Assembly (NCBI GenBank): GCA_016342745.1
Contig: JAEINT010000010.1
Location: 124,001-188,000, forward strand
Origin: Labilibaculum sp.
Lineage (GTDB): Bacteria; Bacteroidota; Bacteroidia; Bacteroidales; Marinifilaceae
DNA: 64,000 nt
Reading direction: 5' to 3'
A program made the position numbers and the translations under genes. Positions 1-64,000 of the stretch are shown here, piece after piece. Numbering within the stretch: position 1 is the first letter of the stretch; each line of letters starts with the position of its first letter. The notes beneath the pieces were generated by a model that was not told the DNA's origin, ran no database searches, and was given only the letters and a program-made list of their open reading frames with translations.

Positions 1-727
1 TCCTGTTACCATTCGAACACTTGATGTAGGCGGAGATAAACCCATTCCATATCTTGATATTCCAGCAGAAAATAATCCATTTTTAGGCTTAAGAGGTATT
101 CGATACTGCTTACAGAATACAGAATTGTTTAAAACGCAACTTAGAGCAATTTGTCGTGTCTCTGCAGAATACGATCTTCGTGTAATGTATCCAATGGTTG
201 GTGTGATAGAAGAGGTTCTTTCGGCGAATGAATTACTTCGGGAAGTACAAGCAGATTTGAACAAAGAGGGAATCCCTTTTTCAAATAAGATGAAAGTTGG
301 TGTAATGATAGAAGTGCCATCAACGATATTTTTCATTCCACAATTGGCTTTAGAGTTGGATTTCTTGAGCATTGGAACCAATGATCTTACGCAGTATTTA
401 TTGGCTTTAGATCGAGATAACAATAGTGTGGCTAAATATCATAGTCCCTTTCATCCAGCGGTGTTAACAGCTATTCAAGAAATATTAATTCGTTCGAAAG
501 AAGCAGGAATAGAGGTGAGTATGTGTGGCGAATTGGCTGGGAACCCTAAGGCAACTGGTTTGCTAATTGGTTTAGGTCTTGAGAAATTTAGTATGAACAG
601 TCCAGCTATTCCTAAAACGAAAGAAATAATTCGTGGAATGAATGTTGTTGATAATCAGACTGGTTTTCAGGTAGATTCATCAATTCGAACACTGGAGGAG
701 CTTAAAAAATCAATTGGGGAAGGATAA
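1..727 (+). CDS. ptsI: Phosphoenolpyruvate-protein phosphotransferase (PTS enzyme I), C-terminal part
   Basis: Enzyme I takes phosphate from PEP and passes it through its active-site histidine to HPr, the first step of the sugar phosphotransferase system; it is cytoplasmic. The reading frame is open from base 2, so the N-terminal HPr-binding domain and phospho-histidine lie upstream of the window. What remains is the PEP-binding TIM barrel. It shows the TLDVGGDK start of the barrel, NPFLGLRGIRY, YPMV, GTNDLTQY and the active-site cysteine motif MCGELAGNP near the end. The usual dimer C-terminus follows and the gene ends in TAA. A hairpin lies about 75 bases downstream. The next gene but one is ppc, another PEP-using enzyme. 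PpsA and PpdK share this fold, but the VSMCGELAG context favours PtsI. Confidence 0.93.
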   Translation, partial: PVTIRTLDVGGDKPIPYLDIPAENNPFLGLRGIRYCLQNTELFKTQLRAICRVSAEYDLRVMYPMVGVIEEVLSANELLREVQADLNKEGIPFSNKMKVGVMIEVPSTIFFIPQLALELDFLSIGTNDLTQYLLALDRDNNSVAKYHSPFHPAVLTAIQEILIRSKEAGIEVSMCGELAGNPKATGLLIGLGLEKFSMNSPAIPKTKEIIRGMNVVDNQTGFQVDSSIRTLEELKKSIGEG

Positions 728-799
728 GCCAGGAGTTATACTTCTTAAGTTTATTAATTATTACTTACTTTCATATTGATTTGTAAAATGAAATAGATT

Positions 800-832
800 G
801 CAAATTAGAGGGACTTCAGACCCCTAATTTGC
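800..832. terminator. Hairpin between ptsI and the AraC gene
   Basis: A 12-bp stem (GCAAATTAG-GGG paired with CCC-CTAATTTGC, one bulged base on each side) with an eight-base loop. There is no long T-run after it, so it is either a weak ptsI terminator or a structured leader in front of the AraC-family gene, which starts 28 bases downstream. Confidence 0.45.
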
Positions 833-860
833 ATTCACTATTAAATAAAAGATAAATAAG

Positions 861-1739
861 GTGATTAGCGAGGAATTAAAAGCATATTTTGAACGATCGG
901 AGGTTTGTAAAATTTTAGAAACCGATCAGCAATATATTGTCTATTATTCCAATACCGATCAGGAAGAATTGGAGAAATTCTTTATCGGCGAGCATACCTT
1001 AATGTTTATTTTGAAAGGAAACAAAGGAGTAGTTACACCAAATCATTACTATCAGATTGAGGAAGGTGAGGCTATTTTTATTAAAAAAGGTTCAATTCTT
1101 ATCAACGAAAAGTTGAATCAAGGAAATCAAAATTCAGGCATTTTTATCTTCTTAAAAGAGGAGTTCATTATTGAGTTTGTAGAAAAGTACAAACACATGC
1201 TTCACTCTTCCGAAGCCATGGATATAAAAACTTGGGGAGCCTATCAATATCATATGGATTCATGGATGCAGGTGTATATCTCTTCTTTGATTTCATATTT
1301 TCAAGTTCTACCTCTCCCTGGCCCTGAATTGTTAAGCAATAAATTAAATGAACTTCTTTTGGTACTTATTTTAGGGCAGGAGCGAACCTATTTTATTAGT
1401 TTCCTTAGGGAAATGTTAATGGTTCGCCAATCGGCCATCGATACGGTTTTACAATCAAATATTTACCGTAATCTTAATGTTGATCATCTTGCCTTTCTAT
1501 CAAACAAAAGCTTGTCGCAATTCAAACGAGAATTTAAGAAAAAATACAACGACAGTCCGGCCAATTGGATTCGTGTAAAGAGATTAGAATATGCTTCTCA
1601 TTTGTTAATCAGTTCAGACAAAACGGTTAATGACATTTGCTGGGAATCAGGTTTTTCTAATGTATCTCACTTTTGTCAGCTTTTTCAGAAGCAATATGGA
1701 ACTTCTCCTTTAAAATATCGAAATGTAATTCGTGATTAG
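861..1739 (+). CDS. AraC-family transcriptional regulator
   Basis: A 292-residue regulator. The C-terminal ~100 residues hold the two helix-turn-helix motifs of the AraC/XylS family: NLNVDHLAFLSNKSLSQFKR for the first, then KTVNDICWESGFSNVSHFC followed by F-x-YGTSPLKYR for the second. The N-terminal ~170 residues look like a small cupin-type sensor (for example GEGEAIFIKKGSIL-like strands), ligand unknown. The start is a GTG with a purine-rich stretch (AAGATAAATAAG) directly in front; no in-frame ATG precedes it. It stands alone between ptsI and ppc in the same direction, so control of nearby PEP-metabolism genes is possible but only inferred. Confidence 0.88.
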   Translation: MISEELKAYFERSEVCKILETDQQYIVYYSNTDQEELEKFFIGEHTLMFILKGNKGVVTPNHYYQIEEGEAIFIKKGSILINEKLNQGNQNSGIFIFLKEEFIIEFVEKYKHMLHSSEAMDIKTWGAYQYHMDSWMQVYISSLISYFQVLPLPGPELLSNKLNELLLVLILGQERTYFISFLREMLMVRQSAIDTVLQSNIYRNLNVDHLAFLSNKSLSQFKREFKKKYNDSPANWIRVKRLEYASHLLISSDKTVNDICWESGFSNVSHFCQLFQKQYGTSPLKYRNVIRD

Positions 1740-1872
1740 AACAATGGTAACTGTTTAATTCTATTTTCAATTCTTGAAGGAATATACCTACATCTCGTTA
1801 TTTTCAATCCGTTTTTATTATCTTAATAGGATAAATGATATGTGAAACATTGGGGGAATAACGAATGAACGT

Positions 1873-4419
1873 ATGAGATCTGAAAAATTCCAAAATGAAG
1901 TTGATTTAAAATACCAACTGTACAATAGTATTTTTTTAACCTTGCCATTGGATGGAATTCATGGAACAGGAATATTAATTCCTATACTTAAAAATGAATG
2001 TTCGAAAGGATTAAAGGAGAGGAAATCGCCAATTGAGATTCTGAATCTTTTTTTTGAGAAACAAACCTCTTTTCGAACCGAAAAGGAGCAATTGGATTTT
2101 ATGTTTCGGGTAATTCATTACATTGAAAGGCAAGTCGTGTTATTAGATGCAGTTGAGGATGCTGAATTTGATAAATTGAATGATATAGATGGTGCTGGAA
2201 GTTTAAAAGCATTGAAATCGAAAATAAAGCGTAAAGACAAATGGGATGAGGTAAAAAGTGATTTGGAAAAATTTGCTGTCCGTATTGTTTTAACTGCCCA
2301 TCCAACTCAATTTTATCCGAGTACGGTTTTGGCAATTATTAATGATTTAATTAAGGCAATCCAGAAGAATGATCTGATCCAAATTAAGCTTCTTTTAACA
2401 CAACTAGGAAAAACTCCATTTTTTAAGAAGGAGAGACCTACACCATACGATGAGGCTAAAAGTTTAAGTTGGTATTTGGAAAATATATTTTACCGATCTG
2501 CATCTGAATTGTACTCCGAATTACTTAGTAGTAAAGAATTAAAGGATACAGAAGTTGGCCCTATGATTTCATTTGGATTTTGGCCAGGTGGCGATCGAGA
2601 TGGAAATCCATTTGTAACATCAGAAACCACATTAAAGGTTGCGGAAAGATTACGAACCATATTGTTTACAAACTATTACAAAGATTTAAGACTGCTACGA
2701 AGACGTTTAAGTTTTAAAGGAGTTTATGAATTAATTGTAGACTTGGAAGAAAGGGTTTTAGATAAAGTAAACAATGATTCTGAACAAGGTATTTCAATTG
2801 AGGAAATCAATGATGGTCTTTCGAAAATTGAGCACATTTTAGTCAACGAACATGATGGATTTTTCTTGGATTTGTTGAGGAAATTTCAAAATAAGGTGAA
2901 GCTATTTGGATCGCATTTTGCAAGTATTGACATTCGTCAGGACAGTAGAATCATTAAAAAAGCCTTTGACGTTTTGTGTGAATCTCCAGTTTTAGCTGGT
3001 AAAAATTTTGAAAAGGCTTCCATTGATGATTTGCTTGCTGTAAAGGAATCGATAAGTTCTTTTGTAACTACTGATGAAGTAAGCAGAGATACAATTCGCG
3101 TGTTTTCAGCCATGAAAGAGATTCAAGAACAAAATGGGGAACCAGCTTGTAACCGTTTTATCATTAGTAATTGTCAAACTGCCGTTGATGTGGCAAGAGT
3201 TTTCGCCATGTCTAAACTTTGTGCTTGGAATGATGATTTACCCATTGATATTGTACCGCTTTTTGAAACCATTGAAGATCTAGCTAAGGCTGATGAAACA
3301 ATGAAAGAGTTGTTTGAAAATGAAATTTATTACGGACACCTAAACAAACGTGGCAAAAAGCAAACAATCATGCTTGGCTTTTCTGATGGAACTAAGGATG
3401 GAGGTTACTTTTCGGCAAACTGGAGTATATACAAAGCCAAAGAAAACATTACACGTTTAGCCAGAGAGAAAGGCATTGTAGTTGTCTTTTTCGATGGTAG
3501 AGGTGGACCACCAGCACGAGGAGGGGGAAATACGCACAAGTTTTATTCATCACTGGGAAATAATATTGAAAATCAGGAAATTCAGGTAACCATTCAAGGA
3601 CAAACCATTAGTTCAAAATTTGGCACCAAGGCATCTGCAAAATATTATCAGGAATTGTTGATTACTGCTGGTTTAGGGAATCGCTTGTTCGAAGATCAAA
3701 GCAAACAATTTAATCCTGAGGATAAGGAAATAATGGAATTGCTCTCGCAATACAGTATGGAAGAATATCATCGTTTTAAATCATCAGATAAATTTGTTCC
3801 CTATCTTGAGAAAATGAGTGCGCTTAAATATTACGGGAAAGCTAAAATAGGTAGCCGACCAAGTAAAAGAAAAGCTTCAGCTCAATTAAATTTTGAAGAT
3901 TTGCGAGCAATACCTTTTGTAGGAGCTTGGAGTCAAATGAAGCAGAATGTGCCAGGATTTTTTGGGGTTGGTACTTCTATTAAGAGATTAAAAGATGAGG
4001 GGCGAATGAAAGGGTGTAAAAAGCTGTATCAGAATTCATTATTCTTTCGAACATTAGTGGAGAATAGTATGCAGTCAATAAGTAAATCTTTTTTCTCTTT
4101 AACTCAATACATGCAAAAAGATGAGGAGTTTGGAGACTTTTGGAATTGGATTCATGATGAATATCTTCTGAGTGTTGATATGTTACTAGAGGTGTCAGGG
4201 CAAAAAGAGTTAATGGAATTATCTCTAGAATTAAAGGATTCGATACAACTCAGAGAAGAAATTGTTTTGCCTTTGATATGCATTCAGCAATTTGCACTAA
4301 TGAAAATTAGAGAGATGGAACTAAATGGTAATATCGATCAAAATAAATATATTATATTGCAGAACTTGGTAATTCGATCACTTTATGGTAATATTAATGC
4401 CAGTAGAAACTCAGCATAA
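1873..4419 (+). CDS. ppc: Phosphoenolpyruvate carboxylase
   Basis: Catalyses irreversible PEP + bicarbonate to oxaloacetate + phosphate, the anaplerotic feed of the TCA cycle or of the succinate pathway in fermenters. The 848-residue protein has the signature LTAHPTQ with catalytic His143, the PEP-binding FWPGGDRDGNPF (about 236-247), the glycine-rich loop FDGRGGPPARGGG (540-552), and LRAIPFVGAWSQ near 680. The C-terminus ends GNINASRNSA rather than the QNTG typical of proteobacterial enzymes; my recollection is that this is the Bacteroidota form. The ATG at 1873 was chosen over ATG at 1865, which is followed by a stop after three codons. No allosteric-phosphorylation serine is evident at the N-terminus, as usual for bacteria. 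Confidence 0.95.
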   Translation: MRSEKFQNEVDLKYQLYNSIFLTLPLDGIHGTGILIPILKNECSKGLKERKSPIEILNLFFEKQTSFRTEKEQLDFMFRVIHYIERQVVLLDAVEDAEFDKLNDIDGAGSLKALKSKIKRKDKWDEVKSDLEKFAVRIVLTAHPTQFYPSTVLAIINDLIKAIQKNDLIQIKLLLTQLGKTPFFKKERPTPYDEAKSLSWYLENIFYRSASELYSELLSSKELKDTEVGPMISFGFWPGGDRDGNPFVTSETTLKVAERLRTILFTNYYKDLRLLRRRLSFKGVYELIVDLEERVLDKVNNDSEQGISIEEINDGLSKIEHILVNEHDGFFLDLLRKFQNKVKLFGSHFASIDIRQDSRIIKKAFDVLCESPVLAGKNFEKASIDDLLAVKESISSFVTTDEVSRDTIRVFSAMKEIQEQNGEPACNRFIISNCQTAVDVARVFAMSKLCAWNDDLPIDIVPLFETIEDLAKADETMKELFENEIYYGHLNKRGKKQTIMLGFSDGTKDGGYFSANWSIYKAKENITRLAREKGIVVVFFDGRGGPPARGGGNTHKFYSSLGNNIENQEIQVTIQGQTISSKFGTKASAKYYQELLITAGLGNRLFEDQSKQFNPEDKEIMELLSQYSMEEYHRFKSSDKFVPYLEKMSALKYYGKAKIGSRPSKRKASAQLNFEDLRAIPFVGAWSQMKQNVPGFFGVGTSIKRLKDEGRMKGCKKLYQNSLFFRTLVENSMQSISKSFFSLTQYMQKDEEFGDFWNWIHDEYLLSVDMLLEVSGQKELMELSLELKDSIQLREEIVLPLICIQQFALMKIREMELNGNIDQNKYIILQNLVIRSLYGNINASRNSA

Positions 4420-4518
4420 ATAAAGTTTAAGAAAAATTATTCTTTGAATTACAATTTTCTTTTTCGATTATCGTTTTCTTTGTAATTGAGACACACTAAT
4501 AGATCAAATAGAAGCCCA

Positions 4519-5226
4519 ATGAAGATGTACAAATCATTTTTTACAATTGCCCTTATTACCTTGTTTTCCTTAAACATTTTTGCGCAAACTACCGAAACTG
4601 TTAAGGAAGAAGCTAAAACAGAAGTAAAAACACAAGATGCCACAAAGCAAGCTACAAGCACACCTACGGTAAAGAAAAAAGTAGTAAAGACGCCAAGAAA
4701 GGCTTATTTAGATGATGGGACGATTAAAGAGCAGTTCGATTACATGATGAAAGTATCGAATCGGTATGAAGATAAAAAGATTATCAAAATTAATTCCTTG
4801 AATCGATTTGAATCGAATGTGAAGGATTCTTTAGATTTTGTGAAGAAGAATTTAGCTGATTCAAAATCATTAACTACTGCTCAACAAAAGGAGATCACAT
4901 CTCTAAAAAATGAATTAGAATCTGTAAAAAAGAATTTAGATGAAACTGTAAATTCTAAGGATAGCATGGCATTATTAGGTATGGAATTGCCAAAATCTAC
5001 TTACAATACGATTATGTGGGTTCTTATTTTAGGCTCATTGATTATCGCAGGGATTTGTTTCTTCCTGTTTAAAAGAAGTAATGTAGTTACAGTAGAAACG
5101 AAGGAGACTTTGGTAGATGTAAGGGAAGAATTTGAAACACATCGTAAGAATGCTCTTGTTCGTGAACAAAAATTGGCAAGAAAATTACAGGATGAAGTCA
5201 TTAAAAATAAGAATTTAGGACTTTAA
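4519..5226 (+). CDS. Membrane-anchored coiled-coil protein, function unknown
   Basis: About 235 residues. Begins with a signal peptide (hydrophobic run ending NIFAQ), then a low-complexity Thr/Lys/Val region, a conserved-looking block (DGTIKEQFDYMMKVSNRYED), a long heptad-rich helix predicted as coiled coil (about residues 85-150), one membrane segment (about 165-185, MWVLILGSLIIAGICFF), and a charged helical cytoplasmic tail. The family is common in Bacteroidota and is often labelled tRNA (guanine-N1)-methyltransferase in databases (from memory), but nothing here resembles a methyltransferase fold or SAM site. I prefer ATG 4519 over the TTG at 4486 because only the former gives a clean signal peptide. 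It follows ppc by 99 bases. Confidence 0.75.
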   Translation: MKMYKSFFTIALITLFSLNIFAQTTETVKEEAKTEVKTQDATKQATSTPTVKKKVVKTPRKAYLDDGTIKEQFDYMMKVSNRYEDKKIIKINSLNRFESNVKDSLDFVKKNLADSKSLTTAQQKEITSLKNELESVKKNLDETVNSKDSMALLGMELPKSTYNTIMWVLILGSLIIAGICFFLFKRSNVVTVETKETLVDVREEFETHRKNALVREQKLARKLQDEVIKNKNLGL

Positions 5227-5244
5227 AATAATGATATTTAAAAG

Positions 5245-5279
5245 AAAACCCCAGATTGATCAGTCAATCTGGGGTTTTT
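5245..5279. terminator. Rho-independent terminator
   Basis: A 13-bp perfect stem AACCCCAGATTGA with loop TCAG followed by TTTTT. It ends the coiled-coil gene and may also serve the small opposite-strand gene that ends at 5307. Confidence 0.9.
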
Positions 5280-5306
5280 CAATTAAGCTTAACGTTCTAA
5301 TTTGGT

Positions 5307-5531
5307 TTACGGTTTGAAAATTTGATTTTTGGCTAAAAATCTTCTTGATAATATCACAATAACCACAAAAGACAAGACCAGAAGAGACACTCCAAATTTG
5401 CAATAAAATCCACAATAGAATTTGTCTTGCGCACCCAATTCTGATGCCGACCAACCAAATGCAATTAACAAAACATAGTCGATAAATAATATCAACGTTA
5501 ACATTAGTAATATGAATAATGTTTTTTTCAT
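5307..5531 (-). CDS. Small two-helix membrane protein, unknown
   Basis: A 74-residue open frame starting ATG with AAGAG nine or so bases upstream. It has two clear hydrophobic helices (about 4-26 and 46-66) separated by a short loop with two cysteines (FYCGFYCKFG) and a basic C-terminus. It lies divergent from the FNR-like gene and ends 28 bases from a strong terminator. The composition is that of a real membrane protein rather than a random frame, but I recognise no family. Confidence 0.5.
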   Translation of the reverse strand: MKKTLFILLMLTLILFIDYVLLIAFGWSASELGAQDKFYCGFYCKFGVSLLVLSFVVIVILSRRFLAKNQIFKP

Positions 5532-5580
5532 GCTCTTATATTGTACTGTAAAGTTACGCCATAATAAGAGCTTATAATAA

Positions 5581-5612
5581 TTGCTTAATGTGAATGATTT
5601 ATCTTACCTTTG
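5581..5612 (+). promoter_or_regulatory. Promoter of the FNR-like regulator gene
   Basis: TTG at 5581-5583, 21-base spacer, TACCTTTG at 5605-5612, matching the Bacteroidota primary-sigma consensus TTTG-N19-21-TAnnTTTG. An inverted pair TATCT (5600-5604) / AGATA (5615-5619) straddles the -7 box and could be an operator. Confidence 0.6.
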
Positions 5613-5631
5613 TGAGATACATCACTAAGTT

Positions 5632-6336
5632 ATGTTATTAACAAAGGCCAATACAATATTTTCCAATTGTGAATCATGCACAGATAAATCTTGTGCAGTT
5701 CAAACGCTATCCGATTCGGAACTAGAATTGCTGAGTAACAGTTATCATGAAGCAAGTTTTGAAAAGGGTGAAATTATACTATCGGAAGGATCTATGGCTT
5801 CTCACATTGTTTACTTACGCAATGGTTTAGTTAAGGAATATGGAAAAGGAACTTCTTCTCAGGAATACATACTTCAGGTAGTTAAACCGCATTCCTATTT
5901 AGGTTTACATTCTATTTTTAGCGACAGGATTAACCATTATTCATACATGGCTTTAACCAAGCTTACCGTTTGTTATATTGAGTTGCCTGTTTTTTCTAAG
6001 TTTATTAAAGAAAATGGAAAGTTTAGTTTCGAAATTCTATCTTCGGTTTGTAATGATAGCCTTCGAAATTATCATCGTTTTATTGATCAACATCAAAAAA
6101 AAATATTTGGAAAGGTTGCAGATGCATTGCTGTATTTTTCAAGTGTGATTTTTCAGTCGTCTAGTTTTGTTTTGCCGCTTAGTCGTAAAGAGATTGCACA
6201 CATGATTGGTACAAGTAGAGAAAGTGTATCGAAGCAAATTTGTGGCTTTGAGACGGATAATATACTGAAAGTTCATGGAAGAAATATTACCATTTTGGAT
6301 ATGGAGAGATTGCAACAGATCAGCAAAAACGGTTAA
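5632..6336 (+). CDS. FNR-like Crp-family regulator with N-terminal cysteines
   Basis: A 234-residue Crp/Fnr protein: cyclic-nucleotide-binding-type beta roll (about 30-125), dimer helix, and a C-terminal winged helix-turn-helix with LPLSRKEIAHMIGTSRESVS (recognition helix, about 181-201). The N-terminus carries Cys13, Cys16 and Cys21, and Cys114 sits in the beta roll. This spacing resembles the four cysteines holding the oxygen-labile 4Fe-4S cluster of FNR, so oxygen or redox sensing is likely (inference). The next gene is an MsrQ-like heme protein, which fits redox control. A consensus promoter lies directly upstream. Confidence 0.85.
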   Translation: MLLTKANTIFSNCESCTDKSCAVQTLSDSELELLSNSYHEASFEKGEIILSEGSMASHIVYLRNGLVKEYGKGTSSQEYILQVVKPHSYLGLHSIFSDRINHYSYMALTKLTVCYIELPVFSKFIKENGKFSFEILSSVCNDSLRNYHRFIDQHQKKIFGKVADALLYFSSVIFQSSSFVLPLSRKEIAHMIGTSRESVSKQICGFETDNILKVHGRNITILDMERLQQISKNG

Positions 6337-6351
6337 TTCTTCCTATTCATG

Positions 6352-6377
6352 AATACCTATATATTGGTATTTTTCTT
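6352..6377 (+). terminator. Terminator after the FNR-like gene
   Basis: AATACC / GGTATT stem with an eight-base AT loop, followed by a T-rich run (TTTTTCTTCTC). The stem is short but well placed 16 bases after the stop codon. Confidence 0.55.
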
Positions 6378-6492
6378 CTCAATCTATTTTAGCATTTTTA
6401 TGCTCGAACATAACATTTAAGAGTTTTTTCTGATCGATAAAAAAGACTTCTTGCGAAATGTGTATTCTACACAAAATATTATAGAATTTTAG

Positions 6493-7158
6493 ATGAATTG
6501 GTTGAAGAAACATTGGGGCTGGATTTTGGTTTGCATTCTTGCAAGTTTACCATTAGTGAACTTACTAGAAATGCTAAGCTTCAATTTTGAGGATAACACT
6601 TATGCTTTCTTACTATTTGATGATTATGAATATCCTCCACATATAGCAGATCAGATGGATTTTGATTCCATGCCAGGAATTAAGTATGCTAGTCAGGTTA
6701 CGGGAGAGTGGGCCATACGTTTTTTACTTGCTATTTTAATGTGCACACCTTTAAGAATTCTTTTTGGTTGGACTTGTAGTTTGTACACGCGCCAAGCAAT
6801 TGGGATTACTACAGGAGTATATGCTCTACTTCATTTTCTTTTATTTGTTAATTACGAAGGGGTTTTGGCAACCTTTAGCGAGCCCGAATTAATAATTGGT
6901 TTTCTAGCGTGTATCATTGTCTTTTTCTTGATGATTACCTCGAATAAACGTTCGATGAAATGGCTTAAGAAAACATGGAAAAAAGTGCATCGATTATCCT
7001 ATTTTGCCGGAATATTAGCACTTATACATGTCATATTAATGAAGGAAGATTGGGTTTTGTATGCAAGTATTTTAGGCGTAGGCTTTTTATTGCGTTACAA
7101 GCCGATTCGTAGCAAAATAGAACAGGTAAGAGTGAAGAAAGCCAAAACGAAGAACTAA
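6493..7158 (+). CDS. MsrQ/YedZ-like heme-binding membrane protein (ferric-reductase-like domain)
   Basis: A 221-residue protein with about six hydrophobic segments and the conserved features of the MsrQ/YedZ family: TGEWAIRFLL and TPLR at the start of the domain, ALLHFLLF (His114), WKKVHRLSYF (His166) and ALIHVI (His179) as probable heme ligands. In other bacteria MsrQ passes quinol electrons to the periplasmic Mo-enzyme MsrP, which repairs methionine sulfoxide. No msrP is visible here, so the electron acceptor is unknown. The segment between helix 1 and the TGEWA motif (about 30-66) is acidic. The gene converges on a Crp-family gene with a 9-base gap. The nearby molybdate importer is suggestive but not proof of a Mo partner. 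Confidence 0.8.
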   Translation: MNWLKKHWGWILVCILASLPLVNLLEMLSFNFEDNTYAFLLFDDYEYPPHIADQMDFDSMPGIKYASQVTGEWAIRFLLAILMCTPLRILFGWTCSLYTRQAIGITTGVYALLHFLLFVNYEGVLATFSEPELIIGFLACIIVFFLMITSNKRSMKWLKKTWKKVHRLSYFAGILALIHVILMKEDWVLYASILGVGFLLRYKPIRSKIEQVRVKKAKTKN

Positions 7159-7167
7159 GGTCATGGT

Positions 7168-7842
7168 TTAGGTAAGTTCCTGTGGTTTTCGAACTAAGAT
7201 TCGTCTTCTGTCGTAAGTGATAATTCCTTCACGCTCCAATTCATTAAAGGTAGAAGTAACTGTTTGCCTAGTTGTAGCAGCAAGATTTGCAATGTCTTGA
7301 TGAGTGAGGTTTAATCGAATTTCTCTTTCATCACCAATCTTTATTCCATGTTCTTCTATGAGGTCGGATAAAAGGCTTTTAACACGTTCTGCAGCCGATT
7401 TAAACCACATCCGTTCCAAACGGCTACGTATCTTTTTAAGTCTGAACCCAATCAATTTGGTTATTTTTAGACTCAAGCGTGGATGACTGGCTAAAAAATT
7501 TTCAAATTCTTCTACATTAATATAGCAGATAATAGCATCTTCTGTTGTGGCTGCAATTTGTTCTCGATTTGTTTGGCCTGCTATAGCTAATTCCCCGAAA
7601 ATTTCTCCAGGTCCAAGAATCGCAAATATTAATTCTTTACCATCATCAGAAAAAGAAGAGATTTTTACTTTGCCTTCCTTTAGAAAATAAATGGAATTGG
7701 ACACGTCGCTTGGTAAATATATGGTTTGATTTTTTTTTGCCTCAAGCATTTTGGCTCGATCACTTAGTTCCATTTTTTCTTTCATGCTTAGTGAATCCAG
7801 AAAATTAAAATTTTCAAAGTACCAAAGGATATTGTCCTTCAT
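7168..7842 (-). CDS. Crp/Fnr-family transcriptional regulator
   Basis: A 224-residue regulator. The N-terminal cyclic-nucleotide-binding-like domain spans about 15-125 (NSIYFLKEGKVKISSF, GPGEIFGELAI). The C-terminal winged helix-turn-helix is LTHQDIANLAATTRQTVTST (about 178-197). Unlike the regulator at 5632 it lacks an N-terminal cysteine cluster, so it probably senses a small molecule or uses another cofactor. It is divergent from modABC with a 195-base shared upstream region, so control of molybdate uptake or of Mo-dependent respiration is a reasonable but unproved guess. Confidence 0.87.
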   Translation of the reverse strand: MKDNILWYFENFNFLDSLSMKEKMELSDRAKMLEAKKNQTIYLPSDVSNSIYFLKEGKVKISSFSDDGKELIFAILGPGEIFGELAIAGQTNREQIAATTEDAIICYINVEEFENFLASHPRLSLKITKLIGFRLKKIRSRLERMWFKSAAERVKSLLSDLIEEHGIKIGDEREIRLNLTHQDIANLAATTRQTVTSTFNELEREGIITYDRRRILVRKPQELT

Positions 7843-8037
7843 AAGTTGCTTTTTTTTAGTGCATTATTTTCTAACTAACAATTTACGAAATTTTATTTAG
7901 AATGATTAAAAATTAGCATTTCCTTAACAAATTAATTATTAGTGCTAAGGATTCCTTCTCGTTGAAATACGCCATTTTAATAGAAAAATGACTATTTTAA
8001 CATCTTCTAAAAACCATTAAAGCAACACAAATCAATA

Positions 8038-8808
8038 ATGAAGTTAACGCTTAAACATCTCTTTCTTCTTTTAATAACAACTTACTCTTTAGTTGGTTGT
8101 TCATCTACAGAAGATCGGAATGAGGTAACATTATTTGCAGCATCAAGTCTTACTGATGTGATAACTGAAATAGCCCATGAATATACGCTTGAAAAGGGAG
8201 TGAAAGTGAGACTTAATTTTGCATCATCAGGGATTTTAGCCAGACAAATTGAGAATGGAGCAGGTTTTGATTACTATGTTTCTGCTAGCAAGGAATGGAT
8301 TGATTATTTGGACTCTTTGCAATTTATTGCAAGTAATTCGAAGAAAGGAATTGCAAAGAACAGTTTGGTTGCAATTGTACCTATCGATAGCAATATTGGA
8401 AAGCAAGATTCTGTATCGATAAATCAATTTCCTCAATTGTTTAAAGGAAGGTTATCAATTGGAGATCCCTTGCATGTGCCAGCTGGCAAATATGCACATC
8501 AAATAATAAAAAAATACTTGTGGCAAGAGAATTTGGATAGGAGGATATTGCCAGCAAAAAATGTTCGCGATGCTCTTTTTATGGTTGAGATGGGAGAGGC
8601 TGAAATGGGAATGGTATACCTTTCGGATGCAAAGAAATCAAATAAAGTTAAAGTGATATTTGAGTTTAAGAAGGAAGATAGCGATCCCATAGAATATTAC
8701 GCTGCCACTAAAATAATAAAGGATAAGAAAACAGATGATTTCATAGCCTTTTTAAATGGTGATAAAGGAAGAATGATATGGAAAAAGAATGGTTTTAATG
8801 TAAACTGA
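8038..8808 (+). CDS. modA: Molybdate ABC transporter, substrate-binding lipoprotein
   Basis: Binds molybdate outside the inner membrane and delivers it to ModBC. Residues 1-21 are a lipoprotein signal with lipobox LVGC (Cys21). The mature part begins with the family start VTLFAASSLTDV, followed by NFASSGILARQIENGAGFDYYVSA, the oxyanion-binding serines of group-II binding proteins, and later KNVRDALFMVEMGEAEMGMVY. The length of 256 is normal. It is first in a tight modABC operon, with modB starting one base after its stop. Confidence 0.92.
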   Translation: MKLTLKHLFLLLITTYSLVGCSSTEDRNEVTLFAASSLTDVITEIAHEYTLEKGVKVRLNFASSGILARQIENGAGFDYYVSASKEWIDYLDSLQFIASNSKKGIAKNSLVAIVPIDSNIGKQDSVSINQFPQLFKGRLSIGDPLHVPAGKYAHQIIKKYLWQENLDRRILPAKNVRDALFMVEMGEAEMGMVYLSDAKKSNKVKVIFEFKKEDSDPIEYYAATKIIKDKKTDDFIAFLNGDKGRMIWKKNGFNVN

Positions 8809-8809
8809 T

Positions 8810-9505
8810 ATGCAGACTTTTTTAGGTTTTTCGGAAGTGGAAATGAGCGCAATTACCTTGTCTTTTAAGGTTGCTTTATGGTGTGCCGTATTGGTTTTGC
8901 CAATTGCAATTTTAGTTGGTTGGTGGCTTGCAAGAAAATCGTTTAGAGGAAAGTCCTTAATTGAAGGAATTATTAATTTACCATTGGTGTTACCGCCAGT
9001 TGCTACGGGCTTTATTTTGCTTTTGCTATTGGGCACCAGAGGTGTAATAGGACAATATTTAAATGAATGGTTCGGAATTAGAATTGCCTTTACTTATTAT
9101 GCCGCTGTAATTGCATCTATGATTGTATCTTTTCCCTTGGCTGTTCGTGCCATTCGTCTTTCGATAGAAATGGTCGATTCTGGCTTTGAAGAAGCTGCAA
9201 AAACATTAGGAGCAAATACATTTCAGGCTTTTGTAAGAGTAACCTTACCTTTGGCTTTGCCCGGTATTATTAGTGGTTTCGTTCTTTCGTTTGCAAGATC
9301 GTTAGGTGAGTTTGGTGCAACAATTATTTTTGCAGGAAATATATCGGGCGAAACACAAACAATTCCATTGGCTCTTTTTAATCAGATTCAAGTACCAGGG
9401 ATGGAAAGTTCGGCTTTTCGCTTGCTCATAGTGGCAATAGTATTTTCTTTTTTAGCCATGTCTGTATCTGAGTTTTTGGTGAAAAAATTACATCGAAGGA
9501 ACTAG
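8810..9505 (+). CDS. modB: Molybdate ABC transporter permease
   Basis: Inner-membrane channel of the molybdate importer, 231 residues with about five to six membrane helices. The cytoplasmic EAA loop that docks with ModC reads EEAAKTLGANTFQAFVRVTL, and PGIISGFVLSFARSLGEFGA follows as usual for ModB. The start is an ATG one base downstream of the modA stop, indicating translational coupling. Confidence 0.93.
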   Translation: MQTFLGFSEVEMSAITLSFKVALWCAVLVLPIAILVGWWLARKSFRGKSLIEGIINLPLVLPPVATGFILLLLLGTRGVIGQYLNEWFGIRIAFTYYAAVIASMIVSFPLAVRAIRLSIEMVDSGFEEAAKTLGANTFQAFVRVTLPLALPGIISGFVLSFARSLGEFGATIIFAGNISGETQTIPLALFNQIQVPGMESSAFRLLIVAIVFSFLAMSVSEFLVKKLHRRN

Positions 9506-9531
9506 AAAGAGATTAAATTAAACAATCAATT

Positions 9532-10626
9532 ATGCATGCTTTATCAGCGCACTTGAAATCTAAAAAAGGGAATTTTTCTCTTGATATAGAAGTGGATTTT
9601 ATAAAAGGAATTACAGGGATTTTTGGTCCTTCGGGAGCAGGGAAAACAACTCTTTTGCATTTGCTTGTCGGATTGGAACGTCCAGATGAAGGTTTTGTTG
9701 AGATCGATGAGGCGAGGATGGTTGATACTTCAAAAAAAATATGGGAACCAGCTCGTAATCGTAAGATCGGTTACGTGTTTCAGGAGGGAAGATTGTTTCC
9801 ACACATGACCGTTCGCAAAAATTTACTATTTGCAACTCCTTATGTCCTGAAAGGCAAACAAGTGATTGAATTTGAGGAGCTGGTTGGTTTATTAGAATTA
9901 AATGATTTGTTAGACAAGAGGCCAAAGCAATTGTCTGGAGGAGAAAAGCAACGAGTGGCAATAGGAAGAGCTCTGCTGAGTTCTCCAAAGCTTTTGTTAA
10001 TGGATGAACCATTTTCATCGCTAGATGTAAAGTTGCGTCGACAGATCATCCCATACTTAATTAAGATCAATCAGAAATTTAAAATCCCAATGTTGGTGGT
10101 TAGTCACGATTTACCCGACTTGCTAAGCTTAACTAGGGAATTGTTTTTGTTGAAGAATGGCAGAGTTGTAGGTCATGGAAATTACCTCGATTTGGTAGAA
10201 GAGGAAAGCATGCTTGATGTTATGCGTGGTGCGGGTTTAATGAATGTCATTCCATTTAAGGTAGAATCTCATGATCAAAAAAATGGTATCACAATCCTAT
10301 CAAATAAAGATGCTCATAAAGAGATTCGGGTAGAGCGTGAGTTGATAACGGATTGTTGTTTGGTTGGTGATGAAATGAATGTATCTCTTCGTCCGAAAGA
10401 TATTGCATTAACCCTTGAGGAGATCCCAAATATTTCTATTCGAAACCAGTTGCCAGGAACCATCATTAAGGTAATTCAGAAGGAGAACCGAAACTATTGT
10501 CTTGTGGATGTCGGATTTAAGTTGTTGGTTTCAATAACGCATGCATCGCAAATGAAGATGAATTTAACAGAAGGGAAAAAAGTATGGTGTCTGTTTAAAT
10601 CAATGGCATTGCAAATTAATATTTAA
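9532..10626 (+). CDS. modC: Molybdate ABC transporter ATP-binding protein
   Basis: ATPase that powers molybdate import. Walker A GPSGAGKTT (about 33-41), Q-loop VFQEGRLFPHMTV, signature LSGGEKQRVAIGRALL, Walker B LLLMDEPFSSLD and switch VVSHD are all intact. The C-terminal ~130 residues form a TOBE/MOP-like domain that in this family binds molybdate and tunes transport. At 364 residues it has normal length. It ends the operon 26 bases after modB; the serine hydrolase 31 bases downstream may be read through because no terminator is seen. Confidence 0.93.
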   Translation: MHALSAHLKSKKGNFSLDIEVDFIKGITGIFGPSGAGKTTLLHLLVGLERPDEGFVEIDEARMVDTSKKIWEPARNRKIGYVFQEGRLFPHMTVRKNLLFATPYVLKGKQVIEFEELVGLLELNDLLDKRPKQLSGGEKQRVAIGRALLSSPKLLLMDEPFSSLDVKLRRQIIPYLIKINQKFKIPMLVVSHDLPDLLSLTRELFLLKNGRVVGHGNYLDLVEEESMLDVMRGAGLMNVIPFKVESHDQKNGITILSNKDAHKEIRVERELITDCCLVGDEMNVSLRPKDIALTLEEIPNISIRNQLPGTIIKVIQKENRNYCLVDVGFKLLVSITHASQMKMNLTEGKKVWCLFKSMALQINI

Positions 10627-10657
10627 ACCAATTATGATTGTATCAGTCTAAGAAATT

Positions 10658-11758
10658 ATGAAAGCACATTTGTTAATTTTACTTGTAATATTGTTCTCAG
10701 CTTGCAGTCATGGTAATAATAATTCTGATGAAGAAATTATCGATGAACTAGAATTGTATTTTCCATCTTTAAGCACATCAGATTGGGAAACTAAATCGGT
10801 TGAAAGCTTGAATTGGGATGAATCTAAGTTGGAGAGTTTATATGATTTTTTGCAAGAAAGTGACACCAGAGCGTTTCTTGTTTTAAAAGATGGTAAAATT
10901 GTCATCGAAAAATATTGGGGCAATACAATATTGAATACTGGAGCATTCGATCAGAATAATATTTGGTATTGGGCTTCGGCAGGTAAAACACTTACTTCTT
11001 TTTTAGTAGGTATTGCAGAGCAAGAAGGCTTGTTAAGGATCAATGATAAAACTTCTGCATACCTTGGAGAGAATTGGTCGGATTTATCTTTGGAGAAAGA
11101 AAACCTTATCCTAATAAAACATCAGCTAACAATGACAACAGGTTTGGATTATACCGTATCAACTCCTGATTGTACCGATAAAGATTGTTTGAAATATAAA
11201 GAAGATGCAGGGAGTCACTGGTTTTATCACAATGCACCTTATACATTATTAGAACATGTAGTAAGTTCTGCTGCAGGGGTGACTTACAATGCTTTTACAG
11301 ATGAAACAATAGAAGCTGAAATTGGAATGAATGGGACATGGAGGGCTTCCGGGGATAATAATGTTTATTGGAGCACTGCCAGAGATGCTGCTCGATTTGG
11401 CTTATTACTCTTGAATAAAGGGGCGTGGGAAGATAAACCGGCTATGCTTGACGAGGATTATCTTAATGCGATGATCCATTCGTCACAGAACTTAAATCCA
11501 TCCTATGGATACCTGACTTGGTTGAATGGTAAATCGTCAATTGTATTACCAGGTTTAGCTGCGTCATTTAATGTGCCTCTTTCCGAGGATGCTCCTGAAG
11601 ATTTATTCGCAGCTATGGGAAAGAATGGTCAATTTATTGATGTCGTTCCTAGTAAAGGAATAGTTGTAATTCGAATGGGTGATGCACCAGATAATTCTCT
11701 AGTACCTACTGTATTCCATAACGATATGTGGATAAAATTAAATGCAGTGATAAACTAA
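10658..11758 (+). CDS. Class C beta-lactamase-like serine hydrolase, lipoprotein
   Basis: A 366-residue secreted lipoprotein (lipobox FSAC, Cys16). It has the three motifs of the penicillin-binding/beta-lactamase class C fold: SxxK as SAGK (Ser107, Lys110), Tyr-x-Asn as YHN (190-192), and a late KNG segment (about 322) in place of KTG. HQLTMTTGLDY is the usual hinge after SxxK. Family members act as esterases, amidases or peptidases; substrate cannot be told from sequence. It lies 31 bases after modC in the same direction, functionally unrelated as far as one can see. Confidence 0.85.
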   Translation: MKAHLLILLVILFSACSHGNNNSDEEIIDELELYFPSLSTSDWETKSVESLNWDESKLESLYDFLQESDTRAFLVLKDGKIVIEKYWGNTILNTGAFDQNNIWYWASAGKTLTSFLVGIAEQEGLLRINDKTSAYLGENWSDLSLEKENLILIKHQLTMTTGLDYTVSTPDCTDKDCLKYKEDAGSHWFYHNAPYTLLEHVVSSAAGVTYNAFTDETIEAEIGMNGTWRASGDNNVYWSTARDAARFGLLLLNKGAWEDKPAMLDEDYLNAMIHSSQNLNPSYGYLTWLNGKSSIVLPGLAASFNVPLSEDAPEDLFAAMGKNGQFIDVVPSKGIVVIRMGDAPDNSLVPTVFHNDMWIKLNAVIN

Positions 11759-11763
11759 GTTCG

Positions 11764-11787
11764 CATAATTTTGATCTGCAAATTATG
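11764..11787 (+). terminator. Weak terminator after the serine hydrolase
   Basis: An AT-rich perfect 8-bp stem CATAATTT / AAATTATG followed by AATTTTAGTTTT. Its low GC content makes it a weak candidate, but it sits six bases after the stop codon. Confidence 0.4.
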
Positions 11788-11810
11788 AATTTTAGTTTTG
11801 TGCTAACTGA

Positions 11811-12050
11811 TCACTGATACTTCTTGCAGAGTGGTCGTAACATTCCTTCTAATCCATTTAGCTTTATTTCATACATAGAGGCTAGCATTTCTCCTAATTT
11901 ACCAGCTGGAAATCCTTTTTGTCGATACCAAACCAAGTAAGGTTCCGGAATATCAATTAGGTATCTTCCTTTGTATTTTCCGTAAGGCATTCTCATTCGA
12001 ATTAATTTAATTAATTCCTCGTTCATGAAACCCTTATCTATATTATCCAT
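11811..12050 (-). CDS. DUF3820 family protein
   Basis: A 79-residue cytoplasmic protein. The core MPYGKYKGRYLIDIPEPYLVW and the following KGFPAGKLGEML are the hallmark of DUF3820 (also described as a putative quorum-sensing-regulated factor family). No catalytic motif or membrane segment is present. It is convergent with the serine hydrolase and divergent from the GAF gene. The biochemical role of the family is unknown. Confidence 0.8.
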   Translation of the reverse strand: MDNIDKGFMNEELIKLIRMRMPYGKYKGRYLIDIPEPYLVWYRQKGFPAGKLGEMLASMYEIKLNGLEGMLRPLCKKYQ

Positions 12051-12126
12051 ATCTGTAGTAATCGATTTTGCTGTAAAGATATTTTAGATTTTTTAGATAC
12101 AAGGGTTTTTAGCATGAAATTTGTAC

Positions 12127-12158
12127 TTGACATTATGGATAATTTTCGCATAACTTTA
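12127..12158 (+). promoter_or_regulatory. Candidate promoter of the GAF gene
   Basis: TTGACA at 12127-12132, 18-base spacer, TAACTTTA at 12151-12158, one mismatch from the Bacteroidota -7 box TAnnTTTG. Start codon 24 bases downstream. Confidence 0.5.
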
Positions 12159-12181
12159 ATAATTCTTAAAAGTAATTCGAG

Positions 12182-12643
12182 ATGAATACATTAGAAAAAC
12201 AAAATATAGGAAAGAATATCTTGTGCAATTGGCAAACTAAAGTTGATTTGTTAGAAGATTTAATGAAGGTGTCGGCAGTTTTGATCATGAAGTTGCACCC
12301 GCATGAATTAGAGGTTTTTGTAGGTTCTAAAAATGAGGGAAATCCTTATGCTATTGGTGATAGAGGCGAGTTGAATATTGGTTCGTATTGCGATTCTGTT
12401 GTTGCTAGCAAAGCCAAGGTGAAAATTGAAAATGCAGCTATCGATGTAAATTGGAAAGATAAATTGAAATACAACAACGGCATGTCTTGTTACCTCGGCC
12501 AACCAATTTTTTATCCAAACGAGGATTTATTTGGCACTTTGTGTATTCTAAATCAGGAATGCAGAGTTTTTGATGATTTGGATCAGCAATTGGTCGATTA
12601 TTTTCGACAAAGTATTGAATCTGATTTAATTATTGAATCCTAG
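12182..12643 (+). CDS. Stand-alone GAF-domain protein
   Basis: A 153-residue protein made of a single GAF domain: an N-terminal amphipathic helix, the central strands around SAVLIMKLHPHELEVFV, and the diagnostic late motif YLGQPIFYPNEDLFGTLCIL. No kinase, cyclase or DNA-binding partner domain is attached. Bacteroidota and others carry similar single GAF proteins beside two-component systems, but none is adjacent here. It converges on mnmA with a 13-base gap. The ligand is unknown. Confidence 0.75.
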   Translation: MNTLEKQNIGKNILCNWQTKVDLLEDLMKVSAVLIMKLHPHELEVFVGSKNEGNPYAIGDRGELNIGSYCDSVVASKAKVKIENAAIDVNWKDKLKYNNGMSCYLGQPIFYPNEDLFGTLCILNQECRVFDDLDQQLVDYFRQSIESDLIIES

Positions 12644-12656
12644 AAAACGAAATGTT

Positions 12657-13742
12657 TTAGACTGCAAATCCACCACCAATTAGCTTATCGCCAATGTAGA
12701 ATGCAACGGGTTGCCCTGGTGCAATTGCCCATGCTGGGTCTTCTAAATTAACTTCCAACTCTTTGTCGGTAGTGATTGTTAGCTTGCTGAATTTTTGAGG
12801 ATTGCGACCTAGTCCGCGAACAATTGTATTGATGTTTGGCAATTGAGCATCAGCAATATTATTAAAGTAGTAATCGGAAACCTTGAAACTCATTTTGTTG
12901 AGATCATCCTTTTTTTCCAAAATAAGTGTATTGTTTTTGGCATCAATTCGACTCACCATTAAGCCCGTTTTTTCTTCCAGTTCCAAACCTCGTTTTTGTC
13001 CGATGGTGTAGTAAGGATAACCATCGTGCCATCCCAAATGCTTGCCAGTAGGATCGGTAACTTTTCCTTTCCCAATTTTTTGATTGATATCAGGAATCAT
13101 CTCTTGCAAAAAGTCACGATAATCCATTCGATCCATAAAGCAAATGCCCATGCTTTCTTTCTTTTTAGCAACTTCGGCAAAACCAAAGTCTTTGGCAATT
13201 TCTCTTACTTCTGTTTTGGTGTATTTACCAAGTGGAGTAAGTGTTCTTGCTAAAATATTCTGGCCCAAATTCCAAAGAAAGTAAGATTGATCTTTAGCAG
13301 GATCTTTTCCTTTGTGGATGTAATGAGTATTCGCTTCTTCACGAATTTGAATGTAATGACCTGTTGCAATGTATTCACAGCCCAGTTCATCAGCTTTGTC
13401 CATTAGTAATTTCCACTTTAGCTGAGGGTTACACTGAATGCAAGGACTAGGCGTTCGCCCTGCCATGTATTCATCTAAGAAAAACTGGATGATGGTATCT
13501 CTGAATTCTTTACGTGCATCGATAACATGATGCTCGATGTTTAAAGTACTTGCCAATTTTTGGGCATCGAGAATAAAGTCGGGAAGGGCTTCGTTTGGAT
13601 CGTATTCGTAATCGGAACCAAAAAACCAAAGAGAAACACCAATTACCTGATAGCCTTGTTTAGCTAGCATCATAGCTGTTACAGATGAGTCCGTTCCACC
13701 GCTCATTCCCAATACTACCTTCGCTTTTGTTTCCATCTCCAC
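12657..13742 (-). CDS. mnmA: tRNA-specific 2-thiouridylase
   Basis: Installs the 2-thio group on uridine 34 of tRNA-Lys, -Glu and -Gln using ATP and a relayed persulfide. The PP-loop is SGGTDSS (14-20; usually SGGVDSS). The two catalytic cysteines are in IQCNPQ (Cys104) and MGICFMD (Cys201). YIATGHY and the C-terminal barrel (VDP-like AWAIAPGQPVAFY, GGGFAV) complete the fold. At 361 residues it has normal length. Bacteroidota often have two mnmA paralogues, so this may not be the only copy. Confidence 0.92.
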   Translation of the reverse strand: MEMETKAKVVLGMSGGTDSSVTAMMLAKQGYQVIGVSLWFFGSDYEYDPNEALPDFILDAQKLASTLNIEHHVIDARKEFRDTIIQFFLDEYMAGRTPSPCIQCNPQLKWKLLMDKADELGCEYIATGHYIQIREEANTHYIHKGKDPAKDQSYFLWNLGQNILARTLTPLGKYTKTEVREIAKDFGFAEVAKKKESMGICFMDRMDYRDFLQEMIPDINQKIGKGKVTDPTGKHLGWHDGYPYYTIGQKRGLELEEKTGLMVSRIDAKNNTLILEKKDDLNKMSFKVSDYYFNNIADAQLPNINTIVRGLGRNPQKFSKLTITTDKELEVNLEDPAWAIAPGQPVAFYIGDKLIGGGFAV

Positions 13743-13917
13743 CGCTTAAATTGCCTTGATTCTTGTAATCTTTTGCAAACATATCCTTTTCACGGAAGAT
13801 TACAAAATCGGTCTTATCGGGCAAATCATAATGAATATCGAAAAACTATGGCAATTGATTGAGATTTGCCTATTTTCGCTCGCAACTAAAAACGATTATT
13901 CACAACAAACCAAAACA

Positions 13918-15963
13918 ATGAATTTAAAACAATTGTCAGGCGGTATTTTAAGCGCAAGTTTGGCGCTTACCATTATGGTGGGATGTGCTGAAAAGGCGCC
14001 CAAGGGTACAGATGTACTGAAAAAAGAAGATATGAACCTTGCTGCAAAACCAGGTGTTGATTTCTTTGAATATGCGAATGGTACTTGGATGAAAAATACG
14101 CCAATTCCAGCTGATAAAAGTCGTTATGGTGCTTTTGATATTTTAGGTGAAAGTGCTAATGAGGCAGTTCATAATTTATTAGAAGAAGCTGCTAAAACAG
14201 AAAATGCAGCGGAAGGTAGTAACTTGAAGAAAATTCAAGATTTCTATGCTACAGCAATGGATGTTGAGAAAATCGATAAAATTGGAATTCAACCTTTACT
14301 TCCAGAGTTCGAAAGAATTGCTTCCTTAAAGAATGCGAGCGATTTGCGTAATGAATTGTTACATCTTCATAAGATGGGCATTAGTGCTTTGTTTAGTGCA
14401 GGAGTTGAGCAAGACTTAAAAAATACAACAGTTAATCGCATGTATCTTGGAGAGGCTGGTCTTTCTTTATCGGATCGTGATTACTATGTTGCCGATAATG
14501 AAACAAGTGAAAATATCCGTAAAGAATTTGTGAAGCATGTTGCCAAAATGTTTGAATTGATTGGTGATGACGCAAGTGTTGCAAAAAGCAATGCAGATAG
14601 AATCATGAGGTTTGAGACTCGAATGGCCGAGAAGTTCAATACTCGTTTGGAGAATAGAGATTATCCTGCGATGTATAACCCTAAAACAATTGAGGTTTTG
14701 GAAAAAGAATATCCAAACTTTGCTTGGGGAACTTATTTTAAAGAACTAGGTGCTGACATTAAAGAATATGTTATTACAACTCACCCTCGTTACATGGCGG
14801 AGTTAAATAAGATGTTTGTAGATGAAAAAATGGAAGATATTAAGTTGTATCTGAAATGGAAAGTATTGGATGATTCTGCAGGTTCTGTAGGTACTGAATT
14901 GGAAAAGCAAAATTTTGCTTTTTATGGCACAAGCTTAACAGGTGCAACAGAGCAACAACCACGTTGGAGACGTATGTCTAGAACAACCGGTTCGGTTTTG
15001 GGTGAAGCTGTTGGCCAATTGTACGTAGAGAAATATTTCCCACCAGAAGCTAAAGTGAGAATGGACGAGTTGGTAAACAACTTGAAAGTAGCTTTACGCG
15101 GAAGAATTGAGAAACTAGAGTGGATGAGCGATGCTACAAGAGTTGAAGCATTGGCAAAATTGGATGCTTTTGGTGTTAAAATTGGTTATCCTGAGAAATG
15201 GGAAGATTATTCGAAGCTTGAAGTAGGAACGAACTCTTATGTTGAGAATCTTTGGAATGCAGCTCGTTTTGGATTTGATAAAAACATTGCAAAATTAGGA
15301 GAGCCTGTTGATACTGAGAAGTGGGGAATGACACCACAAACAGTAAATGCATATTATCACCCATTGTTGAACGAAGTTGTATTTCCAGCAGCGATTCTTC
15401 AGCCTCCTTTCTTCTACATGAATGGCGATGATGCTGTAAATTATGGTGCTATTGGTGTGGTTATTGGTCACGAAATGACTCACGGTTTTGATGATAACGG
15501 TCGCCGATTCGACAAAGATGGTAACATGAGAGACTGGTGGACTGCAGAAGATACTGAGAAATTTAATGCTAGAGCGGAAAAATTAGTTGAGCAATTTAAC
15601 GGTTTCCAAGCTTTTGATGATTTAACCGTAGATGGTAAATTGACATTAGGTGAAAACATTGCCGATTACGGTGGGTTAACGGTTGCTTTAGAAGCGTATA
15701 AAATGTCTTTAAATGGTGAAACTCCTGCAGATGTTGATGGTTTCAATAACATGCAACGTTTCTTCCTTGCTTATTCGAAAGTTTGGAGAGGTAATGTAAG
15801 AGACAAGTACCTACGTAAGTTAATTAAGGAAGATGTGCATTCTCCAGGAGAATATCGTGTAAATGGTGGTTTATTCAATATTCCTGAGTTTTACGCAGCT
15901 TTCGAAATTAGCCCAGAAGATCCTTTGTATCGTACCGAAGAACAAAGAGCTAAAATTTGGTAA
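13918..15963 (+). CDS. M13-family zinc metallopeptidase, lipoprotein (PepO/neprilysin type)
   Basis: An endopeptidase anchored outside the inner or to the outer membrane, probably cleaving short peptides. The frame is open further upstream, but ATG 13918 gives a lipoprotein signal with Cys23 (IMVGC) and is the sensible start, giving 681 residues. The active site is IGHEMTHGFDDNG (His518, Glu519, His522), the third ligand is in GENIADYGGL, and the substrate-binding NAYYHP and YRVNG are present. The C-terminus ends RAKIW, as usual for M13. It is followed by a strong terminator that is repeated 4.5 kb downstream. Confidence 0.92.
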   Translation: MNLKQLSGGILSASLALTIMVGCAEKAPKGTDVLKKEDMNLAAKPGVDFFEYANGTWMKNTPIPADKSRYGAFDILGESANEAVHNLLEEAAKTENAAEGSNLKKIQDFYATAMDVEKIDKIGIQPLLPEFERIASLKNASDLRNELLHLHKMGISALFSAGVEQDLKNTTVNRMYLGEAGLSLSDRDYYVADNETSENIRKEFVKHVAKMFELIGDDASVAKSNADRIMRFETRMAEKFNTRLENRDYPAMYNPKTIEVLEKEYPNFAWGTYFKELGADIKEYVITTHPRYMAELNKMFVDEKMEDIKLYLKWKVLDDSAGSVGTELEKQNFAFYGTSLTGATEQQPRWRRMSRTTGSVLGEAVGQLYVEKYFPPEAKVRMDELVNNLKVALRGRIEKLEWMSDATRVEALAKLDAFGVKIGYPEKWEDYSKLEVGTNSYVENLWNAARFGFDKNIAKLGEPVDTEKWGMTPQTVNAYYHPLLNEVVFPAAILQPPFFYMNGDDAVNYGAIGVVIGHEMTHGFDDNGRRFDKDGNMRDWWTAEDTEKFNARAEKLVEQFNGFQAFDDLTVDGKLTLGENIADYGGLTVALEAYKMSLNGETPADVDGFNNMQRFFLAYSKVWRGNVRDKYLRKLIKEDVHSPGEYRVNGGLFNIPEFYAAFEISPEDPLYRTEEQRAKIW

Positions 15964-15987
15964 GAAATTAACCAACCTAAATGATAC

Positions 15988-16019
15988 AAACCGTCTCAAG
16001 CAATTGAGGCGGTTTTTTT
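15988..16019 (+). terminator. Terminator of the M13 gene (copy 1 of a duplicated terminator)
   Basis: Stem CCGTCTCAA / TTGAGGCGG (with one G-U pair) flanked by AAA and TTTTTTT, loop GCAA. The same hairpin, with only one stem base changed, recurs at 20543-20577 and the sequence after it (T7, then a GCTTxTATTTT-like tract) is also similar. Confidence 0.92.
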
Positions 16020-16240
16020 GTGCTTATATTTTTTTTATGATTGTAATGATAATAAGAAGTTATTTTTCATAAAATGATTATAATTTTACTTTGCGATTTG
16101 GTTTTTGTTAAATAAAAATTGTAATTTTAACTGTGTTCGAAATATCATAATGCAATTTCGTATTGTGTTGACTCTCTTTATTTGTTCTACGAATAGTTGA
16201 ATAACTCTTTTCAGTGAAATAATACATAAAACATTAATGA

Positions 16241-18733
16241 ATGCCTAAAAAACCAATAATAACATTAGGTAGTATGCATGTTTGTCCGATGTGTAGTGGA
16301 ACCATTCCTCATGTTGGAGGTCCGGTTGCTGGACCTGGACAAGCAAATGTTTTGATAAATGGGAAGCCTGTGGCTACTCTTGGTGATATCTGTACCTGCT
16401 GTGGACCTCCTGATACAATTGCACAAGGTGAACCTGTAGTTTTAATAAATGGATTGCCAGTTGCTACAGTTGGCTGTTTAACTGCACATGGAGGTACGTT
16501 AATACAGGGTGAACCAAATGTGACCATCACAACAAGCGCTTCTTCTAAAAAGAGTACGGCAAAAATTAAAGACATTCCGTTTCCAGAGATCACAACTTTT
16601 GATGTGATTGGTTCTATGATTAAAGGCACATCTAAAGATTTGCAAAAAGCTAAGGAGAACATTGAAGAATTAAAAAAAGAAGCTCAAGAGCAAGATACAG
16701 GAGAAGAAGAGGAAAAGCAATTGCCCAAATTACAAGGTGAAATAATCTTTGTGAATGGATATTTAAGCGAATCATTAGGAGGAATATTAAATGCATTACT
16801 TGATATTAATCCTGATTCAAAAAAATATTTTTCAAATTTAAGTAGAGGCCACAATGTTGACGAGGAAAATCACATTAATGATGATGATATTCTAACTGCA
16901 GATGAATTGGAAGCTATTAATAATATGACTGATGCGGAAAAACTTGAAGATTCTTTTTCTATCCCATATGTGAAACTTGGGGAATCAAGAGAGGCAACTG
17001 TACCATTTCCTATTGGCTTGTCTCCGGTTCCAAATTTTATGCCTTGTAAAATAAAGTATCCAACTTTTCAAATAGGTAAATTGGGAATAGACTTGCCTAA
17101 TGTAATTAAGCCAATTCCAAAATTGACGAAAGTTGAATTAAAAGAGGTTTTTTATGGATATTGGAATCAATTGGGGAATGGTAACAGCGCTTCAAAAGTA
17201 TATGCCGATTATTTTAATGCAACGGGTAGGGAGCATTTTATAAATGGCTCTCATGGATTAGGATCGAATGCCGCACATAGGCTCGATCATGGTATTGCTT
17301 TAGGTTACCATTGGGCAAAGTACAATTGGAAAATAAAAACGAAAAAAGAAGTTGATGCTCAAAAATCAGAAAAACCCCAAATTGAAAGTTTGTCTCCTGC
17401 ATACAAACCAATTACAATTGTGATGCATAGTCAAGGAAATGCTCCAGGAGCAGGAGTTGCCCTTGGTGTTTTAAAATATGCAAAAGAACAAGGATGGGAC
17501 AAGGTACCGCTAAACATGATTTACCTTGGAGTTCATCAGCCTACGAATTTATGTGATGATGAATACGAGCGTTTTATAAATAATAAGGTTAAGTATTACG
17601 GTGTTGATAAAAATTTTTGGAATGCTGCCGTTTGGACTCCATTTTTAAGAAAGGATAAAAAAGTTCTTAAATTCTTTAATAGTATGTCCGATCTATTTAA
17701 TCCAAAGTATCATAAGTTACACCATAGAAGAGGAATTTATGAGCATCTTAAAGATCTTAACGTATTTGAGCAACTTAAAGAAAGGTCGGTTCAGTTTACG
17801 TTTGCTAACGACAGAGGTGACTTGGTAATTAGGGATGGAGATATTCCTGAAATAGACAGTGCTTGCAATCCAGATAGAGATAATAGTCTTTATAGTGTGG
17901 AGTTTCTTAGAAATGGAGAAGTTGATGACAATAAGTCAAACTCGGTTAAAAAAACAGTTCCAATTAAGGATGAAGGAAATCTATTGATACCTGCTTATTC
18001 GGCTGTACCTCGCTTATTTGTCGAGGAAAAGGATGGAGTAGTTATCAAAGAATATTGGGATGATTATAATAGTGTTGCAACCGATTTTGGGAATGCTGCT
18101 GCAAAATTTGTAAGCCTTCAGAAGAAGTTCAAATTTACTTATAAAGATATATTATCACCAATTGGAAGAAAAACCAAGCAGGCCATAGAAATTTATATTA
18201 GTCATAAACAGATGCTTTATCATTATGGTCGCATTCAGGAAGCCGATTTGTACGCACACTTTAGCCCTGTTGAATTTATAATGGATGGTGATATTTTAAA
18301 GCATTCTGATTTTGATGATAAATTAGGCCAAGGGAGCATTTGGGAGCGAATTAAAAAAATGGGGGAGAATAAGTTTTATAGGGTTGAATATGGGGATGAA
18401 GGAGAGAAGGAAAAAGTACCTGATGATGAGATTAGAAGAAAAGCAAAAGAATATATTAATGATACTGAAAATGAACAAAAATTAATTAGTACTGCAATTG
18501 CAGACACTTTCTATGTGAAAAATGTAATTAATGCATTTGTTGATGGGGATGAGGGTGCTGAGGAAGAATTGTATGAAGAAAAGGCTGTGAATTCTAGGTA
18601 TAAAGAAATAGAGCGACTTCAAAAACTTTTTGGTGAAGATGTTGTAAATCAAATAAATAAAGATTTAGTTGATGAGATGATAATGCAACAAGACAAGACC
18701 AGAGTTGATAAGCCAAAAATCATAAAACCATGA
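16241..18733 (+). CDS. PAAR-domain protein with C-terminal alpha/beta-hydrolase-like domain, putative type VI effector
   Basis: An 830-residue protein without signal peptide. Residues 1-95 are a PAAR domain that caps the VgrG spike of type VI secretion: glycine/proline turns such as GQANVLINGKPVATLGD and GEPVVLINGLPVATVG, with Cys14, Cys17 and a CTCC cluster. A charged linker follows (about 125-165). The middle domain has a nucleophile-elbow motif ITIVMHSQGNAPGAG with Ser397, as in lipases of the Tle effectors, and an early FVNGY strand. The charged C-terminal ~300 residues are unrecognised. The stop overlaps the start of the next gene by ATGA, typical of an effector-immunity pair. No VgrG, Hcp or sheath genes are nearby. 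Lipase activity is inferred from the elbow alone. Confidence 0.72.
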   Translation: MPKKPIITLGSMHVCPMCSGTIPHVGGPVAGPGQANVLINGKPVATLGDICTCCGPPDTIAQGEPVVLINGLPVATVGCLTAHGGTLIQGEPNVTITTSASSKKSTAKIKDIPFPEITTFDVIGSMIKGTSKDLQKAKENIEELKKEAQEQDTGEEEEKQLPKLQGEIIFVNGYLSESLGGILNALLDINPDSKKYFSNLSRGHNVDEENHINDDDILTADELEAINNMTDAEKLEDSFSIPYVKLGESREATVPFPIGLSPVPNFMPCKIKYPTFQIGKLGIDLPNVIKPIPKLTKVELKEVFYGYWNQLGNGNSASKVYADYFNATGREHFINGSHGLGSNAAHRLDHGIALGYHWAKYNWKIKTKKEVDAQKSEKPQIESLSPAYKPITIVMHSQGNAPGAGVALGVLKYAKEQGWDKVPLNMIYLGVHQPTNLCDDEYERFINNKVKYYGVDKNFWNAAVWTPFLRKDKKVLKFFNSMSDLFNPKYHKLHHRRGIYEHLKDLNVFEQLKERSVQFTFANDRGDLVIRDGDIPEIDSACNPDRDNSLYSVEFLRNGEVDDNKSNSVKKTVPIKDEGNLLIPAYSAVPRLFVEEKDGVVIKEYWDDYNSVATDFGNAAAKFVSLQKKFKFTYKDILSPIGRKTKQAIEIYISHKQMLYHYGRIQEADLYAHFSPVEFIMDGDILKHSDFDDKLGQGSIWERIKKMGENKFYRVEYGDEGEKEKVPDDEIRRKAKEYINDTENEQKLISTAIADTFYVKNVINAFVDGDEGAEEELYEEKAVNSRYKEIERLQKLFGEDVVNQINKDLVDEMIMQQDKTRVDKPKIIKP

Positions 18734-19683
18734 AACAAAAATTAGGATTTTTATTGACAGTTATTATTCTATTGAGCCATTGCACTATGAAACCAAAAGA
18801 AAAAATTAAGAAAGAAGATTATCAGGAAATATATAACTTTTCAGGAAATGGGCAATATGAAATTGTTGAGCTTGTTTCAAACCAAAATCTAGCTAAGTAT
18901 ATTCAGTTCGATACAATTCAAAAATTATTAGTTTTAAAATCATATTTTAAATGTGAAGATAAAACTCAAAATACTTATGAAACAATTAAGATTGATTTAG
19001 TTGGTAAAAAGAAAATCTTTGCTGATGTTGATAGAATATTGAAGGATGGTACTCTATGGAATTGGAAATTTTATCGTAACTGGATCATAAATAACGATAC
19101 TACTAGATTTAAATATTTAGACCCATTAACAGAAGAAGAAAAAAGAAACCCTGAAAAATGGTTGTCAAAGTTTGATGAATTGTATAAGACCTCTTCATAC
19201 GTTTATCGCTATATTTCAACATATTATTTTAAAATGTCAGATAAATGGTATATTGTTAAGGATACTATTAAGTCAGATGCAAGGCCTGATAGCTTTAGAG
19301 AAATCTATCCGATGAAAGAAGAAAATGCTCGAATGATTGAATTAAAAGATCAATGTCCAAGTTTTGGGATCGCACCTGAAAAAAGAGACAGCAGTTTAAT
19401 GAAGGAGATGAAATATGAATCTACATTTTTTGAAAAATCGAGTAGAGGTAAAGCTTTTAATTTCTCGGCCGGTTGGTGGTATTTAGATTTTTATATGCAA
19501 GGCGGAGATACGCTTAAAATAAAACGTTACGCTTCCTATCGAAACCCAGCACTTAAGGTTTATAAAATTCCAAAAGAACATGGCGGAAGGAATGATGTAT
19601 TGTTCATTGTGCAGGAGCCTAGTGAAATGTTTAAAGAACAAATTGGAGGAATGTATGTTATACGACCCAAAAATATCAAGTAA
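18730..19683 (+). CDS. Lipoprotein, candidate immunity protein of the PAAR effector
   Basis: A 317-residue lipoprotein with lipobox LSHC (Cys17). The mature part is lysine- and glutamate-rich with repeated aromatic strands (WNWKFYRNW, KWYIVKDTIK) and shows no enzymatic motif. It overlaps the PAAR gene by four bases, so the two are co-translated. Immunity proteins of periplasm-acting lipase effectors are often lipoproteins, so the role is inferred from location, coupling and topology. I recognise no family. Confidence 0.6.
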   Translation: MKQKLGFLLTVIILLSHCTMKPKEKIKKEDYQEIYNFSGNGQYEIVELVSNQNLAKYIQFDTIQKLLVLKSYFKCEDKTQNTYETIKIDLVGKKKIFADVDRILKDGTLWNWKFYRNWIINNDTTRFKYLDPLTEEEKRNPEKWLSKFDELYKTSSYVYRYISTYYFKMSDKWYIVKDTIKSDARPDSFREIYPMKEENARMIELKDQCPSFGIAPEKRDSSLMKEMKYESTFFEKSSRGKAFNFSAGWWYLDFYMQGGDTLKIKRYASYRNPALKVYKIPKEHGGRNDVLFIVQEPSEMFKEQIGGMYVIRPKNIK

Positions 19684-19717
19684 AAAGATGAATTGTAAAT
19701 TAATAAACAAGCTCAAT

Positions 19718-20416
19718 ATGAAAACAAATATTTTAGTTATACTATTTATAATTTTTAGCAATAGTTTATATTCTCAGAGTGATACTTATTCCATAACTCA
19801 TTATTATGGTGATGGAAAGCTAAAGGATTTAACTGACCTATCTACAGGTGAATATCAATCATATTTTGAAAACAGTCAATTAAAAAAAATAGGGTTTTAT
19901 GATATAAGTGGAAGTGTTTTAAGTAAGTCAATTGGAGTTTGGAAAGAATATGATAGACATGGAGAATTAATTAAAGTAATCAACTATTCAATAGAAAAGG
20001 ATAAAAAGAATAATTTAATCTATGATAGCAAAGGTCAATTACTTTCAGGAGAATGGAAAGAATACTATGATAATGGAAATCTTAAACTTTCAGGAACTTT
20101 TAATACTTATAAAAAGAATGGTGAATGGCGATATTACTATGAAAATAGCCAACTAAAAAAAACTGGAAATTTTAATGATGATAAGAAAATAGAAGAATGG
20201 CAATACTATTATGAGAATGGCTACAAAAAAATGATTGGGGCGTTTCTTAATAATGAAAGAAATGGAAAATGGCTAAGATATGGCAAACGTAATGGGAAAT
20301 TACAAGTTGAAATTGAGTACAGAAATGGTATCAGAAACGGTAAATTTAAAGTGTTTAATTCTAATGGGGATGTAATTAAGGAGTTTGAATACGTAAATGG
20401 GATTAAAACAAATTAA
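19718..20416 (+). CDS. Secreted MORN-repeat (YwqK-type) protein
   Basis: About 233 residues. A signal peptide (ending SLYSQ) is followed by at least six tandem MORN_2-type repeats of about 22 residues with the pattern G-x-W-x-x-Y-Y-x-N-G/S-x-L-K (for example GEWKEYYDNGNLKLSG, GEWRYYYENSQLKKTG). Databases label such proteins YwqK-family antitoxins; in B. subtilis YwqK neighbours a polymorphic toxin. Open frame exists from 19580, but ATG 19718 alone gives the signal peptide. It follows the lipoprotein gene by 34 bases and is the last gene before the second copy of the terminator, so it may be a second immunity or accessory protein. Confidence 0.68.
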   Translation: MKTNILVILFIIFSNSLYSQSDTYSITHYYGDGKLKDLTDLSTGEYQSYFENSQLKKIGFYDISGSVLSKSIGVWKEYDRHGELIKVINYSIEKDKKNNLIYDSKGQLLSGEWKEYYDNGNLKLSGTFNTYKKNGEWRYYYENSQLKKTGNFNDDKKIEEWQYYYENGYKKMIGAFLNNERNGKWLRYGKRNGKLQVEIEYRNGIRNGKFKVFNSNGDVIKEFEYVNGIKTN

Positions 20417-20542
20417 AAATAGCCAATAGGGAATTGTTACAAAAAATACTTATAGAGTTTATGAATAATAAAATTACTTTGTGAAGAGGAATCAGGAGTA
20501 TATGAAAGTTTTCAAAATATTGTTTTACACTCTAAAAATTTC

Positions 20543-20577
20543 AAAAAACCGCCTCAAGCAATTGAGGCGGTTTTTTT
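20543..20577 (+). terminator. Terminator, copy 2 of the duplicated terminator
   Basis: Stem CCGCCTCAA / TTGAGGCGG, loop GCAA, preceded by six A and followed by seven T. The stem differs from the copy at 15988-16019 by a single base and here is perfectly paired. Confidence 0.93.
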
Positions 20578-20663
20578 ATGCTTTTATTTTAATGTAAATG
20601 ATATAGTCTATTAACAACCACCCTATATATGGCATTATTTTCTTGTTTTAGGTTTAAAGGCAA

Positions 20664-20831
20664 ATAAGTGACTTATACCACTAATAGCAACTTGGCAAGT
20701 TTGACAGGATAAGAATTATGTGAATTTTATTAGCTTTGGTACTGTTCAATTTGAGAGGAATTGTTGTTATCCCTCCATATGGGAGGAAAAACAACAACTT
20801 TTAACAAGATATATAAAGAAATAACAACAAT
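20664..20831. repeat. Cluster of small palindromes upstream of the DUF4375 cassette
   Basis: The 456-base gap between the MORN gene and the DUF4375 gene contains, after the terminator, ATAAGT-G-ACTTAT (20664-20676), AACTTG-G-CAAGTT (20689-20701), a CCTCC/GGAGG hairpin (20773-20787) and an 11-bp inverted repeat ATTGTTGTTAT (20760-20770) / ATAACAACAAT (20821-20831) that encloses the hairpin. GCAACTTG and TTGACAGG found here recur in the cruciform at 21984-21997. No gene is visible. Confidence 0.5.
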
Positions 20832-20873
20832 AATGTCGTTATAAATTAGTTGTAGCGCATTAAAAAGAACATT

Positions 20874-21446
20874 GTGCAAACATTGAAACTCATAATACTG
20901 ACACTTGGATTAATAAGTTGTGTTAATTCCAATAAACCAAATAATATGGGATTATTTAAGAAAAATAAGCAAGACACAAAATTCAACTTGGACAAGATTC
21001 TAAAATTGGATGATGAGACCAGCATTGTCATCGCAATTGATGATTACTTAAACGAAAAATCAGAATATTGCGAAAAAATTGAAAAACTCAATGAATCGCA
21101 AAAGACTTTTATCATAATTGAAAACCTCGAAAGAGAAATTAACAACGGTGGATTTAATCAGTTTTACTTTAATTCAAGCGGAGATTTTAGTCATGAGACA
21201 GTTGATGCATTGATTGAGATTGGCGCAATTAAAACGGCTGATATTGTAAAAAAATCTAATTCACAATTTCCAGAAAATAGAGTGACCACGAATAGAGATG
21301 AGCGACAAGAAATTTTGGAGCAGATTGAGGATACGGCAAATAAAATTTGGGAAACTTGCGACGAGGATTTTTATAAATACGAGGACAATATCGCAGTACT
21401 ATTAATTGATTTTGTAAAAGCGAACAAAACTGATTTTGAGAAATGA
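20874..21446 (+). CDS. DUF4375 domain protein
   Basis: A 190-residue protein whose centre carries the DUF4375 signature LEREINNGGFNQFYFNSSGDF followed by a helix-rich region to the C-terminus. From the GTG at 20874 it begins with a lipoprotein-like signal and lipobox LISC. An alternative ATG at 20946 (MGLFKKNK) would give a cytoplasmic protein, and many family members start this way, so the start is uncertain. The function of the domain is unknown. Its stop overlaps the next start by ATGA. Confidence 0.72.
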   Translation: MQTLKLIILTLGLISCVNSNKPNNMGLFKKNKQDTKFNLDKILKLDDETSIVIAIDDYLNEKSEYCEKIEKLNESQKTFIIIENLEREINNGGFNQFYFNSSGDFSHETVDALIEIGAIKTADIVKKSNSQFPENRVTTNRDERQEILEQIEDTANKIWETCDEDFYKYEDNIAVLLIDFVKANKTDFEK

Positions 21447-21841
21447 AATCGAGGATAATGTACATTGAGTTAAAAAGCGGACAATCAGACAAAGGTCCTG
21501 CATGGATTGGAAAAGTAGATTTCTCCAAATCTGGCAATACCATTTATTTCAATGGATTGGCTTTTAAAAAAATGACAGGCACAGCCTTTGCGTATTCTGA
21601 TTCAGCAAATTACTATGATTTGGAAAACAGAGAAGGTTACTGGATTTCAGGAATTAAAAAAAACGGACAGGACAGACATTGGGCTGGTGGTGGTAAAATC
21701 ATGATTGACAGAAATATTGTGGATGAATATCTAAAACTTGTAGATTTTGACACACTTGACCCAAACAATTTCGAATTAGTTGATATTAAACCGACTGATA
21801 AGAAAAAATTTGTAGAGTTGGAGAACCAAAATATAGAATAA
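21443..21841 (+). CDS. Small conserved protein of unknown function
   Basis: A 132-residue soluble protein with recognisable blocks YIELKSG-x-x-DKGPAWIGKV, FSKSGNTIYFNG, and GYWISGIKKNGQDRHWAGGG followed by IDRNIVDEYL. I recall relatives of this family being labelled 1-deoxyxylulose-5-phosphate synthase in databases; a protein of this size with no thiamine-binding motif cannot be that enzyme. It is translationally coupled to the DUF4375 gene and lies inside the same inverted-repeat-bounded unit. Its function is unknown. Confidence 0.68.
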   Translation: MKSRIMYIELKSGQSDKGPAWIGKVDFSKSGNTIYFNGLAFKKMTGTAFAYSDSANYYDLENREGYWISGIKKNGQDRHWAGGGKIMIDRNIVDEYLKLVDFDTLDPNNFELVDIKPTDKKKFVELENQNIE

Positions 21842-21842
21842 C

Positions 21843-22020
21843 GCGCTACAACACTGTATAAAAAACATAAGTGGCTCAGTGGTTTACGGAACATTTGCAC
21901 ATTTAATCAGCTCCGCCAAATCTGCGATTTGACGGGTTGGTTTAAAACAATAAATTTGTGTCAAAACGCAAATTTGGCTCAATGCAACTTGACAGGTAGG
22001 AGCTTCTAAATCACTTACGT
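21843..22020. repeat. Nested inverted-repeat (cruciform) region after the cassette genes
   Basis: Paired arms around a centre near 21945: ATAAGTG (21867) with CACTTA (22012-22017), AGCTCC (21909-21914) with GGAGCT (21999-22004), GCCAAAT (21915-21921) with ATTTGGC (21972-21978). Two local hairpins lie inside, CAAATC-TGC-GATTTG (21917-21931) and AAATTTG / CAAATTT (21952-21975). It has no coding potential and resembles folded single-strand recombination sites in form. Confidence 0.5.
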
Positions 22021-22086
22021 TTCTTATACTAAACGTTACACGTCATTCTATTGCACTATCGAAGAATATAATATTAATACTAAAGT

Positions 22087-22818
22087 ATGGTAACTAAAAA
22101 AGATATTCCGTTTAATTTGTTGAAAGTTATAGAAGCGATTGCTCAACAAAATCTTGATATCATTCAACTAAGGCGTGAAGAAGATACTTATTATAGCTTT
22201 GTTGAAATTGATCCGAATTCAAAAAACTTTTTTAAAATCTTTATTCAAGGTAATAAACGAATAGGAAATATGGGAGTAGGGAATTTCGCATATGAATTTA
22301 AGCCAATTGATAGGAACAGAATCTCACATCAACTCACACAAGGAAACTTGCAATCTGTTACTAGGCATTTTGAAGCTTGGATAAATCTTACTAGGGAAGT
22401 GAATGATACGCCTAGTATACATGATGATAATTTTACCAAACGTTATTCTGAATTTTATTTTGAAGAATTCAAAATATCTGAGAAAGATGCCAATATCGTA
22501 CCCTTTGATCCTTGCCAACAAGACTTGATTGAGTCTTATCTTGATTCATTAACCATTGCTATAGAAAATAGTAATCATGAGTTATTGAATGTGGAAAAAA
22601 AGGAATTGGTTTTAGCAATTCATGAAATTAAAGAAGCCTTAACGATCTCCTCCAAGAATCATGTAATGAAAGCTATTACTAAAATTTTTGGTAGACTGTA
22701 CAAAGTCAGTAAACCTTTTGCAAAAGAAGTCATTGCGGCAGCTAAGAAGCATTTAATAAAGGGACTCATTGAACTTGGGACTCAATATGCACCTAAAATT
22801 TTAGAATTACTTTGTTAA
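22087..22818 (+). CDS. Unrecognised 243-residue protein
   Basis: No family recognised. The N-terminal half (1-100) alternates predicted strands with aromatic residues (YYSFVEIDPNSKNFFKIF, VGNFAYEFKPID) and looks like a small alpha/beta domain. Residues ~130-185 are acidic helices. The last ~45 residues are a basic then hydrophobic amphipathic helix pair (IKGLIELGTQYAPKILELL) that could insert in or lie on a membrane. It has no signal peptide. It begins about 65 bases after the cruciform region and precedes the MutS-like gene by 100 bases. The two-part architecture, with a sensor-like front and a helical membrane-active-looking end, is reminiscent of defence effectors, but this is speculation. 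Confidence 0.6.
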   Translation: MVTKKDIPFNLLKVIEAIAQQNLDIIQLRREEDTYYSFVEIDPNSKNFFKIFIQGNKRIGNMGVGNFAYEFKPIDRNRISHQLTQGNLQSVTRHFEAWINLTREVNDTPSIHDDNFTKRYSEFYFEEFKISEKDANIVPFDPCQQDLIESYLDSLTIAIENSNHELLNVEKKELVLAIHEIKEALTISSKNHVMKAITKIFGRLYKVSKPFAKEVIAAAKKHLIKGLIELGTQYAPKILELLC

Positions 22819-22919
22819 ATCCAGAGTTGAAAAGAAGAACGAACGCACAACAAAAGTAACCGTTCCGCAATCAACTAATATTTCTAAAAACTAAGAACAA
22901 CTATTCAAGCCTAATTATA

Positions 22920-24530
22920 ATGATATTTAATCGTAAGAAAAAGCAAACAGAAGAACTGCTAAGTTCTTTTGGCGAGCTAAAAGATGCATCCTGTGATTTT
23001 AATTTAATTGAGAAGTATTTTCAAAATAAGGATCATTCGAAAAGCTTACAGGTATTGTCTGATAAAACTTGTAATGACTTGGATTTTGAAGAGTTGTTTA
23101 TGTTTTTGGATCGTACAAGTTCAAAAACAGGTCAGCAATTTCTGTATAATAGGCTTAGAGAAATCCCTACTGATTCGAGTCAGATAAAATTAGACGAAGA
23201 ATTGATTGAACGTTTTACAGCAGATGACAACTTTCGTGTAATGATTCAAACTGAGCTTAAAAGGTTAGGCGATCGCGAAGCTTATTATATCCCAGATTTA
23301 TTTCAGGAAGCACATTTAGAAAAACCAAAGTGGTTTTTTGTTATGCCTATGCTTTCTTTTGCAAGTATTCTATCTGTTATTCTGATGCCATTTAATTTTA
23401 ATTTACTTTTTGTTATTATTGGTGTTTTTATTATTAATATCTGTTTCCATTTATGGAATAAGAAAAACCTTTCGACCTATTCTGGTTCTATTCCTCAGCT
23501 ATTGCAATTAAAGCATGTTGCTAGTATACTGTTTAAAAATAAAGAACTAAAAGATTTAAATCCGCAATTAGGTAGATCAATTACTGTAATTGATCAGGTT
23601 AAAAACAGGATGCAATTTTTTAAACTAGGATCGAATATTGAAGGTGATTTACGAGTTGTGTTTTGGTCTTATATGGAGTTATTAAAGATATTGTTCTTAT
23701 TAGAACCCTTGTTATTGTTCGGAGTGTTGCGTCGCTTGGAGAACAAGCGTAAGGAGATTGAGGACGTTTATACATTTGTTGGACAGATTGATGCTTTGAT
23801 TTCGATAGCTTCTTTACGAAGAGGCTTGGATTCTTGGTGTATTCCAAATATTTGTGAGAATAATAGCCCAATAGATGCAGAAGAGATTTACCATCCCTTA
23901 ATTATTGATTGCGTTCGAAATAATATTAATGTAGAAGATAAATCCATATTACTAACGGGCTCGAACATGTCGGGTAAAACTTCTTTTATTCGTGCCATTG
24001 GACTTAATGTAATTACTGGTCTTACTATTAATACATGTTTTGCAAAAAGAATATCTATTCCTCGCATTCGGATTTACTCTGCAATCCGCATTAGCGATGA
24101 TTTAATGAACGACAAGAGCTATTATTTCGAAGAGGTTCTTACTATTAAAAACATGATTGACAAGTCGTGTAATGGAAAGGCTAGCTTGTTCTTGCTCGAT
24201 GAGATTTTTAAAGGAACCAATACTGTCGAAAGAATTTCTGCTGGCAAAGCGGTATTGTCCGCTCTTTCAAAAAACAACAATAAAGTATTTGTTTCTACTC
24301 ACGATATCGAATTGACAGACTTATTAGAGAGGGATTATGAATTGTATCATTTTAGTGAAATTGTAAGTGATAAAACTGTTGATTTTGATTACAAATTGAA
24401 AGAAGGCAAACTAAAAAATAGAAACGCAATTAGAATTCTTCAAATTAACGATTATCCAGAAGATGTTGTTCGTGAGGCGATGACATTATCGGAGGAATTG
24501 GATAATTGTTATTCGACCGTGAATGCCTAA
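22920..24530 (+). CDS. MutS-like ATPase with membrane segments
   Basis: A 536-residue protein whose C-terminal third is a MutS family ATPase: Walker A GSNMSGKTS (347-355), the YYFEEV and ISDDLMNDKS segment, Walker B LFLLDEIFKGTNT (about 422-434), and VFVSTHD. The N-terminal half has the lever-like helices seen in MutS2-type relatives, but the mismatch-reading domain I and connector are absent. Two adjacent hydrophobic helices (about 138-179) and a third hydrophobic run (about 250-270) suggest membrane attachment. Such short MutS-related proteins are found in Bacteroidota; they are not shown to do mismatch repair. It lacks the Smr nuclease tail of MutS2. Confidence 0.82.
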   Translation: MIFNRKKKQTEELLSSFGELKDASCDFNLIEKYFQNKDHSKSLQVLSDKTCNDLDFEELFMFLDRTSSKTGQQFLYNRLREIPTDSSQIKLDEELIERFTADDNFRVMIQTELKRLGDREAYYIPDLFQEAHLEKPKWFFVMPMLSFASILSVILMPFNFNLLFVIIGVFIINICFHLWNKKNLSTYSGSIPQLLQLKHVASILFKNKELKDLNPQLGRSITVIDQVKNRMQFFKLGSNIEGDLRVVFWSYMELLKILFLLEPLLLFGVLRRLENKRKEIEDVYTFVGQIDALISIASLRRGLDSWCIPNICENNSPIDAEEIYHPLIIDCVRNNINVEDKSILLTGSNMSGKTSFIRAIGLNVITGLTINTCFAKRISIPRIRIYSAIRISDDLMNDKSYYFEEVLTIKNMIDKSCNGKASLFLLDEIFKGTNTVERISAGKAVLSALSKNNNKVFVSTHDIELTDLLERDYELYHFSEIVSDKTVDFDYKLKEGKLKNRNAIRILQINDYPEDVVREAMTLSEELDNCYSTVNA

Positions 24531-24606
24531 AAGCCAGATAGATCCTACAGCTATAACGTTTAAATTGCCTTATTAAATTGTAGTGTTTTTTAGTAGTAAC
24601 TTTCTT

Positions 24607-24625
24607 TGGTTTTATTAAACCATTT
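24607..24625. terminator. Weak terminator between convergent genes
   Basis: TGGTTT / AAACCA stem with TATT loop followed by TTTT, located between the MutS-like gene and the opposite-strand lipoprotein gene. Short stem, so low confidence. Confidence 0.4.
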
Positions 24626-24636
24626 TAATGGGAGGA

Positions 24637-25047
24637 TTAGTATTCAGCATCTAAAAACCAAATAAAGGAATAAACAGGTTTGTATTGGCTTGTATCTTTT
24701 TCATACCAAATGGTGATGTTCGATAAGGAATCATTTGTCCAGGTTAGTTCCTCCAAAAAGCGATTTTCTTTCTGTTGCTTTTCCGTGTAAATATTGCATA
24801 GTTCCTCTCTTATTCCAACTAAAGCGACCTCCTTAAGTGTGAAATGTTCTTGTTTAATTGGTGTACCATAACTCTGCATAGCCTCCTGCAATGTTAATTT
24901 TAATGCCTTTCCGAATGATTTCTTTTCTTTATTCATTTGAATCGTATCATTATTTGTGATAACAGTATTTTTCTTTTCCTTATTTGATGCTTTAAAATTG
25001 CATGAGCAAATTAATAGCAAGCAAAGTATAGAGTTTAGCATTTTCAT
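24637..25047 (-). CDS. Small lipoprotein, candidate immunity partner of the zincin
   Basis: A 136-residue lipoprotein with signal and lipobox around CSC (LLLICSC). The mature part starts with a Lys/Asn/Thr linker and then a compact domain with LKLTLQEAMQSYGTPIKQE and TWTNDSLSNITIWYE; no family recognised. It starts 11 bases downstream of the zincin gene on the same strand, so both are probably one transcript. By position and topology it could protect the periplasm from the neighbouring protease; this is inference. Confidence 0.6.
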   Translation of the reverse strand: MKMLNSILCLLLICSCNFKASNKEKKNTVITNNDTIQMNKEKKSFGKALKLTLQEAMQSYGTPIKQEHFTLKEVALVGIREELCNIYTEKQQKENRFLEELTWTNDSLSNITIWYEKDTSQYKPVYSFIWFLDAEY

Positions 25048-25058
25048 GATGTTTCTTG

Positions 25059-25703
25059 TTAGATATGAAAAGTTGTGTTGGGAATTATTAAATTCAATTC
25101 CGAAAGTAAATAATCGATATGTCGATCACGTATGCTATCTCCCCAATTCATAATACTTGCTTTGTCTGCAAAAAATGTACTGCTAGATTTGTATTCATCA
25201 CCATGCATACCTGTATTAGCGAAGATTGAATTACCAACAGCATGTCCAAATTCATGGGCAACGGGATGTTGAAAATAGTCAACGGTACCAACAGTTCTAA
25301 CCTTTCGGGATAAAATATCTTCTGTGTCAAGGTTAATTATTCTCGAATTCCAACTTACATTACTAGATGCAAAACTTCCTATTGGTATTTTTGTGACATT
25401 CACATTCCAGTGTTCATTACTCAGAACCCATTCCAGATCAAAGTTAATGGAATAACTTTGTCTGGTATTTGCTTTTGCAAATGCAGAAGTTCCTCGGGTA
25501 TTAACTTTTAATTGACCACCCCAAATTGACCATATTAGGGAATCTGCCTTATGGTGAAATGCTTTTTTTTCCAAATATGTCCATGGAGAACTATTTGTCG
25601 ACAACATCCAATTGTACTTCCATTTTTGTTTTACCAAAATGGTTTTGTTTGTATCGTCAATGGTGATATCCATATGAAGAGTACTTCTGTTGTAATTTGA
25701 CAT
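25059..25703 (-). CDS. Zinc metallopeptidase-like protein without signal peptide, possible toxin
   Basis: A 214-residue protein with the zincin motif VAHEFGHAVGN (His150, Glu151, His154), then GDEY (about 168-171) and SIMNWGDSIRDRH (183-195). In related zincins HEFGHxxG is followed by DEY, a SIM-x-x-G turn and an R-H dyad, so this belongs to that group. The Ile at position 160 rules out the classic metzincin third histidine; Asp169 or His167 may serve. The N-terminal half is strand-rich with TRGTSAFAKANTRQSYS. With no signal peptide but a lipoprotein partner, delivery by a contractile or other injection system is plausible. The start ATG follows a weak upstream region with no clear promoter. 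Confidence 0.65.
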   Translation of the reverse strand: MSNYNRSTLHMDITIDDTNKTILVKQKWKYNWMLSTNSSPWTYLEKKAFHHKADSLIWSIWGGQLKVNTRGTSAFAKANTRQSYSINFDLEWVLSNEHWNVNVTKIPIGSFASSNVSWNSRIINLDTEDILSRKVRTVGTVDYFQHPVAHEFGHAVGNSIFANTGMHGDEYKSSSTFFADKASIMNWGDSIRDRHIDYLLSELNLIIPNTTFHI

Positions 25704-26463
25704 GTGTAAATGCTTATGTTTTGTAAATATGAAATTACAATAGAAATTTAAATTAACAAAATATTTATTCTAAATGCTATTGATGAACAGACTTGAATTA
25801 CGAGTTAAGTTTTTAAGTACAGAGGAATAGCATATTTATAGGAAAAATAATAACTATTGAAAACGTTTCACTTACAATTGTTGATAGGAGAGATTTTGTT
25901 GATTGCAGAACGGAATTGATCTTTATTCTGCTGGAAATCCTATTCATTGATGATGATCTCTTCATTTCTCTCGTAAAAAGATACTTCAACAAGCATTTTT
26001 TTAGTGTATTCACGATGAATTAATAGCTTCGCAGGTCTGTTTGTTCAATTTCAGCCTTCGATGATGCGTATAACAAGGCTGTTTACTCCAAATTTCTCGT
26101 GAATTTGGCTTTCCATACCTGTAAAATGCAAATCTGCCCCTTGTTTTTGCCATCGCAGCTGTGTTTTTAACTATAACCACCCTTGTTTTCAAGTTTACAC
26201 ATCCGAAAAATGGGCCAACTAAGCTTAGTTGGTACATAAACATACCTGTCAATGGCAAATTCAAGCATGATTTTGACAACTGCAGCCTTGTCGAAGACCT
26301 TTTTCACATGTGAATTTGGCAGTGTAGCTGTGTTGGACTAAAAATCAGCCTTCGTTTTCAGATTACGGATTCGTTATTGAATAGGTAATATGCTTTATGA
26401 TAATTATAAGATATTCGTTAGCTTTGGTATTGTTAAATGATTTTGCTTAATTAAATATTGAAA
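25704..26463. other. 760-base gap rich in palindromes, no convincing gene
   Basis: The gap between the zincin and the transposase holds an 18-bp perfect palindrome CCAACTAAGCTTAGTTGG (26214-26231), CAGCCTT (about 26050) paired with AAGGCTG (about 26077), and CCAAATT / AATTTGG around 26090-26110. Fragments recur within it: GTGAATTTGGC twice, AGCTGTGTT twice, and CAGCCTTCG twice. A 90-codon minus-strand frame over 26010-26279 exists but reads through these repeats and has no recognisable domain. A -7-like TAGCTTTG at 26419-26426 precedes the transposase gene. It looks like eroded mobile or cassette-boundary DNA. Confidence 0.45.
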
Positions 26464-27135
26464 ATGCAAGGATCAGAACCTCTTGAATTCGGACAGTACT
26501 ATCATATTTACAATCGTGGAATAAATGGTTGCGACTTGTTTACAAGTGAAGAAAATTATCAATGTTTTTTGAGTTTGTATGAAAAATATATTGATCCAAT
26601 TGCCGATACATTTGCTTTTGTATTGATGCCAAACCACTTTCATATTCTGATAAGATTAAAAGACGAAATTTGTTATAAATACACAAACGCTAACAGGTCT
26701 ATCGACGCTGTCAGGTTTAATGAAATAAAATGGGAAACCAAAAACCTGTCAGCGTCTGCAAGACCTGACAGCGTTAAAATACCGAAACCACACCTTCACT
26801 TTTCGCACTTCTTTAATGCATACACCAAATATTTAAATAAGCGTAACAAGCGCCATGGCTCTCTTTTCGAACGTGCATTTAAACGCAAGTTGATTTCCGA
26901 CGAAGCATATTTTAAAAACTTGGTTTTGTATATTCATCGTAACCCAGTGCATCACGGATTTTGTGAGCATCCAATAGAATACGGTTGGAGTAGTTATTTG
27001 AGTTGCATATCCTCTAAGCCTACCAAAATAAGAAGAGAAGTGGTTCTTGAATGGTTTTGCGATAAAGAGAATTTTGAATATTGTCATGAGCAATTAATGC
27101 CCGTTGATGAAATGGAAGAATATTTGGAATTGTAA
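26464..27135 (+). CDS. REP-associated tyrosine transposase (RAYT, Y1/HUH type)
   Basis: A single-strand DNA nuclease of the Y1 transposase fold. Residue numbers follow ATG 26464 (223 residues): start YYHIYNRGINGCDLF, HUH motif MPNHFHILIR (His58, His60) and the catalytic-tyrosine helix YFKNLVLYIHRNPVHHG (probably Tyr156), then GWSSYLS. RAYTs process REP palindromes. Residues ~78-105 are encoded by an inverted repeat (26695-26766), so a REP-like element sits inside the coding region in frame. The 3' part of the gene is tandemly repeated twice more downstream. A TTG lies two codons upstream; the ATG is preferred. Confidence 0.85.
   Translation: MQGSEPLEFGQYYHIYNRGINGCDLFTSEENYQCFLSLYEKYIDPIADTFAFVLMPNHFHILIRLKDEICYKYTNANRSIDAVRFNEIKWETKNLSASARPDSVKIPKPHLHFSHFFNAYTKYLNKRNKRHGSLFERAFKRKLISDEAYFKNLVLYIHRNPVHHGFCEHPIEYGWSSYLSCISSKPTKIRREVVLEWFCDKENFEYCHEQLMPVDEMEEYLEL
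26695..26766. repeat. REP-like hairpin inside the RAYT coding sequence
   Basis: Left arm 26695-26718 and right arm 26742-26766 form an imperfect 24-bp inverted repeat built on CGCTGTCAGGTTT / AAACCTGTCAGCG. A third copy of the core, ACCTGACAGCG, follows at 26763-26773. The same hairpin recurs in every repeat unit (starting near 27144, 27593 and 28042). Confidence 0.8.
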
Positions 27136-27141
27136 ACCCCG

Positions 27142-27584
27142 ACAGGTCTATCGACGCTGTCAGGTTTAATGAAATAAAATGGGAAACCAAAAACCTGTCA
27201 GCGTCTGCAAGACCTGACAGCGTTAAAATACCGAAACCACACCTTCACTTTTCGCACTTCTTTAATGCATACACCAAATATTTAAATAAGCGTAACAAGC
27301 GCCATGGCTCTCTTTTCGAACGTGCATTTAAACGCAAGTTGATTTCCGACGAAGCATATTTTAAAAACTTGGTTTTGTATATTCATCGTAACCCAGTGCA
27401 TCACGGATTTTGTGAGCATCCAATAGAATACGGTTGGAGTAGTTATTTGAGTTGCATATCCTCTAAGCCTACCAAAATAAGAAGAGAAGTGGTTCTTGAA
27501 TGGTTTTGCGATAAAGAGAATTTTGAATATTGTCATGAGCAATTAATGCCCGTTGATGAAATGGAAGAATATTTGGAATTGTAA
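27142..27584 (+). pseudogene. RAYT 3' fragment, repeat copy 2
   Basis: Identical to the 3' two-thirds of the upstream transposase gene but lacking the start region and the HUH motif. The longest frame uses a TTG inside the old gene and encodes only the tyrosine-helix part, so it cannot be an active transposase. It ends in the same EEYLEL-stop. Confidence 0.85.
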
Positions 27585-27590
27585 ACCCCG

Positions 27591-28033
27591 ACAGGTCTAT
27601 CGACGCTGTCAGGTTTAATGAAATAAAATGGGAAACCAAAAACCTGTCAGCGTCTGCAAGACCTGACAGCGTTAAAATACCGAAACCACACCTTCACTTT
27701 TCGCACTTCTTTAATGCATACACCAAATATTTAAATAAGCGTAACAAGCGCCATGGCTCTCTTTTCGAACGTGCATTTAAACGCAAGTTGATTTCCGACG
27801 AAGCATATTTTAAAAACTTGGTTTTGTATATTCATCGTAACCCAGTGCATCACGGATTTTGTGAGCATCCAATAGAATACGGTTGGAGTAGTTATTTGAG
27901 TTGCATATCCTCTAAGCCTACCAAAATAAGAAGAGAAGTGGTTCTTGAATGGTTTTGCGATAAAGAGAATTTTGAATATTGTCATGAGCAATTAATGCCC
28001 GTTGATGAAATGGAAGAATATTTGGAATTGTAA
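27591..28033 (+). pseudogene. RAYT 3' fragment, repeat copy 3
   Basis: Second extra copy of the same fragment, apparently without base changes. It is followed by the 124-bp truncated fourth unit, which carries the hairpin and the first codons of the PKPHLHFSHF block only. Confidence 0.85.
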
Positions 28034-28256
28034 ACCCCGACAGGTCTATCGACGCTGTCAGGTTTAATGAAATAAAATGGGAAACCAAAAACCTGTCAGC
28101 GTCTGCAAGACCTGACAGCGTTAAAATACCGAAACCACACCTTCACTTTTCGCACTTCTTTAAAGATTAACTCAGATTAGTACTTGTGACAAAAAAAGCT
28201 GTAGTTTTGCAATTCTCATTTAAGGTAAGAGCATCAATCAGCATAAAATAATAACA

Positions 28257-28682
28257 ATGAATATAAAAATAGTCGATTACGGAATTTGTAAAGCGATAGG
28301 AGAAACGAAGAAAGATATTGTTCGGGCTAGTGCAACAGGATACTATTTGCATTCTGATGATATGGAGTTTGTAGAAAAAACTGATCTTATTCATCCTAAG
28401 CCAGGCTTGAGTTTTGGAATAAGCTATCAGTTCGAACAGGATTCGGAAGAGGCGAAATTGGTTGATTATGTGTGCAGAATAAGACATCCTAAGTTGGTGA
28501 ATCCAACAAGCAAGGAACAATTTACTGAATGCTCAGAGGAAAAAGATTGTTATACTGATGAGTTAGGCTATGACTTCTACACGTTTGCATTAGACTGGGA
28601 AATGCAGCTAGGAGAATGGGTGTTCGAAATCATTTGTGATGACAAGATCATGTGCAGTCAGACATTTTTATTGAGAGAATAA
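28257..28682 (+). CDS. DUF3859 domain protein
   Basis: A 141-residue cytoplasmic protein with the DUF3859 layout: VDYGICKAIGE at the start, SATGYYL, then GLSFGISYQFE, VCRIRHPKLVNP and a C-terminal WEMQLGEWVFEI...CSQTFLL strand pair, suggesting a single immunoglobulin-like beta sandwich. No enzymatic residues are evident. It starts 93 bases after the last repeat fragment; a -7-like TAGTTTTG at 28202-28209 could be its promoter. A hairpin terminator follows. Confidence 0.78.
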   Translation: MNIKIVDYGICKAIGETKKDIVRASATGYYLHSDDMEFVEKTDLIHPKPGLSFGISYQFEQDSEEAKLVDYVCRIRHPKLVNPTSKEQFTECSEEKDCYTDELGYDFYTFALDWEMQLGEWVFEIICDDKIMCSQTFLLRE

Positions 28683-28701
28683 ATCAAGTTATAATAAAAA
28701 A

Positions 28702-28740
28702 CAAAATGGTCTTCCGACACTAGTTCAGAAGACCATTTTG
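28702..28740. terminator. Bidirectional terminator between DUF3859 and purU
   Basis: A 13-bp perfect stem CAAAATGGTCTTC / GAAGACCATTTTG with a 13-base loop. On the minus strand it is followed by TTTTTTATTAT, so it best serves purU. Confidence 0.85.
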
Positions 28741-28769
28741 CATTTGGAATATTTTCAGATTGAATTGTT

Positions 28770-29630
28770 TTAAAAAACAATGGTACGTGTACCATCCACA
28801 ATAATTCGATGTTCTGCTTTGTAGGCAAGAGCACGAGCTAGTACGATACGCTCTAAATCACGACCTTTACGGATTAAATCTTTAATGGTGTCCTTGTGGG
28901 TAATACGCATAATATCTTGCTCAATAATTGGCCCTTCGTCCAAATCTTCAGTTACAAAGTGGCTGGTTGCTCCAATCATTTTAACACCTCGTTCGTAGGC
29001 TTGCTTGTACGGGTTTCCACCAACAAATCCTGGTAAAAAAGAGTGATGTATGTTGATGATTTTATTTTTGAATGCATCAATAAAAGTAGGTGATAGCACT
29101 TGCATGTAACGCGCTAAAATTACCAAATCGATGTTGTGTTCTTTTAGTAAGGCAATTTCCTTCTCTTCCTGCTCTTGTTTGGTATCCTTAGTGATTGGAA
29201 ACACATGATATGGAATGCCGTGAGCATCTGCAATTGGTTTTAGGTCCGGATGATTCGATACAATCAAAGGAATCTCGATGTCGTATTCGTTCATGTTGTA
29301 ACGCCACATAATTTCCTGCAGACAATGGTCGTATTTCGAAACGAAAATGGCTACACGTTGCTTTTGGTTCGAAAATTCGATTCGCCAGTGCGCACTAAAT
29401 TCTTTGGCAAGCGGCTCAAAAGCTTCGTGAAGTTTGGAAGCTGGTACTGTCGAATTAGACATGTTCCATGCTATTCGTAAGGAGAAAAACTGCTGATTTT
29501 GGTTTACATGCTCATCTAAATCGATGATATTGCCGCCTATTTCATATATGAATTGAGTTATTTTTGCTACAATCCCATTTTGATCGGGACAAGTGAAGAG
29601 TAAAAAGGCATTTACATTGTTTTCAGACAT
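28770..29630 (-). CDS. purU: Formyltetrahydrofolate deformylase
   Basis: Hydrolyses 10-formyl-THF to THF and formate, balancing the one-carbon pool and feeding formate to PurT. The 286-residue protein has an N-terminal ACT domain (LLFTCPDQNGIVAKIT, about 10-85) and a C-terminal formyltransferase domain with LARYMQVLSP, IINIHHSFLPGFVGGNPY (catalytic Asn/His region) and GATSHFVTEDLDEGPII. The late Asp of the DEGPI motif is intact. It is a single gene with its own terminator. Confidence 0.94.
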   Translation of the reverse strand: MSENNVNAFLLFTCPDQNGIVAKITQFIYEIGGNIIDLDEHVNQNQQFFSLRIAWNMSNSTVPASKLHEAFEPLAKEFSAHWRIEFSNQKQRVAIFVSKYDHCLQEIMWRYNMNEYDIEIPLIVSNHPDLKPIADAHGIPYHVFPITKDTKQEQEEKEIALLKEHNIDLVILARYMQVLSPTFIDAFKNKIINIHHSFLPGFVGGNPYKQAYERGVKMIGATSHFVTEDLDEGPIIEQDIMRITHKDTIKDLIRKGRDLERIVLARALAYKAEHRIIVDGTRTIVF

Positions 29631-30061
29631 AATTGTACTATTAATCGGAGCTTACGCCCGATGGTTAATCTTAATTAATAGTTGAAAAAGTAAAGCTAAC
29701 GAAATGTCCGTTATTGATAGGTGTGTAGTGCAAAATTAGAAATTTTGAACAATTATTAATTATTAATTTTGAATTATTAATTGAAAAAGGAGAAGATTGT
29801 TTCAAATGTGATACCATTTTTAGTTGTGTGAAAATCAATCACGCCCTAAACGTTTATGAAAATAACGTTTACATTATTTAGATGGTATTATAATGTATTG
29901 TTTAAATTACAGGCTGAGTGGCATCTATTTTGGATGAGATATTCGATGGATTTGTAGGTTACAACAAACCCAGGATGATAGTAGCTTTGCTCCATTACCC
30001 TGGGTTGTAAAAATTTGAACCTTTTGGGCTCATTTATATTGTTATTCTTGAAATTGCATAT
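29631..30061. other. 430-base gap, no gene
   Basis: AT-rich spacer between two minus-strand genes. It holds AAACGTT / AACGTTT around 29850-29870, a TACCATT / ATGGTA pair spaced over about 75 bases, and an AACCCAGG / CCTGGGTT hairpin (29967-30003) that could terminate the phosphofructokinase transcript although its T-run is poor. A TAATTTTG -7-like box (minus strand, near 29735) may belong to purU. Nothing coding is seen. Confidence 0.4.
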
Positions 30062-31282
30062 CTACTCCCAATTCAATATTTTAGTGAAGATGTAGTTCTC
30101 TGCATCAGGAAGATAAGCTTTAGCAGCTTCCATATCTTCTGCAGTTAGGTAATGCAGATTGTAATTGATTACAGATTGTACACGCTCACTATTCACATCA
30201 ACCAAACGAGGCTTAACCTTACCATTTTCGTCTTCTACATCTTTAAGGAAAAGAGGAGAAGCATTTCCGATAGGATCGACGGTTACCATACATTTCGAGT
30301 GACCTTGTTTGAATAAGGTGTAAACACCATCGCCTAAAAGTGTACACAATGTCAAATCGAAACCAATTGGACGACAACAACGCAAGCCAAATCCTAGTTC
30401 AACTGGGCGAGTTCCGATGTTAAGATCGTAAGATTTCATTTTACGCTGAATTAGCATGTTGAAAACGTGCGATTTACTTACGTTGAACAATTCAGGGTGT
30501 CCGTGAGCGTCGTAGGTAAAGTTAACGCCAGTACTTTCAATTTCTTCATCGCTCATAAAATGGAAAACACCTTCGCTAATAACGGCAGCTCCATAGTTTA
30601 AGCCCATAATTCTTCTTTTAATGATAGAAGAGATCACCAATTGAGCAATTTTTTCTGCTGAAATGCTGGTTTTGTTAAACATTTCAGGAATAATGATCAT
30701 TGGTAAGTGACAAGCTGTACCAATTCCGAAAGCAAGGTGACCTGCTTCACGACCCATGGCAGCTAAAACGAACCAATTTTGCGATGTTCTGGCATCTTCG
30801 TAAACAGTAGTTGCGATCTTTACACCTTCATCTTTTGCTGAGTGAAAACCAAATGTTGGTGATCCTTCTGGTAAAGGTAGATCGTTATCAATTGTTTTAG
30901 GAACGTGAATATTTGAAATGTTTACGTTGTGTTCTTCTAAGTACTTAGAGATTCTGTTTGCTGTTGAAGCAGTATCATCGCCACCAACTGTAACCAATAG
31001 TTTCACATTGTTTTCAACGAAAAAATCGGTAGAAAAATCAGTATCTTTTGGCTTAAAACGACTCATTTTAAGGTGAGATCCACCCTTTGTGAAAATTCCA
31101 TCAAGAGTTGCGAAATCAAGATCAACCATATCGCGATCTTCTGAAAAAAGACCTTTGTAGCCTTCATGCAAACCGATAACTCGGTAACCATTTCTTAAAA
31201 ATACTTTTCCTACACTACTAATCACGGTGTTAATGCCCGGAGCCGGACCACCACCACACAGAATTACAACAGAATCTTTCAT
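30062..31282 (-). CDS. Phosphofructokinase, probably pyrophosphate-dependent
   Basis: Phosphorylates fructose 6-phosphate in glycolysis. The 406-residue protein has the PFK landmarks CGGGPAPGINTVI, GGDDTAS (100-106), PKTIDNDLPLPEG (128-140), AAMGREAGHLA and a C-terminal substrate region. ATP-PFKs carry GGDGS and PGTIDND; the Asp at the third G position and the Lys in PKTIDND are the established marks of PPi-dependent enzymes, so this one should use pyrophosphate reversibly. A consensus promoter lies 36 bases or more upstream. It stands alone. Confidence 0.9.
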   Translation of the reverse strand: MKDSVVILCGGGPAPGINTVISSVGKVFLRNGYRVIGLHEGYKGLFSEDRDMVDLDFATLDGIFTKGGSHLKMSRFKPKDTDFSTDFFVENNVKLLVTVGGDDTASTANRISKYLEEHNVNISNIHVPKTIDNDLPLPEGSPTFGFHSAKDEGVKIATTVYEDARTSQNWFVLAAMGREAGHLAFGIGTACHLPMIIIPEMFNKTSISAEKIAQLVISSIIKRRIMGLNYGAAVISEGVFHFMSDEEIESTGVNFTYDAHGHPELFNVSKSHVFNMLIQRKMKSYDLNIGTRPVELGFGLRCCRPIGFDLTLCTLLGDGVYTLFKQGHSKCMVTVDPIGNASPLFLKDVEDENGKVKPRLVDVNSERVQSVINYNLHYLTAEDMEAAKAYLPDAENYIFTKILNWE

Positions 31283-31317
31283 TGGATAAATTGGTGTTTA
31301 TTTTTTTAAAGATTGGG

Positions 31318-31347
31318 CAAAGATAAATGATTTTTTGCTGCATCAAA
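31318..31347 (-). promoter_or_regulatory. Promoter of the phosphofructokinase gene
   Basis: On the minus strand: TTTG (31347-31344), 18-base spacer, TATCTTTG (31325-31318), a full match to TAnnTTTG. Confidence 0.7.
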
Positions 31348-31408
31348 ATGGATAGCTTGCTGTTGTTTGGCTTAAATAGGTTTTGATGTGCGAAGAATAC
31401 TATTGCAG

Positions 31409-31542
31409 CTATCCTTGCGTTAAGGATTGTAGTGAAAACCCCACAACAAAGCTTGAGCTTAGCGAAAGACTGCAGTGAGGAGTTGTAACGGAAAGCCTGA
31501 CCTGTGTGTGGTTTTTAGCGGAGGGAAGGGAACGCCCAATTT
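31409..31542. repeat. Structured intergenic element of a Bacteroidota repeat type
   Basis: A noncoding stretch clearly richer in G and C than its surroundings. It begins with the hairpin ATCCTT-gcgt-TAAGGAT-like stem, then AGTGAAAACCCC, GCGAAAGACTGCAGTGAGG, AACGGAAAGCCTGACC, and ends AGCGGAGGGAAGGGAACGCCC. I recall closely similar blocks in intergenic regions of many Bacteroidota genomes; its function is not known to me. It lies between the divergent PFK and S9 peptidase genes. Confidence 0.5.
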
Positions 31543-31574
31543 TTGTTTGTCAATTATTTGCTCGAAAATAATAT

Positions 31575-31605
31575 TTTGTAAACTGCGCGCTTTGTTTTAA
31601 ATTTA
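31575..31605 (+). promoter_or_regulatory. Candidate promoter of the S9 peptidase gene
   Basis: TTTG (31575-31578), 19-base spacer, TAAATTTA (31598-31605), one mismatch from consensus. Start codon 60 bases downstream. Confidence 0.5.
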
Positions 31606-31665
31606 TAGGGACACCACTTCCTTAATACTCTTCAATAATGTTTTACTAACTTTTAAATCACAATT

Positions 31666-33588
31666 ATGAAACGTAATTATTTGATTTTGATTGCCTTTTT
31701 ATTTTTAATGGCGGCCTGTAAGCCTGAAAAGAAAGAAGTTCAGGTTCCATCGTATACGATTGAACAATTTTATAAAAACACAAATATTAGTGGTGGTTCA
31801 TTCTCTAGCGATGGGAGTAAATTATTGGTAAGTAGTAACGAGACAGGTATTTATAATTTGTTTGAACTGCCTGTTGATGGTTCTCCTATGAAACAGTTGA
31901 CGAATTCGGAAAAAGAATCATTTTTTGGATTAAGTTACTTTCCAAATAGCGATAAACTTCTTTTGTCGTATGACCAAGGAGGGAATGAGAACAATCATAT
32001 CTATATGAGAGATGAAGAAGGTACAATTACTGACTTAACACCTTACGAAGGTGCTAGAGCTGGATTTTGGGGATGGGATAGAGACGAAAAGAGTTTTTAT
32101 TTTCAGTCCAACAAGCGCAATCCTCGCTTTATGGATTTGTATCAGTTATCTCTAGAATCTATTGAAAAAGGTAAGCTAAGTCCGAAATTGTTATATGAAA
32201 ACAATGATGGAATGGATGTTGCTGCCAAAAGCAAAAACAATAGATATTTAGCGCTAACGCAAAGTATTACTACCAATAACAACGAAATGTATTTGTATGA
32301 CAGACGTACAGGTAAGAAAAAGCACATTTCAAAGCACGAAGGCGATGCAACTTTCAATCCTCAGTTTTTTAGTTTAGATCACAAGCATTTATACTATTTG
32401 TGTAACGAAGATTCTGATTTTGTTTATTTGAGTAAATACGATTTAGAATCTGGTAAGAAAGAAATGATTTATAAGGCTGATTGGGATGTTTGGTATGCCT
32501 ATGATTCCTACAATGAAAAATATCGAATTATTGGTATTAATGAGGATGGAAAAACCAATGTTAAAATGATTGACTTAAGCACTAAGAAAGAGGTGCAACT
32601 GCCAGAGATTAAAGGTGGTGATATTAAGTCTGTTGGGTTAACTAAGGATGAAAACCGTGTTCGTTTGGTAGTTGGAACTTCTGTTTCTCCGAATAATATC
32701 TACGTTTTTGATATGGGAGATACAAAGGCTAAAAAATTGACCAATACTTTAAATCCTGAAATTGATGTTACCAATTTAGTAGAGGCAAAAGTGATTCGTT
32801 ACGAATCTTTCGATGGGGTGCAGATTCCTGCAATTTATTACCAACCTAAAATAGCTTCGGCCGAGCATAAGGTACCAGCTGTAGTTTGGGTACATGGTGG
32901 TCCTGGAGGACAATCCAGAGTGAGCTATTTTTCTTTAATTCAGTATATGGTGAATCAAGGCTATGCTGTTTTGGCTGTTAATAATCGCGGAAGTAGTGGT
33001 TATGGCAAAAAGTTTAGATCGATGGATGATAAGAAACATGGTGAAGACGATTTAAAGGATTGTATTTGGGCTAAGAAATTTTTAACTGGAACTGGTGTTG
33101 TTGACGAAAGTAAAATTGGAATTATTGGTGGGTCTTATGGTGGTTACATGACCATGGCAGCTTTAACTTTCGCTCCAGAAGAGTTTGAGGTCGGCGTAAA
33201 CATCTTCGGTGTAACCAATTGGTTGCGTACCTTAAAATCAATTCCTCCGTATTGGGAGTCTTTCCGTAAAGCATTATATGCCGAAATGGGAGATCCTACA
33301 ACCATTGATTCTGTAGCTTTATATAATAAATCGCCTTTGTTTTTTGCTGATCAAGTAACAAAGCCATTATTAGTATTGCAAGGAGCAAATGATGTTCGTG
33401 TATTGCAAGTAGAGTCGGATGAAATTGTAGCAGGAGTAAAAGCGAATGGAGTTCCTGTAGAATATGTTGTATTTGATGATGAAGGACATGGATTCCGTAA
33501 AAAAGAGAATGAAATTAAAGGTTACGGACAGGTTGTTACTTTCTTAGATAAATATTTAAAGAAAGAAGAAGCAAGTGAAATGAAATAA
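31666..33588 (+). CDS. S9-family prolyl-oligopeptidase-type serine peptidase, lipoprotein
   Basis: A 640-residue lipoprotein (lipobox MAAC, Cys18). Residues ~40-370 form a TolB/WD40-like beta propeller with repeated blade motifs, and residues ~390-635 the alpha/beta-hydrolase catalytic domain. The catalytic triad is visible: Ser490 in GGSYGGYM, Asp576 in GANDVRV, His608 in DEGHGF. The oxyanion region is VWVHGGPGGQ. Family members clip short peptides, often after proline or as dipeptidyl or acylaminoacyl peptidases; which one cannot be told. It is a single gene with a terminator. Confidence 0.92.
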   Translation: MKRNYLILIAFLFLMAACKPEKKEVQVPSYTIEQFYKNTNISGGSFSSDGSKLLVSSNETGIYNLFELPVDGSPMKQLTNSEKESFFGLSYFPNSDKLLLSYDQGGNENNHIYMRDEEGTITDLTPYEGARAGFWGWDRDEKSFYFQSNKRNPRFMDLYQLSLESIEKGKLSPKLLYENNDGMDVAAKSKNNRYLALTQSITTNNNEMYLYDRRTGKKKHISKHEGDATFNPQFFSLDHKHLYYLCNEDSDFVYLSKYDLESGKKEMIYKADWDVWYAYDSYNEKYRIIGINEDGKTNVKMIDLSTKKEVQLPEIKGGDIKSVGLTKDENRVRLVVGTSVSPNNIYVFDMGDTKAKKLTNTLNPEIDVTNLVEAKVIRYESFDGVQIPAIYYQPKIASAEHKVPAVVWVHGGPGGQSRVSYFSLIQYMVNQGYAVLAVNNRGSSGYGKKFRSMDDKKHGEDDLKDCIWAKKFLTGTGVVDESKIGIIGGSYGGYMTMAALTFAPEEFEVGVNIFGVTNWLRTLKSIPPYWESFRKALYAEMGDPTTIDSVALYNKSPLFFADQVTKPLLVLQGANDVRVLQVESDEIVAGVKANGVPVEYVVFDDEGHGFRKKENEIKGYGQVVTFLDKYLKKEEASEMK

Positions 33589-33611
33589 AAGTTTCAGTTA
33601 ATATAAAAAAG

Positions 33612-33650
33612 AAAGGCAGTAATCATTCGATTACTGCCTTTTCTATTTTG
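33612..33650. terminator. Bidirectional terminator
   Basis: A perfect 13-bp stem AAAGGCAGTAATC with loop ATTC, T-rich on both sides (TTTTCTATTTT on plus, CTTTTTTAT on minus). It separates the convergent S9 peptidase and superoxide reductase genes. Confidence 0.92.
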
Positions 33651-33660
33651 TTGAGATAAC

Positions 33661-34041
33661 TTATTCAGCTATTTCTACTAACTTTTCATCTGAGTGCCAA
33701 AGACCATGCTTGGTACAGAAAGCTGTAGCTGTCAATTTCATTTTACGAGATGGAACTACGTAAAAATCAACTTCTGCTTGATTCGCTTCACCACCTAGAA
33801 TTCCTGTAGAGAAAGTTGCTTGTGTTAACATTTTCTCACCATCCCAAAGCTGAACCCAAGCTACATAGTGATCGAAATCATCTGGATGAGCGTAAGCATC
33901 ACCAATTTTCACTTTTACTTTGAATTTTTCACCTTTTTTAGCTGATTCATCACAGTAAACGAAAGCAGAATGTCTATCGATATAATCTTTCTTAGCTTCA
34001 CCATCAATGGTGTTAATGTCTTGGTATCTATTAATTTTCAT
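33661..34041 (-). CDS. Superoxide reductase (desulfoferrodoxin/neelaredoxin type)
   Basis: Reduces superoxide to hydrogen peroxide without making oxygen, a defence typical of anaerobes. The 126-residue protein is the one-iron (class II) form with no N-terminal desulforedoxin. Fe(His)4Cys ligands can be assigned: His24 (DRHSAFV), His52 and His58 (HPDDFDHYVAW), Cys109 and His112 (FCTKHGLWH). The usual Glu-Lys before the first His is replaced by Asp-Arg. It lies 57 bases after the peroxiredoxin gene and is probably co-transcribed, which would remove the peroxide it makes. Confidence 0.88.
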   Translation of the reverse strand: MKINRYQDINTIDGEAKKDYIDRHSAFVYCDESAKKGEKFKVKVKIGDAYAHPDDFDHYVAWVQLWDGEKMLTQATFSTGILGGEANQAEVDFYVVPSRKMKLTATAFCTKHGLWHSDEKLVEIAE

Positions 34042-34098
34042 GTTTTGTTTTTTTGATTTTATTCCCGATAAATCGAGATGAGAGGATTATTATTTTGA

Positions 34099-34731
34099 TT
34101 AGTTTTTACTCAAATACTCAGCAACGCCTTCAGCAGTTGCATTCATTGCTTCTTCTCCTTTGATCCAGTTCGCAGGACAAACTTCGCCATTTTCTTCGAA
34201 ATGCTGCAATGCATCAACCATACGAATTGCTTCATCAACGCTTCTTCCTAAAGGTAAATCGTTAATTACAGAATGACGAACAGTACCTCTTTTGTCGATT
34301 AAGAATAATCCACGGTAAGCAACAGGAGCTCCAGATGAAGTAGCATTTCCTTCTGCATCGTAATCGTACTCAGAAGCTAATACACCATAGTTTTCAGAAA
34401 TAGTTTTCGATAAATCGGCAACTAATGGGTAAGTAACACCTTTAATTCCACCTTTGTTTTTTTCTGTGTTCAACCATGCGAAGTGAGAAAATTCAGAATC
34501 AACTGAACAACCAACAACGGCCACGTTTCTTTTTTCAAATTCAGCTAGCTTTTCTTGGAAAGCAAGAAGCTCTGTAGGGCAAACAAAAGTAAAATCAAGA
34601 GGGTAAAAGAAAAATACTACTTCTTGTTTTCCTACAAATTGCTCTAATGAGAAACCTTCAACAATTTGATTTCCTTTTACTACAGCTGCAGCTGAGAATG
34701 CTGGCGCTTTTTTACCAATTAATGTTTGCAT
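34099..34731 (-). CDS. 2-Cys peroxiredoxin (AhpC/TSA family)
   Basis: Reduces hydrogen peroxide and organic peroxides. The 210-residue protein has the peroxidatic Cys51 in FYPLDFTFVCPTE and the resolving Cys185 in GEVCPANW, plus the GVAYRGLFLID segment typical of typical 2-Cys enzymes. Open frame runs to 34809, but ATG 34731 (MQTLIGKKAPAF) is the expected start and lies downstream of a strong promoter. It heads an operon with superoxide reductase. The reductant (thioredoxin, or AhpF) is not in the window. Confidence 0.93.
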   Translation of the reverse strand: MQTLIGKKAPAFSAAAVVKGNQIVEGFSLEQFVGKQEVVFFFYPLDFTFVCPTELLAFQEKLAEFEKRNVAVVGCSVDSEFSHFAWLNTEKNKGGIKGVTYPLVADLSKTISENYGVLASEYDYDAEGNATSSGAPVAYRGLFLIDKRGTVRHSVINDLPLGRSVDEAIRMVDALQHFEENGEVCPANWIKGEEAMNATAEGVAEYLSKN

Positions 34732-34778
34732 GATTATTTTATTTTTAAGTTTATTATTTCTATTTTTTTGTATGCTTG

Positions 34779-34810
34779 CAAATGTAGAATTGATTTGAAT
34801 AAGGTACAAA
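34779..34810 (-). promoter_or_regulatory. Strong promoter of the peroxiredoxin-superoxide reductase operon
   Basis: On the minus strand: TTTG (34810-34807), 20-base spacer, TACATTTG (34786-34779), a full match to the Bacteroidota primary promoter. Transcription would start about 40 bases before the ATG. No OxyR-type palindrome was noticed nearby. Confidence 0.75.
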
Positions 34811-35079
34811 TTATATTAATCAATAATCTTTATATAAGCATCGAGAGAATTAATATCGTAGAATATGAAATGCTGAAATAATCAGAGTTTCAGAGATATC
34901 TAAAATTGTAATGCTTATCGAGATTCCGAAAGTTTTTATTTGAGTGATATTTTTTAGATTTGTAATGAATACCAAATTTCTTTTTTAGAAATTCGATATT
35001 GAAGATACATATAATTCGTGAAAGATATTACGATGAAGACTTCATTTTGGAGACTTTATAATTAGTTTGAAAAGTAGAT
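34811..35079. other. Spacer before the esterase gene
   Basis: AT-rich, non-coding. It contains a consensus -7 box TAGATTTG at 34955-34962 on the plus strand but no matching -33 at the right distance; it could drive the esterase gene with a ~110-base leader. Nothing else recognised. Confidence 0.35.
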
Positions 35080-35895
35080 ATGAAAATGCCATTTGAAAAT
35101 ATAAAACAACTAACAGATTTTAAGCAGTGTGCGGGAGAAATTAATATTTCTGTATTCAAAAGTGAGAATAGATCTTGGCTTCCTTATTTTGTTTACTTAC
35201 CGCCAAATTGGTCTCCAGAAAAGAACTATCCTTTAGTTTTATTCTTTCATGGACAAGGTGGAGACGAAGGAACTTTTAACAAATATGTGAATGCTGAACA
35301 ATTAAATGAATGGATCTTAAAAGGAGAAATCGATCCTGTTGTGATAGCCGGTGTTCGAGGTGATAATGATAGGGATAATGTTCAATGGTTTACCGAGGAA
35401 AATGAGGCTTTGTTTGTAGGTGAGAATGATGGTGAATTTATTCGTTATTGCCAGAATAAGTTTAAAGCAGGCATTAAAAGTGAAAACATTTCCATTGAAG
35501 GGCACTCAAGAGGAGCTGCAGGGGCAATAAATTACTTTTTAAAGTATCCTAATCGGTTCTCTTCTATTGTTGGCATGGGATATGTAAGTGATTATACTTT
35601 AAAGGCTAATATTTTACTGGGAAAGAAGAATTTGGAGTCCTTAAAGCAAGGAAAGACTCCTCTTCGCTTGGAAATTGGTTCAGAAGATAGTTTTGTTCGC
35701 AACAAACAACGAAGAGCTAGCTTTGAAATTCATCAATTTTTAGAAGAGGTAGCAGTTGATCATTCTTTTGAAGTATTGCATGGCGTTGAACATGGTTTTG
35801 ATACCTTTTGGAATTATTATACAGATGAAGGTGTAATTAATGGTTTAGCTCACCTTAAATTCCATGAAAAGGCTAGAAAATCAAATAATGTTTAA
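35080..35895 (+). CDS. Alpha/beta-hydrolase, esterase-like
   Basis: A 271-residue cytoplasmic alpha/beta hydrolase of the esterase/PHB-depolymerase-like group. It has the oxyanion segment YPLVLFFHGQGGDEG, the nucleophile elbow IEGHSRGAAGA (Ser ~142), a late acidic residue (GSEDSF) and the catalytic His in VEHGFDTFW. No signal peptide, so unlike many relatives it acts inside the cell. Substrate unknown. A MORN-repeat gene and a MOSC gene follow in the same direction. Confidence 0.82.
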   Translation: MKMPFENIKQLTDFKQCAGEINISVFKSENRSWLPYFVYLPPNWSPEKNYPLVLFFHGQGGDEGTFNKYVNAEQLNEWILKGEIDPVVIAGVRGDNDRDNVQWFTEENEALFVGENDGEFIRYCQNKFKAGIKSENISIEGHSRGAAGAINYFLKYPNRFSSIVGMGYVSDYTLKANILLGKKNLESLKQGKTPLRLEIGSEDSFVRNKQRRASFEIHQFLEEVAVDHSFEVLHGVEHGFDTFWNYYTDEGVINGLAHLKFHEKARKSNNV

Positions 35896-35956
35896 TCCGT
35901 GCACAGAGTTATTAAAAGTTATGTAAGTTTATCTGAATCATTTAATTTGAAATTTT

Positions 35957-37045
35957 ATGCGCTCTTATCGTTATTTCCTTATTTTAATATTTTTTGTTCC
36001 CTTACTGTCTAATGCGCAGGATACCATCTATTTTAACCAAGATTGGTTTGTTGTCGATAAAGCTATGGCGAAGCAATACACCACAATTAATTCTTCAAAA
36101 GATAATGACAATCAGTTTTTTGTAAAAGATTTTACAATAGAAGGTGTACTTCTTGCAGAATATGAATACAAAGGATTGCTTACTTTGATAGATTGGACTC
36201 GTATATATGAAAAAGGATTTCACATTTTTGCTGTAGAAGATGGTGTCAGTCGTGAATATTATCCTTCAGGAGAGAAAAAGAAAGAACTATTCTATAAAAA
36301 TGGCTTGCAAAAGGGGTTGATTAGTATTTGGAATGAAAAAGGTCAGAAAGTAAGATCCTTTTATGCTGAAAATAATGTTGCTAACGGTTCATATACAACC
36401 TATTTCGAAAATGGAAATACTAGTTTTAAAGTGCATTTTAAAAATGATACACTTCAAGGAACTGCTATTTATTATCATGAAAATGGAGAGATCTCAAAAC
36501 TTGGGAGATTTAAGAATGGAGCGAAAACGGGTAAATGGCAATACATATCGGAAGAAGGGAAACCAATTGCGGAGGAAGTTTACAAATCAACATTTTTTAT
36601 TGATGGACCAGATGTTAATGTGAGCTTTCCGGAAGGAAAATGGTATTTAGCGGATCGGTATAAAGAGGATGGTAGTTTGAATTTCTTTTTTACTAGAATT
36701 GGATTTTCCGATTCCCAAGAAGAAGAGAGTTTCCCATCCTGTTTGATTACTTTGGATCGAGTTGGAAATGAAATTACAATGATTGAGTATTCGTCCGATC
36801 GAAGGAGTAGATTATCAATAGATGTTAATCGAGTTCTTACAAAGGAAAGTGGCCTGTATAGCTTACCGAACACAATTGGATATATTGGTAGCACGGGCAG
36901 TGAAGAGGATAAGAAACGAATTGTATATTTAGTTCATTCCTTACAAAATAGTATTGGTGTGGAAATGATTTTAGATTGTGAAAAAGAAAATTATGATACT
37001 TTTAAAGAGGAGTTCTTATACATTTTAAAATCATTAAAAAAGTAA
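35957..37045 (+). CDS. Secreted MORN-repeat protein
   Basis: A 362-residue protein with a signal peptide (ending LLSNAQ), an N-terminal strand-rich region, then about four MORN_2 repeats (REYYPSGEKKKELFYKNG, GSYTTYFENGNTSFKVHF, GTAIYYHENGEISKLGRF, GKWQYISEEGKPI). The last ~160 residues are a separate, unrecognised domain. It is a distant relative of the MORN protein at 19718 but is not next to a toxin. Role unknown; surface or periplasmic scaffold is a guess. Confidence 0.72.
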   Translation: MRSYRYFLILIFFVPLLSNAQDTIYFNQDWFVVDKAMAKQYTTINSSKDNDNQFFVKDFTIEGVLLAEYEYKGLLTLIDWTRIYEKGFHIFAVEDGVSREYYPSGEKKKELFYKNGLQKGLISIWNEKGQKVRSFYAENNVANGSYTTYFENGNTSFKVHFKNDTLQGTAIYYHENGEISKLGRFKNGAKTGKWQYISEEGKPIAEEVYKSTFFIDGPDVNVSFPEGKWYLADRYKEDGSLNFFFTRIGFSDSQEEESFPSCLITLDRVGNEITMIEYSSDRRSRLSIDVNRVLTKESGLYSLPNTIGYIGSTGSEEDKKRIVYLVHSLQNSIGVEMILDCEKENYDTFKEEFLYILKSLKK

Positions 37046-37071
37046 AATGTAAAAGAATTTAAATTTAGATA

Positions 37072-37698
37072 ATGAAAGTAATTTCAACAAATATTGGCGA
37101 GAGTGTCGAAATTAATTATCATGGTAAAGTTGAAAATACAGGGATGTATAAATACCCAGTTGAAGAAGCAATATTCCTTGGTAAAGAAGATGTTGAAAAT
37201 GATGCTGTAATTGATCGTCGATATCACGGTGGTGCAGATAAAGCATGCTATTGGTATTCTGAGAAGCACTATGATTTTTGGAAAGAGAAATTTCCAGATT
37301 TAGATTGGGATCTTGGTATGTTTGGCGAAAACTTAAGCATCTCTGATCTGGATGAAGGAGAAATAAAAATAGGAGATGTATATCAGATCGGAGCAGCTAA
37401 GGTTCAAGTTACTCAGCCTCGTCAGCCTTGCTATAAATTAAACCATCGATTTGATTGCAATACAATGGTTAAACAATTTATTGATGCAGAATTTCCAGGC
37501 GTTTACATACGAGTTATTGAGGAGGGAGAAATTAAGAAAGGAGATGAGTTGATTTTATTGCAAAGAAGAGAAGAAAGTTTGTCACTTCGAGAAATTTATC
37601 AACTACTTTATGTAGCAAATAAGGATTCAGTCAAGTTGAATAAAGCCTTATCTGATCCTGCACTTGCAGAGAGTTGCAAAAGTGATTTACAAAAATAA
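37072..37698 (+). CDS. MOSC-domain protein (YiiM-like)
   Basis: A 208-residue cytoplasmic protein with the MOSC core: DRRYHGGADKACYWYSEKHY, FGENLSISDLDEGEIKIGD, VTQPRQPCYKL with the conserved Cys120, and FPGVYIRVIEEGEIKKGD. MOSC domains bind molybdenum cofactor; YiiM of E. coli reduces N-hydroxylated bases. A C-terminal extension (about 170-208, SLREIYQLLY) matches the YiiM C-terminal motif. A terminator follows. Confidence 0.88.
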   Translation: MKVISTNIGESVEINYHGKVENTGMYKYPVEEAIFLGKEDVENDAVIDRRYHGGADKACYWYSEKHYDFWKEKFPDLDWDLGMFGENLSISDLDEGEIKIGDVYQIGAAKVQVTQPRQPCYKLNHRFDCNTMVKQFIDAEFPGVYIRVIEEGEIKKGDELILLQRREESLSLREIYQLLYVANKDSVKLNKALSDPALAESCKSDLQK

Positions 37699-37700
37699 AA

Positions 37701-37725
37701 AAAGACAGCTAATGCTGTCTTTTTG
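37701..37725. terminator. Bidirectional terminator
   Basis: AAAGACAGC-TAAT-GCTGTCTTTTT between the convergent MOSC gene and the lipoprotein gene; A-run before and T-run after make it work in both directions. Confidence 0.9.
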
Positions 37726-37726
37726 T

Positions 37727-38461
37727 TTAATTTCCTAAGATAACTTTCCGTATTAAAGCTTCGTGATCGGTAGTAGATATATCCATATTAAAACCGATTT
37801 TATAAATTAAACCATCGTACCAAGCGTAATATTGATAGGAGCCGGTTGATTCTTTATCCATTTGGTTATCTGCTTCATCGTACATATAGTAATCAAACAT
37901 TCTTGGCCAAGTACCGAATTCAGGCTTATAGTACAAAGGATGTCCTTCCTCCAATACCAACTTTTCATAGCTACTAGGTAAGTTTTCTTCCATATCTAAG
38001 GTAACTTGTTCATCAGCAAAAGGATCTTCCGCATGTTGAGTTATCGATACAATAAAGAAATCTTTAAAATCAGTTTTATAACCTATTGGGTTTTCCAAGT
38101 ACGAAAATTGAACTTGAAATTCTAGTTTGTTGAATGCATTCCAAGAAGTAACAATGTTTGCTTGTTGTTGAGCAGGAATGAACGGTAAACTACCCGCATT
38201 GAGCATGTTTAATTTGTCTCTCATTTCGGATGGAATACTTGAAAGAGCATCTGAAACGCTTATTGGCTTAAAAAAATCTACTTTTTCCCTAAATTGAAGA
38301 ATTTTAAAGTCATAATTATAAGTGTGATCGTATCCATCTACTTCCGTTAAACTTTCTAGTAATTCTTCATTCGGGTCTACATAACCAGAGTGTTTATTGT
38401 CTTTTGCACAAGAAAAACTTACAACAAGAAATAATAATATGTATAAATAGTGACGTTTCAT
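37727..38461 (-). CDS. Lipoprotein, unknown
   Basis: About 244 residues starting ATG 38461 (a TTG three codons upstream is less likely). The lipobox is SFSC (Cys18 or so). The mature protein is acidic with scattered aromatic residues (YYMYDEADNQMDKE, YQYYAWYDGLIYKIGF), likely a beta-rich surface or periplasmic domain. No family recognised. It is alone between a terminator and an M28 peptidase gene on the same strand. Confidence 0.68.
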   Translation of the reverse strand: MKRHYLYILLFLVVSFSCAKDNKHSGYVDPNEELLESLTEVDGYDHTYNYDFKILQFREKVDFFKPISVSDALSSIPSEMRDKLNMLNAGSLPFIPAQQQANIVTSWNAFNKLEFQVQFSYLENPIGYKTDFKDFFIVSITQHAEDPFADEQVTLDMEENLPSSYEKLVLEEGHPLYYKPEFGTWPRMFDYYMYDEADNQMDKESTGSYQYYAWYDGLIYKIGFNMDISTTDHEALIRKVILGN

Positions 38462-38594
38462 ATTGATCAATTTTGATATTGCATAAACGAATACACAAAC
38501 ATACGTAAAAAATGATTTTATGTTATGTCTTGTTTAAAATTTAATAATCAATTTGTGATATTTCACAATATTTGATTGACCAAATGAAAACCAA

Positions 38595-40115
38595 TTAGTT
38601 TTGATTAGCAAGTTGCCATGCTGTTAAGAATACCAATTGAGTAACTTTTTTTATGGAATTATAATCTAACTTATCAGCAGTATCACTTGTTTTGTGATAA
38701 TCCTTATGCAATCCGTTAAAATAAAAAATAGCAGGAACATTCTTTTTCACAAAAGAAGCTTGGTCTGAAGCCATGTAAAGATAATTTTGGGGAGAATCGT
38801 ATTTGTAGTCTAGTATTAATTGTTCAGTAAGTTGGTTTATACTATCTGATATTATTTTTAATTTAGGGTTTAAGTTACTGGCACCTAACAAATAAACATA
38901 GTTGTTAGTGCTGTGGTTGTGATCTTTTCTTCCCAGCATATCAATATTGAGATTGGCTTTTATCTTATTCATCGCAATGTTTGTGTTATCAACAAAATAT
39001 CTTGATCCAAGCAAACCTTTCTCTTCGCCAGTAAAGGCAACAAATAAAATACTTCTTCTATTGGCATGTCCATTTTTACTTGCTTTTTGAAAAGTGCGTG
39101 CTAATTCTAATATGGTAGCGGTTCCGGAGGCATTATCATTGGCGCCATTAAAAATTTCAGCTCCATTTCTACCAACATGATCGTAGTGAGCAGAAACAAC
39201 AATAAATTCATCTTTTTTATCAGTGCCTGGAAGTAGGGCAATAACATTTTCGGTAGGGATTTGATCGTATTTTAATTCGTAATTGAACTTGATGTATTTT
39301 GATTCGTTTTGATTTTTAATCGTCTTTTTTTTGGCATGAGCCTTTCTTAAATTTTTGGACTTTACATTTAATAGTTTTGATGCAGCGGTTATTGAAATAG
39401 CACCTTGATAAGTTGATATTCTATTTTTGAAATTTTCATAAAATTGATTTGCAGTTATAGAATCGTAAGGGTTTTTTATTTTTCTTTCTTTGGGCTCTAA
39501 TTTAAGTCTCCTTGAGCTTTGATGTTTTTTTATACTGTGTAATCGAGAAAATTGACCTGATTCATTTGGATCACAAAACAACACAAGTTTAGCACCCGAT
39601 GAATTGACTATATCATTCGATTTAATCGCACCTGCATATAAATTTGAAGTAAGAAAGAGAATGGCCTTATTTTTGAAATTTTTGTTCTGATAGCTTTCCA
39701 AAGGTGCAGTTCCAAGAAAAATGAATTCTAAGCTGTCATTCGAATAATCTTTCAAGCCTGATATTAAAAGGTCATTACTGTTTTTTAATTTTTTACCATT
39801 GGAGATAATTATTGCTTGGTCGCTTTTTTGTTTGTAAATAATGAACTTCTGAAAATATCCTAAACTATCAAATTTCTCTGAATTGTTTTGAAGCTTCGCA
39901 TCTGTAAATTGTTTGTAGATGTATTGGGCAGCAAGTTTTTGCCCTTTTTTACCTGTTTCTCTGCCTTCCATCAAGTCCGATGATAGTTTATAAACATCTT
40001 GTTTAATTCTTTTAGCCGATATTTTATCGGCGTAATCAAGAGCTACTTTGTTTTGCCCTAAGACTTGAATTAGATTTGTTAAAATAAATATTGAAGCGAG
40101 AAATACATATTTCAT
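38595..40115 (-). CDS. M28-family zinc peptidase, secreted
   Basis: A 506-residue aminopeptidase-like enzyme with a signal peptide (ending QVLGQ). The C-terminal catalytic domain carries the two-zinc ligands in order: SAHYDHVG, NGANDNASGTA, FTGEEKGLLGS, NIDMLGR and HKDYHKTSDTADK. The middle region (about 140-260) resembles a PA-type insert with a basic stretch (RKAHAKKKTIKN-like). Substrates of the family are N-terminal residues of peptides. The gene is single. It faces the exported PCMT-like gene. Confidence 0.9.
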   Translation of the reverse strand: MKYVFLASIFILTNLIQVLGQNKVALDYADKISAKRIKQDVYKLSSDLMEGRETGKKGQKLAAQYIYKQFTDAKLQNNSEKFDSLGYFQKFIIYKQKSDQAIIISNGKKLKNSNDLLISGLKDYSNDSLEFIFLGTAPLESYQNKNFKNKAILFLTSNLYAGAIKSNDIVNSSGAKLVLFCDPNESGQFSRLHSIKKHQSSRRLKLEPKERKIKNPYDSITANQFYENFKNRISTYQGAISITAASKLLNVKSKNLRKAHAKKKTIKNQNESKYIKFNYELKYDQIPTENVIALLPGTDKKDEFIVVSAHYDHVGRNGAEIFNGANDNASGTATILELARTFQKASKNGHANRRSILFVAFTGEEKGLLGSRYFVDNTNIAMNKIKANLNIDMLGRKDHNHSTNNYVYLLGASNLNPKLKIISDSINQLTEQLILDYKYDSPQNYLYMASDQASFVKKNVPAIFYFNGLHKDYHKTSDTADKLDYNSIKKVTQLVFLTAWQLANQN

Positions 40116-40253
40116 GGAGAATAATTTGCTTGTTTTATCTGTAACTTGAAATTAAACATTTTATCCATTTAAAGGCTTTTTATTGATTAATATTTGAAAT
40201 TTTTAAGCTTCTATAGAAGTAATGATTGATTCGAATTTTCAATGATAATGTCG

Positions 40254-40261
40254 TAACTTTG
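40254..40261 (+). promoter_or_regulatory. -7 box upstream of the PCMT gene
   Basis: TAACTTTG, a full match to TAnnTTTG, 21 bases before the ATG. The nearest TTG (40226-40228) is 25 bases away, longer than usual. Confidence 0.45.
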
Positions 40262-40282
40262 TTAGAATAAACAGATTGTGAG

Positions 40283-41002
40283 ATGAAAACAAAAATTTGT
40301 TTACACTTATTAATTATATTGTTGTTGAATGGTTCATCGTTTAAGGCAAAGGCTCAAGAAATGAAATTTGAGAATATGCGCACTAATATGGTGCTTGATC
40401 AATTGATAAAAAGAGGAATTAAGGATTCTTTGGTGATTCGTGCTATGGAAAATGTAGAGCGACATTTGTTTGTACCTAGTCGTCTAAAAAAATATGCTTA
40501 TCAAGATCGACCATTGCCAATTGGCGAGGGGCAAACAATATCTCAGCCATATATTGTGGGTTTTATGAGCGAGCAATTGAAATTAGATTCTACTAGTCGT
40601 GTTTTAGAAATAGGAACAGGTTCTGGCTATCAGGCTGCTGTTTTGGGAGAAATCTGCAAGGAGGTATATTCAATAGAAATCATTAAATCCTTACAGGAGA
40701 GAGCTTCTTTTGTATTGGATTCATTGCAATATAAAAATGTAAAAACCTATTTAGCTGATGGATATTTGGGATTACCTTCAGATGCTCCTTTCGATGGAAT
40801 TATAGTGACCTGCTCGCCAAATAATATTCCAAAACCTCTTTTGGAACAATTAGCTGATGGAGGAAGGATGATTATCCCTGTTGGCGAAACTGGAGTGAAG
40901 AAATTGGTACTTTTAAAAAAGCAAAACGGGAAAATCAGCAAAAAAAATGTATTGCCTGTTCGCTTTGTTCCAATGGTAGATAAACGTGGTGTTTCCTATT
41001 AA
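40283..41002 (+). CDS. Protein-L-isoaspartate O-methyltransferase-like protein with signal peptide
   Basis: The 239-residue protein carries the PCMT signatures RHLFVPSRLKKYAYQD, PIGEGQTISQPYIVG, the SAM loop LEIGTGSGYQAAVL, and DGIIVTCSPNNIPKPLLEQL with GGRMIIPVG. PCMT normally repairs isoaspartyl residues in the cytoplasm using SAM. Here residues 1-25 are a convincing signal peptide (hydrophobic LLIILLLNG core, AKA-QE cleavage site), so the enzyme should be exported, where SAM is not expected. The catalytic parts look intact. It ends three bases from a convergent gene. Confidence 0.87.
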   Translation: MKTKICLHLLIILLLNGSSFKAKAQEMKFENMRTNMVLDQLIKRGIKDSLVIRAMENVERHLFVPSRLKKYAYQDRPLPIGEGQTISQPYIVGFMSEQLKLDSTSRVLEIGTGSGYQAAVLGEICKEVYSIEIIKSLQERASFVLDSLQYKNVKTYLADGYLGLPSDAPFDGIIVTCSPNNIPKPLLEQLADGGRMIIPVGETGVKKLVLLKKQNGKISKKNVLPVRFVPMVDKRGVSY

Positions 41003-41005
41003 TCC

Positions 41006-41509
41006 TTACTTCTTCTTCTTATATGTTCCTTCAAATTGGATACTCCAGTTTTTTCCCTTGTCGATAGTTGATTCCCAAATTTGTTTCACATCGCCATTTG
41101 GCAATTGCATCCAACTAATTTTATGAATGGAATTTTCTTCTCCCATATTGGAATCTGGATCACTTACTAAAATCATTTTCCCATCAGCAAATATGCCTTT
41201 TAGAAGTAAATTGCTTCCATTTTTATCAATCCATATTTGTTGCCATTTTTTGATTTTGGAATTGTAGAAACTAAAACTTGTACCCGTAAAATTCTCCTTC
41301 TCGGATATCCAATTTTCTTGCAATACATTCCCATTTTGAAGCAATTGAACGGTATTTTTACCAACGATTTCATCATTAGCATAAACTTCCCAATCACCAA
41401 GCCAAAAATCAAACTGTCTTTGAGATTCGGTGTTTTCACTCTTTACAGCTTCCTGAGAAAAGGACACAAAATATAAAAGGATGCAAAGTGGTAATAGTAA
41501 TCGTTTCAT
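41006..41509 (-). CDS. Secreted DUF1579-like protein
   Basis: A 167-residue protein with a signal peptide (ending FVSFSQ). The mature domain starts FDFWLGDWEVYANDEIVGKN, a calycin/lipocalin-like opening seen in DUF1579 and related families, with further strands SFSFYNSKIKKWQQIWID and a C-terminal WSIQFEGTYKKK. It likely folds as a small beta barrel binding an unknown ligand. It is followed on the same strand, upstream, by the DUF302 gene with a 32-base gap. Confidence 0.7.
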   Translation of the reverse strand: MKRLLLPLCILLYFVSFSQEAVKSENTESQRQFDFWLGDWEVYANDEIVGKNTVQLLQNGNVLQENWISEKENFTGTSFSFYNSKIKKWQQIWIDKNGSNLLLKGIFADGKMILVSDPDSNMGEENSIHKISWMQLPNGDVKQIWESTIDKGKNWSIQFEGTYKKKK

Positions 41510-41541
41510 AGGGCAGCGTTTATGATTTAATGAGACAAATA

Positions 41542-41940
41542 TTAATCAATCCCCTCAAGGTAAGTAAGACAGCGCTCCATTTTTTGTTTTAATTCTTTAG
41601 CAAATGGTTGTAATTCTTCATTTTCGATTACATTAAATGCCGCGGTAGGGTCCATTATTGAGATTTCAACATGTCCATTATCTTGTTCTATAACGGTAAC
41701 ATTACATGGCATCATAATGCCAATTTGATCTTCAACCTGAAGAGCTTTATGAGCAAAAGTAGGATTGCAAGCACCAAGGATACGATAGTTTTTAAAATCT
41801 ACATCAATTTTTTCTTTAAGAGTGCCTTTAACATCAATATCGGTTAATATTCCAAATCCTTCTGTTTTAAGAGCTTCAGTTATCAAATTAATGGCTTCAT
41901 CAAATTTGTAGTCGGTACGTAGGCTTATAAAATAACTCAT
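41542..41940 (-). CDS. DUF302 protein
   Basis: A 132-residue cytoplasmic protein with the DUF302 pattern: F-D-E-A-I-N-L-I-T-E-A-L-K-x-E-G-F-G-I-L at the start, YRILGACNPTFAHKAL in the middle and GIMMPCNVTVIEQ. Conserved Cys residues occur in GACNP and MPCN. The family often occurs with redox or sulfur genes, but no biochemical function is established. A 17-bp palindrome lies about 65 bases upstream. Confidence 0.85.
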   Translation of the reverse strand: MSYFISLRTDYKFDEAINLITEALKTEGFGILTDIDVKGTLKEKIDVDFKNYRILGACNPTFAHKALQVEDQIGIMMPCNVTVIEQDNGHVEISIMDPTAAFNVIENEELQPFAKELKQKMERCLTYLEGID

Positions 41941-42005
41941 AATCAGATTTATTAGAGGTTTATTAATTGACTTTATGTTTAAGGCTTTATTAAGTTATGA
42001 AAAAA

Positions 42006-42022
42006 TATTTACGATGTAAATA
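42006..42022. promoter_or_regulatory. Perfect 17-bp palindrome upstream of DUF302
   Basis: TATTTAC-GAT-GTAAATA, a perfect inverted repeat between the DUF302 start and the end of the upstream membrane-protein gene. It could be a regulator site; no matching copy was noticed elsewhere. Confidence 0.3.
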
Positions 42023-42028
42023 GTAATT

Positions 42029-42523
42029 CTAGATATTCTGATCGTATTTGGTTTTGTTGTATTTGCGTCGCGGAGAAAGTTCACACGCCTTAAATAAAAA
42101 CCATATTAAAATAGAAAAGGCTAGAATTCGTAAATAGCCTAAGACGGGCTCAAATTCTATTCCTAATGGTCCAGGAACATAACTTGTGAGCATTATGATG
42201 CTTAAAGGAATGAATGATACCATTAATACGATTAAAATGATAGCAGCTTCTTTATGAACTCTACGAATAAGGAGTCCAACGCCACAAACAACAATAACAA
42301 AGCCTGCAATATTTACTATTTCGTAAGTTGAATTACTAATTGAGGAGAACATGTGCTCAAAAAATGAGGGAAACAGAATATGCATCGCTCCAATACTAAT
42401 AAATCCAATTCCGTAAGCAAAACGCAATCGATCATTATTGCTGAATTTTCGCAGGTATTTACTCACAAGTGAGGCAAACCAAACGAACAAGAATGAAATA
42501 AATATTACAAGTAAAAAAAGCAT
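42029..42523 (-). CDS. Integral membrane protein, unknown
   Basis: A 164-residue protein with five hydrophobic segments (about 2-22, 34-54, 68-86, 92-112 and 128-146) and a basic C-terminal tail (RRKYNKTKYDQ). No conserved polar motif suggests a transporter or enzyme, and I recognise no family. It lies on the minus strand upstream of DUF302 and after the M56 gene's terminator. Confidence 0.65.
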   Translation of the reverse strand: MLFLLVIFISFLFVWFASLVSKYLRKFSNNDRLRFAYGIGFISIGAMHILFPSFFEHMFSSISNSTYEIVNIAGFVIVVCGVGLLIRRVHKEAAIILIVLMVSFIPLSIIMLTSYVPGPLGIEFEPVLGYLRILAFSILIWFLFKACELSPRRKYNKTKYDQNI

Positions 42524-42621
42524 CGGCAGAGTGGTTGATGATACACATGGTTTTAATCAATATACGAAATTGATGTTTTGCTTGCAAATGACTGAGTGTA
42601 AAACTTTATCATGTTAAATGA

Positions 42622-42652
42622 AAAAGGCCGCATTAGATAATGCAGCCTTTTG
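42622..42652 (-). terminator. Terminator of the blaI-M56 operon
   Basis: AAAAGGC-x-GCATTA stem with a GA loop and a second arm TAATGC-x-GCCTTTT; on the minus strand it is followed by TTTTTCATTT, 18 bases after the M56 stop. Confidence 0.85.
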
Positions 42653-42669
42653 AAATGTAAAGAGAGTAG

Positions 42670-45600
42670 TTATTTTTTTGATTCAATAATATATACGCCA
42701 TCTTTTCCGTCCTTACCATAGCGTTCAATTGCATCTTTTTCTGTGAAAAGTGTAAAGTTTTGAATGTCATCAGAATCAACATCTTCAAAAATGTTTTTAC
42801 TTACTTTTTTACCATCAACAATAAAAATAGGATTTCCTTCAGATTCATTAAATACTTCATCATTATTTGATTTACCAACACCATTTTCAGATTTAAGCCT
42901 AATGAGAACAACTCCGTTTTTTGCTTTCTTACCGTATTGTTCAGTTGCATTTTCACCTTTCAATACATCTATACTTTCAATGTTGTTAGGATCTATTTTT
43001 TCAGCTTTTTTTGAAGATATTTTTTTGCCATCAACAATAAACAGAGGAGAATTTTTATCTGATCCAAATTTCATTCGTACAGATGATTGACTTTTTTTAT
43101 TTCTTGCTTTGCTGGTAATTAATACAACGCCATTTGCACCTTCTTTGCCATATTTATTAATAGCACTAGCATCTTTAAGCACGCTTATGCTCTCAATTGA
43201 TTCCGGTGGAATATTTTCCATTGCCTCATTGCTGATTTTCTTACCATCTATAATTATTAGAGGTTGTTTTGTAGGATCTTCGGACAAAATTGAAGATTTA
43301 ATTCTTATAGGACCCTTGTAACCAGTTCTAACATTGCCTTTTGACTTTCCATATCCAATTACAACAACAGAATCTGCTTTTAGCTTATTTGCTTCAGATT
43401 TGCTTGTAATTAAAATTACACCATTTGCACCACCTACTGTGCCATACAATGCTGTTGCAGTAGCATCTTTTAGAACATTTATTTTTGCAATCTCATTTGG
43501 TGGAATTTGATCCATGGTTTCGCGCGATATTGTTTTTCCATCAAGAACGATAAGAGGTTGTCCGTTTTTAGGTGTAATATTTCTATACGAAGGAGCTACT
43601 CTGAAACCAGTTCGAACCGTACTTTTAGGCATAGGATAACCTACTTTAACATTACTCATAGGAGTTATAGAATCTATATGGTATCCAGTTCTAACATTAC
43701 CCATTGGTGTCAATCCTAAATGAAAACGGTTTTGGATTATTTTCGAATCGCCGTAGCTAGGAGCTGTGCTTGAACGTTTTTGAATATTCTCTTCTAACTC
43801 TTTGCGATATTCATCAGAATTAATTCTCTTAATATGTTCTTGAATTTGCTTTTTACTTTCCTGAATACGTTGATTCATATTTTCTTTGAATTCAGCAGAT
43901 TCAATTCTTTTAAGCTCACGTTTAATATTTTCCCTTTGTTCTTCGATTCTTTGTTTAAATTCTCCAGATTTAAATTCTGCTTGGTGTTTTTCTAGAGATT
44001 CTTTCGCTTTTTCTAGTTGTTTTTTTAGCTTATTTTGGAATTCTGTTGAATTCATTCGTTCAACGGATTCTTTTAATCTTGCTTTAATATTTTCTTTTTC
44101 CTTCTTGTTTAATTCAGAGCTCTTCTCAATTTCTTTCAAGTGATTTTCAAGCTCTTTTTTTTGAAGTTCACGTTCCTTTTCGAATTCTTTCAAGTAGTTT
44201 TCATCAGAAAGTTCTTTCAGCTGCTCTTCAATTTCACTTTCCCGCTCCTTCATTTCATTTTGAAACTCTTCTGAGTTGAAATCCAGATGCTTTAAGCTTT
44301 CCTTAAGCTCTTTTTTTATTTTATCAACATCGAAATCAAATTTCATCTCTTGCATATCTTTTGCAGCAGATTTCATTTCTTCCATTTGCTCTCGAATAAT
44401 TTCATCGGCTTTCATTTTTACCCACTTTTCTGATTTTACAGAATCTTTAGGGAATTCAAAATCATGTGAATCAATAGGAGAGACAGACATTGCTGTAACA
44501 GATGTTTCTAATTTTGTTTCTTTAACAGCATCAACTTCTTTTACAAGCTCCAATTCTTGAACTGCTTCAACTTCTTCTACTAGTTGCAGCTCATCATTCT
44601 TTTTTTGATTTTTCTTCTTCCTTTTGTCTTGTTCAGTAATGGTTGAATTTGCTTCAGGAGAGATTGCTTCTTGAAAGTTTTTTTGATCAAGAACATTGAT
44701 TTTTGAGAATGTTTTTTGAATATTGGTATTGCCCGAAATTGCAAAATTCGAAATCAAGAATAAACCAACAAATAGGAGTGTAAAAACACCGCTAAGCATA
44801 AAACGTTCTCTTCTCGGACTAATTGTTACTTTAGGCCTGAGTATGCGTTTGATTCTACCCAATACTTTTCCCTTTTTACCGGAAAATCCTAAAACCATTT
44901 CGTACTGCTTTTTTCTGATAGCTTCCATATTATTTAATGCTTTAATTAGTGTTAAGGATTCACCACAAATCTTAACCGCCAGATCGTCACAAATGTGCTC
45001 TCTTTCGGCATTTACCACAGAAGATAGCCACCAAACAACAGGATGATAAAAAAATACGAGTTCAATAATTCCTTGAATGAATTGTAGCAAATAATCGTGT
45101 CGACGAATATGTGCTAATTCATGTGCTATGATAATTTCCAATTGATTTTCTGGGATTCCACTTAGCATGCTAACTGGCAGAAGTACAATTGGTTTAAAAT
45201 ATCCAATTACAGATGGGATTTCGAGAAATCCGGATTCTTTAAAAATGACTTTTTGTTTGAGCTGATATTTGTTTATAATTCGATCAGCAATTTCTTTATA
45301 TTCAGACCTTAAGGGGAAAGTCAGATGTTTCTTTAATTTTTGTGCATTGATGTATTTTATTATCAAATTGATGGAGAGAAAAAGCATTCCAATAAGCCAG
45401 ATGTTAACGAGGATTGGAAAGCTATTTTCAATTTGGGCATTTAAGTAAGTCCACAATTGAGATAAATAGGATTCATTGAATTGAGTTAATGCCGAATAGT
45501 TTATCTGATCTGTTAAATCAGCAACAGTTGCACTTGTTTCTTTCGGAATGTAACGTGAAAATGTAATGGAAGATGCAAGGCAGATCAGGACAAGTCCAAG

Positions 45601-45753
45601 CCCTGATAATGCATATCTTACACGAGCATTATCTTTGGAAATAAATTTGAATAGCAACCAAATAATCCCACCTATAATAGCAGCTTGCCATAAGGAATGA
45701 AAAAGGGTCCAGCCAATGGTCTGACTCCAGTCGTATAAGTTTATATTAGTCAT
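42670..45753 (-). CDS. M56-family (BlaR1-like) membrane protease with coiled coil and four TonB-plug-like repeats
   Basis: About 1027 residues. The N-terminal part has four membrane helices and the zinc protease site IIAHELAHIRRHD (211-220) with a glutamate ligand in NAEREHICDD (~250), as in BlaR1/MecR1. A further helix lies near 325. Residues ~450-670 are charged coiled coil. A linker with four GNVRTGY-like motifs follows. The C-terminus has four ~52-residue repeats at about 730, 828, 899 and 974, each reading like a TonB receptor plug: DGKxIS, then I-x-x-I-x-VLKxxxAxxxYG, then NGVxLI. The start used (ATG 45753) overlaps the blaI stop by eight bases; ATG 45771 is an alternative. In BlaR systems the protease leads to cleavage of the BlaI repressor on signal. 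Confidence 0.87.
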   Translation of the reverse strand: MTNINLYDWSQTIGWTLFHSLWQAAIIGGIIWLLFKFISKDNARVRYALSGLGLVLICLASSITFSRYIPKETSATVADLTDQINYSALTQFNESYLSQLWTYLNAQIENSFPILVNIWLIGMLFLSINLIIKYINAQKLKKHLTFPLRSEYKEIADRIINKYQLKQKVIFKESGFLEIPSVIGYFKPIVLLPVSMLSGIPENQLEIIIAHELAHIRRHDYLLQFIQGIIELVFFYHPVVWWLSSVVNAEREHICDDLAVKICGESLTLIKALNNMEAIRKKQYEMVLGFSGKKGKVLGRIKRILRPKVTISPRRERFMLSGVFTLLFVGLFLISNFAISGNTNIQKTFSKINVLDQKNFQEAISPEANSTITEQDKRKKKNQKKNDELQLVEEVEAVQELELVKEVDAVKETKLETSVTAMSVSPIDSHDFEFPKDSVKSEKWVKMKADEIIREQMEEMKSAAKDMQEMKFDFDVDKIKKELKESLKHLDFNSEEFQNEMKERESEIEEQLKELSDENYLKEFEKERELQKKELENHLKEIEKSSELNKKEKENIKARLKESVERMNSTEFQNKLKKQLEKAKESLEKHQAEFKSGEFKQRIEEQRENIKRELKRIESAEFKENMNQRIQESKKQIQEHIKRINSDEYRKELEENIQKRSSTAPSYGDSKIIQNRFHLGLTPMGNVRTGYHIDSITPMSNVKVGYPMPKSTVRTGFRVAPSYRNITPKNGQPLIVLDGKTISRETMDQIPPNEIAKINVLKDATATALYGTVGGANGVILITSKSEANKLKADSVVVIGYGKSKGNVRTGYKGPIRIKSSILSEDPTKQPLIIIDGKKISNEAMENIPPESIESISVLKDASAINKYGKEGANGVVLITSKARNKKSQSSVRMKFGSDKNSPLFIVDGKKISSKKAEKIDPNNIESIDVLKGENATEQYGKKAKNGVVLIRLKSENGVGKSNNDEVFNESEGNPIFIVDGKKVSKNIFEDVDSDDIQNFTLFTEKDAIERYGKDGKDGVYIIESKK

Positions 45754-46135
45754 TGGTTTCTGGATTTTCAATGTTATTAATTAACTTTTTAATTTCATCT
45801 AGTTCTTTGCTCGAGCATTTTTGATTACCCAAAGCTTGCAGAACCATTCCAGAAGTAGAACCTCCAAATAGGGTAGAGATAAATTTATCGATTAAATGAT
45901 TTTTAGTTTCTTTTTCTTCAATTACCGCTTGGTAAATATGTGTTCTTGATTTTTTATCACGCACAAGCATGCCTTTTTCAGTCATGATCTGCATCACTTT
46001 AAGAGTGGTTGTGTATCCAACGTTTCTTTCCGATTTTAATAGATCGTTTACAAATCGAACATTAGAAGGACCATAAGTCCATAGAACTTGTAAAATTTCT
46101 AATTCTGCTTCGGTTGGCTTAATCTTCTGTGACAT
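45746..46135 (-). CDS. BlaI/MecI/CopY-family repressor
   Basis: A 129-residue winged-helix repressor. N-terminal DNA-binding part: PTEAELEILQVLWTYGPSNV and VGYTTTLKVMQIMTEKGMLV; the C-terminal helix dimerises. The cleavable bond recognised by BlaR1 proteases in staphylococci (Asn-Phe) is not obvious. Overlaps the M56 gene by eight bases, the classic repressor-sensor pairing. Three matching palindromes and the promoter lie directly upstream, so autoregulation is very likely. Confidence 0.9.
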   Translation of the reverse strand: MSQKIKPTEAELEILQVLWTYGPSNVRFVNDLLKSERNVGYTTTLKVMQIMTEKGMLVRDKKSRTHIYQAVIEEKETKNHLIDKFISTLFGGSTSGMVLQALGNQKCSSKELDEIKKLINNIENPETND

Positions 46136-46157
46136 ATTTTTGTGGTGATATCCGTAT

Positions 46158-46173
46158 TACGATTAATTTCGTA
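46158..46173. promoter_or_regulatory. BlaI operator 1 (half-perfect)
   Basis: TACGATTAATTTCGTA, sharing the outer arms TACGA/TCGTA and the right half TTTCGTA with the two operators upstream. It lies downstream of the -7 box, between it and the start codon. Confidence 0.65.
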
Positions 46174-46175
46174 GG

Positions 46176-46207
46176 TAAATATATACGAAAGGTTTCGTAA
46201 TACAAAA
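46176..46207 (-). promoter_or_regulatory. Promoter of the blaI-M56 operon
   Basis: On the minus strand: TTTTG (46207-46203), spacer of about 19 bases, TATATTTA (46183-46176). Operator 2 fills the spacer, so repressor binding would block RNA polymerase. Confidence 0.65.
46184..46199. promoter_or_regulatory. BlaI operator 2 (perfect palindrome)
   Basis: TACGAAAGGTTTCGTA, arms of seven bases perfectly complementary around GG. Centre of the array and inside the promoter spacer. Confidence 0.8.
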
Positions 46208-46214
46208 TATTTAA

Positions 46215-46230
46215 TACGAAGAATTTCGTA
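46215..46230. promoter_or_regulatory. BlaI operator 3
   Basis: TACGAAGAATTTCGTA, one mismatch in the seven-base arms. Spaced 31 bases from operator 2, which is 26 bases from operator 1. Confidence 0.7.
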
Positions 46231-46464
46231 ATTAATGTTAAAAATGAATTTTACATCTATCGCAATTAGATATAAATTGCTCAGGAATATTTCAATCTAC
46301 TTTACTTAGCGCTTTTTTTTTCGTATTTTAAAGAGTACTCTGTATTTTCTTAAAAATAAGGGAGAAGTAAGAATCGAAAACAAAAACCCAATTGGTTATC
46401 CCAATTAAAGGTTGTAAAAAAAACCTTCTGTATGTAGATATTTTAAACCCTTAGACTTAAAATT

Positions 46465-46938
46465 ATGCCTATTCGTAAATTAAAAGAGTATTTAGATGAG
46501 CGACAGATTAAATATGTCTTGATTCGGCATTCATCGGCTTACACTGCACAGGAAATAGCTGCTTCGGCTCATATACCAGGTAAAATGCTCGCAAAAACGG
46601 TAATGATAAAAGTTGATGGAAGAATGTGCATGGCTGTATTGCCAGCTTCCTATTTAATTGACTTTGATTTGTTAAAACAAATGCTTGGATGTAAAAAAGT
46701 AGAACTGGCGCATGAGCAAGAGTTCAAAGATATATTCCCACAATGTGAAGTAGGTGCAATGCCTCCATTTGGTAACTTATACAACTTGGAAGTGTATGTA
46801 TCCGAGAGTTTAGTAGAAGATGATGATATCGTATTCAATGCAGGAACCCATACCGAATTAATAATGCTTTCGTATGATGATTTCCACAATTGCGTTGAAC
46901 CAGTAGTATTGAAATTTACACATAAGACTTACGCATAA
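46465..46938 (+). CDS. YbaK/ProX-type aminoacyl-tRNA deacylase-like protein
   Basis: A 157-residue protein of the YbaK/EbsC/ProX fold, which hydrolyses mischarged aminoacyl-tRNAs. Visible motifs: YTAQEIAASAHIPGKMLAKTV, the catalytic-lysine region, KVELAHEQEFKDIFPQCEVGAMPPFG (the GAxPPFG signature), and FNAGTHTELI. It is a free-standing editing domain. The substrate amino acid cannot be told from this alone. It is preceded by a 250-base spacer that also carries the blaI operators. Confidence 0.85.
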   Translation: MPIRKLKEYLDERQIKYVLIRHSSAYTAQEIAASAHIPGKMLAKTVMIKVDGRMCMAVLPASYLIDFDLLKQMLGCKKVELAHEQEFKDIFPQCEVGAMPPFGNLYNLEVYVSESLVEDDDIVFNAGTHTELIMLSYDDFHNCVEPVVLKFTHKTYA

Positions 46939-46987
46939 CCTATTAAATTAAGATGAAACAAACTATTGATTCTATTCTTTTCAATTC

Positions 46988-47974
46988 TTACTTCTTTTTT
47001 TCTTTTTGATAGTTTTCAATAATACCTTCACATAACCAATCGGCAAGAGCTTGTCGATTGTCTGCTTTTGTAAAACGCAACTGATCTCTATAGTTATTTA
47101 TATTGCCTAACTCCACAAATACAGATGGTGGAGTAGTAGTTTGTAGCATGTACAATCTTCTTGTGCCCACTGTTCCGGTATATTCTCTATTTGGTTGGAA
47201 ACGGGCGTATTTATCTTTCATTTTCTGCTGCAATGCATAGGCTAAACTTTTGCCTTTTTTACTTACCGAGTGATGATAAAAATAAACGTCGGTTCTGTTT
47301 TTTTTGCTTCGTGAATCAAGGTGAAGAACAATTAATCGTTGATAAGTTGATTTGGCTTCTTTTCGGGCTAAAATATTAATGGCAGCAGCTCTTTGTCTTA
47401 ATCTTGGCGTGTGTTTTCTAGGAATTACCTGCGAAGGATAGCACCTTTCGTCTTTATCGGGTTTCAGGTAAGCAGCCTCACGAATTCCATCATTAGGGTC
47501 TTGAATAATAAAGTGAACCTTAGCTCCGTGCGAAATAAGCTCTTTTCCCATTCGTAAAACAATATCGTAAGCATATTCATCTTCTGTAATTTTATGACCA
47601 GAAATCTTACCTACGGCACCAGGATCTGGTCCACCATGGCCAGCTACAAGGTGAATAACAGCTCCACTCATGCTATTGTCAATTTGTTTCACATTTTCAT
47701 GTTTGCTTCCCAAAATAGGAAACTTGTGCATGCTATAGCGCAGTGGTAATTTGTACTTTTTACCTGCAATTAGTTGACCATTTTTGGTGAAGCGACCTTT
47801 GTTTAAAGCTTTGAACTTGGCAAGGTCTTTAACTGGTGAAATATGGTTTCGCAAGAGAAAAGAATTAAATCCTTCTCCATTTTTTACAGTTCCCCATTCG
47901 TAATTTTGCTGTGCAATTGTTGTAATAGGAGAAAATAGTAATACTGCAAGTAGCAGGAAAATATATCGGTACAT
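46988..47974 (-). CDS. N-acetylmuramoyl-L-alanine amidase (Amidase_3), secreted
   Basis: A 328-residue cell-wall hydrolase that cuts the bond between MurNAc and the stem peptide. Signal peptide (ending TTIAQ), then a LysM-like segment (about 24-75, NGEGFNSFLLRNHISPV and NGQLIAGKKYKLP), then the zinc amidase domain with HLVAGHGGPDPGAVG, DEYAYDIVLRMGKEL (Glu ligand), IVLHLDSR (His ligand) and VFVELGNINN (catalytic Glu). It probably acts in cell separation or turnover. It is a single gene, opposite the YbaK gene with a 49-base gap. Confidence 0.88.
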   Translation of the reverse strand: MYRYIFLLLAVLLFSPITTIAQQNYEWGTVKNGEGFNSFLLRNHISPVKDLAKFKALNKGRFTKNGQLIAGKKYKLPLRYSMHKFPILGSKHENVKQIDNSMSGAVIHLVAGHGGPDPGAVGKISGHKITEDEYAYDIVLRMGKELISHGAKVHFIIQDPNDGIREAAYLKPDKDERCYPSQVIPRKHTPRLRQRAAAINILARKEAKSTYQRLIVLHLDSRSKKNRTDVYFYHHSVSKKGKSLAYALQQKMKDKYARFQPNREYTGTVGTRRLYMLQTTTPPSVFVELGNINNYRDQLRFTKADNRQALADWLCEGIIENYQKEKKK

Positions 47975-48052
47975 GTAAAGTGTTCATTTTTATGATTCAA
48001 TAAAAATAATCAAATAGTTTAGAAAGATTGATTCCTTCGAATAGAATTCGCA

Positions 48053-48922
48053 TTATTCTATATTGATTGATTTTGAATCTGCCGCGTAGGATGTGAATAT
48101 TCCATATCCATTTGTTACGTTCGAATGAAGGTTAACTTTATTGTAAAAAGGTACATCCTCACGGTTATTAAATGTTATCAAGGAACGTTCGTATTTATAG
48201 TAGTCTTGAGTAATATGGTATAATGTGACTTGATATTCTGAAAAAAGTTGATTGATGTCAATTAGCTCATTATAAACATAGAACGAAATGCTAATTTCAT
48301 TTCCATTGCGGTTTTCATCTGAAAAACTCCGACTTCCACGCAGAATATTCTGTTGCAAACCAATTGAATTAATGGATAAATTACCATTGAAAATAATGTC
48401 ATCACTGTTGTATTCAATATCACTTAACTTGTTGTCTTGTTTGCCTTTTAGCAGAATCATATAATAATTTTCTTGCGAAGGATCATTTTGAAATACAATC
48501 GTAAAATCAAGTTGGTTTGCATACTTTTTTTGATAATTTATTTGCTTAATCAATACTTTTTCGGGAACCTCCGTTTCGGCCGTACAAGTTTCAAAATTTG
48601 GATGTGAAATTTCTATTTGATATGTGTTGTTTGATTTTAAATAAGTATTCTCGAGTGTGTACCAACCATTTTCGGTATTGATCAGTTGTTTAAGTACAGT
48701 ATTGTTTTCTTTAATCTGCACCTTGGCATTTTCAACATTTATATTATTCGTATTTAAGATTGAGCTATTTGTAATGTGTACGCGAAGTAAACTATCGCTG
48801 CCTAATAATGAATTGATTACGACTTTCGATTCTTCGTCTGGAATATCAAGAGAAAGATCACTTTCACAAGAAATTTGTGTTGAAAGTACAATGCACGTAA
48901 GAATCAGTAATATATATTTCAT
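48053..48922 (-). CDS. DUF4249 lipoprotein, partner of the TonB receptor
   Basis: A 289-residue lipoprotein (lipobox ISC, Cys19) with the DUF4249 opening LDIPDEESKVVINSLLGSDS, a first beta-sandwich with VENAKVQIKENN and GWYTLENTYLKSNNTYQIEI, and the middle PNFETCTAETEVPE strand. DUF4249 proteins are regularly encoded right after TonB receptors in Bacteroidota and probably help bind or hold the ligand at the outer membrane. Here the receptor gene ends 11 bases upstream. Confidence 0.88.
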   Translation of the reverse strand: MKYILLILTCIVLSTQISCESDLSLDIPDEESKVVINSLLGSDSLLRVHITNSSILNTNNINVENAKVQIKENNTVLKQLINTENGWYTLENTYLKSNNTYQIEISHPNFETCTAETEVPEKVLIKQINYQKKYANQLDFTIVFQNDPSQENYYMILLKGKQDNKLSDIEYNSDDIIFNGNLSINSIGLQQNILRGSRSFSDENRNGNEISISFYVYNELIDINQLFSEYQVTLYHITQDYYKYERSLITFNNREDVPFYNKVNLHSNVTNGYGIFTSYAADSKSINIE

Positions 48923-48933
48923 GAATTAGAGTC

Positions 48934-51525
48934 TTAAAATTTATAAGAATAGCTTACACTTGGCAAAAAAGAGAATAAACTTATCTTTTTTATGCTGTAT
49001 TGTTTTGATCCTTGTTCGTTAACTTCTTCTTTGATGTAAGCGTAATTTGCATTTTGCCTATTGTAAAGGTTATTTATACTGATGTTCCAAGTTCTAATCC
49101 CATGTTTCTTAAATTTTCTAAAATTGATTGAAAAATCCATTCTATGATATTCGGGTAATCTAATTCCATTTCTTTTCGAAAAGATAGGTGTGGAATTAAT
49201 CGAGCCAGAATCGTAAGGGGATATGGAAGCAATATTGGTAGCAGATAAGGTTATAGGTAATCCACTTCCGTAAAACCAAGAAACTGAACAGTCTACTTTC
49301 TTACTTAGTTTTTGGTTGATGTTAATCGAAAAATCATGGCGTCGATCGTAAGGGGAAGCAAATGTTTTACCTCCATTAATTACAGGGTATTTTACAAATG
49401 ATTTAGAAATTGTATAAGCTGCATTTCCTGTTGTACTTCCTCTTGTTTTGCTTAAATTAAATTCCAATCCACGACTCCAACCTTTTCCTGATTCAACAGC
49501 TTGTTCCCAGTTGGTATAAGTATTTTGAAAATAAGAATCATCGCTTAATTCGAGTATGTTACGTGATAATTTGGAGTAATATTCCGCAGAAAGCTTTACG
49601 GATTGAGAAAAAGAATAATTTGTGCCAGCAGTGTATTGAAAGGAGTCAATTGGTTTTATTTTGCTGGTTACGGGTAACCACAAATCTGTTGGTAAACTAA
49701 GCGAACTTGTTCTTACCATATGAAGGTATTGCGTCATCTGAGAAAAACTGCCTGTAATTGACCATTTTGGTTTAAGAAAATATTGGGCACTTAATCTTGG
49801 TTCAACAGTAGAGTAATAGGTTCCTTCAACAATAAAACTGCTCCATCTTGCTCCCATATTTAAAAGGAACTTTTTACCAAATTGAATTTGTCCTTCACCA
49901 TATAAAATCATTTCTTTTGATGTGATTACCTCATCAGTAGAAGTATTTTGTTCATTTTGATTGTTGTTTCGATAAAGTTCACTACCAGGCTTGGTATGAT
50001 GCAAGGAGGCTTCCATCCCAAATTTAAGGTAGTGTTTAGCGTCTGGAATCCAATCAAATTCTGATTTAACAGAAAAATCGCGAATACCAGATTTAAAGCG
50101 GTAATTGTAGTTTTCAAGATAATCTTCATTCTCATCCCGTAAGGATTTCTTATCCTTTGCGATAAAAGTGTACCTGCTTAAAATTAAAGTGGTATTACCG
50201 AATAGATGATTGTTATATATGTGGTTCCATCTAAGTGAATTGGTGAAGTTTCCCCAGCCGATCTTATTTTCAGATTTTTCCTTATTGTCAGCAGTAAGTT
50301 GCTCTATATTTTTAGCTTTAAGTAGGTCTCCTCCCCAATAAGTGCTAAAAAATAATTTGTCGCGCTGAGAGAATTTATGCGTTAGTTTAAAATTCAAATC
50401 TCCAAAATAATAGCCAGCATTTACATCTGTATCAGATAATTCAAGAATTCCATTTAATAATAAATCTAGATAGGAACGACGTAGGGAAAGGTTAAACGTA
50501 GTTTTGTTCTTTTTGATTGGACCATGCAGATTGAATTTCGCGGTAAGCAATCCTATACTAAAATCACCACCTATTTTTTTTGAATTTCCATCTTTCATTC
50601 TGATGTCCAAAACCGAGGATGCCCTTCCTCCATAATGCGCTGGAAATCCACCTTTAATCATTTTCACATGCTTAATTGCATCAGGGTTAAAAACAGAAAA
50701 CAATCCAAGTAAATGAGAGGAGTAGTAAACAGGTACATCATCTAACAAAATTAAATTTTGATCATGTGAGCCATTGCGCACAATAAACCCTCCTAATCCT
50801 TCATTTGAGGATTGAACCCCGGGAAATTGTATCAGGCTTTTAAAAAGGTCACTTTCTCCAAGTACACCCGAATTTTTCATTTGTTCTGAACTTAAAGAAC
50901 TTGTACTCACAAACTGATGATTGATATTGTTGCCTTTTTTATTCGCAATTACCTTTATTTCGTTCAGAATCGTTCTTGGTTCTAACTCAATGTTGATACT
51001 TGTATCCTTAACTGGATTTATATTGATGGAGTAATCTTGGTAACCAACATATGAGATTTGTAATTTGTATGCTTTTTTACGGAGAGAGAAACTATAGAAA
51101 CCAAAATTATTACTGATTGTCCCAGATCGATCCTCTAAATTAATAATACTTGCATTGATTAGAGATTCTCCCGTTGCAGCATCCGTTACAAAGCCACTAA
51201 TGCTATATCTACGATCAGAAGGGGGAATGCCAACAAAAAATATTTTGTTGCCTTTTGAGACAATTTTGAAGGCTTTTTTATCGATGATCTCGTTCAAGAA
51301 ATATTTAAGGCTTCCAGTTAATGCCGGCAGTTCGATATACTGCTTTGTATTCAATTCACTGGTGTAGCTAAATTCAATGTTCGTTTGCTTGCTAATTTCT
51401 TCTAGTAAAACATCTAATGGATAAGTTACATCCTCAAAAAAGAGCATTTTTGCTAGCTTAGAATCCTGACATAGGGCTGAGAAGGAAAGGAGTAAGGAAG
51501 AGATAAGGACTAGTAAAATTCTCAT
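48934..51525 (-). CDS. TonB-dependent outer-membrane receptor with STN and carboxypeptidase-regulatory domains
   Basis: An 863-residue receptor: signal peptide (ending SALCQ), STN secretin/TonB N-terminal domain (about 28-100, YPLDVLLEEISKQTNIEFSY), a CarboxypepD_reg-like domain (108-190, YSISGFVTDAATGESLINAS), plug (about 205-310 with GGFIVRNGSHDQNLILLDD), and a 22-strand-type beta barrel ending in the aromatic YSYKF. The STN domain usually signals through a FecR protein to an ECF sigma factor; such a pair lies just upstream at 53436-55063. The ligand is unknown. There is no SusD partner. Confidence 0.92.
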   Translation of the reverse strand: MRILLVLISSLLLSFSALCQDSKLAKMLFFEDVTYPLDVLLEEISKQTNIEFSYTSELNTKQYIELPALTGSLKYFLNEIIDKKAFKIVSKGNKIFFVGIPPSDRRYSISGFVTDAATGESLINASIINLEDRSGTISNNFGFYSFSLRKKAYKLQISYVGYQDYSININPVKDTSINIELEPRTILNEIKVIANKKGNNINHQFVSTSSLSSEQMKNSGVLGESDLFKSLIQFPGVQSSNEGLGGFIVRNGSHDQNLILLDDVPVYYSSHLLGLFSVFNPDAIKHVKMIKGGFPAHYGGRASSVLDIRMKDGNSKKIGGDFSIGLLTAKFNLHGPIKKNKTTFNLSLRRSYLDLLLNGILELSDTDVNAGYYFGDLNFKLTHKFSQRDKLFFSTYWGGDLLKAKNIEQLTADNKEKSENKIGWGNFTNSLRWNHIYNNHLFGNTTLILSRYTFIAKDKKSLRDENEDYLENYNYRFKSGIRDFSVKSEFDWIPDAKHYLKFGMEASLHHTKPGSELYRNNNQNEQNTSTDEVITSKEMILYGEGQIQFGKKFLLNMGARWSSFIVEGTYYSTVEPRLSAQYFLKPKWSITGSFSQMTQYLHMVRTSSLSLPTDLWLPVTSKIKPIDSFQYTAGTNYSFSQSVKLSAEYYSKLSRNILELSDDSYFQNTYTNWEQAVESGKGWSRGLEFNLSKTRGSTTGNAAYTISKSFVKYPVINGGKTFASPYDRRHDFSININQKLSKKVDCSVSWFYGSGLPITLSATNIASISPYDSGSINSTPIFSKRNGIRLPEYHRMDFSINFRKFKKHGIRTWNISINNLYNRQNANYAYIKEEVNEQGSKQYSIKKISLFSFLPSVSYSYKF

Positions 51526-51586
51526 ATTAGCGAACAGGTTCGGGATAAATTCAGAGTAAATTTAAGCAATGTACTCCTAAACAACA

Positions 51587-51612
51587 ATAGGAAGCCCAAA
51601 GGCTTCCTTATT
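51587..51612 (-). terminator. Terminator of the ECF-FecR operon
   Basis: AATAGGAAGCC-CAAA-GGCTTCCTTATT, just after the last gene of the operon (ends 51670) and before the receptor gene, giving the receptor its own promoter. Confidence 0.75.
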
Positions 51613-51669
51613 ATTGTCTTGATATGCTAACTCCAGTTTTGGAGTTGTAAGTAAATGTATAGTTGAAAA

Positions 51670-52125
51670 TTAATTTACTTTCTTAAAGATATATCTGGTA
51701 ATGTAAATTCCTTTTCCGTCTCCTTTTCCACTATCACTTTCTACACCACTGGTAACAAATGCTAGTTCCCAACCCTCGGCGCATAATTTGTTAATTTTTG
51801 AAGAGGTTAAAGCATCATTTGAAGCTATGTTCTGGAAATTGATACCTGCAATACTATAAAAATTTAGCAATTTGGTTTCTGCAAATAAAGATACTTTCGC
51901 ATCAGAACGTTTAACATCTTTTTGCTTGCTTTTTTTACCATCGGTTCTTTCTGTAGTAAAATTTTCTGCATCAATACCGCTTTTTTCTTCAATTAATCTA
52001 GACCGTCCTATCCCCATTGGAACGATTGATTCTACTGATGTAATTACTTTGTACTGTACTGTTTGAGCTTGTGATTCTGAAATAAATCCAAATGCGATAA
52101 ACGCAATAAATAATAACTTTTTCAT
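51670..52125 (-). CDS. Secreted protein of unknown function
   Basis: A 151-residue protein with a signal peptide (ending SQAQ). The mature region starts TVQYKVITSVESIVPMG, has a basic spacer (TERTDGKKSKQKDVKRSD) and ends with a WELAFVTSGVE strand and YITRYIFKK, resembling the small DUF4177-type fold (EGWEL motif). It is the last gene of the sigma-FecR-DUF3575 transcript. Confidence 0.65.
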   Translation of the reverse strand: MKKLLFIAFIAFGFISESQAQTVQYKVITSVESIVPMGIGRSRLIEEKSGIDAENFTTERTDGKKSKQKDVKRSDAKVSLFAETKLLNFYSIAGINFQNIASNDALTSSKINKLCAEGWELAFVTSGVESDSGKGDGKGIYITRYIFKKVN

Positions 52126-52178
52126 TCTTTTAATTTGTGTTATTGTAATAGGTTAATTATTCTTTTTTTGTACTTGTT

Positions 52179-52868
52179 CTAGTAGAGATAAATCTCTTTT
52201 CTATCTTTTAAAATGATGATTTTCTTTCCTCCAGCATATTCATCTTCTTCATCCAAACGATATTTTTTTTCTCTTTCGATATGAATTGTTGCATTTCCTG
52301 GATAGAGTCGTCTTAAATCCTCTGCCTCAAAATAAATATATCGATCGCCTCTGTGATGTGTGCTTTCCGAAATACTTCTTCCAGATTGTTCAATGCTTAT
52401 GCTTAAACTTTCACTATTTTCAATAGGAGCGCCATCCCAATATATTTTTGCTGACGAACTAATGTCAATTTCATCTAAATCATGCGGAATTATTGTAAAG
52501 GCAATATCATCTGTATAAATGGTATTGAAGAAATCTTGATCCCAATTCTTATTGTAAAGAAAATCTACATCGGTAAACCCTCTACTTTTCCAATTATACT
52601 CATGAAATACTGGCCAATAATCGTGATGTCTTTCATTATTAAACCTGATATAAGCATCTTCCACCAGTTTGATATGAACACCAGAACTATTTCTTACTTT
52701 AAACTCGGCAGTTGCTGTTGTTTCGTTGTAATAATTGTCATACACCAGCTTGTACGATTGATAAACAGGTGTATCGTAAGCCAAATCATTAGAATTGACT
52801 TTTTCACAACTAATTAAACTAAGGCTAATTAATATGGCGAATAGGTATGTAAATAATTGTCGTGTCAT
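52179..52868 (-). CDS. Lipoprotein, unknown
   Basis: A 229-residue lipoprotein (lipobox LISC, Cys21). The mature part is rich in tyrosine and charged residues (RFNNERHHDYWPVFHEYNW, STHHRGDRYIYFEAEDL) and looks beta-sandwich-like. I recognise no family. It lies between the DUF3575 barrel gene and the 151-residue secreted protein in one operon. Confidence 0.65.
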   Translation of the reverse strand: MTRQLFTYLFAILISLSLISCEKVNSNDLAYDTPVYQSYKLVYDNYYNETTATAEFKVRNSSGVHIKLVEDAYIRFNNERHHDYWPVFHEYNWKSRGFTDVDFLYNKNWDQDFFNTIYTDDIAFTIIPHDLDEIDISSSAKIYWDGAPIENSESLSISIEQSGRSISESTHHRGDRYIYFEAEDLRRLYPGNATIHIEREKKYRLDEEDEYAGGKKIIILKDRKEIYLY

Positions 52869-52885
52869 AAGTCTAAATTTTAGTG

Positions 52886-53419
52886 TTAGAATGCAATTCC
52901 AACGGTTAATCCAGCTCTAAGGGTAAATCCATCCCAATTGCCTGTGTCAAAATCATCTTCAACTCCAGATTTTACATCTAATTCAGCATTTGTATAGGCT
53001 GGGCCAAAAAACCATTCGAAACTTACTCTTTCTTTAAAAATATATTGCTGACCGATTATTAAACCAGCTCCAATACTTTGCAAATTGGCCTTCGAATTAT
53101 CATCACTTGTTAAATCGTAATTTAAATACCTGGCATAAGGGGCAACAAAAAATCCTTTTGGTGCTGCCGATTCCGATAAATAGAAACGATATTCAGGTGT
53201 AATTCCAAAGCCTCTTACTTTGGTGTCATCAACTTTCGCGCCAGAATATATAAGCCCTAGTTGAAGACTGCTATTATCGTTCAGTTTTTGTTCAATAAAA
53301 AACGATCCTGTACGAACCAATGGACTTAGCAAATTTCCCTTTATTACAGTATTTTGTGCTTTTGTAAACGATATGCAGCCAAGCATCAGAAAAGCTATTA
53401 ATACAATTCTATTTTTCAT
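52886..53419 (-). CDS. DUF3575-like outer-membrane beta-barrel protein
   Basis: A signal peptide (MKNRIVLIAFLMLGCISFTKAQ split: hydrophobic core LIAFLML, end TKAQ) is followed by about eight amphipathic strands, with GFGITPEYRFYLSE and GFFVAPYARYLNYDL typical of DUF3575 or OmpW-like small barrels; the C-terminus ends in the hydrophobic LTVGIAF. ATG 53419 is preferred; 53449 would overlap the FecR gene by 14 bases. It belongs to the operon headed by the ECF sigma factor. Confidence 0.75.
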   Translation of the reverse strand: MKNRIVLIAFLMLGCISFTKAQNTVIKGNLLSPLVRTGSFFIEQKLNDNSSLQLGLIYSGAKVDDTKVRGFGITPEYRFYLSESAAPKGFFVAPYARYLNYDLTSDDNSKANLQSIGAGLIIGQQYIFKERVSFEWFFGPAYTNAELDVKSGVEDDFDTGNWDGFTLRAGLTVGIAF

Positions 53420-53435
53420 TTGTTCAATTTTAGAT

Positions 53436-54413
53436 TTAGTTATTTTCATCTGAAATTATTAGATGATTTCCCTTTTGTGAGACGTGAACCTTAAGGCCAA
53501 TTTTAAGTTCTTCAATTACCTTGTCGAGCTTTGCGTTGGTAAAGGTGTTGGTGTAAGTTAGCGTATCAATTTTAAGGCTCTTGTTGGTGATTTTTACACC
53601 ATAGTGTTGCTCAAGATCTGCAAAAACTTTTTTCATTGGTGTTTCTTTAAATACAAGAACACCAGTTTTCCATGATTTGTAGTTGAACTCCTTGTTTACC
53701 GATTCGCTAAGCTCTTGCTTTTGAATGATTCCTTTTTCACCTTTGGTTAGATAAACCAATTCACCAGTATTCTGATTTTTAAGGCTAACCTTACCCGAGT
53801 TTACACTCACAATTGTTGTTCCATCTGGTTTGTTGTTAACATTAAAGCTGGTACCAAGCACTTCAATGATAGCATCTCCAGATTTGATTATAAATGGTTT
53901 GTTAGGATTACGCTTAACTTGAAAGTAAGCTTCTCCTTCCAACTCTACATTTCTGATTTTTGAATTGAAATATTTAGGATAAATTATTTTACTCTTTTTG
54001 TTTAGAAATACTTCTGTGCCATCCGCCAAAAGAATTTGTTCTTTTTGCATGATTGCATGACTCTGAGCATATTTTCCAAAGCCAGGCGTGGTTTGATATA
54101 AATAAACCAAGCTAAGAGAAATTAATACCAGAACTGTTGCTGCGTATCGCATGACCAGTTTTGTAGTGTTTAACTTTCTACTTTTTCCTGATTTAGCTTT
54201 AATCATTTTCCAATCAGCTGCTTCATCAATTCTTTGAAATACTTCAATCTCTTTACTCGATTTCCATATTTTTAGCATCTTTTGAAAAATCTCTTCATTC
54301 TCAGGAGTAGCGTCGATCCAATTCTGGAAATTTAGCTTATCCTGATCTGTCGCTCTCTCTTCTAGTATTGCTACTAAAAGCTGTTCGTCGATATGTTGAT
54401 TGTTGTTCTTCAT
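53436..54413 (-). CDS. FecR-family anti-sigma factor
   Basis: A 325-residue inner-membrane regulator. The cytoplasmic N-terminus (1-85) binds the sigma factor, one membrane helix lies at about 90-105 (AATVLVLISLSLVYLY), and the periplasmic part has the FecR domain (LADGTEVFLNKKSKIIYP, VELEGEAYFQVKRNPNKPF, VLGTSFNVN) and a C-terminal DUF4974 (GVLVFKETPMKKVFADLEQHYG). It should relay a signal from a receptor STN domain to the sigma factor. Confidence 0.92.
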   Translation of the reverse strand: MKNNNQHIDEQLLVAILEERATDQDKLNFQNWIDATPENEEIFQKMLKIWKSSKEIEVFQRIDEAADWKMIKAKSGKSRKLNTTKLVMRYAATVLVLISLSLVYLYQTTPGFGKYAQSHAIMQKEQILLADGTEVFLNKKSKIIYPKYFNSKIRNVELEGEAYFQVKRNPNKPFIIKSGDAIIEVLGTSFNVNNKPDGTTIVSVNSGKVSLKNQNTGELVYLTKGEKGIIQKQELSESVNKEFNYKSWKTGVLVFKETPMKKVFADLEQHYGVKITNKSLKIDTLTYTNTFTNAKLDKVIEELKIGLKVHVSQKGNHLIISDENN

Positions 54414-54487
54414 TTTGCTGTTTCTAATAGTAAGACAAGTAAGTTTGCCATCACACGTATTCTAATTTGAAAAAAAATGCAAAAAAA

Positions 54488-55063
54488 TTATTTCAAGGCA
54501 TTTAAAAGGAAGATGATTAGAAGTTTTGCCATTGATGGGCCAATTTTAACTCGTAAGGTTTTTAGCGCTTTTGAGATTTGCGTTTCCACAGTTCTCTTCG
54601 AAATACCTAACTGATCAGCTATTTCCTGGTTGGTAAAACCATCAAAGCGATTTAGTTTGAAGATGCGTTGGCATTGTTCTGGCAGTTCATCTATCGCTTT
54701 AAAAATTTCATGTTCTAGTTCTGTTTGCTCAAGAATTTTATCTGCTTGCATGCTTACGCCTGAACTCAAATATTTAATGTTCTCGTGATGTGTTGCATGA
54801 TTTTTCCGCTGCTTAATGGTATTTAAGCAAGAATTGCGAACAGAAGTAAACAGATGTGCTTTAGCCGATGTGTGAATCTTAATTGAATCTTTATTATCGA
54901 AGAGTTTTACAAAAACGTCTTGAACAATTTCTCTTGAATCATCCAAATCTGTGAGGAATTTGTTTGCATAGGCGGTTAAAATAGAATAGTGCTCTTTAAA
55001 AAGTGCTTCTATATTTGCTTCTGTTAGCTTTTCGTATGAATGGTTTTGTAATGTGTCTTCCAT
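54488..55063 (-). CDS. ECF RNA polymerase sigma factor (Bacteroidetes family 1)
   Basis: A 191-residue sigma-70-type factor: region 2 (ALFKEHYSILTAYANKFL, REIVQDVFVKLFDNKD) and region 4 (LPEQCQRIFKLNRFDGFTNQ, IADQLGISKRTVETQISKAL). The C-terminal hydrophobic tail (LLIIFLLNALK) is frequent in this group. It heads an operon with fecR, DUF3575 and two secreted-protein genes. Confidence 0.92.
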   Translation of the reverse strand: MEDTLQNHSYEKLTEANIEALFKEHYSILTAYANKFLTDLDDSREIVQDVFVKLFDNKDSIKIHTSAKAHLFTSVRNSCLNTIKQRKNHATHHENIKYLSSGVSMQADKILEQTELEHEIFKAIDELPEQCQRIFKLNRFDGFTNQEIADQLGISKRTVETQISKALKTLRVKIGPSMAKLLIIFLLNALK

Positions 55064-55262
55064 TTATTCAGTAAAGAGTAGATTATGCATAATATAAAAA
55101 GGGAATTTAGCCTCTTTCTAATCAAAAGACAATTAAATGGCTTATAACACGTATGTGAAATCGAAAAAAAATGAAATTTTATTTGAATGGATGCTTAATG
55201 CGCCTTGTGGTTTTAGTATTTAGTCAATATTAGCGCTTGTTTATTAAGTGTTAACACTAAAA

Positions 55263-55294
55263 AAACCAAAGCGGATATGCTTTGGTTTCTTTTT
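55263..55294. terminator. Terminator
   Basis: AAACCAAAGC-GGATAT-GCTTTGGTTT followed by CTTTTTATA (plus) or preceded by an A-run that reads as T on the minus strand. It ends the membrane-protein gene at 55322. Confidence 0.88.
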
Positions 55295-55321
55295 ATATGT
55301 TGTTTCTACTATGCTTAATAA

Positions 55322-55846
55322 TTATGCTTTCCCAATATTCTTTTGATTTACTCGAATGATCCAATTAGATAAAGCTTTTGCATTTGTTAATAGGATATAG
55401 CCTAAGATATACTGTAATAGGGTAGCAACTGAAAAAGCAATAGATGGATTACTTTGCGGATGAATACTGGTAAACTGACTTACTATTTGAGTAATGCTAG
55501 ATACAAAACTAGAGAATTTGAAAATTAGAATAATTAAACCCAAAATCATTAATGAAATCTCTAATACCTTGCTGTAGTTCAAATCAAAAGAAAGATTAAT
55601 GTCAAAATCATTTTTACAGATTTTACGAGCAATTTTAGTGGATTTAAAAATCAACAAATATCCAATAACGAATACCAATAGGCTAAATCCTATAAATATT
55701 CCAAGCCCTGTGTAATTTGTATTATTAGCTTCTACAGTTGCCATAAGTCGCAAGTAATGGAAATTTTGCAAATATAAAATTGCTGAAGCAATAATGTAGA
55801 ATCCAAATATTTTAAGAGCTAAGTCAATAATGTCAGATTTTTTCAT
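55322..55846 (-). CDS. Four-helix membrane protein, unknown
   Basis: A 174-residue protein with four membrane helices (about 8-28, 44-66, 96-120 and 136-152) and a basic C-terminus. The last part, IAFSVATLLQYILGYILL, is strongly hydrophobic. No family recognised and no polar signature within the helices. Single gene with its own terminator. Confidence 0.68.
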   Translation of the reverse strand: MKKSDIIDLALKIFGFYIIASAILYLQNFHYLRLMATVEANNTNYTGLGIFIGFSLLVFVIGYLLIFKSTKIARKICKNDFDINLSFDLNYSKVLEISLMILGLIILIFKFSSFVSSITQIVSQFTSIHPQSNPSIAFSVATLLQYILGYILLTNAKALSNWIIRVNQKNIGKA

Positions 55847-55978
55847 TTATAGATTGTTTAGGGTTATTAATTAATTAAAATTAAACAAATAGTTTAACTA
55901 TTTATGAATCTATGTTAAAAGAATGTTTCTATATTATGACTTCTTTCGTTTTGTATTGAGCTAAATTTATTATGCATA

Positions 55979-56008
55979 AAAAAAGGCCTTGCAATAATGC
56001 AAAGCCTT
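55979..56008 (-). terminator. Terminator of the DUF819 gene
   Basis: On the minus strand: AAGGC-TT-TGCA-ttat-TGCA-AG-GCCTT followed by TTTTTT, about 29 bases after the stop. Confidence 0.85.
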
Positions 56009-56036
56009 AAGATCAGAAATATGATTTCTGTATGTT

Positions 56037-57206
56037 TTAGGTAAGGTAAATAGCAATTGAAACACCAATAAAGGTTCCTATGATATAACCTAATATGCCA
56101 ACCAGAATTGCAGGAGTTACTAATTTCTTTTGTCCCATAGAGGCAGCCATTGGTGCTGCAACCGAAGGGCCCATAATATTCGCAGCTGAAGAAATAACTA
56201 CTTCGTAAACATCTAATTTAAAGAGTTTTGCTAAGGCCATCATAAATAAGAAATGGAAGATCATAATCGTTAAGTAAAAGCCTAATACTGCTGGGCCTAT
56301 ACTAAAAATTTGTGTCATGTTAGTAGCGGCACCAATTACAGCTAAAAAGATGTACATCATCCACAAGCCAAGTGAGAATGCGGTATCTTCCAAAGGTTTT
56401 AATCTTTTTGGGAACAGGTTCGCAGCAAGCACCGCTAAAACGGTAATTACGAGTATGCTTAAGTTTAGTTTTGTGTGCAATAGACTTTGAAGGTATGGAG
56501 CTAAAAGGTTCCCCAATCCAGCTATAAGTGCAGCAATAAATACTGAAACAGCTATTCGTTCTAAAGTCATCGGAAATTTAGCTTTTTCTATTGCTTTAGT
56601 GTCTTCAATTTCATTTTCCTTTTTTGGTTTAACGAAGAAACGTGCCAGAAATAGGAGAGAAGGTGTTAGAAATAGAAACAGTGTATACAAGTTGGATACA
56701 AAATTGTCTACTGCAATTGTTGCTGTAAAGAGTGGGTTAGTGCTAAAATTTAAGATTTCAGCTGCAGCAATAAAATTTACACTACCTCCAATTAATGTAG
56801 CGGCAATTACACCTGCAGTATTTCCAGAATCTGCTCCTAAATCGATAAATGAATATGCAATAAAGCAGCCTATCACAATACCAATTGCTCCTAAGGTATA
56901 CGCAACAAGCAGTTTACCACTTTCTTTTACAATTTTTAGAATGTTGGAGCTAAAAAGCAACATGGGAATAGAAATTGGAATAAAGTAGGAGAATACCATT
57001 TCGTACACATCTACTTTTATGGTAGGGTTAGATGCTACAGGTACCACGCCAGCCATTGCTAATAATGACATGGATATCATGGTAACTAGAATTCCAGATA
57101 GTTTTCCAAACCATTTTTTGTGTTCAGAATAAAGACCAAAAGCCGCAGCTCCTGCTACCACGAAGAACAAAACCAAATTGTTTTCGGGAGAGATTAGTGA
57201 TTGCAT
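56037..57206 (-). CDS. DUF819-family membrane protein
   Basis: A 389-residue integral membrane protein with about ten helices. DUF819 marks: GGSVNFIAAAEIL, AVDNFVSNLYTLFLF, and the C-terminal SSAANIMGPSVAAPMAASMG. The fold resembles a sodium-dependent or carboxylate-type transporter, but no substrate is known. A promoter of the consensus type lies right upstream. Confidence 0.85.
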   Translation of the reverse strand: MQSLISPENNLVLFFVVAGAAAFGLYSEHKKWFGKLSGILVTMISMSLLAMAGVVPVASNPTIKVDVYEMVFSYFIPISIPMLLFSSNILKIVKESGKLLVAYTLGAIGIVIGCFIAYSFIDLGADSGNTAGVIAATLIGGSVNFIAAAEILNFSTNPLFTATIAVDNFVSNLYTLFLFLTPSLLFLARFFVKPKKENEIEDTKAIEKAKFPMTLERIAVSVFIAALIAGLGNLLAPYLQSLLHTKLNLSILVITVLAVLAANLFPKRLKPLEDTAFSLGLWMMYIFLAVIGAATNMTQIFSIGPAVLGFYLTIMIFHFLFMMALAKLFKLDVYEVVISSAANIMGPSVAAPMAASMGQKKLVTPAILVGILGYIIGTFIGVSIAIYLT

Positions 57207-57231
57207 AGGTGTTTGTTTAGATTATGAGAAA

Positions 57232-57263
57232 CGAATATATTTCGATTTTTGCCGAAAAGCAAA
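57232..57263 (-). promoter_or_regulatory. Promoter of the DUF819 gene
   Basis: On the minus strand: TTTG (57263-57260), 20-base spacer, TATATTCG (57239-57232), one mismatch from TAnnTTTG. Confidence 0.55.
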
Positions 57264-57292
57264 GAAGCAGTAATAAAAATGAGATGTTAAAA

Positions 57293-57328
57293 AAAGAACC
57301 TCAAATTCGTGTGATTTTGAGGTTCTTT
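57293..57328 (-). terminator. Terminator of the DEAD helicase gene
   Basis: A 13-bp stem AAAGAACCTCAAA / TTTGAGGTTCTTT with T-run on the minus strand, directly after the helicase stop. Confidence 0.88.
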
Positions 57329-57336
57329 CTGAGCTA

Positions 57337-58611
57337 TTATTTTTTCTTCTTCTTTGGTTTCTTAACCGCCTTCTTTTTAGCGTTTTTCTTTTTTGGAGTT
57401 TGCATGAAGTCTTCTGCTTCATCCATCAGTTCTTTCAAGCTTTTAGAATAATCTTCCGAGAAATCAATGGTGGCAGTATATTCTCCCTTAGAGATATCCA
57501 TTACTTGAATTTCTGTTCCTGTATATTCTTGTATATCTGTTAGTAAATTTTGTTCTTCTTCAGGACAGCAAAATGAAATCGCCAACCCTTTTTGAACTCC
57601 ACGACCAGTTCTACCTACACGGTGAACGTAATTTTCTGCCACATCTGGCATATCGTAGTTTACCACATAATCTACATTTGCGATATCGATACCACGTGCA
57701 CTTACATCTGTTGCAATTAAAACTTTAACTTTACCTGATTTGAAAGCCTCTAGAGCAAGCAAACGATCATCTTGGTTACGATCTCCATGAATCGTTTGGC
57801 TGATAATATCAACCCGTTCCATAGCTTTATGAACTCTTTCAGCTCTAATTTTTGTACGTACAAAAACAAGAATCTTACTGTCGATATGCTCTTTTATTAA
57901 GCGCTCTAAAAAGAAGCGTTTATCATCCATACTAACAAAAGCAACTCCATGTTCTACATTCTTTGAAACAGGATCTTTTGGAGAAATTTGGATGCGAATA
58001 GCACTTCTAACAAGCGAATAGGCAAGTTTTTTAATTTTAGGAGTGATCGTAGCCGAAAAAAACAAGGTTTGACGTTTCTTAGGAAGATATCGTATTAAAT
58101 CTTGAATGTCTTTAATAAAACCTAAATCCAACATGTGATCGGCTTCATCGAGAACTAAAGTTTCAACTTTGTCCAAATAAATATGACCTTGACTAACTAA
58201 ATCGAACATTCTTCCAGGTGTGGTAATAAGAATATCAATGCCGTCTTCCAAACTTGCAATCTGAGGAGCTTGTTCTACGCCGCCAAAAACACAAAAACTT
58301 GTCACCTTTGTATGTTTGCCAAGTTCTTGAAAAACTTCTGTAATTTGAATGGCAAGCTCACGAGTAGGCACCATAACAACGCATTTGATCTCTTCGCTGC
58401 GTCTACTTTTTTTGCTTTTATGCAATTTGTCTATAATAGGAATTGCAAAAGCAGCTGTTTTTCCGGTACCAGTTTGGGCAATAGCCAGCACATCTTCACC
58501 TCTTACAATTGGAGGTATAGCTTTGTATTGAATATCGGTAGGTCTGTTAAAACCTAAACCTTCTAAATTCTTCTTGATATCTGGGGAAAAACTATATTGA
58601 CTAAATTTCAT
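57337..58611 (-). CDS. DEAD-box RNA helicase (RhlE-like)
   Basis: A 424-residue ATP-dependent RNA helicase. Motifs in order: Q motif GFNRPTDIQYKAIP, motif I AQTGTGKT, Ia PTRELAI, Ib TPGR, II LDEADHML, III SAT, IV VFVRTK, V TDVSARGID and VI HRVGRTGR. The C-terminal ~25 residues are a lysine-rich tail (KKKNAKKKAVKKPKKKKK) likely to bind RNA. Such helicases help ribosome assembly or RNA turnover in the cold. A -7-like TATCTTTG lies upstream. Confidence 0.94.
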   Translation of the reverse strand: MKFSQYSFSPDIKKNLEGLGFNRPTDIQYKAIPPIVRGEDVLAIAQTGTGKTAAFAIPIIDKLHKSKKSRRSEEIKCVVMVPTRELAIQITEVFQELGKHTKVTSFCVFGGVEQAPQIASLEDGIDILITTPGRMFDLVSQGHIYLDKVETLVLDEADHMLDLGFIKDIQDLIRYLPKKRQTLFFSATITPKIKKLAYSLVRSAIRIQISPKDPVSKNVEHGVAFVSMDDKRFFLERLIKEHIDSKILVFVRTKIRAERVHKAMERVDIISQTIHGDRNQDDRLLALEAFKSGKVKVLIATDVSARGIDIANVDYVVNYDMPDVAENYVHRVGRTGRGVQKGLAISFCCPEEEQNLLTDIQEYTGTEIQVMDISKGEYTATIDFSEDYSKSLKELMDEAEDFMQTPKKKNAKKKAVKKPKKKKK

Positions 58612-58703
58612 TTTTTGTATTCAGATGATTTATCGCACAAAGATAGGTCTAAAATATGATTTTGTGGAATGCTTTACAATCTTGATGAGTATCCTTTTTC
58701 GAT

Positions 58704-59708
58704 TTAGGACGTTTTTATTTTATTTTTCGCCTTTGTTTCTACCCAATATCGGAAATATCCATAACCACCAAGAATAATTGTACCTATAAATGTTAATCCA
58801 TTTGAAAGAATTCCAAAACTAATGCCAGCATTTGGGTCCAATTGATAGGCTAAAAATAATTGAAGTAGAAAAAAATGAGTTGTACCTATTCCTCCTGGAC
58901 TTGGAAGTGCCCAACCAATGCCGCCAATGAATAAAATTATCAAGGCAAAGCCAATTGAATAACTTGAAGTTTCAGGCAAGCAAAGTAAATAGATGTAGTT
59001 TAGAAGGACCAAGAATATCCAAATCAGAAGTGTTAAGATTATAAATTGGATTCTTTTTTTTAGAAGTAATCCTTGTTTTAAGGACAAAAACATACTTTGT
59101 AAAAACTCAATAGGCTTTTTCACAATACGCCTTTCAGATTTCTTTAATCTGCGTAAGCTAATTAAGAATAAAAGAAGAAGAACTACAAAGGCAATCGGAA
59201 ATACATATAAATATCGGTAGCCGTAAATGTGAGAAATTCCACCAATTGTAGAATCTATTATGACTTGTAGGCGATCTAATTCAATCCAAAAAATGGTAAA
59301 TACACCTAAGCCAAGAATTAACAAATCGTAGGCTCTTTCCGCCATCATACTTCCCATGGAAACTGCAACAGGTACTTTTGTCGTTTTTTGAAGTGATGTA
59401 CAACGAATAATTTCGCCGAATTTTGGAGTGAAACTGTTTACAAAGTAGCCTATTAAGATCGAGGTTAAAACTTTATCTGATTTTGGCGTTTCTCCAGACT
59501 CTTCGATTAATAATTTCCAACGTAGAGCTCTTAAATAGAAAACGATAAATAAACATACGAAGCTAAGTAAGATGAAAAAATAATCGGCATTCGCTAGACT
59601 TTCCCATACAGGTCCCATTGGTTTTTCACGCAATGTGAGAAACAGAAATACAGAACCAATTATAAGTCCAAGTGAATTTTGTACTATGCTTTTTATTTTA
59701 CTCCCCAT
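58704..59708 (-). CDS. Flippase-like (LPG synthase transmembrane-domain) protein
   Basis: A 334-residue membrane protein of the lysylphosphatidylglycerol-synthase transmembrane family (UPF0104 type), with about eight helices. Conserved positions: YLRALRWKLLIE, NSFTPKFGEIIRCTSL, MMAERAYDLLIL and PSPGGIGTTHFFLLQLF. It lacks the catalytic C-terminal domain of MprF, so it may move lipids rather than aminoacylate them (inference). It lies beside the DUF5655 gene on the same strand. Confidence 0.85.
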   Translation of the reverse strand: MGSKIKSIVQNSLGLIIGSVFLFLTLREKPMGPVWESLANADYFFILLSFVCLFIVFYLRALRWKLLIEESGETPKSDKVLTSILIGYFVNSFTPKFGEIIRCTSLQKTTKVPVAVSMGSMMAERAYDLLILGLGVFTIFWIELDRLQVIIDSTIGGISHIYGYRYLYVFPIAFVVLLLLFLISLRRLKKSERRIVKKPIEFLQSMFLSLKQGLLLKKRIQFIILTLLIWIFLVLLNYIYLLCLPETSSYSIGFALIILFIGGIGWALPSPGGIGTTHFFLLQLFLAYQLDPNAGISFGILSNGLTFIGTIILGGYGYFRYWVETKAKNKIKTS

Positions 59709-59795
59709 TTACTTTAGTTCGATTTTAAATGAATTTACAAAGAACTACAAAAATAGAAAGACTTTTAGAATGGCCTCTTTTTTCGGTCAAAATTG

Positions 59796-60209
59796 TTATC
59801 TCTTTTTTATTGTATGATAAGCTTCCAAGAGCCAATTTCGTAATTGTTGGTCAAAATCTGCTATTTCTGCAATTGCAATACGATGAAGAATTCTATTTTT
59901 TGATATCCTTTTGCAAATATAAATAGGGAATTGATCTTCTTCTCTTGTTAATTGAAATTCTAGATCCAATCTGTCTTTTTTAGGGTAAACAGATAAAAAT
60001 GTAGCACCAATCTTAAATTGAATACAAGTTTTGAGGTAGATGATTTCAATTCCATCGAAAGATTGAAGATGGGAGAGAAGCGATTCATATAAAGCTTCAA
60101 TTTCCGAATTCATTTTGTTCAAATGAGTTTCTTTATCAGTAATAAAACAAGAATGATATTGATTTGGACCTGATAGGACTCTTTTGCACGTAGGACAAGT
60201 GTAGGGCAT
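59796..60209 (-). CDS. DUF5655-type protein with N-terminal zinc-ribbon-like cysteines
   Basis: A 137-residue cytoplasmic protein. The start is MPYTCPTCKRVLSGPNQYHSC, three cysteines and a histidine that could hold zinc. Then follows the DUF5655 domain (EIALYESLLSHLQSFDGIEI-like helix, YLKTCIQFKIGATFLSVYP, LDLEFQLTREEDQFP). I recall the domain being DNA-modification or transport-related in others, but its function is unknown. It ends 5 bases from the STN-domain gene, which reads in the same direction. Confidence 0.7.
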   Translation of the reverse strand: MPYTCPTCKRVLSGPNQYHSCFITDKETHLNKMNSEIEALYESLLSHLQSFDGIEIIYLKTCIQFKIGATFLSVYPKKDRLDLEFQLTREEDQFPIYICKRISKNRILHRIAIAEIADFDQQLRNWLLEAYHTIKKR

Positions 60210-60214
60210 AAAAA

Positions 60215-61801
60215 TTATTCTTCCTCTTGAGTATCCATTGCCACTTGTTGCATGCTACTGCTAATTCTTTTAATTGCTTCCTTGATGTTCTTTTCTGGTT
60301 TGATAAAGGTTTGGTTTCCCCAGAAATTCTGATCGTAGGTTAAGTTTTCCGTCGACATTATGGTTTCGGGTGATATTGTTTCTCGGAATTTATATCTTCT
60401 GATATTTGTTGTATCCAATTTTGTGGTTGCCATTTCGAAAGATGTTGAAAAACTTTGCGAAAATAGTTTTTTTCTATTTCGAACCTTAAATTTTAAGTTC
60501 CCTAAACTGTGATTTAAGTAATATTTCCCATCTATTTGACGGTAGTTAACAGCATAATCTACATGTAAGGCTTTAACCTTTGTTTTGGCATTTCCTTTGC
60601 TAATAAATTGTCTCGTAATTTCATGTAATCGATCTGGGTTATAGCCAAATTCGGCACTAATAATTGCCAATGATCTTGTGGCTATTATTATTTTCCCTTC
60701 CATTAATGGAGTCGATAAATTAGGTTTAGGCCTGAACTCGATAACGTAAACGGGCTTATTGTCAAAACTACTTATATCTGACAAATGGTAGTTGTAAAAA
60801 TGCATGTATTCTGGGTCCAAGAATTCTGGTGTGTGTTTAATGATATCTAAAAATAAACAACCTTGTATTCCTCCTTTTAATCTGAATGAGATGGTGTCTA
60901 AACGCGAAACATCATATATTTTGCGACTTTTAAATATTTTGACTTTGTCTTTATGATCGATTCTATCATAAGAAGGTTTGTAGATTTCTAAAATAGATTC
61001 CAGGTAAATCATATACTTGTTGTTCTTAAGTACCGATTCTCTGTAAAAGGATGTGATATTAGTTGGTTTTTGAGGGTAATTCTTTTCTATTTTATTAATC
61101 GCGGCTCTTATCAAAGATTTTGGTTCCTTGTTTCGAATAATAACTTCCTGAAGCGAAATAAAATCTTCTTTTAGTTTAATATGAATTTTGTTTTCCGTGA
61201 TTTCGGAGACTGGTATTTCTGTGTTTTTATATCCTACGTAGGATACAACTAAAGTATCATGAATATTGTTGGATGATAGAGTAAGCGTAAAATCGCCATC
61301 CTGATTGGTTATTGTACCTACATGTTTTCCTCTTAACCCCAAACTAGCATATGGCAAACCAGTTTTTGAATTTTGATCCGTAATTTTTCCACTAATCTTA
61401 CGATAAGATAGGTATGGAATTAGATCAGTCGTAAGTGCTTTGCTCTTTTTGTAATTGTTCGGAACAATTATAATATGCTTATTAACAAGCTGAAAGTTGA
61501 GACTCGTATCTGGAATAAGCTTTCGTAAGATAATGTTGAGAGGAGTGTCTATTTCTTCTAAGCTAACCTTTTTCTCTTTCGAAAATAAATTGGAATTGTA
61601 GGTGAAATAGCAATTGTTTTTTGCGGCTAAAGTATCTAAAGCATCAGTAAGAGAAAGTTCTGAAAAACGTACAGTAGTTTTATTCTGTAATAGATTTTCT
61701 TGAGCAGAAAGGTGAAAACTTGTAAGACATATGGATACAATAAGCATACTCTTTAACAAAGTATTACAAATGTATTGGATATGTTCTTTTTTAGTTTTCA
61801 T
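60215..61801 (-). CDS. STN and carboxypeptidase-regulatory domain protein, exported
   Basis: A 528-residue protein with a signal peptide (ending FHLSAQ), an STN domain (about 38-120, LSLTDALDTLAAKNNCYFTY), a CarboxypepD_reg-like domain (about 136-215, ISGKITDQNSKTGLPYASL and GDFTLTL), and a long C-terminal domain (about 225-528) with SFYRESVLKNNKYMIYLE. There is no TonB box or beta barrel. It lies directly downstream of FecR, so the STN domain may still talk to that FecR. Similar proteins are frequent in Bacteroidota; their role is not established. Confidence 0.8.
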   Translation of the reverse strand: MKTKKEHIQYICNTLLKSMLIVSICLTSFHLSAQENLLQNKTTVRFSELSLTDALDTLAAKNNCYFTYNSNLFSKEKKVSLEEIDTPLNIILRKLIPDTSLNFQLVNKHIIIVPNNYKKSKALTTDLIPYLSYRKISGKITDQNSKTGLPYASLGLRGKHVGTITNQDGDFTLTLSSNNIHDTLVVSYVGYKNTEIPVSEITENKIHIKLKEDFISLQEVIIRNKEPKSLIRAAINKIEKNYPQKPTNITSFYRESVLKNNKYMIYLESILEIYKPSYDRIDHKDKVKIFKSRKIYDVSRLDTISFRLKGGIQGCLFLDIIKHTPEFLDPEYMHFYNYHLSDISSFDNKPVYVIEFRPKPNLSTPLMEGKIIIATRSLAIISAEFGYNPDRLHEITRQFISKGNAKTKVKALHVDYAVNYRQIDGKYYLNHSLGNLKFKVRNRKKLFSQSFSTSFEMATTKLDTTNIRRYKFRETISPETIMSTENLTYDQNFWGNQTFIKPEKNIKEAIKRISSSMQQVAMDTQEEE

Positions 61802-61811
61802 TTAATCAATA

Positions 61812-62834
61812 TTATTTTAATTCTTTTTTAATGATAATACGAACTCCACTTTTTTCGTAACTTAAATTATGTGGACGACAAAGACTCTCTAAGACCTCAT
61901 CAAGTGGAGTTTGATTAAATGTGGTAGTTATAGGTAGTTTTTGAATGGCGGTATCGCTAAATTGAATGTTTACTTGATAGGTACGGTTAATTACTTTGGC
62001 TACATTATGCAAGCTCATAGCTTTAAATACCATCAATTGAGTTTTCCATGAAAGGTAATTTTCATCATTCTGGGATGTTTTATTAAGTAGATTTTCACTT
62101 AATACACCAAAGTCACCTTTTTCAAGTAAAATTGCTTTATTAGGATCTTTAACAAGCGAAAATTTAACTTTTCCTGTTTCCACAAGAACCTCGACATGAT
62201 TAGTAGTAGCATTTACATTAAATGATGTTCCTAAAACTTTAATCTCAGCATTTTCAACCGAAATAATAAATGGTTTGTTCGGATTTTTTGCAATGTCAAA
62301 AAATGCTTCCCCGGTTAATTTTACTCGTCTTTCGTTGCTCCCGAAAATTCTTGGATAAGTCAGGCTAGACTTTCCGTTAAGCGTTATGCTTGATCCATCG
62401 GCTAAGGTAATTGTTTTGCCACTTTCGTTTAGTTCGGAGCTGATACTCTGATAAGGAGCTATTTTATCGGTATAGATATGGTAAGAAGCCAAGCCAAGTC
62501 CGATTGTAATTACTACCATAGCCGCAAGCTGAACTATTCTTCTCGCATTTTGAGCTGAAAAAATGCTGATTGTATTTTTTGAGTTGTCTAATTTAGACTC
62601 GCTTAATTTCGATCTAACATTTGTCCAGGCAGAATCGACCTTGAATTTTTGTTGAATTTCTTTTACATCCTGAATTAGTTCCAAATCTTTATTTGATGCA
62701 GCTACGATTTCTGCATATTCAGGATTGGAATCCATTAACTTTTCAAAGTTTAATTTCTCCTCTGCACTCATTTCTCCACTCAAGTATTTCGAAATGATTT
62801 CCCACTCAATTGTATGTGACGTTTTTTCTTTCAT
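61812..62834 (-). CDS. FecR-family anti-sigma factor (second pair)
   Basis: A 340-residue protein built like the FecR at 53436: sigma-binding cytoplasmic part, membrane helix near 95-115 (IVQLAAMVVITIGLGLASYH), FecR domain (LADGSSITLNGKSSLTYP, LTGEAFFDIAKNPNKPF, VLGTSFNVN), and DUF4974 tail (TTFNQTPLDEVLESLC). The start ATG lies five bases after the sigma gene, indicating coupling. Confidence 0.92.
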   Translation of the reverse strand: MKEKTSHTIEWEIISKYLSGEMSAEEKLNFEKLMDSNPEYAEIVAASNKDLELIQDVKEIQQKFKVDSAWTNVRSKLSESKLDNSKNTISIFSAQNARRIVQLAAMVVITIGLGLASYHIYTDKIAPYQSISSELNESGKTITLADGSSITLNGKSSLTYPRIFGSNERRVKLTGEAFFDIAKNPNKPFIISVENAEIKVLGTSFNVNATTNHVEVLVETGKVKFSLVKDPNKAILLEKGDFGVLSENLLNKTSQNDENYLSWKTQLMVFKAMSLHNVAKVINRTYQVNIQFSDTAIQKLPITTTFNQTPLDEVLESLCRPHNLSYEKSGVRIIIKKELK

Positions 62835-62839
62835 CTTTT

Positions 62840-63394
62840 TTATAGCACAATAATTCCAACGTAATCTTTTAAATTCTTACGAAAAGCTTTTAAAGCTTTT
62901 CCCATGTTTGCTTCAACAGTTTTTACTGATATTGATAATTGATCAGCAATTTCCTGATACTTCAAGCCTTCAAATCTACTCATTTTAAATATCTGTCCAC
63001 AACGACTAGGCAGTTTGATTAGGGTTCTCTGTATGATATTATAGATTTCATTTTCTTCAACTAAATTATTTGGTTGACTTTGTTCAGACTTGTGATTTTT
63101 AACGTAATCAACGTATTGGTTTTTTATTCCTCTTTTTCTTAGTACCTGAAGGCTGTTAAAATAGGTTGATTTGTACAAATAGGCTTTTAGTGAAGTATGA
63201 ATTTTTAATTCTTTTCTATTTTCCCATAATTGACAAAACAATTCCTGAACAATTTCTTCAGCTTGGTCTGAATCTTTTACAAACCTAAGAGCGTAATGAC
63301 ATAGCAAAGGGTAATATTCTTTAAACAGTTTTTCAAACTCCTGTAAATTACCATTTTGTATGTTCTGTAGTATCGTTTCTTTTTCTTCCGACAT
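62840..63394 (-). CDS. ECF RNA polymerase sigma factor (second pair)
   Basis: A 184-residue ECF sigma: region 2 EFEKLFKEYYPLLCHYALRF and AEEIVQELFCQLWENRKEL, region 4 LPSRCGQIFKMSRFEGLKYQEI and ISVKTVEANMGKALKAF. It heads the operon with the second FecR and the STN/carboxypeptidase-regulatory protein. It is clearly related to the factor at 54488 and shows the same operon logic. Confidence 0.92.
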   Translation of the reverse strand: MSEEKETILQNIQNGNLQEFEKLFKEYYPLLCHYALRFVKDSDQAEEIVQELFCQLWENRKELKIHTSLKAYLYKSTYFNSLQVLRKRGIKNQYVDYVKNHKSEQSQPNNLVEENEIYNIIQRTLIKLPSRCGQIFKMSRFEGLKYQEIADQLSISVKTVEANMGKALKAFRKNLKDYVGIIVL

Positions 63395-63535
63395 TTTCTG
63401 TTTCTATTCCTTTATCTAAAGCTCTTAATGCGCTTTCTAAGTTAGGATTTTTCAATCATTAGAGAAAAGATCTGGTTATTTACTTATAATAATATCGAAT
63501 AGCAATATTCGATATAGAATTTTATTTCTTGATTG

Positions 63536-63588
63536 AAAAGAACCGTTCAGAATATCTCATTTCCCCTTTATGAGTGAACGGCTCTTTT
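63536..63588. terminator. Terminator after the partial gene at the right edge
   Basis: Composite hairpin: outer stem AAAAGA-CCGTTCA / TGAACGG-TCTTTT and inner stem CTCAT / ATGAG. It lies between the partial gene (minus) and the second sigma gene's upstream region. Confidence 0.8.
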
Positions 63589-63660
63589 GTTTGTCATGAA
63601 TTCATTTATTCAAAGGTTTCGTAGGTTATACATTCCCATTTTTATGAATTCGCTAACAAT

Positions 63661-64000
63661 TTATCTAGCTTTTCTTTTTAGTTTTTTAATTGCAGATTCA
63701 ATAGATTGATCAGGTTCAATTGTGTTGTAAGCTCCCCAGAAGTTTGCATCCGCAAAATTACTTACCTCTTCGGTCATAATCTGGTTTGATTTAAACTTTT
63801 CAAATCCTTTAAAGCGAATAATATTCTCTTCGTTTCGATCGGTAATTGCAATTTCAGTCATTGCAGAGTAGTTGGTATTAAACAGTTTACGCTTCCAGTT
63901 GCACTTAAAATTAACTTCTCCTCTGGCATAGTTGAAATACCATTTCCCATCTTTTTCATGGTAATTTACCAAGTAATCGGCAGAACTTGGAGTTACTTTT
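63661..64000 (-). CDS. C-terminus of a carboxypeptidase-regulatory-type protein, cut by the window edge
   Basis: The frame is open to base 64000, giving ~113 residues of the C-terminal domain. Blocks DYLVNYHEKDGKWYFNYARGE, NFKCNWKRKLFNTNYSA, TEIAITDRNEENI and NFADANFWGAYNTIEPDQSI match the end of the protein at 60215 (DYAVNYRQIDGKYYLNHSLG, and DQNFWGNQTFIKPE) in order. So two paralogues of this protein are encoded near each other; the rest of the gene is outside the window. Confidence 0.82.
   Translation of the reverse strand, partial: KVTPSSADYLVNYHEKDGKWYFNYARGEVNFKCNWKRKLFNTNYSAMTEIAITDRNEENIIRFKGFEKFKSNQIMTEEVSNFADANFWGAYNTIEPDQSIESAIKKLKRKAR

Follow-up and report, generated by a model that had tools for sequence, protein, structure and literature searches.

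How does a transposase gene come to be followed by perfect tandem copies of its own 3' half? The question is raised by a locus of Labilibaculum sp., studied here within a 64,000-nucleotide stretch of DNA (the window). There, a putative RAYT/TnpAREP gene carries a palindromic repeat (REPIN) within its reading frame, and repeated units start at this hairpin.

The tandem array and the gene it repeats

Tandem Repeats Finder, run on the window, returned an array at 26693-28163 with a period of 449, 3.3 copies, 100% matches, and 0% indels. Its score was 2942, and the other three rows of the window scored 50-56. Units 2 and 3 showed 0 differences from unit 1, and the fourth piece consisted of exactly 124 identical bases. 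The perfect 449-bp array of three units and a fourth piece given in a preliminary description of this DNA is thus real in the sequence. The array starts inside the RAYT ORF, at the 5' foot of the hairpin, and unit 1 is the natural 3' part of an intact gene. At the hairpin foot, ACAGG is preceded by AAACGCTA in copy 1 and by TAAACCCCG in the later copies. The right end lies 41 bp beyond the hairpin, within copied coding sequence, and therefore the hairpin does not mark the right-end junction; the earlier statement that a hairpin stands at every junction holds for all unit starts and fails at position 28163.

Several lines of evidence identified the gene. The encoded protein matched NCBIfam NF047646 (REP_Tyr_transpos) with an E value of 4.9e-16 and 58.9 bits, under the cut-off of 80, and 6/6 members matched this family. 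Pfam Y1_Tnp gave nothing at 0.001 for the window protein and an E value of 0.069 at a laxer threshold, at which 5/6 members matched (best 9.5e-5). When the AlphaFold model of the protein (pLDDT 83.2) was searched with Foldseek, the top PDB match was 4er8, a TnpAREP (E 1.5e-6), followed by 2f4f, an IS200 transposase (E 4.3e-4). Residues N57, H58, and Y156 were invariant across 30 sequences, and H60 was present in at least 90% of them. From its sequence and model, the gene is predicted to encode a RAYT/TnpAREP transposase, in agreement with the preliminary placement of the array in the 3' half of such a gene. No further RAYT was found in the window genome, where the 4 matches at E <=0.001 corresponded to the gene and its array copies.

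The slices were also considered as truncated proteins and rejected as such: although the frame stays open in units 2 and 3, each has a listed ORF of just 81 aa, starting from TTG. A scan for promoters and terminators gave 10 promoter-like sites, compared with 8.1 in shuffles, and 1 terminator-like site, compared with 1.4.

Table 1. Features of the RAYT locus and its surroundings (positions in the window).
Feature	Position	Strand	Remarks
Left flank	25940..26398	.	94.3% identical to G070, which continues into an RNase H gene missing here
Predicted RAYT/TnpAREP gene	26464..27135	+	ORF, 223 aa from ATG; HuH motif NHFH at residue 57, Tyr motif YIHRNP at residue 156
Internal REPIN	26686..26775	+	Two inverted REPs, in frame, residues ~75-104; between HuH and Tyr motifs
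Unit 1	26693..27141	+	449 bp: REPIN, 3' part of RAYT, stop, ACCCCG
Junction motif AACCCCGA	27135..27142, again at 27584 and 28033	+	Present ahead of DUF3859 in G011 and G057 too
Unit 2	27142..27590	+	Identical to unit 1
Unit 3	27591..28039	+	Identical to unit 1
Fourth piece	28040..28163	+	124 bp, identical to the start of the unit; right end within copied coding sequence
Short joint AGATTAAC	28164..28171	+	Between fourth piece and DUF3859 upstream region
Upstream region of DUF3859 gene	28172..28256	+	Homologous to G070 from 28172 on
DUF3859 gene, right neighbour	28257..28682	+	Pfam PF12975, E 1.8e-8

The internal REPIN and known REP systems

The DNA of positions 26680-26830 folded with a z-score of -7.3, better than all 200 shuffles, which bears out the REP-like hairpin reported at the unit starts. 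The two REPs form a long fold-back, and each also folds alone, the left one weakly. Residues ~71-100 were of low confidence in the AlphaFold model, as for a peripheral loop, and the REPIN is accordingly modeled in an exposed loop of the RAYT protein; its reading frame was the same in the relatives compared, among which L087 was not counted.

Covariation was counted in 20 rows picked by eye from the loops of one hairpin type, with identical rows used once (19 distinct) and the degenerate row of locus L078 kept in the set. In the left hairpin (13 pairs), 93.9% of the cells were paired in the 19 distinct relative rows. Five of the 13 pairs had changed on both sides, compared with 1.7 in shuffles, and 11 cells carried both-sided changes, compared with 2.2 in shuffles (0/500 shuffles as high). 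Relatedness inflates counts of this kind, but at most 3 such cells were seen in slid controls. Further pair types were no more numerous than in shuffles (452/500 as high). The covariation suggests that the hairpin is maintained.

GTAG, GTGG, and CTAC were absent from 26640-26830, and the sole CCAC lay at 26788, 13 nt beyond the hairpin. When the 83-nt REPIN was searched against the window genome, 4 of the 29 matches listed were full length, all of them within the array, so there was no sign of recent REPIN dispersal. Two clear partial copies (E 6e-8 and 7e-7) were located ~49 kb away on the same contig, with weak matches elsewhere. Single REPs of the same family remain on contig C7 of the closest genome (G070), as they do near C43:101.5-101.9 kb of the window genome (L061).

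Internal REPs in transposase genes were formerly known as an oddity. An in-frame internal REP is not new, because transposase genes of TnpAREP subclass 2.4 (RAYT group 4) are described with such an insertion (PMC6006769). The window locus resembles that subclass, as presented there, in its HuH transposase with NHFH and in having the in-frame REP within a variable peripheral loop, between the HuH and Tyr motifs; REPs flanking the genes and Bacteroidetes among the hosts are further shared features. However, the window hairpin has no GT[AG]G foot, and the window protein reads GSLFE at residue 132, that is, FE where subclass 2.4 has the WQ motif of guide recognition; on these two features the locus falls outside subclass 2.4 in the strict sense. 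For subclass 2.6, the same source describes Bacteroidetes hosts, hairpins without GT[AG]G, a short insertion between alphaC and beta4, and the WQ motif; the hairpin type of the window could fit this subclass, but the FE motif does not. Tandem gene slices are unmentioned in the main text of PMC6006769, in which the word "tandem" occurs 0 times.

The tandem REPIN clusters described for Pseudomonas fluorescens SBW25 (PMC3116915) similarly have units composed of a REPIN plus flanking sequence and also lie beside RAYT genes. Unlike in these clusters, the window units are identical, and the sequence flanking the REPIN in them is the 3' part of the RAYT itself. Rickettsia palindromic elements (PMC3733652) likewise stand in frame within ORFs, although the available text of that source does not describe them as lying in a cognate transposase gene. 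Among the titles and abstract openings of the part of the literature covered, none described tandem slices of a RAYT gene. The part that is new would be that a REP-bounded tandem amplification here appears to take the RAYT's own gene half.

Junctions beside a missing RNase H gene and the origin of the array

In G070, which is labelled the same species and yet has DNA only 91-94% identical at the locus, the order was left flank, RNase H gene (Pfam E 2.3e-28), and DUF3859, with no match to the RAYT. Divergence of the window from G070 was 5.7% on the left flank (459 columns) and 8.7% on the right (5966 columns). Among the 5 genomes searched, RNase H orthologues were found in G070 (the query itself), G011 (82%), and G057 (62%), and none was found in G021 or in the window genome, whose two matches were 31% identical paralogues. 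Relatives carry the RNase H gene at this place and the window genome lacks it; therefore, the array ends where the RNase H gene should be. In G057, the order was RAYT, RNase H gene, and DUF3859, with no REPIN after the RAYT stop, whereas a REPIN lay ~9 nt past the stop in G011 and a REP at the same place in G021. The gene names RNase H, PAAR, and M13 peptidase were checked with Pfam.

Further differences in gene order were seen nearby. A gene with a MutS domain precedes the left flank and the RAYT in the window (22920-24530), directly follows the RAYT in G011 (L064 13097-14704), and follows a RAYT remnant in G021 (L164 7401-8999); RAYT and MutS have therefore changed order within a few kb. In G021, the REP, the gene start, a large internal deletion, the gene end, and a further REP were read by eye at L164 8980-9500, followed directly by MutS. 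The protein encoded at window positions 16241-18733 has 830 aa and carries a PAAR motif at its N terminus (Pfam E 2.3e-18), and small unknown genes lie after it; G021 is without this stretch, and its M13 peptidase gene lies less than 1 kb from its MutS gene.

The unit junction reads TTGTA-AACCCCGA-CAGG, with AACCCCGA linking the RAYT stop to the next hairpin. Outside these junctions, AACCCCGA was found at no other place in the 64-kb window, and ACCCCG occurred in 2/3108 sampled 60-nt windows. The motif, short at 8 nt, was carried upstream of DUF3859 by 2/4 relatives (G011 and G057); G070 has AATCTCAAACA there, with a longest junction match of 6 nt, and G021 matches 5 nt. The right end of the array rejoins the DUF3859 upstream region 11-19 nt further on, depending on the placing of the return, after a joint of ~8 nt. 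Both array junctions point to a single place of ~20 nt ahead of the DUF3859 gene. A REP foot is also similar to the junction (AAACGCTG versus AAACCCCG, 2 mismatches), a resemblance that 224/62188 window positions match equally well.

A single tandem duplication of one segment was considered and rejected as the origin. The array can be written as L U'V U'V U'V U' R, with U' of 124 bp and V of 325 bp, and a one-copy ancestor would already have contained U' twice; a second origin for U' is therefore needed. As the simplest reading, we propose one repair event in which the RNase H gene was lost and a 124-bp copy of the RAYT hairpin region entered the joint, after which the 124-bp repeats expanded; we give this reading an even chance. 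The starting locus would have been a RAYT gene with its own in-frame REPIN, from which the DNA between the RAYT stop and DUF3859, including the RNase H gene, would have been lost in the lineage of this strain. Template switching would have produced the repair joint. Beyond the RAYT stop, the growing strand would first have acquired ~8 nt (AACCCCGA) from the sequence upstream of DUF3859 and then, by way of a short microhomology, switched to the REPIN 5' foot within the RAYT; once 124 bp had been copied, it would have rejoined the sequence upstream of DUF3859, 11-19 nt farther along. The microhomology of the jump would be ACA, read by eye from G011; G057 has ATA. Two identical 124-bp direct repeats flanking 325 bp of the RAYT 3' end would have resulted, between which unequal exchange or replication slippage may have multiplied the 449-bp unit. 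We infer the template switching, the expansion step, and the order of events from the junctions described above, together with the G070 locus, in which the RNase H gene stands between the left flank and DUF3859. As for a fresh copy, no differences separate the four hairpin copies or the 41 bp of coding sequence that follow them.

An older REPIN directly behind the RAYT stop, as in G011 and G021, could instead have recombined unequally with the internal REPIN to produce the array, a later deletion then truncating the last unit and removing the RNase H gene. Loop sequence was found downstream of the gene in 15/41 hairpin-loop loci (among the best 80 of at least 521), and the later units and copy 1 have unlike feet (CCCG and GCTA, respectively), as would be the case with a second REPIN. 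However, the sequence upstream of DUF3859 in G011 and G057 is a closer match to the foot motif, the fourth piece continues for 41 bp of coding sequence after the REPIN with 0 differences, and the G057 RAYT adjoins the RNase H gene without a downstream REPIN. Because of the G057 locus and the junction motif, we ranked this exchange lower than the repair event and regard it as rather unlikely.

The preliminary description had suggested nicking by the RAYT protein at its own internal REP, followed by rolling or slipped replication, as a source of the ladder. In a rolling process, which could also proceed through a single-strand circle, the partial last unit would be the end of the roll, and the fractional unit and the unit start at the hairpin foot would both fit; TnpAREP is reported to cut single-stranded REP DNA in vitro (PMC8266576). 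The E. coli enzyme needs a GT[AG]G foot according to the same source, but the window hairpin has none. Instead of falling at a REP, the right end forms a scar within unrelated upstream DNA at the site of a missing gene, and the full-length REPINs among the matches listed were confined to the array. A piece of the adjacent region together with short microhomologies, beside a lost gene, explains the junctions better, and we consider nicking by RAYT quite improbable. Template switching and unequal exchange are enough to account for the array without RAYT catalysis.

The array most likely goes back to a copying error at the hairpin while a deletion was being repaired, and it is a clean example of a known instability and not a new machine. 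In E. coli, 22/90 novel amplification-related junctions were reported at REPs, and hairpin-provoked template switching was proposed for them (PMC3161906). The window array shares with enterobacterial REP-junction duplications and amplifications (PMC3161906; Shyamala 1990, cited in PMC11708052) endpoints at REPs and short microhomology. The events of PMC3161906 are larger and come from laboratory selections, whereas the window array is small, natural, and starts inside a transposase gene. A likely consequence of an internal hairpin would be that part of the transposase gene itself becomes an amplifiable unit.

The array copies showed 0 differences over 1022 sites compared (rule-of-three upper bound ~0.3%), so that the old substitutions named earlier as evidence against recent amplification were absent. 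Compared with the flank divergence of 5.7% and 8.7% from G070, this identity suggests that the copies are young, provided that the assembly is right and that gene conversion has not erased differences. The earlier view of a recent amplification is upheld under that proviso, and its further suggestion of ongoing copy-number change is not judgeable from one draft.

The unit number of 3.3 is unproven, as an assembler loop via the 124-bp exact repeat could yield the same contig, and any expansion past a single additional repeat could be an artefact of assembly. In that case, the chromosome might carry one 325-bp segment between two 124-bp repeats, or some other number, and either origin would fit; we regard this as a considerable possibility, short of an even one. 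The draft of the window genome comprises 59 contigs and gave no match in searches for 16S and 23S rRNA, and one contig of G058 ends within the REP of its RAYT. Two 124-bp exact repeats would be enough for a graph loop, with perfect identity then being automatic. However, the missing rRNA is weak evidence on the assembly because the same searches also missed in 5/14 and 4/14 control genomes, and the joints and the RNase H absence are independent of copy number. The joints are the firmer part of the locus, and copy numbers of such arrays in draft genomes are untrustworthy.

RAYT slices in other Bacteroidota

RAYT loci were compared using 80 named loci, the best 80 of at least 521 confirmed ones; their counts therefore describe close relatives only. 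All 80 were kept in the loop and flank count, with L126 trimmed to its complete gene copy. For L084, L126, and L147, other frames were tried, and residual stops were entered as X in the alignment. Loop z-scores were obtained from 100 single-base shuffles each. The loop folded as DNA at z <= -3 in 41/80 loci. Among these 41, the loop sequence was found again within 600 bp outside the gene in 24 (21 upstream, 15 downstream, 12 both), compared with 4/39 of the others. The gene's 5' core recurred in the flanks of 2/80 loci and its 3' core in 0/80, so the usually recurring part is the hairpin and not the gene.

The preliminary description had called for a search for the same array in sister strains. 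G070 had no RAYT match, and similar hairpin-bounded slices, some of them decayed, were found in G011, G058, L077, and L126. In L077, a second 5' half (90.2% over 388 columns) extends through the whole internal REPIN, and in L126 (Mariniphaga anaerophila) the 5' half is repeated with a period of 334 (95.7%) and ends at its REP; both REP edges were read by eye. The single-contig genome G011 carries two 5' slices, with a period of ~204, upstream of its RAYT and decayed copies of REPIN plus gene 3' end 7-11 kb away, and G058 carries a decayed 3' slice ahead of its MutS gene. No 3' slices were found among the 80 named loci, which leaves the window, G011, and G058 as the 3'-slice cases. With 5' slices in L077, L126, and G011, either gene half can therefore be involved.

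These cases could be stages of one cycle in which Bacteroidota RAYT genes with their own REPIN are split-prone and shed non-autonomous pieces, the halves, each adjoining a hairpin, being repeatedly copied as REP-bounded slices. The window would then be the young stage, the G011 5' slices, L077, and L126 intermediate ones, and the G011 3' slices and G058 decayed ones. REPs often stand both before and after such RAYT genes, with slices in tandem or nearby. We offer this generalization tentatively and think it unlikely to hold. With a near relative without the array and others at different stages, the birth of a REP-bounded tandem array may be traceable almost base by base.

Two further arrangements were observed among the named loci. 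In Maribellus sp. CM-23 (L151 3943-6365), a second RAYT copy (96-97%) lies ~1.35 kb downstream and is interrupted by ~300 bp, with ~10 bp of the gene repeated at the ends of the interruption, which looks like an insertion with target duplication. At L123 (3562-5462), REP arrays with a period of 92 stand on both sides of the RAYT, with 3.3 and 3.7 copies at 86% and 93%.
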